Shown in pieces: positions 1 through 64,000 of a DNA stretch of 64,000 nt. The first letter of the stretch is position 1; the number at the start of each line of letters is the position of its first letter. The notes below the pieces were generated by a model. It was not told where the DNA came from. It worked only from the letters and a program-made list of their open reading frames with translations, and ran no database searches. Both the position numbers and the translations under genes were made by a program. The stretch is from NCBI RefSeq assembly GCF_001761485.1, contig NC_090770.1:1984001-2048000 (forward strand), in the 5' to 3' direction. Source of the stretch: Yarrowia lipolytica. Taxonomy: Eukaryota > Ascomycota > Dipodascomycetes > Dipodascales.

Positions 1-254
1 AGGGGTCCGTGGAGAACTTGCCCCGAGCTTCCGAGACTGCGACCAACAACCAGCCTACTAGCTCTGTTACAGTGGAAGATGTCACTGATGAGACCACCCC
101 TGGAGATGCAGTTAGCGTCTCTTCCTCTACGTCCGACGGCCAAACAGTCCTGGACATGTTGGAGGAAGCTCAGTCTGTCATCATCGATCCTCCCCAGCGG
201 TCTCTTAACACGTCACCACCTCCTAGTTATAAGAGCGACAGTGACTCAAGTTGA
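1..254 (+). CDS. C-terminal end of an unidentified protein with a PPxY motif (5' end outside window)
   Basis: The frame is open from the first bases of the window and ends at TGA 252-254, so about 83 C-terminal residues are present and the start lies to the left. The GTG at position 9 is an internal valine, not a start. The segment is rich in Ser, Thr, Asp and Glu, has no visible fold, and ends with PPPSYKSDSDSS. PPSY fits the PPxY consensus bound by WW domains of Rsp5/Nedd4-type ubiquitin ligases. In yeasts a C-terminal PPxY in a disordered acidic tail is common in arrestin-related adaptors and in some membrane proteins, but nothing else here decides the family. That it is a real coding end is likely; its function is not known from this piece. 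Confidence 0.55.
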   Translation, partial: GSVENLPRASETATNNQPTSSVTVEDVTDETTPGDAVSVSSSTSDGQTVLDMLEEAQSVIIDPPQRSLNTSPPPSYKSDSDSS

Positions 255-521
255 GACAGCATTCCACTGACTATTTAATGTACATTTATTTATTGAGGCG
301 AATCTAAGAACGGAAACGAAGAAATGAGTCCACAACAACCTTTGAAAGAAGGGCCGTAAGTCATGAGTGGTGTGTCTACAATGTAGTGTGTATGTAACTA
401 AATACACATGTTTGTAACTACTACAGAATCATTCTGGCCATTGCATTATAAAGAATCATGAAATTATGTGGTTATACAAGAGCTCAGTACCCGCCTGATT
501 CCTGTGTATTGTACTTCGTAG
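255..521. other. Convergent intergenic spacer
   Basis: This AT-rich spacer separates the 3' ends of the partial gene at 1-254 and of the MFS transporter. It holds short TATGTA/TTTA stretches of the kind found near fungal poly(A) sites. I see no gene in it. Confidence 0.6.
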
Positions 522-2210
522 CTAAGTCCAAGCGTAAGGAGACTTTGCTCTCAGTTTCTCTCCATGAATATAAAAGACGAAAGGAATAGGAATCATGATG
601 CAACTGACAAACCCCAGCAAACTGGTGGCCCAATGGTAGCTCCAGTTGTCAAACATTTGTCGTGCAAACAGAGGGAAGGCGCAGGCCATGGCCGATCGTA
701 CAAAGGCGTTGGCAGCCATCGCTGAAGCAGCGTAGACTCGATAACCGTCTACGAGGAACCCAAAAGTGCCAGCAAACACAAGAACGATGCCTGCTCCAAA
801 AAATCCGGAGCCGATCATGGGAACAATCCAGTGAATGGAAGGATAACATGTCCATCCGAACCAAAAGAGACCAATGGGACACAGGAAGCAACCAATCATC
901 ATGGGGATGAGTTTCAGCTCGGGCGCTCCTCCGGGTTTTCCCTTGGCGATCTCCTTGTCGTTGAACCTCTTGGTCAGGTATCTCATTAAGGGAATGGATC
1001 CGTAAGTCGCTGTCAGTTGGCCGACTCCTAGAGGCAGAAACGACATGCCCTTGAATTGGAGCTGGAAGTTGTAGATGTTACCAAACACCAGAGGAAAGAC
1101 CACAAAGAAGCCGTACACAATGGCCAGTAGAAATCCAGAGTAGACACAGACTAGCAGTACCATTGGATCTCGACTCAGAAGTCCAAACGGTCGCTGACAG
1201 TTGGTCATGACACTTTTTCCCAGAGACTGAGTCTTCTTAGTCTCCATCAGAGCACAGGTGTAGTAGACTGGGGTCTTTTCGTTGATGGTAACTGGAGCAC
1301 TGGGGTTCTTTTCTGGGTCTCTGGAGAAGACAGAAACCAAATGATCTTTCAAGTTCTTCTCCCGTTCACCTCTCAGTCTTCTGACTTTTCGTTCAGTGAG
1401 CACAGGAGCATAGGTTTCCTTGGAGAACAGGATGACAATGGCAAAAAGCACTCCACTCCAGATCATCATTACCCAGAAGGCCCATCTCCACTTTGTGTTT
1501 TGAACAATGAATCCTGAAATCAGAGGGCCGATTACTGGACCAAAAAAGGGGGAGATTGAGAAGGTTGACATTGCTAGCACCAGCATATCGCCCTCGGTCT
1601 TCTTGTCGAAGATGTCGGTGATAGTACCTCCAGAGACAGCGGCAAACGAGGAGCTGAAAAAGGCGCTGAGAAACCGTCCAACCAGCATTGTCTGGATGTT
1701 AGGTGCTAGACACACTGGCAACTGGAAGATAACGTAAAGAAACAGACCAGCAATGTAGATGGGTCTTCGTCCATAGTACTCAGACAGGGGTGCAAACAAC
1801 ATGGGTCCGGAACCTAGACCCAGAATGAACAGGGAAATACCTAGAGAAGCCACCACTTTTCCACAATGAAGTTCTTTCATGATGGGTCCTGTAGCGTTAC
1901 CAAACGCACTGGAATTGGCTGTGATTTGGAGGAACGTTGCACACACAATGCCTGCTAGTAGCCACTTGTGAGCCAAGCTGAGTTGTGTAGAGATATTCTC
2001 AGGGTCATCAGGTTCAAGAGTCACCATGATGACTTCGGGTCGGCGATCTCCATCTTGGGTGTCACTCAGAGATCTGGGGCCATCAGAAACCGTTGGTGGA
2101 GTTTTGATTTCAGCAACATTCACTTCGGGAGAACTATTCGCAGTAGAGTGCTCGAATGAACTTGCTGTGGTAGAAACCACCTCGTGATGACTTGTTGTAG
2201 GGGTGTCCAT
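522..2210 (-). CDS. MFS multidrug/polyamine-type H+ antiporter (DHA1 family)
   Basis: A 562-residue protein of the major facilitator superfamily, probably a plasma-membrane proton antiporter exporting drugs or polyamines. After a cytosolic Ser/Thr-rich N-terminus of about 85 residues, twelve hydrophobic segments can be counted. The loop after TM2 carries LSEYYGRRPIYIAG, the motif-A form typical of fungal DHA1 carriers of the FLR1/TPO1/MDR1 type. TM5 has the PFFGPVIGPLISGF antiporter motif (motif C type). A long basic central loop separates the two six-helix halves. ATG at 2208-2210 follows an in-frame gap and starts the whole domain; the stop is TAG at 522-524. No intron is visible. The exact substrate cannot be read from sequence. 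Confidence 0.9.
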   Translation of the reverse strand: MDTPTTSHHEVVSTTASSFEHSTANSSPEVNVAEIKTPPTVSDGPRSLSDTQDGDRRPEVIMVTLEPDDPENISTQLSLAHKWLLAGIVCATFLQITANSSAFGNATGPIMKELHCGKVVASLGISLFILGLGSGPMLFAPLSEYYGRRPIYIAGLFLYVIFQLPVCLAPNIQTMLVGRFLSAFFSSSFAAVSGGTITDIFDKKTEGDMLVLAMSTFSISPFFGPVIGPLISGFIVQNTKWRWAFWVMMIWSGVLFAIVILFSKETYAPVLTERKVRRLRGEREKNLKDHLVSVFSRDPEKNPSAPVTINEKTPVYYTCALMETKKTQSLGKSVMTNCQRPFGLLSRDPMVLLVCVYSGFLLAIVYGFFVVFPLVFGNIYNFQLQFKGMSFLPLGVGQLTATYGSIPLMRYLTKRFNDKEIAKGKPGGAPELKLIPMMIGCFLCPIGLFWFGWTCYPSIHWIVPMIGSGFFGAGIVLVFAGTFGFLVDGYRVYAASAMAANAFVRSAMACAFPLFARQMFDNWSYHWATSLLGFVSCIMIPIPFVFYIHGEKLRAKSPYAWT

Positions 2211-3895
2211 GATTGTTTTGCCTGAGTTGCACGGCTACAAAGTCCATTGGTTTATATAACGATCCGAATCAATGTGTGATAGAGTCACGCGCTGCTCCCC
2301 TCATCTCTCCCCGCTTATCTAGCACTGCATACTGTGACTAGCAGGATATGTAGTATGGTGATATCAGTGGGGATGGAGGTAGGGACAGAGAAGTGGGAGC
2401 ATCTTTGGGGTACCTAGAGTTGATATTTTCAAAGTCGATTGACCTTCAAATGTGCTATAACGTAGTTACCTACTGCCCATGGTTGTCACAGGAAGAATCA
2501 GCCACCTCCAATTCCTTGGTATACTACCCCACAAACCAAACTACAAGTAGCAGTTAGATCAACTCCCAGACCTTAGATAAGGCAATGTGAGGCACGTAGA
2601 CCCCAAGAAAGATAGTAGCAGAGCAATCCACGTGATCCTGCTGATTCTCACATGGTTTTATGGGCATGACGCTCTCGAGCCTACCTGATGTTGGTGATGT
2701 GAACTTGCAGGTCCAGATTACAAGACTTCAGTTCTCACTTTAGAGGTATTGGACTTCACATAACATAATTAACATATATTTAACACTGAAACAAATTGAC
2801 CAGCTCTCTAGACAGCACCACTCAGGTCTACAAGTAGTAGTACCGGTAGTACTTGTAGCCTTATCTGTTTCAAGTTCCCCTCCTCATCAACTTAGTATTC
2901 TGGACAAGATAGAGGTATGAAGGAGGGGGGAAAGAGACCCGCTCGGTCCAGAAGGTGGTTATTTTGAAGGCATGGACTCCTCACTTTAAATGGATCAATA
3001 TATCAGGGCTTTTGAGCTATTTTCGAGTTATCGCCATAAGTCAGGGCTTTCCTCGGAACTTAAAATGCCTTGGTCCAGATGGATAGTGGAGTACCAAGCC
3101 GCCATAAGGACTAGTGGTTGGACGAAAAAAGTCGAAGGGTATATTACTGCAAGAATCTGAATGCATTTCTTGTTTTTCAGGCACTCACAAATCTCTACCT
3201 ATCCTCATTGCAGCCTCCAGACACTCCTCCATGCTCTGTTTAGATCTATGAAAAATGGTGCGTTATCTTAGCGAGATCCCCGTTACCCCTCAAGATACAA
3301 TAGAACCAATATAGCGGCAGGGGATCCGGGAGCTCCGAGAGGTGCGGCTTGTTAAAACCGCGACTATCATGTCGAGATCAAGTCTAAGGAATGACTATGT
3401 TTTCTGGAACAGGCTGGTGTTCGCGCACGTAATATTACAGTACTGTATGTAAAGACTGTACTGTTGAGTGATTGTCTACATGTAGAGATACTGTAGTTTA
3501 CTAGTAGTACGACTGGTGAGCTATGAAAGTTATGTCTGTATCACTGCAGTCTTCAGGTCCACAGCCTCGTGCTACAGTACGTACTTGTGCTTGTACTTGT
3601 TCAGGTTCGCACTGCTTTTCCTTCTACTCCTATCCAAAAATCAACTCTGACGAGATTCCCTATACCCAACCAAACTAAGGGCTCCAAAAGTGATTCAACA
3701 ACACCAAGATCAAAACACAGCCAAAAGGCACCATGAAGCAAAAAGGAAGCTCGCAATGGCTTACACGCACCGTATTTGTACAAGTACAAGTACGCGAAAG
3801 TCACATTATCATTGCTCTTACTCGCATAACCCTTCTACTCAAGCTCCTCTAGTATTGGGAGTTCCTCAACTCATCCAATCAAACCAATATATTAT
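2211..3895. other. Intergenic region with TACAAGTA/TACTTGTA motifs, no gene seen
   Basis: This 1.7 kb lies upstream of the MFS gene and downstream of SRP21. It contains an imperfect inverted repeat at 2828-2858 (CTACAAGTA ... TACTTGTAG) and further TACTTGTAC-type motifs at about 3590-3600 and 3776-3795. Open frames here are short and show none of the local codon preference. I found no tRNA B box. Confidence 0.6.
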
Positions 3896-4456
3896 CTACT
3901 TTCGCTTTTTGCCCTTCTTTTTGCCGTCCTTCTTCTCCTTCTTTTCCTGGGCGACCTCCTTCGGAGCTTCGGGCGCAGGAGTCTCTTCTTTCTCAACGTA
4001 CTCGGTGTTGCTCATGGTCAGAGCAAAGCCCTTTTCTCGCACAACGGCGGTGGATCCGGGGGCGAGAGGCGCAGGAGCACTAGAATCCTCCATATTGACG
4101 TCCTCGGTCTGATTGTCCAGCTTGGCCTTTTTGTTTGTTCGCTTCTTCTTGGACACCTTGGTGATCTCCACTCCTCTAGGACCCAGGGCACTAAGCAGCC
4201 GATTCAGCTGCTTGGCACGAGTGATCTTGATTCGGAAACACACGCCGGAGACGGGATCAAAGGTTTTGGCGTACAAAATGGGCTGGGCAGCAGCAGAATC
4301 CTCGTCCTCCTCAGCCTCGGGAGTGGCTTCTCGTGTCGGGTCGACTTTTCGCACCTGGTGTTTGTAGGTAAGCGACAGCCGGGTGGTGTCGGGACGCGCC
4401 TCCAGAATCGAGGCACTTCGCTGGATAAACGTGTCCAGATCGTGGATTCTAGGCAT
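3896..4456 (-). CDS. SRP21: Signal recognition particle subunit SRP21 (SRP9-like)
   Basis: A 186-residue protein of the SRP9/SRP21 family, part of the Alu domain of the signal recognition particle, which slows elongation during ER targeting. The SRP9-21 domain spans about residues 6-95 (TFIQRSASILEA, RLSLTYKHQ, then FRIKITRAKQLNRLLSALG). An acidic insert (EAEEDEDSA) splits it. The C-terminal half is low complexity and ends in a lysine-rich tail (KKEKKDGKKKGKKRK) that could bind SRP RNA. I chose ATG 4454-4456 because the nine codons upstream start only with GTG. Two TCACGTGA palindromes lie just upstream. SPC2, another secretory-entry component, is in the same window but far away. Confidence 0.85.
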   Translation of the reverse strand: MPRIHDLDTFIQRSASILEARPDTTRLSLTYKHQVRKVDPTREATPEAEEDEDSAAAQPILYAKTFDPVSGVCFRIKITRAKQLNRLLSALGPRGVEITKVSKKKRTNKKAKLDNQTEDVNMEDSSAPAPLAPGSTAVVREKGFALTMSNTEYVEKEETPAPEAPKEVAQEKKEKKDGKKKGKKRK

Positions 4457-5738
4457 GTTGTGTGTTTCTGGCAGAAGTGTCACAACAGCGGTGATGATGA
4501 TGTATCTGCATGCTGGAATTTAGTCACGTGAGTTGGGAGGTAGGACAAGTACATATGGTGCTCGTAGGAGCAGGCAGGAGCTGCAATTCAGAGGACAAGT
4601 TGAGCTGCGAAACAGGGATAAAATAGTGATCACGTGACCGTCGACTGGCGTTGGCTGCCGTTGAAAAGCAATTTGGCAAGTTCACCTACATTTTCACCTA
4701 TTCTTTCTTCCACCCGCTCCATGTTTGATTGTGGGTAAGGGTAGAGCTACAGTAGGGGAAAACCTCCCAACTCGGTTTTTGACCTTTACCACACACGGCG
4801 AGATGGATGTACCCTTTGTACTGTATGTACTGTACGTACAAGTATGCCTGTAGTTTTACATTAAGAAACGCCACAATAGAGCTGACCAAAGCGCCAATTT
4901 GGTGTGGACCGGTTTTAAAAAGGTTGGGCTCAGCCGAAACAGGTATGGCCCGACTGGACGCCCAGAGGGGCCACTCTTTCCGCAGACAGGTCACAGTCGG
5001 GGCCAAGGAGTAATTTACCGGTGGCCAATTGTATGGTATGTGCCCTTTGGTACAAAAGTAGGTCTGGTAGGTCTACAAGTATCGGTGGTATGAGTACATT
5101 CTTGTATGTACATACTGTTACTTTACAATTGTATTGTCGCGTAGCGAATACGAGTTCCAGAATCCGTCTTGGGTGCAACTTGGCAAACTCTCAGTACTTA
5201 TGCAACGCGGCCCATTGGGGGTTATTTGAGGTAATTACGTGCGAACGGACAAACTACCGTACTAATATACTTGTAGCACCAGTAATGGTAAGGAAGCCCA
5301 AAGTCAAATGGGCGTTGTGCTCATAGTAACTGAACGGGTGCTCCGTCTATGCATTTCCTATAGCTAGGATATACTTGTGCTCCTTCAAGTATTCCACAGT
5401 ACTCCTACTACTAGTATTGGCACGTATGATCGTAAGGGAAAGAAGAGGGGAACATGTATGGCCGAGCAAGTGTAGCAGAAAGCATGTCCGTGGCAAGTGA
5501 ACCAGATACCCTTGGCAACATGTTAGCGTCTCAGTTGGAACCGCCTCCATACAGGTGCTGACTGACTCCATGCATGCACCTTGTCCCTCCTCCCAGCAAT
5601 CTAAAACCAGGAGGACATGCATAATCTTTCGCAGGACCAGCAATTTGATACAAGAAAGACACACTATCATAACCGACTTTTCACTAGAGCGGATCCACCC
5701 AGCTTAATAGACGCTCCTTCACCACACTCGCCCCACAC
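4457..5738. other. Divergent intergenic region
   Basis: This 1.3 kb lies between the divergent starts of SRP21 and the gene at 5739. It holds the two TCACGTGA sites and several GTACGTAC/TACTTGTA motifs (about 4830, 5270, 5370). Overlapping short frames of 60-107 codons exist on both strands. None has a domain or the local codon preference, so I call no gene. Confidence 0.55.
4524..4637. promoter_or_regulatory. Two TCACGTGA (Cbf1-type) palindromes upstream of SRP21
   Basis: The octamer TCACGTGA occurs at 4524-4531 and again at 4630-4637, 68 and 174 bp before the SRP21 ATG. It is the E-box core bound in yeasts by the bHLH factor Cbf1 and relatives. That it works here is inferred from the paired, promoter-proximal placement. 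Confidence 0.45.
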
Positions 5739-6338
5739 ATGACTGCCCCAGAAACCATCTCGCGCTGGGAAACACAGCTGTCCGCCTGGTACACCACCAC
5801 CAGCGAGGCTCTGGCCCAGGCGGCCCAAGCCAAGCACAACCTGGCCATTTTGAGCGCCAGGCGCCAGCTGGACGGCTCGTGGCTCCCCGAGGGCGTCACC
5901 GATGTCGACAGCTACCGATCCCAGCAACTGCAGCACGTGCAGTACCTCGGATCAGACGTGACCACCTGGATCTACCACGACATTGGCAAGGAGCTGGCCA
6001 ACAAGCTGCTGGAGATCAAGAGCCCAGAGGACGAGACCAAGGCCACGGAAATGCTCAACCAGACGCTGCTGCTGCTGCAAAAACGTCACGCGCAGGAACT
6101 GGGCAAACTGCGGACCGACGAGGCCACCCAGCAGATTCTGCTGCCCCTCACCAAAGACGAGAAACGGCCTGCAACCCAGACTGATTTCTTCAAAATGATG
6201 AAGGAGATGGAGACTGGCCAAGAGGGAGGAGAACGAGACCACCGGCCCTTCACCAGAGATCAGGTCAACATCTACTACAACGACTGGCTGGAGAAAGAAA
6301 AAGAAGAGAAGGAAAAGAAGGACAAGGACAAGAATTAG
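5739..6338 (+). CDS. Unrecognised 199-residue coiled-coil protein
   Basis: This is a clean ATG-to-TAG frame of 199 codons with good local codon use. I do not recognise the family. Most of the chain is predicted helical by eye: an Ala/Gln-rich stretch (about residues 12-45), leucine-rich heptads (about residues 85-125, NKLLEIK ... MLNQTLLLLQKR), and a highly charged C-terminus of Lys/Glu repeats. There is no signal peptide, no membrane segment and no Cys-based motif. It looks like a small soluble structural or adaptor subunit of a complex. It is transcribed toward PTM1, with a 436-bp convergent spacer. Confidence 0.75.
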   Translation: MTAPETISRWETQLSAWYTTTSEALAQAAQAKHNLAILSARRQLDGSWLPEGVTDVDSYRSQQLQHVQYLGSDVTTWIYHDIGKELANKLLEIKSPEDETKATEMLNQTLLLLQKRHAQELGKLRTDEATQQILLPLTKDEKRPATQTDFFKMMKEMETGQEGGERDHRPFTRDQVNIYYNDWLEKEKEEKEKKDKDKN

Positions 6339-6774
6339 AGGTAGCAGTACAAACCGACATAAAAGGGACTCGGACAACTCCAATACAGAAGGAAATTCAT
6401 ATAATAATGCATTATAAAACGTCACCAAAGTCGATACTTGAACAGAAAGCGTGGTTGTACTGCAAATAATAATATGCACTCTGATAACAAGTACAAAAAG
6501 TGTACGACGATAGCGCCATCCACTAATTAATTTAGTGTATATTATTACAGTATTGTAGCCGATAGCCAGAAGTATAAAGTGTAATGCAGTAGTAATTTCA
6601 TATGGCAATTAGCTACTTATATATATAAGTATATGGGTGTTGATGGTGATGGGGGGGCTAACCCGATTGGATGTAAATATACACAGCACTCGCACGATAT
6701 TCGAACGGTACTCAAACAGCACTTGAATAATCTATTTGTGCATGTAGCTAAAGGAGCCGATATCTCCTCTTCCC
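6339..6774. other. Convergent AT-rich spacer
   Basis: This spacer between two converging 3' ends contains ATATATATAAGTATATG around 6616-6634 and scattered ACAAGTAC motifs. It probably holds both poly(A) signals. No gene is seen. Confidence 0.55.
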
Positions 6775-8715
6775 TTAACCAAGAAGTCCCTCCTCCTCTT
6801 CTCCTCCCTTGCCCTTCTTCTTTCGCGACGACTCACCCTGCTGATCGTCCTCATCCTCGTCGTCTAGAGCAAACAGAGTGGCATCATCTGTAGCCTCAAT
6901 CTCGGGCGATTTCGAGCTGGAGGCTCCCTCCTTGTCCTTCTTCTGGTACACTCCCGATAGAGTGGCCTTGGTGTCGGATCGGGTGAGATCCACATCATCG
7001 GGCATGGAGTCAATGGATGTTCGGTTATGGTCTCCAAAAGGGTTTTCCTGGGGGATGCCGCCGACGTTTCGCTCCTCATCGTCGTCTTCGTCGTCAGAGC
7101 CGGCCAGAGATCCAATCTCGAACTCCTGGGCGTCGTTCTCATCCTGGGCCAGCTCAGTGGACATGGCAAACCGCTTGTTGTTGGCGGTGGGTCGCCAGAT
7201 AAAGGCAATGAGCAAAAAGTCAATGAAGTAGATGACGTTCACCCAGCCGTCAAATAGGAACCATCGGTATTTCCACTCGGAAACAATAGTGTCGGTCATG
7301 GAGCCGGAGGTCATGATCAGAGCATTGAAGAAGAAGAAGCCGCAGATGACAATGACGGAACCAAGCAGAATCCACCACAAGTTTCGGTACATCTGCGCCT
7401 TGACGTGCTGCTTTCGCTCCACCAGATACTTTGTGGTGGCGGTTAGAGAAGACAGAATCCAAATGTAGAAAGTGGTCAGAGTGATGGACAGGGGGATGAT
7501 GAGGAACAGAATCACGTTGGACGCATCCACGGGGTCCATCAGATACAGGGCAATGGTAAAGATGAGGGTGAAGACGAAATGAATGCCTCCCAGAGCCTGG
7601 CACTTCCACATGAGATTGCCCAGAGTGGGCTTGACAACACCGTATCCAAGACAGACAATGAGCAGCAGGAAGAAGGTGAAGGCATTTCGCATCGAATTGA
7701 GAATCGAGACAATGACCAGGAAGGCCTTGGAGCCGGGAGAGTCTCCGGTCTCGTTGACAATGTCGTAATAAGACCACACAAACATAACCTCAACCACCAG
7801 GAAACCAAAGATACCGGTGATGTAGTTCTGGACAGGCAAAACGTCCTGTCTGTGTTGCCAGTAGGAGAACATCCACAGCAGAAAGGCCACCAGGTAACAG
7901 ATTGACAGAATGCCGTAGAAGGGGTGCTTGGGGATCTGACTGCCAGGGAGGTATCCGTATGCGCTCTGAATGAAAATCTTACCCTTGTAATTGTCGTCGT
8001 TCGAGAAGGTGGCGATACAGTAGTAGCCAGTTTTGGACACGTCGTATCTGTAGGTCTCTGGTTCTCGCAGGTTTACCCGATGCGTCTCGATCTTGGCGTA
8101 TGTCTCCACCTCTCCCTCCTTGGGGATAATATATGTACCCTCCTGTTCCTTGGTACACAGGTTCGAGTCGATGGCTTGCTGGTCACAAACGTACTTCTTG
8201 ATACCTGTGTCGCCGGGGATGTCGGAGCCCATCTTGTCGACATCTCGGTACTCGAAGATGGCGAACGCCAGCCAGTCGTCTGTGTCTAGTTTTTCGGGGG
8301 TGAACTCGATGTAAACGTCGTGCTTTCCTCCCCAGTCCTCTTTGTTGTAGATACCCGAGCATTCCTGGCGGGAGTTTTTGTTCTGTGTTAGTCTTAGTCA
8401 GGTTGGAAAGCTGTAACCGGAGATAACTCCAAGATAGATGTGGAAGGCGTGATTAAGCATGTCTTCGTGCACGGCGCCCCAAAAGAGACACCAAAAAAAT
8501 TCTCGGGAAGCCCCCGAGCAATTGATTTCGAGCGGAGATGCTTTTTGCCCAACCTTCGTGTACAATATCGAAGCCAACGTGTCCGCCCATAGCCCCCAGA
8601 CCAAGTAGCTCATGGCGGGCGGTAGGTACCAGGTGCCTATTCTACTCACAATCTTCAAAACCTCGGCACTTGCTCCTAGAGCAAGAAAGGCCAGCGCCAA
8701 ATTGACACACTTCAT
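6775..8715 (-). CDS. PTM1: PTM1-like Golgi seven-helix membrane protein (GOST/Lung_7-TM_R family), two exons
   Basis: Exons are 8650-8715 and 6775-8382; the 267-bp intron has GTGAGT at its start and GACTAACACAG at its end, in phase 0. The 557-residue product has a cleavable signal peptide (MKCVNLALAFLALGASA), then a luminal domain with CSGIYNKEDWGG, an early PTM1-type motif. Seven membrane helices follow in the Lung_7-TM_R domain (about residues 185-425, with YWQHR after the first and GYGVVKPTLG in the middle). The cytosolic tail is acidic and Ser-rich (GSDDEDDDEER). Members sit in Golgi/endosome membranes and are thought to act in trafficking. Exon 1 supplies the signal peptide almost alone, so the shorter ATG at 8232 would give a protein without it. 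Confidence 0.9.
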
Positions 8716-9598
8716 TTTCGCTGACGTGAGTGTGTGTGTTTGCGTCGTGTGTGTGGTGTGTGGTGTGCTGTGGTGAACTGGAAAGCTGGGGGTACGTATA
8801 TCCGAACCATGCAGATGCGCTGTTAAACTAAGGTTGACTGGTGTGCCAAGCAGCTCATAACCTGTCGAGTCGTGGCACAGCTATGGGGCGCTTGGCGGTG
8901 CAGAAATGGGCCAATCAGATAACTGGATCGGCCAGATTGCGAAATGAATAGTCGCCACTGGCTACAGTGCCCGCAGTCCACTTTGAGCGATTAAGTTAGA
9001 TAACGCATCATTCGTGCACCAGCAGATCAAATGGTGATGGAACGGTGGGATAAGCCGCGTCCCAGAGGAGCCTGGAACAGATCATGCCGAGTCCTGGGGT
9101 GGAACTGTTAGTCTACAGGCAGAATACCTCCAAAATATTACCGGAAATTTCCCATTGCTGATCTCACCTGGGATTTCTGTTCTGTAGGTCTGTCGTCATA
9201 TGCTGACTGGAAAGTTGGCTGCAAGGTTGGGAGGAGTGGTGGTCAAAGAGAAGGAGTAGCACTTGGGAGTTTGGTTGGGAATAGTTGGATATATAATGTT
9301 GCGGAGGTCCCTAATTTGGTTTTCCTGGCACATTAATGCAATAATGAAGCGGCCGTTTAATGGAAAGTACCGATGTATCTAACAAATATATAATTATATA
9401 TAAAATTATTACCAACATTTATGGCTAAGTATGGCGAGATGTCGGCGAGTAAATGTTCTTCACCCAAGTACAGTCAATTGGCTATGTCGTTGAAGGTCAC
9501 TTGGGTTGAGGGTTTGCCCATCTTTTAGATGCAACATTGGCATATTACACCCGCATCAAATATTGGTCGTAAATCATTAATAAATTACATGAGTATGG
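8716..9598. other. Promoter of PTM1 and 3' flank of VPS18, no gene seen
   Basis: A GT-rich stretch (about 8724-8775, runs of GTGTG) lies directly upstream of the PTM1 ATG. Further on, the region becomes AT-rich (about 9375-9415). No open frame with gene-like codon use is present. Confidence 0.55.
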
Positions 9599-12445
9599 TT
9601 AAAGATCCCATTCGCTCTTGCCCTGGGGCATAAGCGAGTTCTCAATAAGATCCACCTTGATATCGGAGCAGATGAAGCACTTTTCGGAGATGACATCATC
9701 GAGAACCTCCTCCAGCTCCTTCTTACAGGACACTCCTCGAGACTGGAGCTCGCCGATCCGCTTCTTGAGCTTGTAAGAAGCATTCTTGACCACAGCCTCC
9801 GTAAGAGCATCGGCCCGAATAGCATGCTGGCAGGGGAAGACATAGAACTTCTTGGACAGCAAAGGGTAGCCTGAAAGAACACAAGACTCGCCAGGCTCAA
9901 CAATGACATATCGTTTCTGCTGCGTGTGCTCAATTTCTGTTCGAATCTTGTCCGCAGTGGCAATTGAGTCCTTCATTTCTCGCTGGATGTTGACCAGGTT
10001 GGAGTTGTAAGACTCCAGAGAGTCACAAATAGCCTGCTTAAAGTCGTCCACAACGACAAAGTCGGGGAACAAAGGCAGAACGTCTTCAATCTTGAGCACC
10101 TGGCTCTGTTTGAGAAGAGAAACCACCTGAGATAAGGGAATCTCGTCGGACTTGTCAGACTCCTCAATCACATGTTTGACAATGGCAAACCACAAGTTCT
10201 TGCAAAGATCAGGGGTGTAAGCGGCATCAGATTCGTCCAAATCTCGAGTCTGTTCAACCACCTTGATGGCAAGCTCCAGTCTGCCATGGTCAAGAGCAAG
10301 CTTGACTGCCTCATGGTACATGTGAATGTTGCAGTAGATGTGAACACAGGACTCGAACCGCTTGCATCGAATGCAAGTACGAAGAGCAAAATCCACATCA
10401 TAGGGCAACTGAGGAAGAGTAGCACACTCGTGGAGATAATCCAAAAGCTCGGTCTCTTCAGTCTGAGGAGACATAGAAAGCAAAGAAATGAGAGTGTTGT
10501 GAATAATAGCATCACGAGATCCCTGCTTTCCCACAACATTTTTCAGGTACCGCACAGCCTGGTCACTGGCAACCTTGCCAGGTCTGACAGTCTGCGAGTA
10601 GTTCAACAGAGCAGGAACCATTTTCGTGGGGTCAATCTCCTTTCCTATCACAATCCACGTGTCAACGGTATCTCTGGGAGCATGCACCAGCAGAACCGTC
10701 GAGTATTTGTACAGCAATGCACGGTCTTCTTCAGCCTTGACCTGTCGAAGCACCTGAAGAGCCTTGGACCAGTTCTCCAGACCAACCCAGTATTGCAGAA
10801 CAAAGTTGTAATCCTGAATAGCTGCAGCGTAATATAGCAGCTCCTCCTGTCGGCCGTTGACGCTCATGATCTCAAACACGGTTCCCTTATGCAAATCGCC
10901 CTTGTATTTGGTAATAAAGTCGTGGAACTTGGTCGACAGGATTCGACGCTGCTCATCCAGAGGGGAGTCCGAGGTGGCCTCCTGATCATCCAATTTGTTG
11001 AACTGCTCCATAAACAACTCGATGATCCATGTGGACACAAGCAGGCGTTGAGTGACATTGGCCTTGGGAAAGACGGTCAACTTGTTCTGAAGGTACTTGA
11101 GCAGTGCCTCAGGCTGGTTCGCATCCAAGAACAACAATGCAGTCTGTTCCAAGGGGCGTCTTCGCGAGTTTCCATAGGTGTTGGCTGCTCCAAGATAGTC
11201 CTTCTCTTGGATTTGCTTGTCTCCCAGAATACCTAGCAGTTCATCCTGAGAAGAGGGATCAGGGTCGTTTTCAGACAACCGCATAGCCTCGTCCAGATCA
11301 CCCTGTTCGAGCACCAGCTTCCACATTCCTCGAGACTCGTCGTCCACAGTGATTTCGTAAATGTTTTCAGCTGAGAACAACCAAAAGGTGTGTTGTTTGG
11401 GGTCAACTGTGAGACCGGTAAGAGTCTCATTGCCCTGGGTAACATGCTGCTCAAACACCAGCTCATGAGAGAACCGATTGACAATATACAGCTTGGTTTC
11501 TGTAGCAATGGCCATATGAAAACTGGTCAGACACATACCCACAATAGAAGATTCCTGGATCTGGTTGAGAATGTAAATATTGGATCCTTGAAAGAAGGTC
11601 TTCCGTGACTCCAAAGTGTCATTTTCGTCCTTCTTGATTGTTCTGTGCACAATACCGACCTCTGAAAGCAGAGCAAAGGCCCAAGATGAGGACTTGGGGT
11701 CAGGAGGAGTGGCTGACAACATGGCAGCTCTTCCGTTATCGGCACCAAACTCCTGATCTACGTGTTCTTCACGCTCAAAGAACTTGGTGTAGACGGGAAT
11801 ACCGTCCTGCAGGTGGGCAGAGATCTTGCCAGAGTAATAGTAGGCATGTCCATTGGCGTTTGTCACAATGATTTTTCTGTAATTTGGGCTGGATCCGAGC
11901 TGAACAACGATTCCGGTGATGGGTGTCACCACGTGGCTATCGGCAGCTTTGAACTCGGCTACCTTGCGCACGTATCTGTCTTCCCGCTTGAAGTACTCGT
12001 CCGAGAACTCCAAGCATGTCTCGTAGACGCAGCCGTCTGCCGTTCCCAGTAGCACCTCTCCTGAGCTCAGAGAGCTTTCGATGGGGGACCATGCCACGCA
12101 TGTGATTGCCAGGTCTCTCAATCGGCCCAGAGACTTGACCTTTGTCGTTTGGTAGTTGAGCACATAATTGTCGCGGGTCTTGGTGGCGATGAGTAAGTAG
12201 GAGCCGGTGGGGTCGAGAAACAGGTTCTCAATGTCACATCCGCCGTCCTTGACGTCCACGTCATCCACGCTTTCGGGGTTGTCGAGGTCAATTCGAATGA
12301 TTCGCCCAGACTTGAGCGCCAGACAGAGAGTGTTGTTGGCCACCGCCAGAGCCACGATCGACGAGATGGCGAACTGGAACTGCACGGGCTCGACCGCAAA
12401 CTTTTCGCTTTCCACAGCTCGGTTAGGTTCCGGGGGAAAGTCCAT
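9599..12445 (-). CDS. VPS18: VPS18/PEP3, HOPS/CORVET tethering subunit with RING-like C-terminus
   Basis: A 948-residue single-exon protein. Vps18 is a core subunit of the HOPS and CORVET complexes, which tether membranes before fusion at the vacuole and endosome. The N-terminal ~350 residues read as a WD-like beta-propeller (repeated hydrophobic-GS/GT strands). A Pep3/Vps18 middle part and long alpha-solenoid with clathrin-repeat character (about residues 400-780) follow. A coiled-coil segment (about 800-850) leads into a RING-like domain: GESCVLSGYPLL, FPCQHAIRADAL, then CFICSD near the C-terminus. Length is close to yeast Pep3 (918). ATG 12443-12445 is the first in frame and begins the propeller. 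Confidence 0.93.
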   Translation of the reverse strand: MDFPPEPNRAVESEKFAVEPVQFQFAISSIVALAVANNTLCLALKSGRIIRIDLDNPESVDDVDVKDGGCDIENLFLDPTGSYLLIATKTRDNYVLNYQTTKVKSLGRLRDLAITCVAWSPIESSLSSGEVLLGTADGCVYETCLEFSDEYFKREDRYVRKVAEFKAADSHVVTPITGIVVQLGSSPNYRKIIVTNANGHAYYYSGKISAHLQDGIPVYTKFFEREEHVDQEFGADNGRAAMLSATPPDPKSSSWAFALLSEVGIVHRTIKKDENDTLESRKTFFQGSNIYILNQIQESSIVGMCLTSFHMAIATETKLYIVNRFSHELVFEQHVTQGNETLTGLTVDPKQHTFWLFSAENIYEITVDDESRGMWKLVLEQGDLDEAMRLSENDPDPSSQDELLGILGDKQIQEKDYLGAANTYGNSRRRPLEQTALLFLDANQPEALLKYLQNKLTVFPKANVTQRLLVSTWIIELFMEQFNKLDDQEATSDSPLDEQRRILSTKFHDFITKYKGDLHKGTVFEIMSVNGRQEELLYYAAAIQDYNFVLQYWVGLENWSKALQVLRQVKAEEDRALLYKYSTVLLVHAPRDTVDTWIVIGKEIDPTKMVPALLNYSQTVRPGKVASDQAVRYLKNVVGKQGSRDAIIHNTLISLLSMSPQTEETELLDYLHECATLPQLPYDVDFALRTCIRCKRFESCVHIYCNIHMYHEAVKLALDHGRLELAIKVVEQTRDLDESDAAYTPDLCKNLWFAIVKHVIEESDKSDEIPLSQVVSLLKQSQVLKIEDVLPLFPDFVVVDDFKQAICDSLESYNSNLVNIQREMKDSIATADKIRTEIEHTQQKRYVIVEPGESCVLSGYPLLSKKFYVFPCQHAIRADALTEAVVKNASYKLKKRIGELQSRGVSCKKELEEVLDDVISEKCFICSDIKVDLIENSLMPQGKSEWDL

Positions 12446-13389
12446 GCTGGTGCGATAATTACTTGTAGGGCTGGTGTTGGTGATGTGGAGCTGAGCTGTG
12501 CATGCAGATGTCCAGCGAGCTTAATGGAGGGTAGTTGGATGGAGTTCCATAGGACCTACAAAATGTGAATACAGTATTTGTATGAATGCTGGGAAGTAGA
12601 TTATCTGTAGAAACATTCATGCTGATTAAGGGAGATGTGAGAATTACTTCTCTCATGGTCAGAAAGTTGACGATTTGCTTTTCCCAGCATGTTTCGGCCT
12701 GGCGCTATATCATCCTGGATATCTGATCTCTGTACATGGCTGATTAACGTCAGTTGATAGTCACCTTAAAATGTGAACAGGGGGATAAGACAGGCCAAAA
12801 AATTACATACAGTATAATTATACAGTAGCTACTTGTACTTGTACTTGTATAATTAAATGAATGTATATGCAGAAAAAAAAAATTGTACAATATACAGAAT
12901 GTACAGTACAATACATACTTATATTATGTTATAAAAATTGTACAATTCACTTGTACAATATATGATGATACTGTATATAAATAAATAAAAAACCACCACG
13001 TAAAAACAAGACGATATAAAGACAACAATGTAGCCCAGTAATAAAAAAAGATGGTAATTTAGAAGAATGAAACACTGCTGAAAAAGAGATCAGACGAATT
13101 ATCTAATTACAAGTGAACATACCATAGCTACAATAGTCACAAACTGGAACCCTTTTTCGTTCTTCTTCGTCAACTAATATTGACAGGAACTTGTTTATCT
13201 TGTCATAATCACGGAGAGCTCTTTCTCACCAATAATTCGGTTAAACGAAGCTTGTACCCCCAACAGTCAGCCATATATCGCATTTCGTAGCACTCTTCCC
13301 TATTCTAAAAGTTTAGCCTCGCCACCACTCCTCGTGTGCTACACCAACTCTATCCCGATGAACATTTCTGCAGCACCACACATCACACT
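12446..13389. other. Divergent VPS18/SMD3 promoter region, AT-rich with TTGTACAA palindromes
   Basis: The region contains three tandem TACTTGTA copies (about 12828-12851), AATTGTACAATA at 12881-12892 and the perfect 12-bp palindrome AATTGTACAATT at 12936-12947. These sit in a strongly AT-rich block of about 12830-13060. The block could be a promoter or a replication-origin-like element, but nothing proves it. No gene is seen. Confidence 0.5.
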
Positions 13390-14223
13390 ATGGGAGCTGG
13401 CGGAATTCCATTAAAACTCCTCAGCGAGGCTCAGGTGAGTAAAGAAAAACAGAGGAGGAGTTGACATGATGCAGCAAATGGCGTATGGGCACGACTTTTG
13501 TGTCGCCACACACCCCAGAACATAACTAACACAGGGTCATGTTGTCACCGTTGAGCTCACTTCAGGACACACTTATCGGGGAAAATTGATTGAAGGTGAG
13601 TACAGAATAAGGGTATTGTGGCAACTTGAGGGATGTCAGCGGAGTCAGGACCTCGCTTCAGCTTGGTGTTGCTCGCTCGCTCAGAATCTCGCGAAGCTGG
13701 GTATCCATGTGATATTAAATTAGCACCATGTGATTGTGCCGCAGAGACCGAATTGTTCGTGGAGGTTAGACGACAGATAGGGCAAGCTGCTGAACGGAGC
13801 TTCAATGGAGCGGTTTACGCGGAAAGATGGACCATTTGTTATGTGTCGCTGCATTGATGGAGTTGAAATCGACCGTGGCTTATCAGAGGACGACCATAAG
13901 CAAGCATAAACGTTTCATTTCAACAAACGAGATCATGCGGCTCGCAGCTGTTTCTCAGAAACCTGGATATACTGCCAAACACTTTCCCCTTAGACCACCA
14001 TACTAACTCAGCGGAGGATAACATGAACGTGCAGATTCGAGACGTGACCGTCACTGCGCGAGGAGGCCGAGTGTCGCATCTCGAGCAGGTTTACATCCGA
14101 GGATCCCACGTGCGGTTCTTTTCCATCCCCGAGATGCTGAAGAACGCGCCCATGTTTCGGCCTCAGACTCTGGCTGCTGTGCGAAGCAGCAGAGGCCGGG
14201 GCGGACGGGGACGAGGAAGATGA
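13390..14223 (+). CDS. SMD3: Small nuclear ribonucleoprotein SmD3, three exons
   Basis: Exons are 13390-13434, 13535-13595 and 14012-14223, giving 105 residues. Both introns begin GTGAGT and end ACTAACACAG and ACTAACTCAG. SmD3 is one of seven Sm proteins forming the ring on U1, U2, U4 and U5 snRNAs. The spliced protein shows both Sm motifs in order: [20 protein letters not shown] (Sm1 start), [17 protein letters not shown], then Sm2 as [13 protein letters not shown]. The [11 protein letters not shown] segment is typical of SmD3, and the tail is RG-rich ([10 protein letters not shown]), a likely site of arginine methylation. The second intron (416 bp) is longer than the coding sequence. Only the third exon has a long open frame, so an intron-unaware annotation would miss the first half. 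Confidence 0.96.
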
Positions 14224-14876
14224 TGTATGTATTTGCTGGCTAGATGTAATGATGAATGTAAAATAGATATTGCGAGCACGAGCACGATAGTACGAGTACA
14301 GCACAGGTATCGGTACTGTACTGTAACTTCTGTGGGAATTTTGTCTACAGTAGCAATATTGTAGGCCAAGTAAATATGGTCATGATAGAGTAATTATCAG
14401 GCTGGAAGAAAAAACGAAGGCGAGGGGTCCGTATAATGAGGGAGTACGAGACCAAATGGGCACGTATAATACTCTTAAGGTCTTATAATTCATCCATTAC
14501 TATTTTTAAGACCTCGAATACATCTCAAATCATACAAATACATTCCCTAAATTTTCTTCACATTTCATCTCATCTGCAACTAATTAGTGGGGTTAACCCT
14601 AATGGTGTTTCTTGACTGTGTGTCAATCATTCATAGTCCCCAAATTGCTCCGAAAGCGATATGTTTTCGTTAAATAATTCACTGAAACCAAAAACCCAGG
14701 CTTCATTAAACAATTAATCATTTCATCAGTTCCTATACCTCCTTTTTCTCCGTGTCCTGTCATCTCAGCTTTTCCGGGGCTTAAGCACACGTAAATACCT
14801 CCCAACACCTTAATACGTTATCACGCATTCTGGAGTCGGCTACACGACTAACACATCACCAAACTCGCTCCCAAAA
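14224..14876. other. Intergenic spacer SMD3-SEC5
   Basis: This 653-bp tandem spacer is AT-rich, with short GAGTAC/GTACTGTA motifs just after SMD3. No gene or RNA was recognised. Confidence 0.55.
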
Positions 14877-17570
14877 ATGAACAAGGCGGCCATCTACGCC
14901 AAGTACAACATCTCCGAGGACTATCCGGAGACGTTTACGGAGAGCGAAAACTTTGATCTGTCGGTGCTGCCCGAGGCCGATCCTGCTCAAGAGACGAAAT
15001 CAGGAGCAGCATCAGCGTCCGTCAACACCTCTCGATATGTGCTGCTGAACCAGCTCGTTGGCGGCAACAAACACAGCAGACACGCCATCACCGACGACGA
15101 AGCTGATCCACTGGGATTTTCGGCCTCGGTCATGACTCAATTACGTAAAAAGGGCGTCGATTGCAGCGAGTCTCCGGCCATTGCTAACCAGTACTTTATC
15201 TCGTCACGAGACTTCAATCCCCGAGTGTTTCTGCGAGACGTGCATGCGGACGCCTCTTTCGACACCCTTGCTCAATCGTTGGACCACCTGGAGGCTTCAA
15301 TTACCGAGCAAAGCTCCGCCCTGCAAACCCTCGTGGACCGCAACTTTGACAAGTTCGTCAAGAGTAAGAGCTACCTGGACTCGGTATTCAAGCAATTCAA
15401 GTCGTCCGGGTTCACCCAGGAAAACGAGTGGGGCATGGGAGAGCTGACACAGTCGCTAGATGAAGGAAACAGCAAAGCTGCGATCCTGATGAATCCCGTC
15501 TTCAACACACGACTCAAGGAAGAACGGCTACAGGCTGCTCTGGAGATGGTGACGGCCAACAGATATCTCTTCGAGCTACCCTCGACAATCAGAGCACACA
15601 TCAAGGCTGGAGACCATGAGAATCTCATGCGAGACTACAAACGAGGCAAGGAGACCAAGAACGAACGTATGGCACAGGCAGAGCAACTGGGAGACATGAC
15701 TACCGTCCACATGACCGATAGAATGTGGAACGACGTGGAGGATATCATCGAGGAATACGAAAAGTCATGCTGGACGAAACTGGAAGCTGCTCCTGCTGGA
15801 TCTCATCTCCCCAGTATCAGTAGGCTGCTAGAGCTTCAGGTTACCACAAACCCTGTCGTGTACTGGGTCAAGCATCGAGCTGCTGTGATTCAACAGGAGA
15901 TCAATTCTACCTGCGAGAAGCTCATGCTCAGTATCACTATTGCTCGAACCGAGATTCTGGCTCTTCCAGAGAATAACACCGTGTGGGTGGAGAACATTAT
16001 TGAGGAGGTTCGAGGCCAACCCTGTGCTCCTCCAAGCACAAAGATGTGGATCACCGTGAAGAAGTTTGTGGTGGACATCAATGCTCTTTGTGCTCGAATT
16101 GAGGCTCTGTGGAAGGGAACTCGTGACTTTATTGACGGTATTGCCCAACAACAGCTGCCTCCCAGTGAACACCTAAAGTTTTCTGAAGTCGATGCGCGAA
16201 CTCTCTATGCCAGCATTGGCGGTCTGATCGACCTTGCTGCTCAGCAGATTGGTGAGTTCTTCACCCAGAAGCCCAAGGTCATGAACCACTCCAAACTAGA
16301 CGCAGCCGACGTGGAAGGTGGACCCGAGAGCTTTCAAGAGACTTGGAAACGGTTTGGATTCCTGCCTCCTCATTCTAACGCTCTTACCACCTGTAAATAC
16401 CTTCCTCAGCTTGTTCTGGACCTCGCTGTATCTTGTGGGAACATTGTCAACACCCGAATCCCTGGCCAGAACGTTGAAACCCTGCGTCACGTGCTGGACT
16501 TGGCCCGAACCCGATCTGTTGAAGCTCTTTGTGCCGTCTGGAAGGACGATACTTCCAAGTTTGAGCTGTTGGAAAATTGGAAGCCGTCCCGAAAGCAGGG
16601 TAAGGGTCACGTGACCCATGTCCCCCAAACAGTGTTTGAGTACCAGAAGCTTGTGCTTAGTGGTCTCAAGAAGGTACTTTTCCTCAACACAAACGACCAG
16701 GGCCAACGAGATGTCCAAGTGGTTCTTCCTCCTGCTCCCAAGCTTCTACAGGCTCTCCAGACATACTTCCTCTCTACCAATCTTATGATTGTGGACTCCA
16801 TCATCAAGCTGGTTTCTGGAGAAGAGAACTCCAAGCCAGATGCGCAGTTGCAACAGCTTGCCACTCGACTCAAGGGTGAGATGGACGCTACTGACTACAT
16901 TTCCGTGCAGACTTCTCCCCTGCCTGCTGACACCAAGATTCTGTGGGTTGTCAGTAACCTGGGAGAACTAAAGACCAACGTCATTCCTCCCCTGGTCAAA
17001 CAGTTCCAGAAACAGTTTAACACACAGGTCAAATTTGACTACGACGCGCTTACCCAGAGTGAACAGAAGCTCTTCAGTACCTACACAGCCCCCAAGAAGG
17101 CCGCTCTGACCGCCGTGATCAAGGAGGGTATTCAGGGCAACAAGGAGCGATGGCCCAGCAACGCCAATCCCACCGATATCTCAAACTACATTTACGAGTC
17201 TCTGCTTTTGCTGGTGGTTGTGCATGCTCAGCTCATGTCTATTTCTCCACAGTTGGTCTCTCCTGTTATTCATGCTCTTCAGCAGCATGCACTGGAGTCT
17301 CTCCTTGAGGCTATTCGAGAAGTGGAGCTGTTTGGACCAGGAGGCATGTACCAAGCCGTTGCCGACATTGAGTTCTTCCGAACCATCATGGCCTCCTACA
17401 ACACCAACAATGTACAAAACGTGGTGCAACTTATTTATCAGGCCATTCAGCAGAGTTCTGGTGACCAGAGCGCCTGGACTGGTAGACATGGACCTTGGGA
17501 GAAGGTGCAGAAGCTGGTGGGCGAGTGCGCCACAAGAACTTTTGTTTGTTTCAGTTGTTTCCGAAGCTAG
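14877..17570 (+). CDS. SEC5: Exocyst complex subunit Sec5
   Basis: An 897-residue single-exon protein. Sec5 is one of the eight exocyst subunits that tether secretory vesicles at sites of polarised growth. The conserved core starts at about residue 80 with DDEADPLGFSASVM. Next comes FNPRVFLRDVHADASFDTLA and the stretch around LVDRNFDKFVKSKSYLDSVF, the Sec5 signature that leads into a long helical-rod (CATCHR) architecture. The start ATG is the first in frame, and ATG AAC AAG fits local use. The very C-terminus (CATRTFVCFSCFRS) is Cys/Phe-rich and less typical; I cannot exclude a missed last intron there. Length is close to yeast Sec5 (971). Confidence 0.88.
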   Translation: MNKAAIYAKYNISEDYPETFTESENFDLSVLPEADPAQETKSGAASASVNTSRYVLLNQLVGGNKHSRHAITDDEADPLGFSASVMTQLRKKGVDCSESPAIANQYFISSRDFNPRVFLRDVHADASFDTLAQSLDHLEASITEQSSALQTLVDRNFDKFVKSKSYLDSVFKQFKSSGFTQENEWGMGELTQSLDEGNSKAAILMNPVFNTRLKEERLQAALEMVTANRYLFELPSTIRAHIKAGDHENLMRDYKRGKETKNERMAQAEQLGDMTTVHMTDRMWNDVEDIIEEYEKSCWTKLEAAPAGSHLPSISRLLELQVTTNPVVYWVKHRAAVIQQEINSTCEKLMLSITIARTEILALPENNTVWVENIIEEVRGQPCAPPSTKMWITVKKFVVDINALCARIEALWKGTRDFIDGIAQQQLPPSEHLKFSEVDARTLYASIGGLIDLAAQQIGEFFTQKPKVMNHSKLDAADVEGGPESFQETWKRFGFLPPHSNALTTCKYLPQLVLDLAVSCGNIVNTRIPGQNVETLRHVLDLARTRSVEALCAVWKDDTSKFELLENWKPSRKQGKGHVTHVPQTVFEYQKLVLSGLKKVLFLNTNDQGQRDVQVVLPPAPKLLQALQTYFLSTNLMIVDSIIKLVSGEENSKPDAQLQQLATRLKGEMDATDYISVQTSPLPADTKILWVVSNLGELKTNVIPPLVKQFQKQFNTQVKFDYDALTQSEQKLFSTYTAPKKAALTAVIKEGIQGNKERWPSNANPTDISNYIYESLLLLVVVHAQLMSISPQLVSPVIHALQQHALESLLEAIREVELFGPGGMYQAVADIEFFRTIMASYNTNNVQNVVQLIYQAIQQSSGDQSAWTGRHGPWEKVQKLVGECATRTFVCFSCFRS

Positions 17571-17974
17571 CACTAATTTTAGTTGATGTTTAATGACCCA
17601 TCTTTCCAACCACATACATTCACAATACTGTACGCGAATGGGCTTAAATACTCTCGGCAGCCTTGTGAAGGCATTCTCATGGTGTATTTAGTGGACATTT
17701 TGTCGATTAGAAAACTGTAGAGTCCTTGAATGTTGTAATTGCAGCGTATGTAGGGGCCAGACTGTCTGAATCACTGTATGAAAGCGATGTCTTCAATAGC
17801 CAGTTGCACTTTACAGCTATTGTTGATTCTACAGGAACACAATACCCTACCTATCACTCGTATTGCTTTCATATGAATCGCATCTTTATCATTCCGTACA
17901 CAGTTCACCTCTCTCCCTCCTAATCCTATCATAGCATATATTGATCTAAATTACTGTACTGGTGCGTCAACCTC
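17571..17974. other. Convergent spacer SEC5-GDB1
   Basis: This 404-bp spacer between two converging 3' ends has an AT-rich end near 17935-17960 and no recognisable gene. Confidence 0.55.
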
Positions 17975-20900
17975 TTAGTTTTTCTCAATGAGATTGGCGT
18001 CAAAAACAAGGTCAATCAAAGTGGAAGAAGACCATGCCTGGGTGGGAGAAGAGTCTCCACACAGCTCGCCGTCCTTCTGAGTGAGCTCGGTGAGTCCAGC
18101 CCAAGGAGACTCGTGGATCCACTTTCGGTGTTCCTCCAGACGCGAAGACAGCTGCTGGTAGACGGAGTCTCGGGCCTCCTTGCTGGGATGCTCGAACTGG
18201 GCGAGTCCGAAATGCAGGAAGGCTCGGAAAAAGTAGCCGATGTTCCACACCCATTCAGGACCCTGATGGTAGTTTCGGCCCTTGGAAGTGGCAAAGTCGT
18301 CGCTGTCCACACTGTTAAGGTAGTAGGGTCGGTAATTGAGATCGGAGGGATCAAGGGTAGCCATACCGACGGGACCTCGAATGGCCTTGTCAGCCACCGA
18401 CAAAGCGTGCAGAGCCTTGTCCACGGTGAAGAGCTCGGGGGCAACAGACATGGCAATGGCAAAGTTGGGTCGAAGCTGGTAATCTTCGTAGGGCTTGCCA
18501 GATCGGTACAGATCCTTGTAGATGCCTCGTCGGTTGACGATAGAGGAGTCCACATCGTAGTCCTTGTCCTGGGAAGCCTCCTCGGGCACCCAGTAGCAGT
18601 GCTCAAACGAGTCCTGCACCTTCTTCTCCCAGTCGACAAACTTGACCTTGTTGCCGTCCTGGTTCTCCACCTCGGTCCATTCAAACAGACCCTTCTTGTT
18701 GAGCTCGTTGACGAACCGCAGCGAAGACTTGAGCAGGCCGGCAATCTCAATGGCAGATCCATCTCGAGGAGTACCGGGGTAGCCCTTGTTGCCAGCCTTG
18801 GCACTCTCACCCATCTTATCCATCCAGGTTCCACAGTTCCACTGGTTACCTCCAAAGATGAGACCGTTGCTCCAGTCGACAGTGATCTTCTGGTTGAAAC
18901 CCTCAGACTTCATCTGCGAGTCAATGTCAGGGCCAGCATTGGCTTCTCGGAACTCAATGCCCTTGGCGTGACGGGTGAAGATTTCGTAGATGACTTCTCG
19001 GATGGTGGAAGTGGTCTGGAAGGCCTCCGGAGAGTCGACAGGCACGTACTTGTCGTCCAGGGGGAATCGTCGGGTGATTTTCTCGTCCAGAATCTTCTCT
19101 CCGTCAGGGGCAAACTTGACGTAGTCCTGGATGGCCTCCAAGAAGAACCATGTGGCATCTCGGGCATTGTATCTAGGGTTTCTGCCAGAGTCAAGTAGGT
19201 TGGGGATCAGACCATGTTTGAGAGTTTTGGCAAAACCGAGGATGTGCGACTTCACAATGTCGAATCGACCAGTGCACAGAGCAAGACCTCGAATGGAGAT
19301 GAACACATCTCGGCCCCAACATCGCATGTAGTCCACGGAAAAGTGGGGCAGACCGGCAGCCAGGGAAGCAACGACCTTGTCAGGGAAGACAGAGGCAGAA
19401 GGGATCTTTCCAATCATCTGGATGGACGTCAGAGCAAGGTTCTGCACAAAAATGGTCGAGTCGCTGATAGAAGAGTCCAGCAGAGAGAGCGCCTTGTTTC
19501 GCAGAGCAGCATAGGCAGTGTAGATGATAAGGGCAAAGTATCGGGGATGCAGGAAGTTGGGAAGAGAAGAGATTCGGTCGAACCGGCTCTTGAGCCACTT
19601 CTTGAAGGTGGCGACGTCAGGGTACTCCTCTTCGTACTTGCCCAGACGGTCTACGGTGTAGCCCATGGCCCAGTTGCCCTGTCGAAGGTGCTCGCACAGA
19701 GGATGACCAAGGTTGTTATCTGCCACAATTGAAATAAGAGGGGACACCCAACCCTGGATGCCGGCATAGGTGAGCTTTCCGTAGCCAGGAACCTCGTAGA
19801 CGCCGTCCTTTCCGCCAGAGAAATCTCGCTCCTCGGACTCGGCTCGGTAAAGAACCACGTTGAGGTCTAGCAAGTCAAAGTTGGACACGGCCTCGTCGGC
19901 GCCAGTTCGCACAAACTCGTCCATCTCCTTGTCCACCTCCACGTAGTTTGTCTTAAAGAGCGCAATGGAGCCCGCGGGGAAGTCAGGAAGAGTGATAGTG
20001 GTAGTGCCGTTCTCAAACTTGATATCGGCGTCTCCAAGCTCCTCGACCTTGGTGGGGATACCAAAGATCTCCTTGTCGGACTTTTCGGCGTCTCCAGTCT
20101 TGACGAGCTTCACAGCGAGTACCTGCTCGGCCTTGGAACCAGACAGAGTAATGGGAGCAATAGTCTGCTCGGGGGTGTGCTCCTCAAACTTGGTTCGAGC
20201 AACCAGGAAGTATCCATGACCGTCAATAGGGGACAGTCGGTGCACAGTAATAAATTGGCCTTCGTGGTGAATGAAGGTCTCCTCGGCATGCTTTCGGCCA
20301 AGCTCCTCGTGAACAGCGTACAGCTGAGCCTTGATCTTCGAAATGCCGCCATCAAAGTTGTATGCACGATCCTCGCCCACAACATCAAGCAGCTTGGGGT
20401 ACACCTGATCGTAGCCCATGTTGGAGCCCACGGAACAGGCACACATGGCAACCAAAGCGGCGTTGGGCAGAGTGTCCTCCACAGTTCGTTTCTGGGCAGG
20501 GGGGTTGTTGTCGTGAGTGCAGTCCATGAACAGAGCATCGACGTTGCTCTTTCGAACCAAGTTGATGTCCAGACGATCACCAGCAACATCAACTCTTTCA
20601 ACACCATCCTGAGTACAATGAGCCAGAGACTGCTCAAAGAAGGAGCCAATGGGTCTACCGCCGTGTTTGTGAACAAGAGTGGACAGCTGGGCAACGTTGT
20701 CCGCCTGCATAGCCTCTCGAATCAGAGCAGTGATACCGAGACGCTCAACGAAGATTCGATCTTCTTCCTCGGAGCCAGTAAACAGCTCGGCAACAACGAA
20801 GAGGTTAGGTCGCACCTTTCGAGCCTTGTCAAGCAGATACTGGCCGACAGGAAGAGGAGTGGAGTGACAGTTGTCGACTCGAACACCATGGAAGTACTTG

Positions 20901-22520
20901 GCACAAGTCTGCACGTACGTGGCCATGTGGTCCCACAGCCAGGGCGAGTCCTCAGGCTTCTTACCGTATCGAAGCTTGACGCAATCGCCCCAAATGATCA
21001 CCTGTCGAAGCAAATAGGCCTTCGACTTGTTGGAAGCGAAGTCAACTAGAGGGTTGGCTCCCCACATCCATCCATTGTTGGCCAGATGCAGCTTCTTGCC
21101 GTCCTTGGAGGTGATTCGGGTGTAGTAAGTCTCCACCAGAGGGGACTTCTTAGACACCTCCTGGCCATGCTGAGGTCCATTCTCGTCCAGTCGAGTGTAC
21201 GAAACTCGGTTCTTCACCTGGTCCAGAATGGTGACCTGGTCGGCGTTGTACTCCTTGTAGAAGGGGTCGTTAACTTCATCAAGCACCTTCTTGACCTCAG
21301 ACTTGACCATATCGGCAGGGAAGGCCTTGGCATCAGTGCTCTCCAGCTTGGAAAGATAGGTGGCAATGATTCCAGCGGCCTTGGCCGCATCAACCTTCTT
21401 ACCAAATCGAGCGCCAAGAATATGGGCGTTCTCAACAGCCTCCTCCGTCACGTACTTGGCAACTCCCTTGAGATCATGGGCCCAATCGGGAAGGTTGTCA
21501 ATGTACGAAAGAGAGGACCAGGCTGCAGCAATGGCGTCCACATTCTTAGAAACATCCAGAACGTAAAACTGCCACAGATCAAGGCCAGAGACGGTGTCCT
21601 TGAAATTACTCATAATCTCATCCAGGTGTCCAGGGTCTCGAACAAGTCCGACTCCATCGGAAAACTCGATAATGGCGTCGTCGAGAACAATGGCAGACTC
21701 CATGTGGGGAGCGGTCTCGACATTATAGCAGGCCTCGGGATGCTCTTCCAGCCAGGTAGTGTTGTTCGCAGTATGATTGAGCACAATATCAATCATGGCA
21801 AGCATGTCGTACTTCTTCTCCATCTTGTCGACAAGCTCGGCCACGTCGGAATCGCCGTTGGGGAAGATTTCCTTGTCAAACTCTAGCTGGTCAAAGATGG
21901 AGTAGGGCGAGTTGGACTCTCCTCGGGTCTGAAGAGGAGTAAAGTGGATCATGTTGTATCCGGTGTCCTTGATGAACTGCAGCTTGCTGTCCCAGGTCTT
22001 GTAGGGGCCCATCCACTTGGAGATGATGGAGATCAGAGTAAGGGCCGAGAAGGGCACGGGCTCGCCATTGAGCGTGTAGCCAGAAGACACGTTAAAGTAG
22101 TACTCCTCTGTCTTGCCGGTGGAGTGAGACTCTTCGGAGGCGTTGAAAAAGTCCTTTCGGGGGGTCTCAAATTCAGCGTAGAACGAGTAGGCTCCGGGGG
22201 CGTAGATAGGGATGTCAACGTAGCACTCCTTTTCGAAGGAAGAGGAGATTCTGTGTTAGTGGGTACTCAATTGGGATGATAGGGTCGTTCACTGGGTAGG
22301 TTTGTACTCACTCAAAAGCCTGGTACTTGGTTCGGTCAAAATCGTCGCCCTTCTTGGGCACGTTGGTCAGGATCTTGCCATTTCGAGAAATGTCACTGAC
22401 CGAAGACACCACCAGACGCAGGTGGTAGCTCGGGTTGGGAACCGGCAGCGAGATCAAAGATCCCTTGCCCAGAGGCCGGGGTTTGCCGTCGTTGTTCAAG
22501 GGCAAGACGTAGTATGACAT
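17975..22520 (-). CDS. GDB1: Glycogen debranching enzyme, two exons
   Basis: Exons are 22312-22520 and 17975-22250; the 61-bp intron has GTGAGT and CACTAACACAG. The product has 1494 residues (yeast Gdb1 has 1536). It is a bifunctional cytosolic enzyme: a 4-alpha-glucanotransferase moves maltotriose units, then an amylo-1,6-glucosidase removes the branch glucose. The N-terminal GH13 part shows MIDIVLNHTANNT, GVRVDNCHSTPLP (holding the nucleophile Asp), VVAELFTGSEEED (Glu) and DCTHDNNPP. The C-terminal GH133 part shows DSGRNPRYNARDATWFF, CGTWMDKMG and GTPRDGSAIEIAGL. ATG 22518-22520 (MSYYVLPLNN) is the first in frame and matches the family start. The frame stays open, without ATG, a further 128 codons upstream (see findings). 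Confidence 0.95.
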
Positions 22521-24918
22521 TTCAGGAGAAGATGTCTTGTCGGTCTTGGTTGCAGTAGTGGTGGTCTTGGACACGGGTTTCTGAGCTGCCGACTTGGTCG
22601 ATTTGGTGATCTGGCTGGGCTTATGAACAGAGGAGCTCTTAGGTTTCGTAAGTGCCTCGTTGCTGTCGGCTCTGGGTGAGTTAAGCGTGTTTCTAGTGGC
22701 AGCAGTAGGTCTGTTCGGACTGGGTTCCCTCAACAGTGGTGTCGTCTCTTCTGAGTTTCCTTGGTCCTGCTTGATGCCGAATATCCAGCAAAAAATCCTC
22801 CACGGGTACGTTAGAATGCTGAGCAACGACAGTGTGGGCGGTGGCGACTCGTCTTCGGGGGTCGGTGGGGAGTCAAGAGAAAAGACTGGGCGCCGTAGAT
22901 AATCTCAAAATGCCACCCAAGGTTGGTAGCAATCATCCCATAGCCACTGCATGAACTTTAAGCTACAATTGTTGTCCTGGAGATGGGCTAAACGAGTCTA
23001 ACAAACGGCTGTAGTAAGTGGCAAGAGCACACGACCGTCCGATGAATCTAGCGGAGCAAAATCCGACACAAGTACACCCATTTCAGATTCTCCCGCCCTC
23101 TTTGGATTCCCTCCACATTGTCTCGCGCTCGTATCTATGCGCTTGCATTTGGGATGTCCAACACGCCAACACGGAAAAGTTTCCTGGGCCAAAGTGGCTA
23201 TTCTTGTAGCTAATGTCTGAGTCTGGTAAAACGCTGCGTGTCTGCGTATCGACTCTTTTGGAGCGTGTCTCACTCGGCCTCTCAGTTGGGTAATTGCACG
23301 GTGTCTTTGTCAATCTGTCTGTGTATGAAAAGTGCGAGGGCAGCAGCGTGTCTATGGGTTCTTGTCTACATGGTCCATTGTCCACTGGATACGGCACACT
23401 CACACTCTCTCCACACACTTAGTTGCTTCTTGCATTAGCCAAAGACTCACTTAATCTCTGCGGCAGGCTATAGCAAGGCAAGGTGTCCACATGGTGGGAC
23501 GATTGCGTGCATTAGCGACCGGTGGTTACTGCTACTTGTGTGTACGTTCCGGGGACAGAAGGAATTCGGCAGGATAAAAGCTGCGTCCGACAGGCACCTG
23601 AGTAGTTTATTCCTGATAAGCGGGAATTAGAGGAGGAGAAGAGGGAATTTATAACGAGAAATAGAGGGTAAATGGACCATCTAACAAGTTGGATTCAATT
23701 CCTCATGATTTGATATACTCCCATACCGCTCGCTGGCCCTCACTTTTCGATATTAGTCCATTTGTATGACATATGCCCCCTCAGTTCTCCACCATCCCGG
23801 AAAAACTCACTCCCGAGTAACCTTCAATTTTTGGTTCCCAATCAGGCCGATTGGCGCTTGTTCTGTTTTCTGCGCAGGAGAATAGCAATGAAGCGCTGTG
23901 GTTGCTGATACACGCTGGGGAGACGTTTGGGCGGCCAACGGCCTGGCGTGTTGTCTACGTGAGGCTTTTAGAACCGAGACAATTGAAATCCAAACACATA
24001 TACGTCGGCAAACACTATAAAATAGCGCGCTAGTGTCTCGTTTTTCAAGCCCCCAAAATCATGCGACTCCGTCTCTTCCTTGTCGCTTCTTTCGGGAGCA
24101 GCTTAACTCCGTTAAGTCCTAATTGTAGAGAATGAAAGGATGATAATGTGTCGTGTGCAGATGAGACGCGGAGGTAGATAAGTCACGTGAATGGGTCACC
24201 AGTGGTGTTTATGGTGGCACACTCACATTATCACCGACGGTTCAGTACGTGGTACGGTGCTGTATGTACTGTTCTTGGTGAACTGTAGAATCCTCAGTGT
24301 GCTTTTTTATACTGTAATAACATAATACTGTTTTGTTAGAGTTACTTATGTTGGGTTAGAGTGATTAGTAGAAGCAGCTGTCGGGTTTGGTTGATGTCGC
24401 TTGTTGAGATTACACAACTGAATGTATTATGGTATTATAAAAATAAAAATGCGGGCAAGTGTTTGGTCGTTTGGACCATTATGGTGGAAGAATGTATTTC
24501 CAGATAGTTGCATATTTGTATTCGCATTTCATTCTTCAGATCTTCTTATCTCAGCGTAAAATACATATGAAGAGTTTCTGCCTTGTCAATGCTGTTTTGA
24601 GCCCTATTGTAGTATATTTATCACAACATGGCCAACTATAAAGTAATAAGTAGTTGGGTCAATAGTTGCGTTGATACAGCAACCCCCAAGCATATCTAAA
24701 GGCACTCCAATTTAGTAATAACGCGCTCAATTGCATTTCAACCTCCAGTCACCTACAATTAAAGGACCCCACGTTGTCCCACCACCCTCCATATTCCCAC
24801 AGAGCACCCTCTCATTTCTCCGACGATAACCCGAGGGTTAAAGTTGCATTGCATGATTCCCCACAGTTCTTCTCCTATGATTTGGATCACATCCCGTTAA
24901 GACTCAGTCATCACAGTC
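22521..24918. other. Long divergent intergenic region between GDB1 and HTD2
   Basis: This 2.4 kb begins with the ATG-less open frame (22521-22904) contiguous with GDB1. A TCACGTGA octamer lies at 24183-24190. The rest holds only short frames with no family resemblance and no tRNA-like box. Such length may reflect complex control of glycogen breakdown, but that is a guess. Confidence 0.5.
24183..24190. promoter_or_regulatory. TCACGTGA E-box palindrome
   Basis: One perfect Cbf1-type octamer sits between the divergent GDB1 and HTD2-like genes, 729 bp from the nearer start. Its function is inferred only from the motif. Confidence 0.3.
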
Positions 24919-25860
24919 ATGCTACGACAGTTCATCCGTTCTTACTCTACAGCGTCATCAAGCACAGCCAGCTCAATTGCAGCGCTCAAGGCTCGGGCTC
25001 CTTGGAGAAAGCTCGATTATGTCTCTCCCACCCAATCTCAGATGCTCAAGACTTCCATCAGTCATCTATTCCAGCAGCCCGAAAAGCAGTTTCAGGTGGG
25101 TGATGCCGTGCCTCCGGGCTTCCACATGGCCTACTTCAACCCCTGCGACCCTGAACCCACCCTCGCATCCGACGGGTACTCTGAACAACAGGCTCCAGGC
25201 GAACCATATGTCAACCGCATGTGGCTGGGAGGCTCTGTGGAGTTCCACAAGGGACGGCAGCTGTCCATGGGTGAACAGTCCACATGTTCCGAATCTCTGG
25301 TTCAGGTGAGAGAGCCCGGATCAAGCACATCAGGTGATAAGCTGCTGGTTACGATCCAGAGAGATCTCAGAAACGATTCTGCTCCGGCCGAAGAGCCTGC
25401 TGTCACTGAGAAACGAACTCTCATTTATATGAAGGCCGAAACGGGTCAGAAACGAGGTGCTACCTTTGAAAAGATAATCTCCCCTCCGGATAGAGCTACC
25501 CACTCTGTGTCCTTTGTTCCCTCTTCAACACTGCTGTTCCGGTACTCAGCGCTGACCTTCAATGGACACAAGATTCATTATGACCCCGATTATGCTCGAG
25601 AAGTGGAGTCTTTGCCTGCTGTCATCGTGCATGGACCTCTTACCGTGACTCTCATGCTGACCTGGATGAACGGCGTCATTCAGAAGGATCTGCCCGGCAA
25701 GCGTATTGCTGCTTTTGAGTACAAGAACGTGCTCCCCCTGTTCTGCAACAATGAGCTGACGTTGCGATGCAAGCCTCTCATGAACTCGGACGGATACAAG
25801 GTCTGGATCGAGAACCACCACCAAAGTCTCTGCATGAATGGTACTGTAAAGGTGGAGTAG
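24919..25860 (+). CDS. HTD2: HTD2-like mitochondrial 3-hydroxyacyl-thioester dehydratase (hot-dog fold)
   Basis: A 313-residue protein resembling yeast Htd2, which dehydrates 3-hydroxyacyl-ACP in mitochondrial type II fatty acid synthesis, the route to lipoate. The N-terminus (MLRQFIRSYSTASSSTASS) is an amphipathic Arg/Ser-rich presequence without acidic residues. A first degenerate hot-dog half covers about residues 60-190. The second half holds FRYSALTFNGHKIHYDPDYA and VIVHGPLTVTLML, the hydratase signature with its catalytic-type His and the later HGP motif. The last ~50 residues finish the hot-dog sheet. Single exon; ATG is first in frame. A related fungal mesaconyl-CoA hydratase-like role is possible, but the presequence favours Htd2. 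Confidence 0.85.
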   Translation: MLRQFIRSYSTASSSTASSIAALKARAPWRKLDYVSPTQSQMLKTSISHLFQQPEKQFQVGDAVPPGFHMAYFNPCDPEPTLASDGYSEQQAPGEPYVNRMWLGGSVEFHKGRQLSMGEQSTCSESLVQVREPGSSTSGDKLLVTIQRDLRNDSAPAEEPAVTEKRTLIYMKAETGQKRGATFEKIISPPDRATHSVSFVPSSTLLFRYSALTFNGHKIHYDPDYAREVESLPAVIVHGPLTVTLMLTWMNGVIQKDLPGKRIAAFEYKNVLPLFCNNELTLRCKPLMNSDGYKVWIENHHQSLCMNGTVKVE

Positions 25861-27293
25861 GAGGGACTCGGTACGACGAGACGACACACCATAGCTAACT
25901 GATTGTATTCTGAGTACACTATGAGAGGTGTAGTATACACCTCATGACTCTGATTAAGCAGATCATGGAAGGTGCTTCTACGGCGAGTCAATAACACGAT
26001 ATGTCCGGGCATTCAATGACGTTTGAGCGTGTAACGAGAATATCCAACCAACAGAATGTACAGTACATACTTTTAATGCATCCGAGTCTCTCTTGTTTGC
26101 TCATTTATTGTCTCCTTCAGTTCGTCGGATTTCCGAATGGCTTGTTTGCCACCAGCTGGACTCTGACCTGAGGCCAACAGGTCGCCCGTATTATGTTCAA
26201 TACGTTTAATCTCCCTTATCTGTGGTACCGAACCAATAGACAGTCGGAGTGTTGGTACCAGTCGTCCCAAGGGAGTTTCAAAGAAACAAAATGGCCCCAC
26301 CTGGTCCCGAAGGCACTCAAGATCAGTGTCAGTTTTGATGCTGTAGAACAAGAAAATAGAATGACGACTACTTGTAGTATCATTTGTCAATAGTTCAATA
26401 CGTTACAGTTACGTAGTCGTTATAATGCTTGTAGTTCAACTGCAGTATGTACATACTGTACTTTTTTTTCTGCATATACAACTACAAGTAGTATACTTCA
26501 CCAGATTGGGTTGTATCTAGCTTCGAGAAGAACGGTGCAACTGAACTCTTTAAAGAGAGCTATACACTGCAAGTAGACTATGTACATACACAGGAACTGT
26601 ACGTACAGTGTACAATGCTCAGACTGTGGCTGTACTTGCCCTATCATCTCAGCTACAGCATAATACTTCTCGTACAGTATACAATAATTACGCCACCACT
26701 ATCAACAGAGGCCTTGCTTCCAATCTCCGATATCATTCCGCCTTCAAATGGCAGGAAGTATGGGGCTCAGCAACGGCACTACGAGCCTCAACAAATAGGC
26801 TTCCAATATGACATCTCCTGAGGCCACATTTGAGGACAAATGGCATATGAATTCGGGCCAGACAAAGGTGGGGTACTCATACATGAGTCCCATCTCTTCT
26901 GATTAGGTGAGAGTGATGTACGAGTACGGTTATCGTACATATTTCACTTCATCTTGGATATAACAGTTGAGACTAAACACTTCAAGGCTACATCTAATTC
27001 TACGGTTGTATAGTTAAGCGAGTATTTCGAATAGTTTATCCCAAGTTTGTTTAAATGTAGAGCGCCACGATATGTAGATATACAGTAGCCTCTCACTTAC
27101 AGGATCGTCCTGGACGACTCGGCACGTTCACCATTTCATTCGCCTGCATAACTCATGTCATGTGCGGAGATAACGCACGTGAGGCGTCGGTGTGCCCCAA
27201 AAATACCATACCTCCATAAGTTATAAATGCGTCCATTTATTGCAAGTAGTAGCTGCGGCCACCCCTGTGTCACTAATATACCACCCTTCCGCC
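25861..27293. other. Tandem intergenic region rich in GTAC-containing palindromes
   Basis: This 1.4 kb stretch has many short motifs of the GTACATAC, CTACAAGTAG, TGTACGTACAG kind, with the densest part at 26425-26615. Two overlapping 67-codon frames at 26608-26821 have poor codon use. I call no gene. Confidence 0.55.
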
Positions 27294-27893
27294 ATGTCTT
27301 TTCGGCTAAAATGCTTGAAACGGCGCATGTCGCAGATCCAGCCGCTCATCCAGGTGCTGGCCCATCTCCACAACATCAACTATTCGGCAGACTCCCTAGA
27401 CCCAGAGTTGTGGGACAAGTTATACTCGTTGCCCATTGCCATGAATTCGAGTATTCAGAGCGAGATGTTCGAGGAGTGTGACTACGAGCCCTCGCAGAAC
27501 TTTCTCAACCAGATGCCCATCATCTTGCCCCGAGAAGCCTTGGACAATCTCATGAAGTCTGAGTGTGTGGCAGATTTCTTTGTCACTCTCATCAGATATG
27601 TGTATCCCCACATTGGCCCACTACTGTGTCACTTTTCCAACATGGAGACCGATGTTGAGAAAGTCCGCATGATGCGCGTCTTCTTCCAAAAAGACAACTG
27701 GGCCGACGTCGCCGACTTCATGAACAACTTCTACTATGGCGCTCTGGTAGTTGCATTGTCTCCAACTAACTTCAGATCTCATCGTTTCGAAACGTGGTTT
27801 GCAGAGACATATTTGCTGGAACTACTCACACCCATCTGCAACTATCTTCGGGTCCAATATGGCAAACCACAACGTCGGCTTAATCAGTACTAG
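27294..27893 (+). CDS. Unrecognised 199-residue protein
   Basis: A single-exon frame starting at ATG 27294 (MSFRLKCLKRRMSQ). Codons upstream in the same frame start only with GTG at 27192, so the shorter start is used. I do not recognise the family. The N-terminal 15 residues are strongly basic with a Cys. The rest looks mostly helical with many Leu, Phe and Tyr (DFFVTLIRYVYPHIGPLLCHF; FMNNFYYGALVVAL), but no helix is long or hydrophobic enough to be a clear membrane span. It ends RRLNQY. It may be lineage-specific. Confidence 0.7.
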   Translation: MSFRLKCLKRRMSQIQPLIQVLAHLHNINYSADSLDPELWDKLYSLPIAMNSSIQSEMFEECDYEPSQNFLNQMPIILPREALDNLMKSECVADFFVTLIRYVYPHIGPLLCHFSNMETDVEKVRMMRVFFQKDNWADVADFMNNFYYGALVVALSPTNFRSHRFETWFAETYLLELLTPICNYLRVQYGKPQRRLNQY

Positions 27894-28078
27894 TCGAACA
27901 CGAGTACTTGCTGTACAGTAAGATGCAGCCCACACCCTTTAACCTCTTCCAACTAGAGCTATTTATATATTTATTTGCATTCCTTCATACCCGTTTGTCG
28001 TCCTGTAGTATCAATAGTATTAGTATGTATTTCCTTTTATAACCCATGCAATCAGCCTCTCCGTGTTTAGTTGTCAGC

Positions 28079-28861
28079 CTAGTACAACATAACTTTGGCG
28101 TCAGATTCGTCCAGAACTCGCTTGATAGCAGGAATGGTCTCTTCCAGATCCCAAACAGAGTTCTTCTTGGAGTCCAAATAGGTGCTCTCCACAACAATGG
28201 CTTTGATATCCTTGGGAGTCAGCACCTTGCTGTCCAGCAATCTCAACAGACGGCCAGGGGTAGCAACACCCACAGATGCCTGGGTCTTCTCGACGGCAAT
28301 AGTGTCATTTTTGATAGTGTTCTTCTTGATGAACTTGATGCTGCCGGCCTTGAGAGGCTTGAGGTTTCGGTGCACGTCACACACCCGAATGGCGGAGATG
28401 GACAGCACAATGGTCCACTTGTCACATGCATTCTTCTCCAGAAATCGGGCCAGCTTGTCATCGACTCGAGGAGTTCGCCATGAGGCCGTCTCCTTGATTT
28501 GCTTCTCGCTGATGGTCAGCTCGTTGATCTCAATGTTGGAAAGATCGGGGTTCTTGGCTCGCACCTTGGCGGCAATGAAGTCCGCAATCATGGCGGAATC
28601 TTTGAGGGCAAGTTCGACCTTGGCCTGGCTGTAGTTTTCGGCCTTCTCCTTCTTCTTCTCGACCGCGGACTCGTTCTTGGTCTTCTTCTTCTTCTTCTGG
28701 GGCTTGTCTCCGTTGGACTCGGGCAGAACTCGCTTCTTGGTTTTGACAATCTCCTCCTCCTCGTCCTCAAGAGGAGCCAGATCCGCAGCCTCCGTGTCCG
28801 AGTGTGTGTCAAAGGTGTATGCAAGGCCGTCGTCTAGTTCATCCGAAGCTGTGAATGCCAT
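28079..28861 (-). CDS. CMS1: CMS1-like ribosome-biogenesis protein
   Basis: A 260-residue protein of the Cms1 family (yeast YLR003C product, linked to 90S pre-ribosomes and small-subunit maturation). The N-terminal third is acidic then Lys-rich (EDEEEEIVKTKKR, KKKKKTKNES), a likely nucleolar targeting segment. The C-terminal two thirds resemble a helicase-like domain that has lost its ATP motif. They contain the family hallmarks WTIVLSISAIRVCDVHRNLKPL and ASVGVATPGRLLRLLDS, the latter a relic of the DEAD-box TPGR motif. There is no Walker A and no DEAD box, so it should not be an active helicase. It is divergent to the CENP-T gene, starts 317 bp apart. Confidence 0.85.
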   Translation of the reverse strand: MAFTASDELDDGLAYTFDTHSDTEAADLAPLEDEEEEIVKTKKRVLPESNGDKPQKKKKKTKNESAVEKKKEKAENYSQAKVELALKDSAMIADFIAAKVRAKNPDLSNIEINELTISEKQIKETASWRTPRVDDKLARFLEKNACDKWTIVLSISAIRVCDVHRNLKPLKAGSIKFIKKNTIKNDTIAVEKTQASVGVATPGRLLRLLDSKVLTPKDIKAIVVESTYLDSKKNSVWDLEETIPAIKRVLDESDAKVMLY

Positions 28862-29178
28862 TTTTCTGTGCGGTTGATAGTGCGTGATGGAGTCTTCAAT
28901 CTTTTTTGACTGGTTGCATCACACAGGCACTATTTCAAAATAGAGTTGCGCGTTCGAGGAAGTTCAATCATAATCTGTTGTGGGTCCGGCACTGGTTCCA
29001 CTCGTGTGTGAAAATAGTAAAAAAGAACTTCATCGGGTGGTCACCATACCGATATATCGATTAGAAACCTATGTTTTTTGACAGTCCGCCACTTTCCTCC
29101 TTATTGCTTAGTCATCAGATAAAGTTCCATCAGTCTAACCACTGCGAGACGCGATGTTGTGATCTTTATTCTCAGGAT
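28862..29178. other. Divergent CMS1/CENP-T promoter
   Basis: This is a 317-bp bidirectional promoter. It contains an ATG at 29071 in frame with CENP-T that would add 36 residues (see that gene). It has no other feature. Confidence 0.5.
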
Positions 29179-30663
29179 ATGGACCAACCTGTGAAAACAC
29201 CGTTAAGACGAGGCTCGTCTCCGTCGGGACCGAATAGCTCGGTCAAGCGACAAAGACTTAACCATGAAACGCCCAACAAAACGCCAAACCGACTACCGAA
29301 CACGCCCAACCAGATGATGGTGGCGGCGACTCCGCGAACCAACCGCGTGAAACAACGACTGGCACAAGCAGCAGCCACTCCTCGACGTGTCCGAGAAGAC
29401 ACCGGTCGACAAATGACACCCCGTGATATCCTCAGAGCTCTATCACGCGTGATGGTGCGTGAGAAACAGGCCATAGATGAGGAGGATCGGATAGCTGGCT
29501 CAGGGAGTAAGGAACGAGAGACTGAAGAGTCACAAGATGCTTCGCCGACTTCTGCCCGATCTCGACTATCCGGCCGACTGTCGGAACGGCTTTCAGGTCG
29601 TCTTTCAGACGCCACAGGCATGATGGGACAACTCAGTATGGGTTCTCCTACACCTGATGGAGCTGTGGGAGTAGGAGATGTGTCCATGATGTCTGCTCGT
29701 TCTGTGGAGTTGCACAGACGGGTCAGTGTCATGTCTCGACTGTCTAATGCGACGCGTATCAGTGACATCTTCCACACTACCAATGGTGCTGAAGAGGAGG
29801 TGGATGGTGGCCAGACGCCAATATCCCTGACGCCATTCAAGCAAGGCGAGATGCTTCCCGAGATGGATCTGGAGTTTGGAGAAGAGATTGGTAATGATAT
29901 GGCTGCAAGCAGCGACGAGGACTTTGGAGGAGCAGTCATGGACTACGATGGACCAGAAGATGAGGGGGGAGAAGAGAATAATGAACCTGTTTCTGATGCT
30001 GAGGCTCCGTTCTCACCACCACCAGAGGGTTTTGTTTCGGATGACGTGGTTGGTGATGTAGTGGACGAGGTTGTCGATGAAGAGATGGCACTCAGTCAGC
30101 CAGTCGAGACCATGCCAGATGTCAATATCGAACTCGACTCGCCTGAAGAAGATCCTGTGCCACAAGACGATCCCATTCTGTTTTCTGACGAAGAAGTGCC
30201 TACCCAACCTACAAAGAAGCCTGCTGCCCGCAGACCAAGGAGGAAACGTGCTACAGCAGACCTGCCCCCTTCTATCCTCCCTCGTCCCTTCTTGAAATCA
30301 TTGGTGGCCTCTATCACCGGAGACAATGTGGATAAGAGCGTCATTGAAGAGCTAGTCACCTCCTCAGAAATGTTCTTCGACCAGGCCGCAGATGACCTAG
30401 CAGCTTATACAGACCATTGCAAGAGGAAGACAGTGGAACCAAAAGATGTGACACAATTGATGAGACGACAGAGGCTCATTAACAACTCTTCTGATGTGCT
30501 CCCTCTAGCCCAGAGACATCTTCCGGCCGAATTGATAGCAGAGCTTTCAGATGTCTTCACTATCAGAGCTCCTAAACGAAAATCGAAGAAGACCAAGGAG
30601 GCCGAGGAGGAAGAAGAGGTTGAAGAAGAAACAATCGGAGAGATCACCGAGGACCACATATAA
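29179..30663 (+). CDS. CNN1: Inner-kinetochore protein CENP-T (Cnn1 family) with C-terminal histone fold
   Basis: A 494-residue protein. CENP-T pairs with CENP-W through a histone fold on centromeric chromatin and recruits the Ndc80 and Mis12 complexes through its disordered N-terminus. Here the histone fold lies at about residues 370-465. It reads ILPRPFLKSLVASITG, FFDQAADDLAAY, then CKRKTVEPKDVTQLMRRQR and QRHLPAELIAEL, the CENP-T extension after the fold. The N-terminal 120 residues are basic with several TP sites (KTPLRR, ETPNKTPNR, ATPRTNR, MTPRDILRALSR), candidate CDK sites. The middle is strongly acidic and the tail is Lys then Glu-rich. ATG 29071 would give 530 residues, but the added part is unlike the family; ATG 29179 is preferred. 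Confidence 0.9.
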   Translation: MDQPVKTPLRRGSSPSGPNSSVKRQRLNHETPNKTPNRLPNTPNQMMVAATPRTNRVKQRLAQAAATPRRVREDTGRQMTPRDILRALSRVMVREKQAIDEEDRIAGSGSKERETEESQDASPTSARSRLSGRLSERLSGRLSDATGMMGQLSMGSPTPDGAVGVGDVSMMSARSVELHRRVSVMSRLSNATRISDIFHTTNGAEEEVDGGQTPISLTPFKQGEMLPEMDLEFGEEIGNDMAASSDEDFGGAVMDYDGPEDEGGEENNEPVSDAEAPFSPPPEGFVSDDVVGDVVDEVVDEEMALSQPVETMPDVNIELDSPEEDPVPQDDPILFSDEEVPTQPTKKPAARRPRRKRATADLPPSILPRPFLKSLVASITGDNVDKSVIEELVTSSEMFFDQAADDLAAYTDHCKRKTVEPKDVTQLMRRQRLINNSSDVLPLAQRHLPAELIAELSDVFTIRAPKRKSKKTKEAEEEEEVEEETIGEITEDHI

Positions 30664-30899
30664 CTATTTATTACTCAATGTATTTATTATAGACTTGTTT
30701 GTCGTTTGCCAAACTGAAATCACAACTCACCATCGGCGCCGTGGGTCGGGGTATCTCTACACTCTAGAAAAAAATTCAAACAACTGCTTAGTCAGCGCGT
30801 TCGAAAAGTGCAGTTAGGTCTATGTGAGCTGTTGATGATAAATTTTGGCGCCCTTTTCCCGGTATCTGCCAAGTTTCAGTCACATTTCCGTTTCCACTC

Positions 30900-32006
30900 A
30901 TGACTGTCTGGTATGATGTATGTTCCCATTTCAACTTTACACTATTAGAAATAAATCAACAATCAAGGTTCCTCGCTATAACATCATCTCAAGCAATGGT
31001 CACGATACACCCGACGCCAGTGTATGCTATTAAGACACGATTGGCAACCTCCGCAAAGGGCAAGCAACAAGGAACCAAGGTCTTTCTCAACGTCTGTTAC
31101 GACTCCAATGTTCCTAGCCCCGATACTCCGTTTGGACCAGAAACTCTTCGCAACCTAGAGCAGGGCATCGACTGGCACATGCCTGTGGTGCTGGGCAAGG
31201 AGCGAAAGGACACCGATAACAAAAAGCAACTGTGTTACGTGTGGGACTGTGTGGTGTCTCTGTCGGTTCTGGAGGCCTCCATGTCGTCCATTGAGGTCAA
31301 GTCTCTCTTGATCGAGACATGCATGGGGTTAGTGGAGATGAACTATGGGCTAGTTCTGAGCAGAGAATTCACACTGCCCAATCTCACGGCCAAGGGCACG
31401 CCGGCAGCAATCAAACTCAGGGCCGAGGGCGACGAGGGGGTCTCGGGTGAAGACGTTGACATGGGATCGTCTTCAGAGACGTCATCATGCGAGGCATCAT
31501 CCTCGTCAGATGATAACATGGCAGATGATATTGATGCTGTTGCAGGCAACATTCTGCAGTCTCGTGGAGATGATCCGGTGGCAAAGAACAAGTCAAAGAC
31601 AAAGCCGGATGATACACCCATGCCTATGCCTCCAGGTATGGAGTGGAAGCCTGATGTCTTGGATAAGGTGAGCATGGATAAGGAGCAACGGGAGAAGGAA
31701 AGACTTGTGGAAGAAGTCAAGTCTGCGGGATCAAACAAGAATTTCATCATCACACGCTCGATCCGAAAATTCAAGCCCAAAACCCCCGACACACAAAACC
31801 CTCCTGCCTTCGAAATAGAAGTGGTCTTTGATCCCACAGCAGATATGACCTGTGAGCTCGTACAGAAGGGCTCTAACCTGGAGCTGGTCGGAAAAGACGG
31901 AAAATACACGGTCCCCCTGTTTAAAAGCATGTTGAAGGCCAAGTTCGAAGCATATCTTGTTCAAAAGGAGCATATCATGTGGATTTTCGTTTGGCCCACG
32001 GTTTAA
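30900..32006 (+). CDS. PIH1: PIH1-like subunit of the R2TP chaperone complex
   Basis: A 368-residue frame. Pih1 joins Tah1 and the Rvb1/Rvb2 ATPases in R2TP, a Hsp90 co-chaperone used for box C/D snoRNP, PIKK and polymerase assembly. The PIH domain spans about residues 38-180, with TPVYAIKTRLATS, GTKVFLNVCYDSNVPSP and LCYVWDCVVSLSV. A long acidic Ser-rich linker (SSSETSSCEASSSSDD, a possible CK2-phosphorylated site) follows, then a C-terminal CS-like domain of about 85 residues ending IMWIFVWPTV. The first 32 codons have unusual codon use and no match. ATG 30996 (MVTIHPTPVYAIKT) may be the true start, giving 336 residues. Confidence 0.87.
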   Translation: MTVWYDVCSHFNFTLLEINQQSRFLAITSSQAMVTIHPTPVYAIKTRLATSAKGKQQGTKVFLNVCYDSNVPSPDTPFGPETLRNLEQGIDWHMPVVLGKERKDTDNKKQLCYVWDCVVSLSVLEASMSSIEVKSLLIETCMGLVEMNYGLVLSREFTLPNLTAKGTPAAIKLRAEGDEGVSGEDVDMGSSSETSSCEASSSSDDNMADDIDAVAGNILQSRGDDPVAKNKSKTKPDDTPMPMPPGMEWKPDVLDKVSMDKEQREKERLVEEVKSAGSNKNFIITRSIRKFKPKTPDTQNPPAFEIEVVFDPTADMTCELVQKGSNLELVGKDGKYTVPLFKSMLKAKFEAYLVQKEHIMWIFVWPTV

Positions 32007-32192
32007 CAAACGTGGCTTAGACACCAAACACGCGCATCTATACACACATACATACTTAGCATATACGTAGTCACTACATTACAACCCATTTACAAGTACA
32101 AGTACATACTGTACAGTTCAGAGCGGTTTTACAACGTTCAACGTTTATCTATACATATATATATATTGTCAAATCATGGTGTGAATTGCAGT

Positions 32193-33895
32193 CTAAGCAG
32201 GACTGGAGGGGGCATTAGTATGGGGCAGGAAGGCAATGTTGTCTCGGAATGCAAGATATTCGGAATCCATGAATCCAAGAACACTCTCGATCTGATTACT
32301 CTGCAGGCCCTTGATGAGCTCCATTTCAGTGGAGCCGTAGTTGACAAGAGCTCGTCCAACCTCCATATCGGCAAAGTCGGGATGGGGGATCCACCCACCA
32401 TCCTCCAGCTTTCGACCAACGTGGATAGACACGGTCTCGGATGTGTGGAAGGTGCCGACGGTTCCGAGGAGACCGGCGGGGAGCATACCAGCTCGATTCT
32501 TCCGTGTAAGAGCCTTGTAGCAGCCAGCATCGATGTAAATTTTTCCAGCGGCACTGAGACCATGCAGCAGCCAGAACTGTCGATCCTTGATGGGCTCCTT
32601 GTCGGCGATGAACTTGGTGTGCAGAGGCACGTCCTCGACCACCAGTCGCTCCAGTTCCTGCGCCTGGTAAGCGGGGGTGACAATCTCCTTGGCATCGGCC
32701 TCGACGTCGTACTTCTGATTGTATTTGACGATAGCTCGGATGTTTCCGGGGACGGAAGACTTGCAGATGACGGTGGTGGTTCCGACAGAAGTGGCCAGCT
32801 CAGCTGCAATCAGCTTGGTGGTCATACCTCCGGTTCCGACGTTGGAGCCGGTAGAGCTGACATCAACCTTCAGGGAGGAGATATCATCGACAATGAGAAT
32901 GGGCTTTGCGGTGGGGTCGGATCTGGGGTTGGCAGTGTAGAGACAGTCGACGTCAGTCATGAGGAACAAGTAGTCGGCGTTGGCCATTCCGGCAGTGATG
33001 GCAGACAGAGTGTCATTATCTCCGAATCGGATTTCGTAGGCGGACAAAGTGTCGTTCTCGTTGACAATGGGGATAACACCCATATTCAGCAGCTCATTGA
33101 GAGTGGCTGTGGCGTTGAGGTACTGGGTTCGGTCGGCCAGATCGTTTCGGGTCAGCAGAATCTGTGCAATGGGCTGACCCATCTGTCTGAAGAGATCGTC
33201 CCATAGACCAATAAGACGGGCCTGTCCGACGGCTGCAACAGCCTGGACCTCGGCGATACCCTTGGGTCGATCGGTGATACCGAGACGCTTGAGACCCACA
33301 GCAATACCTCCGGACGAGACAATGATGACTCTGTGGCCGTCTCGCTTGAGCTTCACGATGGTCTCGACCAACAGAGACATGTTGGCGATTCGGGGTTCTC
33401 GTGTGACCTCATCGACGAGGGACGAGGTTCCTGGGTTAGTACGGGGTGCGGAGGGTAGCAATTGGTTTGGCGATTGATGGATGATGACGTCGTCTGACTT
33501 GTAACTGTATGTCGCGCAATATGAGGGGACCATGTGGCACTGACATCACGGGATCTTGTCCCACACTTAACATTGCTACAGCAGTATCGGTGTGGTAGCA
33601 GTATCAGCAGTGTGTCGGAGTAGGATGTGTGTAACGGTGTCCAAGTAACTACTTGCGGGATCAGTTTACACGGGCATTCACGACCCATTCACAAATGCCA
33701 CTGTATCCTCTGTACCTGTCACTCAACACAACACCACTGTGTCTGGTGATCCCCACCACTGCGATAATCACTTCCTGATCCCATATTTTTCACGCTGTCG
33801 GTCAGGGCATTTTTTTGTGCTCTTTGAGACCCGTTTCTCCTCTTGCGTCTGTCGTACTCACCCAGTTTGATAACGATTGTGTAAAGAGATGCCAT
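32193..33895 (-). CDS. PRO1: Glutamate 5-kinase, two exons
   Basis: Exons are 33862-33895 and 32193-33430; the 430-bp intron has GTGAGT and TACTAACCCAG. The product has 423 residues (yeast Pro1 has 428). It phosphorylates glutamate with ATP to gamma-glutamyl phosphate, the first step of proline synthesis, in the cytosol. The spliced N-terminus reads [15 protein letters not shown], the glycine-containing substrate loop of the amino-acid kinase fold, and the intron cuts exactly in that glycine codon. Further motifs are [46 protein letters not shown] and [10 protein letters not shown]-terminal PUA domain (about residues 320-410) contains [16 protein letters not shown]. Exon 2 alone has no ATG near its start that would give the loop. 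Confidence 0.95.
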
Positions 33896-34257
33896 GGTTG
33901 TACAAGTGGAGATCTCGGGTTGAAGGAAAACAGTATTTCGATTTTCTAGTGGAGTCTATGACTGAAGGCTGCTTTGAGTTCTGAGGGGTGCATTAGGGGA
34001 GCGAAGCCGAGGTGCACCAAAGATAGGCTAAACTGAATAAATAAGAGACACACGAAAGGGTGTAAATAGTGGGGTGAAAGACAACCCACAGAGCTACAAG
34101 TAGAGGGGCGCCAGGTGTCGATTTTTCGACCGGGAGTGCTCGATTCGGACACCGCTCTCCCTCCAAGAATACCCCGGGTTCCCTCTTGCACATTGGGACG
34201 GTTGGAGATCGATGTGTGCCATGCGGTCTTTGGAGCAAGGTTGGCATGTTCGTCCAA

Positions 34258-34302
34258 TTCTTTTTTTTTTTTTTTTTTTTGTCTAATTTTTTTTTTTTTT
34301 TC
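34258..34302. repeat. Double poly-T tract
   Basis: Two T runs of about 23 and 15 bases are separated by GTCTAA. The tract could be a nucleosome-free promoter element, or on the other strand a relic of a poly(A)-tailed insertion. I found no coding trace of a LINE beside it. Confidence 0.6.
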
Positions 34303-35377
34303 GCCTGTCTTGGTTTTTCTTTTTCGCTCTATAACTGTAGTTCCTTAACTAGACATGGAACATTAACCAGGAGGCATGTGTGCTTGCGCGAAATGGAGAT
34401 GCCCGTAGAATGATTATAGCGCCCCCATTTGCCCAGAATAAAACCTGTCAGGAGATTCTTTAACTCGCTTTCTCCTTGACTAAGCCATTAGCCTCCCAGG
34501 GCTCGTTACATATCGTTACTTTTCGTCTCATTCGACGGTGACTTGTCCGAACCCAAAATCCCAGGACTGCGTGTTAAACGATATAGTTGCTCTCTTTTCC
34601 TCGCGCACCACAGGCGGGGTGATGTCATGATACAGTGACGGGTTCCCCATCAGGCAACCCGCGAGAAAAGACTGGGATCTAAGCAAGGGGCTTGTTCCTC
34701 TGAGGTGGCCTTTCCTCCGGCCATGATGATGTTTCGGCAGGAGGCGGATGAAAACCCGCATACGGTGGCTGTGACGATTGCGCGTCAACTGCGCATGGAA
34801 CAAAAACGGAACACGATGATTGGCCGAAAACTTGGCACGGACCTGGACACGCAAAATGACGGCCTCGATATTGTATTTATATTCCTGGGACGCATGAACA
34901 TGTGAGACGACCGATGTGGACACGTTTTTCCTCTATCTCTTTCGCTTTTCTCGAAGTTAACATTTATCTCGCATCTGTGATGCAAAATTAGTACTACCTC
35001 GGGAGATAGCATCAGAGAGATGCAAGGACTGTGTTGTTTCTCATGGTTTGTGATTGGACTAGCCGGCGGGGGGTGAGAGGTGTGAGATAATTTTGCTTTT
35101 GGTCTCGCTTTATCGCTTTCCCCGGCCTTTTTCAACGAATCTTGCGATCATTGGGATCCACCTTTACTGAAGCTATCAGGAGGGCCTGTAAGAGAGAGCC
35201 CCCCTTTGTCGGTGAGTAATGAAACCTACAATAAGAAGACGCTTCCAAGTATCATTATCACCAGACAATTAGAGCTATGCGGTGTTTGATGTACACGTGC
35301 TTAGTTCTTGGGGGAGCGACTAGCGTCTGGAAATCACTATCTGGACAAGGGCACCCAGAACTGGACCAGGCAGCACA

Positions 35378-35885
35378 GATAAGGAGTATTCCGGTATAAA
35401 ACCGTGTTAGTCACAGGGCCGTAAATGAAACATCATTTCACACATTTGTTATGATCTGTTGGTTCTCCAGCAACACCTCTGTTGTCCTCCCTGACTGAGA
35501 TCCCTGCCCTGCTTCGATACCCTTGTCTTCCCTGACACGGTTGCGTACAGTACTAACCCTCGAGGCACAAGAACAAGGCAAAGTGGATCAATAGTTCAGC
35601 CTAAAGACCTTTACAAAGATGGGTATATCTAATCACGTCCGAACTTGAGACACTCCAAGCTGCTTATCTAAAGTTGATGGAGGTCACCAAGATAAGAGCC
35701 CGACAGCAGGGATTGTGCGAAGGTGAAATAGTCGTCGAGGAGATGTCGACGCCAAGATGCCAAGAGATGGGACAATTTCTCTTGGCGACAATTTATATAT
35801 ATAGTCCACCTCTTTTTCGTATTCGCTACTCTCTCGCTTACCCTGTATTGTTTATCGCTGGATATAGAACTTTGTCCCTGATAAG
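35378..35885. promoter_or_regulatory. Cluster of four GATAAG motifs upstream of the ammonium transporter
   Basis: GATAAG occurs at 35378-35383, 35663-35668 (as CTTATC), 35691-35696 and 35880-35885, that is 178-685 bp before the transporter ATG. GATAAG is the binding core of the nitrogen-control GATA factors (Gln3, Gat1, AreA) that switch on ammonium permease genes when nitrogen is poor. The fit of motif to target makes function likely, though inferred. Confidence 0.6.
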
Positions 35886-36062
35886 ACCCAGACTCAAATC
35901 TAACAATTCAAACACTGACACATACGAGTCGGGATATGGATGCAGATTAATGGAGACCAGTACGATCGTTATCTGATAGCCTAAATAAGTATCTTCGTCT
36001 ATGTAAAGCCTGGAGTCCCCATGTCTGGGAGCTGAACCTGCAATCTCAAACACTCAAGCACC

Positions 36063-37430
36063 ATGTCTGAACCCACGCTCGAGTCTCTTCAGTACACCAT
36101 CAACACCGCATACATGCTGGTGGCATCGGCTGGAGTGTTTGTTATCACTCCGGGAATTGGCTTATTCTACGCGGGTATGCTCAGGAAGAACAGTGCTATG
36201 CAGGTGATTGTTCAATCGTACATCACCACGTTTGTTGTCACGATACAATGGTGGATCTGGGGCTATGCCCTGGCATTAGGAGATGGAAGCTCTTTTCTAG
36301 GAAACCTGAACATGGCTTTCCTCAAGGACTCGAACCCTGGTCCCTTGGTCGAAGGAGGTCCCGTTCCCAGTGCAGCCTACTTCATCTTTTCCGTCTTCTT
36401 TCCCGTTTGCACTGTTCAGATCTTTTTAGGGAGCACAGCCGAAAGAGGCCGTATGATTCCGGCGCAGATCATCGGGTTTCTGTTCACTACAGTGGTATAC
36501 TGTCCTCTGGCATACTGGTTCTGGGCACCCAAGGGCTGGTTGCTGGTTCTAGGCACGCTGGATTTTGCTGGAGGAGCACCTGTTCATATTGCTGGAGGAA
36601 CCGCATCTTTGGCCTATGCCATGTTCCTGGGACCACGAAAAATCACCCCCAGATTCCATGCCTATAAACCACACAATGCGACAATGTCTATGATTGGCAC
36701 GACTCTCATCTGGTATGGCTGGCTGTTCTTCAACTCCGGGACTCTCCAGGCTGTCAACACCCGGACAGCTTACATCATGCTCAACACCCATTTGAGTGCC
36801 TCTGCAGCTGGAATGACTTATGTCATCTACGATAAGATCTTCCACAAAAAATTTTCTATGATGGGTGCATGCGAAGGAGCTATTGCAGGACTGGTCGCTG
36901 TTACTCCTTCCTGTGGTTACGTTGCGCCATGGGCTGCCTTCACTGGAGGCATCATGACTGCCCTGGTGTGTAGATTGACCATAAACGTGAACAAGTGGCT
37001 ACGAGTCGACGATGCCATCTACTCGTTCAATCTCCATGCCATTGGTGGATGTATGGGATCCCTCGTTACCGGCTTCTTTGCGTCTTCAACTTGGACTGAT
37101 ATGGATGGCAGTAAAGACGCTATTGCTGGAGGTTGGATTGCCAACCACTGGGTCCAGATCCCTTACCAGCTGGCTGGACTGGGAGCCACTATTGGCTGGA
37201 CGTTTGTCGTCACCTATATTCTCTGCTTTGTGGTGGACAAGATTCCGGGCCTGAAGCTCCGAGTAGATGAAGACCAAGAACTCAAGGGTATGGACGCATA
37301 TGACATTCTGGAGTCCGCTGGAGAGACCATTGACGGTGTCATTGTTAACACAACTGAGATTTTGGTGGCCCATACTCCTGCTCATACTCCAGATAGTGGC
37401 TCTTTTGTACGGGGTGAGAAGAAGGAATAG
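36063..37430 (+). CDS. MEP2: Ammonium transporter of the Mep/Amt/Rh family
   Basis: A 455-residue plasma-membrane ammonium permease with eleven membrane helices and a cytosolic tail of about 55 residues. Seen in order: LFYAGMLRKNSAMQV after TM1, WWIWGYALALGD, the AER of TM3-4, LDFAGGAPVHIAGG with the first pore His, MNTHLSASAAG-like TM6, and FNLHAIGGCMGSL with the second pore His. Both pore histidines are present, so it should conduct. Single exon; ATG at 36063 is followed directly by the periplasmic start typical of fungal Mep proteins. The four upstream GATAAG sites suggest nitrogen catabolite repression. Which Mep paralogue it is (Mep1, 2 or 3) cannot be told from sequence alone, so the symbol is tentative. 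Confidence 0.9.
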   Translation: MSEPTLESLQYTINTAYMLVASAGVFVITPGIGLFYAGMLRKNSAMQVIVQSYITTFVVTIQWWIWGYALALGDGSSFLGNLNMAFLKDSNPGPLVEGGPVPSAAYFIFSVFFPVCTVQIFLGSTAERGRMIPAQIIGFLFTTVVYCPLAYWFWAPKGWLLVLGTLDFAGGAPVHIAGGTASLAYAMFLGPRKITPRFHAYKPHNATMSMIGTTLIWYGWLFFNSGTLQAVNTRTAYIMLNTHLSASAAGMTYVIYDKIFHKKFSMMGACEGAIAGLVAVTPSCGYVAPWAAFTGGIMTALVCRLTINVNKWLRVDDAIYSFNLHAIGGCMGSLVTGFFASSTWTDMDGSKDAIAGGWIANHWVQIPYQLAGLGATIGWTFVVTYILCFVVDKIPGLKLRVDEDQELKGMDAYDILESAGETIDGVIVNTTEILVAHTPAHTPDSGSFVRGEKKE

Positions 37431-37980
37431 GTCTAAGTATTTAGTTTACCATTTGTTTAATTTATGTAGGCTTCTGAAGTGTACTGTAGCTGGAGTGTCT
37501 GAAATATGGTGAGACCAGGTCCCGGACGGTTGTTTGTTTTATACGACTAATGCTTGTGCTATATCGTAATAGGACTCTTTCCATTCATGTCAGCATCCAA
37601 AAGTACAGTATCAATATCATTGACACTGCTCCCAACTATTGCCATTCATCAACATGACAGCTGATGGCATCCAGGACGCTGTATGAAGGAGGTGTAAGTG
37701 CCTCTTTGTTACCCCTGATATGTCGAGTAGAGTTCAGTGTCTGGTGGCATTGGTGGTGAATATCAGAACTGCTGATGCAAGAATGAGTATTTGATTTCTC
37801 ATCATCCGTTTCAATTTATTCCTCCACTTTCATCCAGCTTGTCTACGTCAATATTATTATGTCCTGTATACTCAGATGTTTTCATCTGACCTCCCAGTTC
37901 CGGGGAGCACATAATAATAATATCCCCCAGACAAGACGAACTTGGCACCCTCCAGTTTTTGTTGTTGGCAAAACGTCAAG
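37431..37980. other. Intergenic spacer
   Basis: This 550-bp tandem spacer contains AATAATATTA-type AT stretches near the downstream gene and no recognisable gene. Confidence 0.55.
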
Positions 37981-38703
37981 ATGTCAAATTATGACAAGGT
38001 CACCTATCCTCCACCGCCACCGAGTGGATTCCGAAACTGCAACAGTCTCTCTCAACACACCATGCCCCACGTTGAATATTCCAACCAGGACGTTGAGCTA
38101 CTGTCCAAATGGAGTGTACGCACCCTGGAGCTCTTTTTGCAGGTGCGCAACCTCCACATTCCCGAAGACGCCTCATATGTGGAGATTCTCGATATGGCCA
38201 CGTCGGCGGCCTCGGTGCCCATCCGCGTCGTTAGTCTTACCCGAACCATCTTTGACAGAATGACCCATTTGCAGCTCATTTCGTGGCTCGAGAGTCGGGA
38301 CTACGTGGTGCTCCCCAAGGCTAAGCCCATGTTTACATCGCCACCTGGAGCGTGCTACACACAGAGACAGGAGCTGCTCAAATTTGCCAAGACGGATTAC
38401 GTGGACAACATTGCGCATTTGGACAGTGAGGCCAAGTACGAGCTGGAGACCAAACTGGCAGACATCTTCTCCACCAGCTACGCCTTCACTGTCACGTCTG
38501 ACGTTGAGCAGCCACCATCCATGGGTTCCTATGGTACGCTTCACAGAAACCACTACCAGGACGAAGACCTGGAGATGATTTGGCAGCATTTCTTTGGAGA
38601 TCAGCTCCAAACCACCCCCAAGAGTCGGGAAGAACGGGCCATCATCATCCAGCACTGCATCCGGGTCTTTGCACAGGGTCCCCGAAGATTGCTCAACTTG
38701 TAG
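37981..38703 (+). CDS. Unrecognised 240-residue protein
   Basis: Single-exon frame from ATG 37981 (MSNYDKVTYPPPPPSG); upstream in-frame codons start only with TTG, so this ATG is the start. I do not recognise the family. Visible are a proline run at residues 8-13, an acidic/hydrophobic helical region (about 40-120, LLSKWSVRTLELFLQVRNLHIP and so on), a segment rich in aromatic residues, and a C-terminus with RRLLNL. It has no signal peptide and no membrane helix. Codon use matches the neighbours, so it is probably a real gene, perhaps found only in close relatives. Confidence 0.7.
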   Translation: MSNYDKVTYPPPPPSGFRNCNSLSQHTMPHVEYSNQDVELLSKWSVRTLELFLQVRNLHIPEDASYVEILDMATSAASVPIRVVSLTRTIFDRMTHLQLISWLESRDYVVLPKAKPMFTSPPGACYTQRQELLKFAKTDYVDNIAHLDSEAKYELETKLADIFSTSYAFTVTSDVEQPPSMGSYGTLHRNHYQDEDLEMIWQHFFGDQLQTTPKSREERAIIIQHCIRVFAQGPRRLLNL

Positions 38704-38940
38704 TAATCAAAAATGTCGCTGTCATCCTGTCATGCTCAATCTAGGAAATTCCAGTACTGTAGTGGTGATGTGTGTTTGTAGTTCTTCAAAGTCTGCCTTG
38801 CCAGAAGAGAATCCACTGTATTTAGAGTTACGATCTGCAAAAAAGTCTACATAAAAAATTGGTACATAAACGCGCGCTTGAGAATGCACGCGACTAGGAA
38901 CCAAAATCTGCAACTCCTTGGTCCCACTCCAACGCCAGCC

Positions 38941-39453
38941 ATGAAACCAAGACTCAAGATATTCGTGCTGGAACCCATCCCGACCCTCGAGATAGGCGGT
39001 AGCGTCTACCGAAGCGACCCCCTACGACCCACACACCACATTGCAAAGAGGTTCTTGTACCTGGTGAGTGATCCAGATGAGACGATCGAAGAGCTGGCCG
39101 ACAAGCTGAAAGCCACCTTCATGGAGCTGTACCCTCATCACGCGAAACCGTGCATTGACTCGATCCAGGATGAAGCTGCATTGGATCTGGACAGGCGGTT
39201 TTTGCTCCGGGAAGTGTTCGAGGACAACAGCCTGGTTCGTATGGTCCTGACACAGCCCACGGATAAAGACGAGCTGGGTAACTACCATGCGGCCAAAGCA
39301 CTGGCTGCCCGTGAAGCTGCTCGCAAGGCCAAGGCTCGGGCCGAGGGACGGCTTGTGGATGAGGACGAGAGTTCTGATGACGACTTGGATGATGACTATG
39401 AAGAGGATATCATTGAGATCAGACCTAGAAGGATTACTCCGACCAGAAACTGA
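38941..39453 (+). CDS. Small protein with a Net1/Dnt1-type N-terminal domain and acidic tail
   Basis: A 170-residue protein from ATG 38941 (MKPRLKIFVLEP); ATG 38884 would add 19 residues. About residues 20-95 resemble the ubiquitin-like N-terminal domain of fungal nucleolar regulators Net1, Tof2 and Dnt1. The run is KRFLYLVSDPDETIEELADK, then LYPHHAKPCIDSIQDEAALD, LDRRFLLREVFEDN and SLVRMVL, matching the family pattern in which a start-like segment is followed by a DLD-x(3)-VxDVF motif and VRV. The tail is Ala/Lys helical then Asp/Glu-rich. Net1 proteins are 600-1200 residues long, so this is a domain-only member. Function in rDNA silencing or Cdc14 control is possible but inferred. Confidence 0.6.
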   Translation: MKPRLKIFVLEPIPTLEIGGSVYRSDPLRPTHHIAKRFLYLVSDPDETIEELADKLKATFMELYPHHAKPCIDSIQDEAALDLDRRFLLREVFEDNSLVRMVLTQPTDKDELGNYHAAKALAAREAARKAKARAEGRLVDEDESSDDDLDDDYEEDIIEIRPRRITPTRN

Positions 39454-39773
39454 CGCGCTCTGGACATGTTCACGGATCCGGTCCAGGACAATTTGCGGAT
39501 CTTGATTCCATATAGAGGGAATGCATTATTTATTTGGATGGGGTCTTGTACAGTATCGTAGGCGGCTGTAGTTGGCCTCAACAAGGTTGCTTTCCTGAAG
39601 CAAGTCTCCAACGGTCGTACAGGAGATTGTGCATAATTGTAGTTGAGTTTTTGGTGGGAGTTCATTATGAGGAAAGCCGATTACAAGTATTGATAACAAG
39701 TAGAAAATATAAAATGCACTACAGAGTATTTTGTACAAAACCAGTACAATCGGTGTAGTACAGCACGGTTACA
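39454..39773. other. Convergent spacer
   Basis: This 320-bp spacer lies between the 3' end of the Dnt1-like gene and the adhesin-like pseudogene. Nothing is recognised in it. Confidence 0.5.
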
Positions 39774-41797
39774 TTACATCATCAAAAGAGGAAGAAGGAC
39801 AAGCTGAAGACGAGCCATCAACTTGGATCCAGTGTTGGCCTGAGCGACAGTGGTGGGGACGGAGTCAATCTGAGGAACTTTGGCTTGAGGAGTGGAGGAA
39901 GTGTCGATAGTTCTGGTCAGAACAATGGTGCCAGTAAAGGTGGTGGTTGCTCCGCTTTCAACAAGAGTCTGGGTTGTGAGAAGAATCTCGACCGAGTTGG
40001 TGGGTCGGGGCTCGGGAATATCTGTGTTGGTGGACAAAGCTGCAGAAGTTGTAGTCGAAGAAGCAGTAATGACACTGTCAGATCCGGTATCAACGGGCTT
40101 TCTGGAAAGAGCCTGAGTGGGTTTGGACTTGGTTTGGGTCACACCGCTCCCAGTGATCTTGAAAGACTCAGTCTCAAATCTCACAAGGAACAACCACTGC
40201 CAGAGTCTTACCCTCAATGACAGTAGGGCAGGTGGTGACTGTGTGGATAACGGGAACTTTTGTAGTCCAAATTACAACAGTGTGGCCACAAATACCTTGC
40301 TTGCAGTAGGTGGTGGATACAATCTCAGTGACATTCGTCATAAAGACAGAGGTGGGAAAAGTTCCAGAGCCTGAAGAAGGGGTGCTGGCAGTGGCAGAAG
40401 AGACAGAAGAGGCAGGGGAGGCGGAAACTGAAGCGTCAATAGCGGAACCGTCGACTCTGGTAGAAGAGCCAGCATCTCCCAAAATTGAAGAAATCAAACC
40501 AGTGACTCGAACCGAAAGCTGTTACGGGAGATGCATCTTCAGTGATTGAACCAGAATCAGAGGCTTCTCTAGTGGTAACAGAACCGTCATTGGAGGCAGA
40601 CTCAAGGATAGAACTCGTGGCAGAGGCAGCTCCTCCACACGGTAGCAGACACTTCATCTGAAGTAGCAGCCGAAGTATGAGTAGACTTATGTCTGAAGTA
40701 GTAGCCGCAACCTCGGCCGACGTAGTGGCAGACTCCTCATCCGAAGTAGCCGCAACTTCGGCAGACGTAGTGGCAGACTCTTCATCCGAAGTAGCCGAAA
40801 CTTCGGCCGACGTAGTGGCAGACTCTTCAGCCGACGTGGTAGCAGACTCTTCAGCCGAAGAAGTTTCAGAGGTAGCTGGAGATTCCTCCTCCTGTTCCAC
40901 CACCTGAACAGATCCTGAACCTCCTAGATTCCATTCACCACCAGTGGCGGGCGCAACACAGTAGTTGGCGAGCTCCTCGCCGTCACGTACAAGGGGGCCA
41001 CAGTTGATCTAGTTTTCCATGATTACATCAACCTCAACCGAGAAAGCAACTGCCACTACCCGCTCGTCTTGAACATTGTTGACAAGGGTAAAAGACACCG
41101 GATCAGAAGTGAAAACAAGGTCTTCGAGAAGACTAGGTTCAATCGTCCTTTAGATAATATCGTCGTCCCCATATTCAATGTATTTGTTGAGGCTGACGAA
41201 GCCGTTAGGCTCCACAATGTTCACATTGTCATCGACGGTGACAACAAAACTCGTGAGAAGATCCTTCGACAATGGGAGAAGCAAACCTGAAGGTAGCGGG
41301 GTTTTATGAAAGGTGCGTAATTGTTCACATCTGGTTCTGTCAAATCAAATTCCACGATGGAAAGTGAGTCAGTAAGGTCCCCAATTGAAACAGAGACCTC
41401 CCCTTCAGACATGGCAGAAATGACGTCAAACACATCTCTCTCCCTCAATTGATTGGGGGGCATTCTCAAGGAAGTAGTCCGTAGCTGCAGCTCTGAAGGA
41501 GTTACCTTCGAAATTGGAAACCACAAATACTGGGGCTCCAAGAGAGTCCAGAACTTCAAAGCTGTAGGGGCTCGTCATCACCATCCCGTCAATGACCATG
41601 TCAAAGAAGTCTCCGGGTTGGATTGTTTCAGTGGTGGTAGCATCAAGTTCAAACCCTAGCTTTACCTCAATAATATCCTCATAGGTTTGACGCAGATTAC
41701 CTGTGCCCTTGAAGCCCACAGCCAGTGATGTGAAGGGGGCATTAAGTTGTGTCTGAGCCAGAGCAAGCGAAGCGAGGGAAAGAAACGGGAGAATCAT
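39774..41797 (-). pseudogene. Decayed GPI-anchored cell-wall adhesin-like gene
   Basis: The minus strand reads as an adhesin-type cell-wall protein broken across several frames. The 5' part (41426-41797) starts with a signal peptide (MILPFLSLASLALAQ) and a beta-rich N-terminal domain (ETIQPGDFFDMVID). It continues in another frame at 41221-41440, then past in-frame stops near 41145 and 41010. A Ser/Thr/Glu region with 45-bp tandem repeats (about 40690-40860) follows. The next frame carries TTYCKQGICGHTVVIWTTKV, a fungal adhesin-like repeat. The last frame (39774-40190) ends in a hydrophobic GPI-attachment-like signal (LMARLQLVLLPLLMM). At least five breaks separate signal and anchor, so no full-length product is expected from this copy. 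Confidence 0.75.
40690..40860 (-). repeat. 45-bp tandem repeat in the adhesin-like pseudogene
   Basis: About three and a half units of 45 bp, each encoding roughly SATTSAEVAATSDEE (15 residues), lie in the Ser/Thr-rich stalk region. Units differ by a few bases. This is the usual expandable stalk of fungal adhesins. Confidence 0.7.
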
Positions 41798-42609
41798 GGC
41801 TGGTTGGTGATGGAAAGAGACCTTGATCTGGTGTATTTATATTGGACATTTTCCATGTCTTTGTGACCCTGTTTATGTTTCAAAAGTCTCGGCCTGTCAG
41901 TTGTGGTCGAGGTGAACTACATGTATGGCGTATCAAATGTGAAGCTTGCAGTTGTACTTCGTACATGTTAGGGGTCTGGTTCACTTTGGTAAGAGATTTT
42001 TTTTTCTCCACGAGTATCAATCATGTATCTCAAATCCATTCTCAACATATCGCTCTCATTACCATCGTCAAGATTCTCTCCCTTGCTGTCTTCGCGCCAT
42101 TGTCGTCCTAGATTCGTCTCGGGAACAGAACATGGGCTACAACGTAGTTCGAGGTAGACCTGCTAGTTGACTCAATTGGGAAGCCGGATACCGTGGAATG
42201 TCATTTCTGGTGACACGATAGGAATGCAACAAACCTTCGAGAATATGTGACATTTAGAGATGGATCCGATACAGCTACAAATACTTGTAACTACAGCATG
42301 TACAGGGCGATATAAGAAAAAATCTATAGATACAGCTTCTAATGCAATAGGTATAGAACATGTAGATTCATTTGCAGCAAGAACGAGATATTGCATACAG
42401 TAGCGTAATAGCAAATCAGAATCCACAAGTCCATTGGTTATTATTGAACCATCACACGTCATAACATAATGAAGCAGCTACCCTATTACAGTACTTACTG
42501 TACTGTACTTATCTATTGTGCTGTTTTAGGATTCGTACCATCATATGCATGGATTTCACTTTTACTGTATACAGTATATCAGATTGTCCTGTGGTGAAAA
42601 AAAAGGGCA
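41798..42609. other. Intergenic region
   Basis: This is the 5' flank of the adhesin-like pseudogene and 3' flank of the gene at 42610. It has AT-rich parts and TACTGTA/TACAGTA motifs at about 42485-42510. No gene is seen. Confidence 0.5.
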
Positions 42610-44298
42610 CTAAAATTCAACTTTTTCTCCTGCCTGCAACTTTTTTTTGGCAACTGAGGCCTCCACCTTGTCCAGAAGAGTCTGGGTGTAGCCAAACTGG
42701 AGGACCTTTCCGTCCAGGAGACTCCACAGCGACGCCCGATCTTTGCTTATACTGGACTCGTAATGCTGCTGCTTCTCGAGATCGTAGATGTGGTATCCCT
42801 CCGAATGATGGAGAACCACGTGTTTGGCGTCCAGGTGGTCGGCCCAGAGAATGGCCTTGGATGCCAGTGGCTGATCGTAAGTCCACCGTCGCATACTGAC
42901 CAATCGAGGAATAACTCCTTCGTAGATGAAGTAACATTTGACAATCTGCGAGCTCTCAATCAGATACATGCCGCCATTGAAGAGAATGGGGATGGGTCGG
43001 GTCTGGGAAGCGTTCCATGGAGGACTCTGGAACGGTTTAATATGACAGAGCTGCCACAGCTTCTGGTTGTCCCAGTCGACCCAATGGAGGTGATAGTTGA
43101 GACCACGGTCCTTGTAACTGATGAACTGTTGGTTACTGTGGATCTCGAGACTAGGAAGATGATCTTGTATCTTGTTGACGAAGATCATGGCATGCGCACG
43201 GGGAGGGTTTGCTTGGGTTTCTGAGTCAAAGGCTTGTTTTGCACTCATGGGCTTCACTTTGACCAGGTAAAAATGGCCTCTGTAGTGCATATCGGGATCG
43301 TAGACCCAGCCAGTCTTTGGGGTGAGCTCTGCAAAGATTACGGCTGTCAGCTCACCATCGGGACTGACAAAAGATGCTCGCACCACGTAAAACCAGTACT
43401 TGTCGGGGTCGTTAGCTCGAGTGGAGTGATGTGTGGCCCACAGGTAGTAGTTTCCGTCTCGCTTATCGGTGAATATGGTTTGGCCCCGGCTATTTACAGT
43501 GTTGTTGAGGGCCGTGAAGTTTTGCATGGACGTGCTTTTTTCTGTCTTTGCGTGTCGCGCACTGTAGACTGTCTGGGAGGCACAGTCGAGTCGCACTTCG
43601 GGGCGCGATACAGTGGTCAGAATCAGGCTGCTATTGGAGCCCTGGGGCGACGGTCGGGTTGGAAGAGAAAAGGTGCTGGAGTGGTAGAAGGGTTTTGATT
43701 CAGTGTCTACCAGCTGGTTTGTATGGCTTCGGGGGGCCAGGGTGACACTGGTGTAGAACATATTTGGGTCAACATGGGGGTTGGTAGTGCCGTTGGTGGT
43801 GGTGACAGGTGTATCACCGTTGATTTTGTCGTTGACATCTTCGGTGACAGCTTCACCGTCAAGGTCTTCTGTGTTGGTGTCACCATTCACACTGTCAAGA
43901 TCATCTGATAAGGCTAGTAGTTCCAGCTCGTCTAGAAGACCGGGGATCTCGCCAATCTCGTGCTCTCGAAAGTCGAATTTGATGTCGTCACCTGCCACCT
44001 TGGATGCTTTAGCAGACACTCTTGCGATTCTTTTCAAGTTTCTGGCAATCTTCAACCATGAAGCTGGGTCGTCCTGATCTTGGGACGCCCAAGGGCAGAG
44101 TTTGAGAGCCTTGTGACGGGCTGCAATTTCGGCCATGTCTTTTTTCGATAGAAGCGGTTGTCCGGAGTTGTCGATCCAGACGTTGGTTTGGCACGGTTTT
44201 TTGGTCTCGTTGTGCCAGAAAAACCGCCAGAAACTCTTGCGACAGGCTTTTGGAGGAAGGTCGGTGACAAGCCGGGGAAGAACCTGGGGAGTCTGCAT
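42610..44298 (-). CDS. Unrecognised 562-residue protein
   Basis: A single-exon frame with ATG 44296-44298 and good codon use. I do not recognise it. The N-terminal 100 residues are basic with aromatic residues (KSFWRFFWHNETKKP). A long acidic, Thr/Asn-rich linker (about 115-175) follows. The C-terminal 350 residues contain repeated beta-strand-like segments with aromatic edges (NYYLWATHH; YWFYVVRASFVSPDGEL; GHFYLVKVKPMS; NYHLHWVDWDNQKLW; MYLIESSQIVKCYFIYEG). These suggest a beta-propeller or similar fold, but this is only a visual impression. No signal peptide or membrane helix is apparent. Confidence 0.75.
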   Translation of the reverse strand: MQTPQVLPRLVTDLPPKACRKSFWRFFWHNETKKPCQTNVWIDNSGQPLLSKKDMAEIAARHKALKLCPWASQDQDDPASWLKIARNLKRIARVSAKASKVAGDDIKFDFREHEIGEIPGLLDELELLALSDDLDSVNGDTNTEDLDGEAVTEDVNDKINGDTPVTTTNGTTNPHVDPNMFYTSVTLAPRSHTNQLVDTESKPFYHSSTFSLPTRPSPQGSNSSLILTTVSRPEVRLDCASQTVYSARHAKTEKSTSMQNFTALNNTVNSRGQTIFTDKRDGNYYLWATHHSTRANDPDKYWFYVVRASFVSPDGELTAVIFAELTPKTGWVYDPDMHYRGHFYLVKVKPMSAKQAFDSETQANPPRAHAMIFVNKIQDHLPSLEIHSNQQFISYKDRGLNYHLHWVDWDNQKLWQLCHIKPFQSPPWNASQTRPIPILFNGGMYLIESSQIVKCYFIYEGVIPRLVSMRRWTYDQPLASKAILWADHLDAKHVVLHHSEGYHIYDLEKQQHYESSISKDRASLWSLLDGKVLQFGYTQTLLDKVEASVAKKKLQAGEKVEF

Positions 44299-45714
44299 GA
44301 TGGAGGTATGTAATACAGGTAGCTAGAGGTTGGAGGGGTTAGTTTGGTTCTTGGGGGGGAAAGGAACGAACAGAGACTTGTGTACATACATATATATTAA
44401 AAGATTGAAACAGTATGGAGACGATGGATAATGGCATGGATCTAAATCTGCTCCGTTTTCAGTTCCATACAATTGATTTATCTGGTCTGGTCGTATCTTT
44501 GAAGTCTCCTGATAGTCCCTTTTTGAGTTCGAAACTCCCGCCAATCTCATCACACTTAGCCTTCAGACTCGCGTTCCATACGAGCCAGAATCGTATGTTG
44601 AAACTCACTTGAAACTTTGGCCAAGAAGAAAAGGAGACAAAAAGACGCGCCTTTAAATGAAGGAGAAAATGGGTTTTGGAGGGCCAAACTCAGATCAACG
44701 AGTCGTCACCGGTATTAGTTCGTGTCACGTGAACCCGATTCAGCCATAATTCTGTCGACTATTGTACTTCAGTCATGCTTTCCAGTATATGGATGTACTA
44801 ACCATGGTTACGAAAATTGAGTTGCATCCAACAATGGAGTGCCACAAGAAATGTGAATATTTGTATGATAGATTGTGGATCTACCGGGGAATTAATTCTA
44901 CAAGTATAAATACAAGTACAATTGCTTGTACTTGGATGTCGTTATTTATAGACCAAGTGTTCCATTTTGCCTCTGCACTACAAGGTCTTTTTGAACCCTC
45001 AATCAAATGATCCTTCCATTAAACACCCAAAATAGCCCCTGGATACCATAGACTAGAAGTCTTCATTTCAAGCATAATTTCATGTCTCAACCAACTGACC
45101 AATCCGGTCCGAAAACAAAATGAAATCCATACCCCAATCTATGCAATAATATGCACATTAATATTGTGTCCCAGACAGTATGTTTCACAATTGAGTGTAG
45201 CCCCTCTAGCCCCTTCGCAGTCTATGCATTCTCGAAGATGTCTTGAGGTCAAGCTGTACGAGAACATAAGACAGTGCAAAAGTACTCAGTTCAAGACTAC
45301 AAATAATTAATGTGTGCGACAATAATACAAGTACCATCTGAATCAACTAAGAATTCTGAGTCGATTCGTAAACATGTGTCGCCCTTATATAGATAGTCTT
45401 CTTGTACTATACTAAGGCGACATCTACAGTAAAACACTTCCAAACTTACCACTGTACAATCCAAGCAATCATGGGCATCATAAAGACAACTATTGAATGT
45501 GATTATACAATCATATGTAGTTAATTGGTGTTTCTGAGACTGTTACTGAGCCAGGATGGGTATCCGATGGTGGCTCAAACCTGGTGGCTTTTATGCACTT
45601 TATAGCAGCCACCCACTTTAGCAAACGATCTAATGCTACTCAATTCTCTTCGTTCCCTTATATAACTCCTTCATAAAATATAATCGATGATTACTTATAC
45701 TTGCACACCTCCAG
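44299..45714. other. Intergenic region
   Basis: This 1.4 kb includes one TCACGTGA at 44725-44732 and a cluster of ACAAGTATAAATACAAGTAC/TTGTACTTG motifs at 44899-44936. Short frames only; no RNA gene recognised. Confidence 0.55.
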
Positions 45715-48700
45715 CTAGGCCCCACGGCCTCTTTTAGAAGGAACAAACATGCTGGGTGGCGGTCGTCCTCGACTACCTCTATAAGGAGCATTCCCTCTGG
45801 AAGCTCCACGCGGCGGATATCCTCCTCGCCCACCTCCAGGAAGACCCTGATATCCACCTCTATACTCTCCTCCGCTATGTCCTCCTTGGTAGTCGCCACG
45901 GTAACCACCTCGTCCCCCACGATGAGAGTCTCCGCCGTAATGACCTCCTCGGTCACCATGATAACCTCCTCGGTCACCCTGGTAGCCTCCACGGTTGTTG
46001 TTGCCCTGGTAGCCTCCACGGCCACCGTTCCTGTCACCGGATCCATTGTTTCTATTGTTGTCAAAACTGGAATCGTTGTAGTAGTCTCCTCGGCTGTCAT
46101 ACCAATCGTTGCGAGAGTCAGACCGGTTGTCTCGGTCTCGGTTGTCCCGGTTGTCCGGGCGCTTCTCTCGGCCCTGGTAAGAGTTGCTGTCGCTCTTTCG
46201 CTTCTGTCCAGCTGCAGCAGGGCCAGTAGGAGTCTCGGGGGGAGCTGCAGAGCCAGAAGATGGTCCAGTGGAACCAGCAACAATCAGATCCTGCTTTCGC
46301 AGAGGTCGGTTACCATCCATCAACATGTCTCTGTTTCTGGCATCGTTAACGACTTTTCTCCAAATGGTGTTTCGACTGAGAGTGTCGGCGTTACCAAGAA
46401 TCCACATGGACGACCGCGCTCGGGTAAAGGCGACGTTCATTCGCCGTTTATCGGCCAAGAAACCAACGGAATCAGAATCGGGAGAAGCTCGAACACACGA
46501 CATGATGATGATATCCTTCTCTTGACCCTGGAAACCGTCGACAGAGTTGAACTCAATTTTGTCCAGAATATCTCCTCCGTACTCTCGGGTGAAATGTCGC
46601 TTCAGACGCAGCACCTGCTGCTTGTAAGGAGAAATGATACCAATGTCAATCTTGCCGTACATGTTGGACATGAGTCTGTATAGCTGGTCGGCAAGGTGGA
46701 CTTCGGCGTCATTGAAGAAGGAATGGTTTCGCGTAGCCTCCTGGTTGCCCGCAACGTCAAAAAAGGCGTAGGGTGCCAGCTGCTTGTACTCGTGCCACGG
46801 CTTCTTTGTCTTTTCAGCCATACCTGCACCGTCCTTGAGAATACCCCGATAGAACTGCTCACGAGGGAACACAGAGATGTCAGGATGCATACGGTACTGT
46901 GTATCAAGCATATGCAATGCTGAAGGGTTGGCGGTCTGCATACGCACAAACAGCGACTGTTCATACTTAGACTTTGCAGCGACAGTAGAGAGAACGGTGG
47001 GGGGTAGCTGGTTGGGATCTCCAACCATGATGGCATTGGTACATCCGTACTTCATGGGGATGAGAACCGACAATTCAATACACTGACAGGCCTCATCGAT
47101 GATGACCGTCTCAAACGCTACACCCAGACTCTTGAGCATGTTGTGGGAAGACGCAGACAGAGTAGAACATATGATTTCAGCCTCCTTGAGAACCCGAATG
47201 TTAAGGTTTCGCTTCTCGGTCTCCTTTCGTCGGAAGTTGGCAGCATGTTTCTCTCGCTGTTGATCAATTTCAGATCCAATCTTGTTCTTCTCTCGGTTGA
47301 TCACCATGAGACGGGACTGGATACTGGCCACCTCGTCGTTGCTGAGTTTGACACTGTTGTCATCGAGCTTGGCAGACAGCTCTTTACGCTCGTCAAGAAG
47401 CTTGTTCATCTTCTGACGAAGCTCGGGAGTACTGTTGACCACACTGTCTTTCTCCTGCTCCTTGAGTAGTGCGTCAACCCGCTCTTCGAGAACATACTTC
47501 TTGACCTTGGAGTTGACGGCTTCAGATCGGCCAATACGGATGATCTTGGGCTCAGACTTTTGACCAGAAGAGGAATAGATACCGTCGGAGAGTCGCAGCA
47601 CCAATTCGTCCACGGCGGCGTTAGAAGGAGCACACAAAAGAATTCGTCTGTTGTCATTGCCAATATCAGAGGCTTTCTTGGAGAGGAAACTGCCCACAAT
47701 ACCGAGAATTGTCTTGGTCTTACCGGTACCAGGAGGACCCTGGATGAGCGAGAAGCCCGTGTTGTTGAGAGAACCATAGATTGCAGCAGCCTGAGAATCG
47801 TTGACCTTGTAAGTTTTCTGAATATCGGCAAGTTGAGAAGGTGATCCCTTTGGCAAAGGCGATGCCTTGGCCTGCAAAATCTCGTCCTTGAGATCGTACC
47901 ACTCGAGAGCCTTGAGAGATGCATATTCACGCTCAATCGTAACCATGCTGTTGTTAGTATGTAAAATAATGTCGTAGTCGCCTTTATACTCACTTCATAA
48001 CCTTGTAACCCTGCCAAGAAGTCTTGGGGTTAACGTCTCTGGCCACGCCAGTGTTGTTTGTTCGAATGATGATGTCGAAGAACTCTCCAGCAGCCTTGAC
48101 TTCCTTGATTTTACCGAGACACGACGTCTCTCGAGACGAATCTTCGGTAGAAGTCAGCAGAATCAAAGTGCTGTCGTTGATAATGAAATTGTTCATAGTC
48201 TCGGCGGAAATTGATGCATGGATGTCAAAGAACTCGTCCACCGAGGTTCGAGTACCAATCGTGATGTTGAAGAGCTGCTTAGAGTTGAATTGCTCTCGTG
48301 CCTGAGTGATTCCTTGCCAACATTCCAGCAACAGAAGAGGCTCCATCGTCTTGGTGTACTCCTCGACATTCTCAAATTTGTCAGGAACAGTAGTCAGAGT
48401 TTGATCGTCTGTGGGGAAATGACCATCTCGGTTGAATCGCCACAGTAGAATCTTCTTATACAAATTGTCCAACCGAACGTTGAGACGACTTCGCATATTC
48501 CGCTCCTTGAGCTCTGCATTGGACAACCGAGGAGTGTTACCCACTCGCATCTGGGAAGCTCTGCCGACGTTTGTCATGGACGAAATCTGGTTGATTCGAC
48601 GGGCACGAGTCTCCTCCAGTTTCTTCTTCATCTGGGCTGCAAACAGAGTATCGTCTTCGTCGTCAGATTCAGAGTCCTCTTCTTCCTGCTGCTTTCTGTT

Positions 48701-51621
48701 GAATCCAGCAGGTCGAGCGGGCGCAGGCTTCGCAGCCTCTGCTCGGCGGGCCCGCAGCTCAGCTCGCAACAAGTCCTGGGTCTTGTTCTTGTCGGGCAGT
48801 TTATCCAGGCTCGAAACATGAACAGGAGGGTTGGGGATGTTCTTTGCGAAGGAAGTGATGTTAGTCTGTCGAGCGACATTGGTGCCTACAGGTCTGGGAC
48901 GCTCGGCCACAATCTTGGGTTGCGACTCGTTGTGCTCATATAACAGCTCCTCCACCCGCTCCTTGTCCACAGCAGATGTGGCAGTAATCAGTCGAGAGCA
49001 CTGCTCGTTGGTGAGCTTGCTTCGCTTAACTCGCTTGGAAAACATGACAAATACCCGCAGCAGCTCGTCGGGAAGCTTGGCATTGTGTCGCTTCATCAGC
49101 TTGAGAGCCAGACAAATGTTGTCCACAGACTTCTGCAACATATCCACGTCAGCAAGACGCAGCCACTCGGCCATCTGACGCAGAGAAGTGAAAATATTCT
49201 GCACCATATCGGGAGCCTTATCTGTTCCCGAATACTGCAGCATCTTTTCTCGGAATTGTTCAAACGAATCCAGCATGCTGTACGAGTAGTCGAGGACATC
49301 GGTAAGGAAGGTGATCATGAAAGACCGCTCGTACCGGCCACTCCATTTGGCACTCTGCTTGTAAATGGGCTCGAGAACCTGCCAGGACTCCGACCAGAAG
49401 GTCATTAGACAATCGCTGAGAGGCTTGTTGATGTCAGAGTGTCGCTCAAGCATACCGTCACGAGGATTGAGCAAAAGATCAAGCACTTCAATAGCCAGCT
49501 TGATGAGCCGCTGACAGGATCCAAAGGTGGGATCTCGTCGAACGGATGCAAGACACTCGTTGTAGTCCTCAAAAGTGTTGACAATATTATCAGCAAATAT
49601 GGCTGCCCGAGCCCCTCCCGCCGGTCGGATGCTCCAGAGTCTGCAGCAGCAGATCGCACTAAAGAAGCACCAATCTGGTTGATGCTGGAAGAGGTGGAGA
49701 ATAGAAAGATAAGCACCAAACGCTCTCTCACCAGCTCCATAATCTCAGCAGGCTTGAGCATACTGACGCTGCTGAAAATGTCAGCCACGTAGTCTGAAAT
49801 AGCGAGCAAGTCCTTGTTGAATGCAGTTCGGGCCTCGTTGGCCTTAGAGGGGGCGGCAGAGGTCTCTTTAGGGATCGTGAGCTTTTCCAGAAAGACTATA
49901 GGCTTGCATGCCACCAATAGCTTTCGTGCAAAGTCCACATCGAGTCTCGGAGGCTCCACGAGCTTGAGAACGTGGGTCCACAGTCCTTCTCTGAAGACAT
50001 GCACAGACCCAGGCTCCGATTTGCTGCCTAGTTTCTTTGTGTCCAGAACCATGCATGTGATGTCGTACTTGATCAGCGAGCAGAGTAGGGACAGAACCAG
50101 CTTGTCACGGGCAGTGTCTGCACCTCCAAGCAGAGCTACGAGTTTAGAAACATTGGCCTCACACGTTGCTCTGAGCTCTGAAATCTTCGTTAGTGCACTT
50201 TCGGACAGGGACATGATATCATCGGTAGCAGAAGAAACAACACACACTGCACGTTTCAAAGCAAGAGACAGAATAGGATGGTTGTGTTCCAGAGACAAAG
50301 TGATGAGTTTAGACATGGCCGAGGCGGGAAGAGCATTGATCCAGCCGTCTCGGGTGGGTCTATTGAGTTTGAGGAACTCAGCGTTCTTAAACAGGCCGTC
50401 CAGAAAGTACTGAGGGTTCATAGGTGCAGCAAACGCCCAGAAGGGGTCTCCGATCTTCATGACAGCACCCATAAATGACAGAGCAGCTTCCAGGTGACGC
50501 GATTCATGATTGGTGAGGTATGAAACCAGCATTTTGGGCAGGTTCACCAGACTGCAGATGGACATGATAGATACAGGACCCAATTGCATGAATAGGACGG
50601 ATCCTCCAGACAAGAAATCGAGCGTCAGATTCTCCTCCTCGTATTTCTTGCACTGCAAGGCGACATAATCTCGAGTGAGGCTTCCGAAGCCAGATTCGGC
50701 AAGAGCAGCGTCCGAAAATGGTTCCATCTGGCCATCGACAATGAGCTCCTTGATGTTATCGATAAAGGCCCATCGTCTCATTCTGGGGTCGCTATCGAGC
50801 AGGAGGTGGGCAAGGCCGGGGAATATAGTCCGATCTCCCTTGGCATTCTTCAGTTTGAAGAGGTTGACCGAGTTGGGGTGTTTGGACACCACGACGGCAG
50901 CCAGCAATTTCATGAATAGCTCTTTGACTCGGGCGTCCTGCATCAGCTGGGGAGCACACATGACTTCCCACATTGTGTTGATAGGAATGTCTCCCAGCGT
51001 GTGTGGGTCAAAGTTCTCCCCTTCTTGTCCATTCAGCTTAGCCACTCCCATCTCCAGCCGTGGAATGACTCTTCTTGTGTCCCATTGTTGAATGACACGC
51101 GCAAATGCATTGACTTGGTCCAAGCTATAGTTCATGCGGTTCTTGACCGTGTCCATCATCTCGTGTCGCTTGATGTGAAAGTTGATAGCACAGTCCTTAC
51201 AGGATGCCAGCCGCAGTTCCAGGTTCTTCAGCACTGTCTTGGACATGGGAATCAGTCCTACGGCCAGCAGAAAGACGCATCGGATCGACAGTGGTGTCCA
51301 GTCCTCCTTCTTGGGGTCCTCCTTGTCGTTAGGACCTAGAGGGCAAGCCCAATGATGGTCGGTATAGGGCTTTGGGTCTTCGTAGAAGTTCTCAGGCTCG
51401 TCAAGACTGGTGAATTCGACAGTTAGATGGTTGCTCAGGAATCTTAGTGTGGCGAGCGAGGCGGCATTTTGTGCTGTGGGCGAAACATCTCTATATCCCT
51501 GCTGAACAAGCTCCGACACTGTCTCCAGCGGAGGAGGCGATTCCGATTCAGACACTGTGTTAGTAACGAGTCGATATTGGCTGCTAAACAAGACAAACGG
51601 CTTGCGTGAGATATACTTACT
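45715..51621 (-). CDS. SEN1: SEN1 RNA/DNA helicase, three exons, with one apparent frame break
   Basis: Sen1 unwinds RNA:DNA hybrids and ends Pol II transcription of short noncoding RNAs in the nucleus. Exons are 51621 (one base), 47994-51554 and 45715-47947. Intron 1 is GTAAGT ... TACTAACACAG, intron 2 GTGAGT ... TACTAACAACAG (46 bp). The start codon is formed by splicing. With one extra base in a G run at 49612-49615 the product would be 1931 residues. The N-terminal ~1000 residues are the helical Sen1 region. Superfamily 1 motifs follow: QGPPGTGKTKT (I), IDEACQCIELS (II), GDPNQLPPTV (III), QYRMHP (IV), VDGFQGQE (V) and VAFTRARSS (VI). An RG/GY-rich tail ends SMFVPSKRGRGA. The conserved lead-in is TIEREYASLKALEWYDL. 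Confidence 0.93.
45721..46040 (-). repeat. RG/RGGY-rich repeats encoding the SEN1 tail
   Basis: About 100 codons encode repeated RGGYQG, RGGYHGD and GGRGGY units. Such RGG tracts bind RNA and are targets for arginine methylation. The DNA repeats are imperfect, with a period of about 21-24 bp. Confidence 0.65.
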
Positions 51622-52329
51622 CGTGTACAGCTGCTTGGTGACACACGTTCCCTAATGCCTGGATGCACAAGTTGGCTAAGAGAGGTTGGTCTTCGAAATT
51701 TCTGTTAGACTTTCGCCCGTGGGTTCAGGGTTGTGGTAGGTATCACACGTCCACTTTGAAGAATCCATTTATTGGGATCTCGCGTTTGAACTGTATATTT
51801 GGGCGGGAGAGTTGGCGATCAGGTGATATATGAGGTGGAGGACGAGCGAGGCGCGTATGTGATATGTAGTTAGCTGCTTATATCGAGGGTGCAAGTGGCA
51901 ATGAAACGTTTTTCATGTTATAATATCAAATCAAACTCCTTATTGTGGTTATGCCGGCCGGCATCTTGTATGCACACTGTAGCTACTGGTAGCTCTTGCT
52001 TGGTACTGTAGCTCTTTATCGTATGTACAGTAGATAAATTACAGGTTTTACGGATATTTGAAATGAACAATACAAGTAGAGTACGACATGTACAGCAAAA
52101 TAATGTAAAGATCTATAGTATATATATTATCATCATCTGTAGCGCCTCCTTTTATATGTCGACGGGTGAATTGCTCCGATTGTAGTGGAAACAAATCTCT
52201 GTGTAAGTTGTGTGGCAGATTGTATCTCAGTCTAGGGATCTATGCATATAATAAAATGTTCGTTTTGCCTAGCTAATAAATAATCTACAACTTGCTTTGA
52301 GTGGTTCGTCGTCCCCACTCGCCTGCGAG
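51622..52329. other. SEN1 5' region and peroxiredoxin 3' flank
   Basis: The first ~100 bp include the untranslated first exon of SEN1, running up to the base at 51621. A GCCGGCCGGC palindrome is at about 51955. An AT-rich block with ATATATATTA lies near 52118-52130. No gene seen. Confidence 0.5.
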
Positions 52330-52998
52330 TCATTCAGCAGCCAGAGGGGTGGTTCGAAGGTAAGGCTTGATGGTCTTGAACTTGGGGAACAGAGTAGCAG
52401 CCTCCTCGTTGGACACGCTGGGGTGGACAATGACGTCCTGGCCGGGGGTCCAGTTGATGGGGGTGGTGACTCGGTGCTTGTCACCGGTCTGGAGAGAGTC
52501 AATGACTCGAAGGACCTCAGCGGTGTTTCGGCCGGTGGAGGCAGGGTACTGGAGGATCAGACGGATGGTCTTCTTGGGGTCAATGATGAAGACGGATCGG
52601 ATGGTGAAGGCAATGCCCTTGGCGTCCACGTTGGTGGCGTCCTGGTGGTCGATCATGTCGTACAGAAGAGAAATCTGTCGAGTGGGATCGGCAATGATGG
52701 GGAAGGTGAGCTTGGAGTCGTTGACCTCATCAATGTCCTTGATCCAGGCCTTGTGGGAAGAGGTGTCGTTGGCAGAGAGGCCAATGAGCTTGACGCCTCT
52801 CTTGGAGAACTCGGGCTCAAGCTTGGCGAAGGCTCCGAGCTCGGTGGTGCACACGGGGGTGAAATCATCGGGATGAGAGAAGAGCACGGTCCAGTTATCG
52901 CCGATGAAGTCGTGGAACTTGATGGGGCCGTTGGAGGTGTCGGCCTCGAAGTCGGGAGCCTTGGAGCCGAGTCGGAGAGGAGCACGTTCAGTAGCCAT
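52330..52998 (-). CDS. PRX1: 1-Cys peroxiredoxin (Prx6 type)
   Basis: A 222-residue thiol peroxidase that reduces peroxides. The thioredoxin fold carries the Prx active site SHPDDFTPVCTTELG with the peroxidatic Cys at residue 50 and its partners Thr47 and, later, Arg in the typical QYPASTGRN segment. No other cysteine is present, which makes it a true 1-Cys enzyme. It has the Prx6-like C-terminal domain (residues ~165-222). Yeast Prx1 carries a mitochondrial presequence of about 40 residues; here MATERAPLRLGSKAP begins the domain directly, so a cytosolic form is more likely. Single exon; ATG 52996-52998. The symbol is by family only. Confidence 0.92.
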   Translation of the reverse strand: MATERAPLRLGSKAPDFEADTSNGPIKFHDFIGDNWTVLFSHPDDFTPVCTTELGAFAKLEPEFSKRGVKLIGLSANDTSSHKAWIKDIDEVNDSKLTFPIIADPTRQISLLYDMIDHQDATNVDAKGIAFTIRSVFIIDPKKTIRLILQYPASTGRNTAEVLRVIDSLQTGDKHRVTTPINWTPGQDVIVHPSVSNEEAATLFPKFKTIKPYLRTTPLAAE

Positions 52999-54376
52999 TG
53001 TGATTGCAGGAGTACTGTCTGGGGAGATGGGGATTGAGCTACATCCCGGATACCGCTTCTTTTATATGGGACAGTGAGCAGACTTACCAATCCAGATTGA
53101 CTTTGACCGTGTCAACCTAATGCATCCATTGAGAATTTTTAGTGTGCATTACGCCATAGTTGGGTCTTCTGGCGGAAGGTTTAGGCTGGAGGTGGCTGAT
53201 AGGGAGCACCTTGGTTGACGAGGAGCACTGGTTGTTTTTGTGCCCAATTGTGTCTTTGTAACCATGACTGGCGGTAGCCCTCCGCGTCAATTCCGCCTGT
53301 ATGTTGCTCCGCTGCTGCCCTTCTCTTTCTCTCTCGGCTGATCGCCTCTCCAGCCTACTCGTCAAAGGTAGTCTATTGCTGATGCATAAGCGAGACAACA
53401 TAACGGCTCATATTTGGGATGCTCTTTTTTTCTTCATCTTAGCACGTCGACAGGCGCACGCCACCGAGCTAGGCGAAAACGAGCTCGATGGCGTCACAAA
53501 GAGCCACTCCTCCAACAGCCTTCTGTGGCTAAATGACGAGGCTCAATCCACCTTTGTTCCACCCTCCAAACCCTGCCAGAATTCAAGCCACCCAAACCCA
53601 ACTCTGTTCCTAATGTCTGCAAGCCACAGTTTCAAAGGTGGCGAGTTGGCACGCCCACCGCATCTGGGATGTTGGGCCAGAAGAAACGTAGCGTGGCGTC
53701 ATTGGCGGGCTATTTGCGCAAAAGTGGCGGTGCAGCGATCGGAGGCGTGAGGACCCCGGTGGGCGTTGCTCCGGATGGTGTATTGAGTGTGGACGGAAGC
53801 GCCGGAAGTACCTGCAGTTTCAGCGTCCGTTTTTGCATGCGCTTTTGAGGTGGTTGGGCTCTGCTCGAGAGAGCTCTGTCATATCAGAGCTATTAATCTA
53901 TCAACCGTATGTCGTCGTATGTACGGCCTAATTGTGGCGTAATGTGGGATCCATGTCAATCGTGCTGCTACTGCGTAGGAGGAAGATTCAATATTTCTCT
54001 TCTTTTCTTTCTTGTATCAAAAATCCAAAGTCTATATACTAATTATTGTATTGTTCCGAATACCCGCTTCGTGTACGAGTTCAGCGGCATGATACTGCTG
54101 TAGGTGCAAGTACCCCGTAGACAATGTTTCAGGCACGGGAAATGACGCGATGACGACAACATGACGCAATGACTGCGTTTAGTCGGTGAACCCGGGAATA
54201 TTTTGCTTGGCTGTGCATGACAGCGCATATAGAGACTGACATGGATTATCACGGAGACAGCGTCCGCAAGTGACGAAGGGCTTTTGATCAATTGTACGAT
54301 TACTTACTTGTAGGTGTCCACAATCGTGACGGTCTGACATTTTATAACATTATGAATTACTGACACACCCCTTCTT
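52999..54376. other. Intergenic region
   Basis: This 1.4 kb lies between two genes on the same strand. The 149-codon frame on the plus strand at 53301-53750 has no recognisable domain and unusual codon use. I see no gene here. Confidence 0.55.
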
Positions 54377-55777
54377 CTAGTTGGTAGCCTTGATATGATG
54401 AGACTTGAGCTTGGTGAATCCAGCAAACCCGAATCGCGACAAGCTGACGCCTCGTCCGGAGTTTTTCCATCCGGTCCAGGCCAGAGTGGGATCGGGATAG
54501 TCGGCTCGGTTCACAAACACGGTGCCGGCCTCAATCTCGTTACCCAGAGCCTCGCCCACAACGAGATCCTTGGTCCACACAGAGGAGGTCAGGCCGTATT
54601 TGGAGTCATTGATGAGATCGATGGCCTCCTGGTCAGACTGGACCTTGTACAGAGGCACCAGAGGTCCAAAGGTCTCCTCCACAAGCACTTCGGCGTCATG
54701 AGACATGCCCACCAGAATCTGAGGAGCCACGAAGGCCTTGTCTTCGGTGACAAAGGTTCCCTCAGGAATCAGAGCCTTTCCGCCCTTGGTCAAAGCGTCC
54801 TTGATTTGGGCCTCCACGTTCTCCTTAGACTTGATAGAGACTACAGGACCCAGCTGCGTCGACTTGTCGAGAGGATCGCCGACCTTGTAGCCGGACAGGA
54901 CCTTGACCACGGCCTTCTCAAACTGGTCGTAGATGTCGGCGTGGACATAGACTCGCTCAATGGAGCAGCAGGACTGGCCGGAGTTGAAGACGCAGCCGTC
55001 GACAATATCCTCGGCCACAGCATCGACATCAACGTCGGGTCTGACGTAGGCAGCGTCGTTACCGCCGAGCTCGAGAGCCACGGGAATGGTTCGACCAGCT
55101 GCAGCCTTCTGAACAGCCAGACCTCCAGCCACTGATCCAGTGAAGGAGACACCGTGGATACCAGGGTTGGCAATGACGTCGGAGATGAGATCGTTGTCGC
55201 CAGAGTGCAGGACCTGGAGGATGCCCTCGGGCAGATCGGCCTCCTGGAAGGCCTTGTAGAAGGCGTCCGCAACCTTGGGGGTCTGTGGGCTGGGTTTGAT
55301 AATGACTGCGTTACCTGCCAGAAGAGAGGGAACCAGAGCGTTGGTGAGACACAGGTAGGGGTAGTTCCAGGGGAAGATAATGAGGATGGTTCCCAGAGGC
55401 TCGTGTGTGATGTATTTCTTGAAGCCATCCACCAGGCCATCTGCCCCTTCTCGGGAGGGGGCCAGGGCCTCGGGCGCGACCGAGATCAGAAACTTTGCAC
55501 GGGCAGCAGCAGTGGTGATCTCGCCCTTGGTGTATGCAATTGGCCGCCCCATCTGCTCGGTGAGCTCCTTGGCAAGGGTGTCGACGCCGGGCTCCGAGGT
55601 TAGGTGCTCGTAGGCCTTGGTGACGATCTTGATTCGGTCTTCGAGGGACGTCTGTTTCCAGGTCTTCTGGGCCTTGTTGGCCTTCTCAATGGTGGCGATT
55701 GCCTGCTCCCGAGTGGCCTCGGGGGTGGTGAAGTTGGCGACAGCGTCAATAGGGGATACGGTAGTGAGCACAGACAT
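54377..55777 (-). CDS. NAD(P)+-dependent aldehyde dehydrogenase, succinate-semialdehyde type
   Basis: A 466-residue member of the aldehyde dehydrogenase superfamily, most like short single-domain succinate-semialdehyde/aldehyde dehydrogenases. Seen motifs are FPWNYPYLCLTNALVPSL and IKPSPQTP (cofactor binding), VSFTGSVAGG, VALELGGNDAAYV with the general-base Glu, and FNSGQSCCSIERVYVH with the catalytic Cys in the CC pair. EETFGPLVPLYKV follows near the C-terminus. The start is ATG 55775-55777 (MSVLTTVSPID); the frame is open a further 45 codons with only a GTG/TTG-type start, so those are not counted. Substrate is uncertain: succinic semialdehyde is suggested only by overall similarity of motif wording. 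Confidence 0.88.
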   Translation of the reverse strand: MSVLTTVSPIDAVANFTTPEATREQAIATIEKANKAQKTWKQTSLEDRIKIVTKAYEHLTSEPGVDTLAKELTEQMGRPIAYTKGEITTAAARAKFLISVAPEALAPSREGADGLVDGFKKYITHEPLGTILIIFPWNYPYLCLTNALVPSLLAGNAVIIKPSPQTPKVADAFYKAFQEADLPEGILQVLHSGDNDLISDVIANPGIHGVSFTGSVAGGLAVQKAAAGRTIPVALELGGNDAAYVRPDVDVDAVAEDIVDGCVFNSGQSCCSIERVYVHADIYDQFEKAVVKVLSGYKVGDPLDKSTQLGPVVSIKSKENVEAQIKDALTKGGKALIPEGTFVTEDKAFVAPQILVGMSHDAEVLVEETFGPLVPLYKVQSDQEAIDLINDSKYGLTSSVWTKDLVVGEALGNEIEAGTVFVNRADYPDPTLAWTGWKNSGRGVSLSRFGFAGFTKLKSHHIKATN

Positions 55778-56724
55778 TGCGGGTGTGATGTGTGATGATG
55801 GAAGGAGAGAGATCAAATCTCCATGTTCGCTTAATATGCATGCTTGATTGACGTCGCTGACTTCCAGAGTTAAGTTTTGGGACTCAGTGTGGAGGAGCAG
55901 ACCCGGACCCACACGGCTCTGCGTTGTTACGCGGATGAGACAGGCTGGATGGAGCCATACGAGGCGTTACTTTTGATATTTTTTTCATTGAATTTTCCTC
56001 TCTCACATAATCCGCCTATCATGGTTCGGTGTGAGATAAGAGTATCGACTGCTAAGGTGTCTGCACATGGTCCTGCTTATCTATGCATGCTCCATAGTAC
56101 AGTGTTTAATGCTGTACAGGCGAAAGTAGTATCGTAGTATGTACAATAGTGAAAAGTTGCTAAAAATATATACACACCTCCAGCACAGATAATCCGCGTC
56201 CACTGAGAAATAGCAGTGCTGGTACCCGGGAAGAGCCGTGTCACGCAACATGAACGTTCGAGTACCGTCTTTTGACCGTGGGAGCCGCTCAATGGGCCAG
56301 TCTAAAAAATTGAGTAGCCGAAAAGGTGCGATTTAGACACCTGTGAAGCTGTGAACCATCCCCCCGCTTTGGCATTAATTATCCAGTGCCGCAACCCGAC
56401 ACGGTATTATGTCCGAGCTTAAAACCGCGGTCAGCGCTAAAGGTAAGGTAGGACAGACACAGCTATGGGACGGTATTGAGGGAGGTTGCGCGGATGCTGG
56501 AGACATAAAAATGTGCTCAAGACATGTATGGATCACGTGACCACAATCTCCGCCCGTTTCCATCCGCAAGCCAGCTCTGCATAATCCCTCAACTGGCTTC
56601 CTGGTCTTAGCTCCGAGGACATAAATGTAACTTTGAGCGAATTGGAGTAGCCATTCCCAACCCACATTGGGTGCATTTACTTTACTGTACAGCATCATCA
56701 CTCTTTGGTAACACATCACTAAAA
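55778..56724. other. Divergent aldehyde dehydrogenase/coronin promoter region
   Basis: This 947-bp region contains a TCACGTGA octamer at 56533-56540, about 185 bp before the coronin ATG, and a GTACTATG/TACAGTAC-type motif cluster at about 56090-56145. No gene is seen. Confidence 0.55.
56533..56540. promoter_or_regulatory. TCACGTGA E-box palindrome upstream of coronin
   Basis: A perfect octamer about 185 bp upstream of the coronin start, matching those near SRP21. A Cbf1-like factor is the likely reader, inferred from the motif. Confidence 0.35.
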
Positions 56725-59324
56725 ATGAGGTGAGTCGATGGGACAGGAATAGCGAGGAAGAGGCGAGAGTGGAGGAGAAGGGGCATTGTAATGGTGGTTG
56801 CATCAGCGGAATGCCACGTATGCAACCCCTCCCCCCCAAAAAAAAAAGAAAAAACAGAACTAACCCAGTGGAAGATTCGTCCGATCATCGAAGTACCGAC
56901 ATGTCTACGGACAGTCGACCAAGAAGGAGCTTTGCTACGACAATGTGCGAGTGAGGTGAGTATCAAGAGGAATGCGAGAGAGATGGAGGAAGAGGATTGT
57001 CTACGACCGATGGATCAATTCGTTTTGCGTACCGTTTTGTTGATTGATGTGATGATAAAAAAGCACACCCATCCCTAAACAACACACGATATTACAGCAC
57101 ACGACACACATACCTAAACAGCACAACCCAAAACGAAATCACGCTAAGTGAGAGACATGGGGAATGGGGAATGGCCATTGAGTGTTGGACCGACCTTGCA
57201 AGACGCTTGCAATGGTCATAAACGCCTGTAGCCACCTCATCATTCCAACGCTAACCCAGCAACAACGCTTGGGACTCTAACCTGCTCAAGGTCAACCCCG
57301 AGTACATCTCTCTTAACTGGGAGGCTTCTGGAGGAGGAGCTTTTGCCGTCATCCCCCTCTCCCACAAGGGTAAGCTGCCCGATCAGATTCCTCTCTTCCG
57401 AGGTCACACCTCTGCTGTTCTCGACACAGACTTCAACCCTTTCAACGACCAGGTGATTGCCTCTGCCTCTGACGACGGCAAGATCGGTCTGTGGAAGGTT
57501 CCCGATGACTACCGAATCGTCTACGAGCCTGAGGAGGAGATTGAGGACGTTGCTCCCGTCGCCAAGCTCTCTGGCCACCAGCGAAAGGTCGGACACGTCA
57601 AGTTCCACCCCACCGCCAACAACGTGCTGGCCTCCTCTTCGGCTGACTACACTGTCAAGCTGTGGGACGTTGAGGCCCAGAAGGCCCACCAGTCTCTGGC
57701 CCACAAGGACATTATCACCTCCTTTGACTACAACCAGGACGGTACTCTGCTCGTCACCACTTCTCGAGACAAGCAGATTCGAGTTTGGGATCTCCGAACC
57801 GGCGAGATTGTCAGCTCCGGCCCCGGCCACACCGGTGCCAAGAACTCGCGAGTTGTCTGGCTTGACTCTGACCGAATCGCTACCACTGGTTTCTCCAAGC
57901 TTTCCGACCGACAGCTGGCTCTGTGGAACGCCTCCGACATCGCTGCCGGACCCATTGGCGGCTTCCGATACCTAGACTCGTCCTCCGGTATCTGCATGCC
58001 CTTCTTCGACCACGACACCAAGACCCTGTTCCTGGCCGGCAAGGGAGATGGAAACATCCGATACTACGAGTACGGCAACGACGACTTCTTCGAGCTGTCC
58101 GAGTACCAGAGCACAGACCCCCAACGAGGCATTGCCTTCATGCCCAAGCGGGCTCTCAACATCAAGGGCAACGAGATTGTGCGAGCCTACAAGACTGTCA
58201 AGGACTCCTACATTGAGCCCGTTGGCTTCTACGTGCCCCGACGAGCCGAGACCTTCCAGTCTGACATCTACCCCGACTGTTACGCCGGTGTTCCTTCCGT
58301 CGAGGCTGAGGAGTTCTTCGAGGGCAAGTCTTCTCGACCCTACGTTGTCGACGTTGAGATTCTCTACGAGGACAAGCCCATCACCAAGGACAATGTTCAT
58401 GAGGCTGCCGAGGACAAGACGGAGCTCAAGAAGCCCGAGCCTACTCCCACTGCTTCCCCCGCCCTTGGTTCCAAGGCCTCCGAGCCCGTTTCCAAGTCTG
58501 CGGAGCCCAAGGAGGAGAAGCCTGATCTGCAGTCTAAGGGCTCTTTCGGCACTTCCTCTTCTGCCTTTTCTGGCGACAAGGTCAACTCCATGTTGGCCAA
58601 GGCCTCTGAGGAGGAGGAGCCCCGAAAGAAGGAGGACGAGAACAATGACGAGTGGGAGAACTCCGGTCTGCTGGCCACCCGAAACCGTCTCGCAAAGACC
58701 GGCAAGATCGAGCTCGTCCACCAGGCTGCTTCTGGCGGTAAGACTCTGACCGAGAAGGAGATTGGCGCCATGGTCAAGAGCGGCAAGATCAGCTCTTCCG
58801 AGGGTGCCAAGGCCGTCGAGAAGGTCCGGGAGGAAGAGGCTAAGGAGGCCAAGGAGGCCGAGGACAAGAAGTCCGAGCCTGTCGAGGAGAAGAAGCCTGA
58901 GCCCGTTGAGGAGAAGAAGCCTGAGCCCGTTGAGGAGAAGAAGCCCGAGCCTGTCGAGGAGAAGAAGCCCGAGCCTGTCGAGGAGAAGAAGCCCGAGCCT
59001 GTCGAGGAGAAGTCCACTGAGAACGGAAAGGACGAGTCTGAGATCAACCCTCTCCCTCTGCTCAAGGAGGAGTCTCTCCCTCAGACTGACTCTGCCACCA
59101 CTGCTGCTGCCTCTTCCGGTGACTCTGACAAGCGAATCTCTTCCCTGGAGGAGCTGGTGCAGTCTCTGGTTTCCCAGGTCAAGAGCCAGCAGGAGACCAT
59201 CCAGCAGCTCAGCAAGAAGCTGGATGCCTGCACCGACTGTTGTGCCACCGACGCCGCTCCTTCCAAGAACGAGTGTGCCAACCGACCCGAGGGCGCCGAG
59301 CAGTGCGACAACTGTGATTGCTAA
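56725..59324 (+). CDS. CRN1: Coronin, actin-binding WD-repeat protein, three exons
   Basis: Exons are 56725-56729 (ATG AG only), 56869-56955 and 57260-59324, giving 718 residues. Introns begin GTGAGT and end ACTAACCCAG and GCTAACCCAG. Coronin crosslinks and protects actin filaments and acts with Arp2/3 at cortical patches. The spliced N-terminus MSGRFVRSSKYRHVYGQ is the coronin signature, followed by the seven-bladed propeller (residues ~65-350: SASDDGKIGLW, SSADYTVKLWD, SRDKQIRVWDL) and ending near FVPRRAETFQ-type YVPRRAETFQ. Then come a low-complexity stalk with a PEPVEEKK octapeptide array, a short coiled coil (SSLEELVQSLVSQVKS) and an unusual Cys-rich end. The first ATG in the third exon (57453) is internal. 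Confidence 0.96.
58872..59012 (+). repeat. 24-bp tandem repeat encoding PEPVEEKK in coronin
   Basis: Six copies (141 bp) of an eight-residue unit, the last one lacking its final lysine codon. Copies differ by synonymous changes only, apart from Ser in place of Pro in the first. Net charge is negative; the part is probably a flexible linker before the coiled coil. Confidence 0.9.
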
Positions 59325-59655
59325 TCGAGCTTCGCTACGATACTAATGAGTTGAATGTATACTATGATCTAATAAGCGAACTAAGAGTTATACAGTAATA
59401 GGTCGCACCTGTAATGACTACGATACATTCAGTAATGAAGGATAAAAAAATTGTCAAGAAAACCACAATGGTGCACATATCGAGACGTTTTTGTATTGTA
59501 CAGAGGGTATATAATATCACCACTACAACGAGCTCACAATTCCGTCTTTAACTCCCTCGCCAAAAGAAATTCGTCACTTCTAATTATATACTGTTGATGT
59601 TAGCACTACTTGTACCCCATTAATACTCTATTGATTTTATTGTATAAATAAACAA
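59325..59655. other. Convergent spacer CRN1-SPC2
   Basis: This 331-bp AT-rich spacer lies between two 3' ends. No gene recognised. Confidence 0.55.
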
Positions 59656-60458
59656 TTACTGATCCTTCTTTTCCAAAAGCGCCTCAAAGACGCCAGCAAA
59701 CTTGCTGTAGACAATGAAGCCATTAAAGTCGAACCAGTCGTTGAACTTTGCGTCGACGGTCTTCTTACCGCCGTCCACGTCAACGACAATCTTGTAGTCC
59801 ACGCCGGGGTTGGCAGCAGTCGTCGACACGGTCACCTTGGTGTCTCCCTTCTTTCCCACATATGCGACGTTTCGCTCCTTAAAGTAGAGCCATCCGGACA
59901 CGAAGAACTCAAGCACAAAAAACAAAGGAACTGTGTAGACGAGGTAGGGTCGAGCAAAGTCGAATCCAAAGGTATAGTCCAGGTAGAAGGATGCGGCGGC
60001 GAGAATTACAGATGCATAACCGGCCGCCAGACGCACGTCCAAAAGGGAGTGGTCCTGTGTGTATCCGAGTTCCTTGAAGACCTGGGTTAGAATGGTTGTC
60101 ATTCTGTGTGTTTCTTTTCTTGAGATCTGAACGAGTACATGTGCTTGAGACACGAGATTTGATGTACAGTAGTTTCAACTGTCAGTACTGTAGCAATATC
60201 ATATGTTTGGATCCTGATCTCAAGATACAATCCGTTAGCCCGTGGAGACACGTCTCACAAATCAATCTTGGTTTCCACGTTCAATGGCAAATGCCAAGGC
60301 AATGTCACGTCCTGGCTGGCGTATACTCACATAAGCGATGTGTTCGTCGGAGGTCTTCTTCAGTTCCGAAGTCGAGCTGGGTTAGTTATTGCGTGTCGAA
60401 TTGTCGGTCGCTGTATCGGCACTCACTAAAGATTCACTGCCTGGGTCTGTCGAGACAT
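59656..60458 (-). CDS. SPC2: Signal peptidase complex subunit SPC2 (SPC25), three exons
   Basis: Exons are 60427-60458, 60331-60376 and 59656-60081, giving 167 residues. Introns (50 and 249 bp) begin GTGAGT and end ACTAACCCAG and TTCTAACCCAG. Spc2 is a noncatalytic ER-membrane subunit that links signal peptidase to the Sec61 translocon. The spliced start MSRQTQAVNLYSTSELKKTSDEH, then FKELGYTQDHSLLDVRLAAGY, matches the Spc2 family. Two membrane helices are visible (about residues 48-66 and 75-93), separated by a short luminal loop with both termini cytosolic. A C-terminal cytosolic domain follows. An intron-unaware reading from 60153 would give a wrong N-terminus read from intron 2. Confidence 0.93.
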
Positions 60459-61287
60459 TTTCAAATTCGAGGTCGGGGTGATCGCGATGTGGACACGCAC
60501 TTATTCACCAACTTTAGTGGAGGTGTGCTGGGCCGCATAGAGTGGTTATGTAAGCCAAAGTTTATTTAGGTGTTGCACTTTCCAACTTTGCAGCTTTCGA
60601 GTCCCACCAGTCAGTCCAATCGCCACCCCAAAACAGTAGTTAAGCTTAGTTCCCGAAACGGAAATCCCAACTTCAAAATGGAATAGTGCAATAATCGGGA
60701 GCAACGGAACCCAGACGTGTTGAGTCAACATTCTGGTCGGGCCAAAAGGATAGAAAAGAAGACACGATTGGTGTGTGATACAAGTGTGTTAAGAGGAGGT
60801 GGTCCGAAATGACGCAAAGTACTGCGAGAGTTGTAGCCAGAGGAGCAGCGGCACAATCTATAGCGTCGGAAATACCTCATGCTGACCTATCCTAGAGACC
60901 ATGTAGTGTTTCCATTTTAGGAAGGCAACAACACAGTTTTATAAGGCCTTTACCTTGGCCCGCGTAACCTCTCTAATTATCGTGTTATCAACCGATAGTT
61001 GCGACCCGACACCCACGCAACCCCGGACCCTGTTTGTGGCATATTTAGTGTCTAATTCGGCTCTTGAACCTCTTCAGCAGTCGTATTGCTCATCTGGCGG
61101 AAGTCACTATCTACCAGGTGTGACGCGGTATCTATAACGGCCGGTTACTTGACGGACTGAGTCACAGTCACGTTCATCTCTTTACCCCTTCTCTTCTTCG
61201 CCACCGACGACACGCCCGGTGTCACGTTCTTTGATTTTGGTCCCACTACGCCCTCTACCGGATCAACCACCCCCGTCTTCCCCTCTC
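60459..61287. other. Divergent SPC2/MAG2 promoter region
   Basis: This 829-bp bidirectional promoter has no coding frame of note. The 5' part is GC-richer than most gaps here. No TCACGTGA octamer is seen. Confidence 0.5.
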
Positions 61288-63045
61288 ATGAGCAAGAACT
61301 TCAACTTTGCGGCGCCGTCTTTTGTGCCCACTGAGCCCAAGCCCAGTGCCGGAAAGAAGCCGGCTGCTAGCAAGAGCAAGAACGGGCCGCCCCGAAAGCC
61401 CAAGGCTATCAACACGCCCCAGCGAAATAACCACCGTAATCGACAGCGTCCTGTGCCCGAAGACACCAGTAAGAAGGACGCAGACGCCAAGAGAGACCTG
61501 GAGGAGGAGCTCGCCTCGCTCGCGCCCCGTAAGGGCAAGGTCAACATTTCGCACTTGCTCGAGTTCTCGCCTCCCAGCGCCAGCCGACACGCTAGCAACA
61601 ACCATGCCTCGGGCCACCACTCGCACTCGCCACACCCCCGACGAAAGGCAGCAATCAAGGAGTTTGATAAAGACGCCTACGCCAATGCCAACTTTTCGTT
61701 TGTGGTCAAGCCGGGCGAGTTCTCTAACCCGGACCACGTTGACATGACGCGTGTCGTCCGGGTTTTAGTCCCCCAGGCATCTGACTGTCTTATTTGTTTG
61801 TGCGAGCCCACAGCTCCACGAATGCTCGGCTGTGGCCATATCATGTGTCTGGCCTGCCTTAAGCGCTTTAACACCCAGTCCAAGGAGTGTCCACTGTGTC
61901 TAGAGAACGTCAACAACGCACACGTCAAACCTGTCATTTTCGGTGGCGTCGACGACGAACGACCGACCCTCAAGACAGGTGACACGCGTGAATGGACTCT
62001 TCTGGGCCGAGACCTCCACGACGTGTTTGCCGCACCTGTCACGGCCAATGTGACCCAGTCCTCCATCCCCTCGGTGGAGTCGCCCTATGCCTCGTACTCG
62101 CGTCTACGTATCGGCACAGCACATTGGGCCCGAGAAATGTACCAGCGCGAACTCGAGGCAATCTTCGATATGCGAAAGCAGGACGAGTACATGTTTGGCG
62201 ACGATGGCCACTTTGCTGACCAGGCCGTCGAAGACATTATGGAGAAGATGGAGCTCGAGTCTGGAGGCGACGACCCCGCCGCTGCAGACCACTCTCTCCC
62301 GTTCGATTTGGAACTGGAGTCACCCCCCACCGTGGGAGGTCTGTCCTCACCACCCAAGGAGTTTTACTTTTATGCCATTCGGCCGAACTACTTTTTGGCT
62401 CCTCTGGATATCAAGGTGCTGAAGCACGTTTTCGGCCATTACTCCATGTTCCCTCCGTCGATTAAACCCCGAATCGAGCACGTGGAACACACCTCAGTCA
62501 CCATTGACCTGCGAAAGCGGTCCAAGTACCTGGCTAACCTACCTGTGGGTGCTGAAATTGGATTCGTCGAGTGTGACTGGCGACATGTGCTGCCCAAGGA
62601 CAAGCTCGCACCCTTTGCTGAGGAGCTCAAGCAGCGTTTCCGCCGTCACAAGAACCAGGAACGACGAGACGACAGAAACAAGCGGTTGGCTGAACAGAGA
62701 GACCATGTGGAGTTCGATACGTATATCGAGCAGCGAGGCTTCTCTTCCCCTCCTCTAGGTGCTTCGGCGCCCTTTGGAAGCAGTCCTATCAGCTCGCTGG
62801 ACCCTGTTCTGGGTGAGACAGCTCCTACCTCTTCGGGCGAGACCCCCTCCCCTTCTGGAAGTGCTCAGAAGAAGACCGTTTGGGGCAAGGCTGTCAACTG
62901 GACTTCGGATCCTGTGGCCCCCCATGACTCTGAGGAGAATGGCTGGGGCGACATTGCCAAGGCCCTTGAGGCTGCTGAAGCCGAGTCCGGAACCCGCAAG
63001 AAGGGCAAGAAGAAACTTGTTCTTGTTTCTCGAAATGCCTTTTAA
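61288..63045 (+). CDS. MAG2: RING-finger protein of the MAG2/RNF10 family
   Basis: A 585-residue protein resembling yeast Mag2 and animal RNF10, E3 ubiquitin ligases linked to ribosome quality control. The N-terminal 130 residues are disordered and basic (Lys/Pro/Ser). The RING lies at about residues 167-215 as CLICLCEPTAPRMLGCGHIM, CLACLKRF and CPLC: zinc ligands C-x2-C ... C-x-H-x2-C-x2-C ... C-x2-C. A large conserved region follows with the LRIGTAHWAREM segment and FYFYAIRPNYFLAPLDIKVL, the RNF10 hallmark (residues ~385-450). The C-terminus has NGWGDIAKALEAAEAES and ends KKLVLVSRNAF, typical of the family. ATG 61288 is chosen because the frame upstream to 61219 starts only with GTG. Confidence 0.9.
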   Translation: MSKNFNFAAPSFVPTEPKPSAGKKPAASKSKNGPPRKPKAINTPQRNNHRNRQRPVPEDTSKKDADAKRDLEEELASLAPRKGKVNISHLLEFSPPSASRHASNNHASGHHSHSPHPRRKAAIKEFDKDAYANANFSFVVKPGEFSNPDHVDMTRVVRVLVPQASDCLICLCEPTAPRMLGCGHIMCLACLKRFNTQSKECPLCLENVNNAHVKPVIFGGVDDERPTLKTGDTREWTLLGRDLHDVFAAPVTANVTQSSIPSVESPYASYSRLRIGTAHWAREMYQRELEAIFDMRKQDEYMFGDDGHFADQAVEDIMEKMELESGGDDPAAADHSLPFDLELESPPTVGGLSSPPKEFYFYAIRPNYFLAPLDIKVLKHVFGHYSMFPPSIKPRIEHVEHTSVTIDLRKRSKYLANLPVGAEIGFVECDWRHVLPKDKLAPFAEELKQRFRRHKNQERRDDRNKRLAEQRDHVEFDTYIEQRGFSSPPLGASAPFGSSPISSLDPVLGETAPTSSGETPSPSGSAQKKTVWGKAVNWTSDPVAPHDSEENGWGDIAKALEAAEAESGTRKKGKKKLVLVSRNAF

Positions 63046-63347
63046 GCGATTGGCTCAGCACGGCCCAGCACGCCCCAGCAAGCACGGCTATTAACTTTTT
63101 AACCTATTTACTCACTTACACCCATATACAGATATATTTATTTATGCATTTTGACCAAGTAGCGTCGTTCGGATACAAGCACGCGATATATCCGTAGCGG
63201 TTGTTGTAGGTCTGTAATGAGAGTGTTGTGATGGTGTCTCGTTCTATGAGTACAATTAGTCACTGCATTACACCCGACTACACTGATATCATACAAATCA
63301 TAAATACATTAAGATGTCCTACAAGTAAATCAGTACAAGTAGCGTCC
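63046..63347. other. Convergent spacer MAG2-SDR
   Basis: This 302-bp spacer has AT-rich parts (ATATATTTATTTATGC at about 63132) fitting a poly(A) site. No gene seen. Confidence 0.5.
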
Positions 63348-64000
63348 TTACAGCTCTCCTCGGCCCACCTTCTTGTGCTCAACCTCCTCCATGCAGCCAT
63401 CGAGGTTGGTGGCCCATCGGCAGAAGTCGGCCAGCCAGTGGGGCACGATTCGAGCCAGAGGGGTGAGTCTGGCGTACAGAGGCTCAATGACCTCGCCTCG
63501 CTGGCCGTTGGCAATGTTGTCGACAATGATCTTGGCCAGAGCCTGGGACTCAACGACGGGAGCAAAGAACTTGGTGGGAGTGGACAGATCGGCAAACAGA
63601 CGGGTGTTCATCTGACCGGGGCACACAAGGGTAGTTCCGACCTTGCCAGCAAGACCTCGCTCGTGGGTGATGGAGTCATGCAGACCGACCACGGCATGCT
63701 TGGAAGAGGTGTAGGCAGACATGTGGCCGGGTCCAATGAGACCGACGGTGGAGGCGACAGACACGACCCATCCTCGCTTGTACTTGAGGAAGTCGGGGAT
63801 GACGGCCTGCAGGGTCCAGAAGTGCGAGACAATGTTGACCTCGAACAGGTTTCGAATGAGCTTCTCGTTGAGGTCCTGGACTCGCTGCTCGCACATCATA
63901 CCGGCGTTGTTGACCAGAATGGAGATGGGACCCATGTCTCGCTGCACCTCGGCGAAGGCCTTGTCAATGACGGTCTTGTCAGTGAGGTCACAGTAGTAAT
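63348..64000 (-). CDS. Short-chain dehydrogenase/reductase (5' end outside window)
   Basis: At least 217 C-terminal residues of an SDR enzyme; the frame is open through the right edge of the window, so the start and the Rossmann glycine motif are missing. Seen are CDLTDKT before the helix, ILVNNAGMM (NNAG), VVSVASTVGLIG with the catalytic Ser, and YTSSKHAVVGLHDS with the YxxxK pair. CPGQMNTRLF closes the fold. A C-terminal extension with a hydrophobic segment (ARIVPHWLADFCRWATN) suggests membrane or lipid-droplet association, as in the retinol dehydrogenase/17-beta-HSD11 type (SDR16C). Substrate unknown, likely a lipid or steroid. Confidence 0.85.
   Translation of the reverse strand, partial: YYCDLTDKTVIDKAFAEVQRDMGPISILVNNAGMMCEQRVQDLNEKLIRNLFEVNIVSHFWTLQAVIPDFLKYKRGWVVSVASTVGLIGPGHMSAYTSSKHAVVGLHDSITHERGLAGKVGTTLVCPGQMNTRLFADLSTPTKFFAPVVESQALAKIIVDNIANGQRGEVIEPLYARLTPLARIVPHWLADFCRWATNLDGCMEEVEHKKVGRGEL

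Follow-up and report, generated by a model that had tools for sequence, protein, structure and literature searches.

The SEN1 locus and its first intron

The window, that is, the whole 64,000 nt stretch of Yarrowia lipolytica DNA that was analysed, spans 1984001–2048000 of contig 1 and carries on its minus strand gene SEN1, which runs from a split start codon to the stop codon (positions 45715–51621). Pfam matches to SEN1_N, to the beta-barrel (SEN1_barrel) and to the SF1 helicase domains (AAA_11/AAA_12) identify the deduced product as a Sen1 helicase; the best SEN1_N stretch starts at residue 111. A comparison of the N-terminal 648 residues with solved structures retrieved no relative up to an E value of 1, the four matches at E about 0.9 being at chance level.

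The first intron of SEN1 (positions 51555–51620, minus strand) is 66 nt long, with 42% GC, and contains a GTAAGT donor and a TACTAAC branch point that is separated by a single base from the CAG acceptor. The last base of exon 1, at 51621, is the A of the start codon, in agreement with the Met at the start of the database protein P0001 (see below), and exon 2 opens with the remaining TG (51553–51554). The preliminary description had the donor beginning at 51620 and the acceptor, TACTAACACAG, ending at 51555, where it is followed on the minus strand by TGTCTGAATCGG, and both positions are exact. It had also proposed that joining the A at 51621 to the TG at 51554–51553 creates an ATG in frame with the N-terminal region of SEN1, and the window sequence bears this out; after removal of the 66 nt the gene reads ATG TCT GAA TCG GAA, in the frame of the conserved N-terminal region.

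The contiguous frame lacks an ATG from the upstream stop (51654) as far as position 51246, and RNA retaining intron 1 would first meet an in-frame ATG at 51244–51246, which in the spliced protein is codon 104. Three out-of-frame AUGs precede it, between the junction and 51246: the one at 51488 opens an ORF of 14 codons, that at 51467 an ORF of 7 and that at 51280 an ORF of 27. The claim that unspliced RNA would have no proper start thus holds, whereas the accompanying claim that the unspliced frame opens with TTG only is inexact: there is a TTG at 51591, inside the intron, but the near-cognate codons of the contiguous frame up to codon 1 also include GTG (at 51555), CTG and ACG. The length of the intron is a multiple of three, it has no in-frame stop, and 32 codons of open frame precede codon 1. 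We also considered the sole ATG within 200 nt upstream of the junction, at 51768, as an upstream start, and rejected it because its 30-codon ORF (51676–51768, minus strand) stops ahead of the junction and of the split ATG; it could be an upstream ORF if transcription begins upstream of it.

Relatives of SEN1 and conservation across the junction

Two protein searches, in which the sequences sharing most words were scored (7990 candidates in one and 425 in the other), retrieved the same three relatives, P0001, P0002 and P0003. P0001, from Y. lipolytica, is 99% identical to the SEN1 product of the window over residues 1–700 and, up to residue 1187, differs from it only at residue 152 outside a discontinuous stretch. 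It starts with MSESESPPPLETV (MSESESPPP), exactly at the split ATG, a start that the window DNA gives only via the splice. The start at the split ATG is therefore already present in a database protein, although the comparison was made at the protein level and P0001 is possibly a computed gene model.

The product from Yarrowia sp. C11/E02, P0002, is 91% identical over residues 1–700 and starts with MPLYT-MSDSD. Its residues LYT correspond to the exon 1 codons CTG TAC ACG (51622–51630, minus strand), which in the spliced frame come immediately before the Met completed by exon 2; P0002 thus resembles the window product in having these codons joined to the same Met, as well as in reading across intron 2. 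It differs in that the record begins five residues earlier with a Met of its own, so that the split ATG need not be its start. P0003 (82% identity) reads MCPTNA-V-SDSQ and looks unspliced at the junction, where T-N-A-V fits ACT AAC GCA GTG, i.e., the branch point and acceptor directly before the TG. In both relatives, for which only proteins were compared and the codons are deduced from the residues, there is an extra Met, upstream of the split codon in P0002 and, in frame, apparently inside the intron in P0003. To judge from these alignments, P0002 and P0003 do not seem to depend on the split ATG alone.

The P0003 record also differs further downstream. SEN1 contains a second intron, missed in the preliminary description, of 46 nt (47948–47993, minus strand), in phase 2, with a GTGAGT donor and ending in TACTAACAACAG, which lies shortly ahead of the helicase domain. 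P0003 ends at this intron, and the other two records, P0001 and P0002, read across it; intron 2 is apparently kept in P0003, since its ORF ends (GYKVMK) where the donor of the Y. lipolytica intron begins. Separately, the SEN1 frame is broken between about 49600 and 49660 (minus strand) in this assembly and is unbroken there in P0001, P0002 and P0003; this is likely a local sequence error or a strain difference. Intact copies exist.

Conservation was also examined along the four aligned rows, in which 86 of the 103 positions preceding codon 104 are identical, compared with 414/544 for residues 104–647 and 475/532 for residues 656–1187; within the N-terminal region, residues 1–7 alone are variable (2/7 identical). 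These data bear on the idea that there is no intron, translation starting at 51246 and the conserved frame upstream being untranslated or a chance match. That the best SEN1_N stretch, from residue 111 on, falls after the codon-104 Met agrees with such a start. However, residues 1–103 are at least as conserved as residues 104–647, indicating that the region ahead of the codon-104 Met behaves as coding, and ribosomes would have to pass the three out-of-frame AUGs that lie between the junction and 51246; we consider the probability of this explanation to be practically negligible.

Candidate start codon introns in the window and the genome

A pattern describing this type of intron (AGTRAGT-N22..83-CTAAC-N0..2-AGTG) had a single match on both strands of the window, against an average of 0.01 over 100 dinucleotide-shuffled sequences. 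Over the genome (20,500,066 bases in 6 contigs), the same pattern, with gaps of 22–83 nt only, so that the counts are lower bounds, gave at least 18 matches (14 + 4), against at least four (3 + 1) for a reversed control pattern. In half of the 18 matches (L004, which is SEN1, L005, L009, L010, L011, L012, L016, L018 and L019) the frame after A|TG is open for at least 501 codons, the limit of the loci examined, and in the other nine for fewer than 130. An in-frame upstream ATG was found for L005, three codons upstream, and for L013 and L014, and for none of the other eight loci with long ORFs. Consequently, SEN1 and seven others are candidate split starts, with at least 501 open codons and no in-frame upstream ATG, and the pattern alone is no proof of a start codon intron, as nine of 18 matches open short frames and three have an upstream ATG.

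Pfam assigned U3snoRNP10 to L011, CNOT1 domains to L019, SPX plus ankyrin repeats to L016, prolyl-tRNA synthetase domains to L018 and a UBR box to L005; at a threshold of 1e-5, there was no Pfam match for L009, L010 and L012. Several of the candidates with long ORFs (L011, L019 and SEN1 itself) have the look of RNA-handling functions, in a set that is too small for a trend. An in-frame ATG also occurs inside the intron of L009, L017 and L018. The start-codon-splitting introns of L018 (G000:C5:592924, prolyl-tRNA synthetase) and L017 (G000:C1:1037743), the latter opening only 37 codons, are almost the same; with the in-frame ATG in the L018 intron (MTRKTNDATNKV-PP), spliced and unspliced RNAs could give two N-termini in L018/L017.

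A wider scan of the window for GTGAGT or GTAAGT donors, with introns of 40–900 nt, an ATG in exon 1 and at least 120 open codons after the intron, yielded six candidate introns. One of these, that of SEN1, splits the ATG, and another (56730–57259, plus strand; 530 nt) begins two bases after an ATG and precedes a frame with a WD40_4 repeat, which we take to be coronin-like.

Introns of this class have already been described in Y. lipolytica. According to the main text of Mekouar et al. (2010; PMC2911113), there are 47 genes in which the start codon's A alone makes up the first coding exon. The main text of Qi et al. (2026; PMC13309789) reports 42 "start codon" introns, whose 5′ splice site immediately follows the first, second or third base of the start codon. 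SEN1 shares with the one-base-exon genes the separation of A from TG, the branch point joined to the 3′ splice site and the short intron, and we found no difference in kind from their main-text description; it likewise shares with the second class, which is broader and takes in introns after AT or ATG, a 5′ splice site that falls inside the start codon or immediately behind it. In SEN1 the intron lies directly after the A, with TG opening exon 2, the splice signals are of the species type (GTRAGT, CTAAC, about one base, YAG), and the joined ATG opens a conserved protein with no contiguous in-frame ATG ahead of it. The name SEN1 is absent from the main texts of both articles, and a literature search for phrases denoting a split or interrupted start codon returned no match. 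The split start of SEN1 is an already known kind of feature in a known species.

Probable splicing of intron 1 and the start of Sen1

Comparison with the survey of Qi et al. (2026; PMC13309789), as given in its main text, indicates that intron 1 of SEN1 has the commonest branch point (ACTAAC, 67.5%), the commonest spacing between branch point and acceptor (one base, 72.5%) and the commonest acceptor (CAG, 79.5%) of Y. lipolytica. Its donor, GTAAGT, is the second commonest (5.9% of canonical introns) and pairs fully with U1 by Watson-Crick pairing; the best-spliced donor in the species is GTGAGT, not GTAAGT. The GC content of the intron, 0.42, is inside the range of well-spliced introns (0.35–0.55), and in the same survey introns near the start codon show the highest splicing efficiency, better than that of UTR introns, and their genes the highest and least variable expression. 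Judged by these frequencies, the signals of SEN1 intron 1 are near-optimal for the species, so that constitutive splicing is to be expected.

We therefore regard it as very probable that the SEN1 start codon is interrupted, in phase 1, by an ordinary spliceosomal intron, most likely spliced constitutively and efficiently. Splicing would join the terminal A of exon 1 to the TG of exon 2, and scanning ribosomes would start at the resulting ATG. In unspliced RNA, ribosomes would instead start at the out-of-frame AUGs with short ORFs, and such RNA would be wasted, probably via nonsense-mediated decay.

Stop-free introns are scarce in Y. lipolytica, 88 being reported in the main text of PMC2911113 versus 1,083 coding-region introns analysed, and SEN1 intron 1 is less typical in lacking the in-frame stop by which retained RNA is usually marked. 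As no upstream AUG is in frame, the missing stop would have no consequence unless a near-cognate codon were used. The intron-retaining RNA might then also be translated from such a codon, giving a Sen1 with an alternative N-terminus, as would be allowed by the stop-free 66 nt and by the 32 open codons upstream of codon 1, with their CTG, ACG and TTG; moreover, in P0003 the putative branch point is closely preceded by an in-frame Met, with which the called ORF begins. However, five of the 17 other introns from the genome scan (L006, L007, L010, L013 and L016) have longer open frames, so that this length is common, and the start of P0003 is an ORF call only. We consider this alternative very improbable.

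The preliminary description further saw in the split codon a possible control switch. In such a switch, certain conditions or the activity of Sen1 itself would raise the retention of intron 1 and thereby shut off Sen1 production. Codon 104 is indeed the first in-frame AUG of retained RNA, and according to a section heading in PMC13309789 splicing efficiency in Y. lipolytica generally responds to carbon source and growth phase. Signs of regulation were sought in region 51400–51768 by comparing the counts of three motifs with those in shuffled sequences. These motifs, GTAR, TCTT and CTTG, are those of S. cerevisiae Nrd1/Nab3, which act in Sen1-linked termination. TCTT and CTTG were weakly raised, with four occurrences each versus 1.5 in shuffles (a count reached by 22 and 24 of 500 shuffles, respectively), to which we give no weight with three motifs tried; GTAR was not enriched (one occurrence versus a shuffle mean of 2.35). 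There was thus no convincing enrichment of the three motifs near the SEN1 start. The splice signals are strong, the P0002 and P0003 proteins do not show reliance on the split ATG alone, and the class of introns has already been described in the species. A special control switch is consequently unsupported, and we deem regulated retention improbable.

The comparison of P0001, P0002 and P0003 suggests a modest evolutionary point, that start sites can shift round a conserved first intron. In its fullest form, the SEN1 start would have moved in Yarrowia round one conserved intron, lying at a full upstream ATG in exon 1 in Yarrowia sp. C11/E02, at an intronic ATG in P0003 and, in Y. lipolytica, only at the ATG made by the splice, so that Sen1 output would be strictly gated by splicing in this species alone and could feed back on the role of Sen1 in transcription; we advance this scenario as a speculation with a small chance of being correct. 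The regulatory idea would matter only if retention at the SEN1 junction proves to be controlled. For gene prediction, SEN1 of Y. lipolytica offers a clean example, in which ORF callers that require a contiguous ATG would lose the first 103 residues of Sen1.
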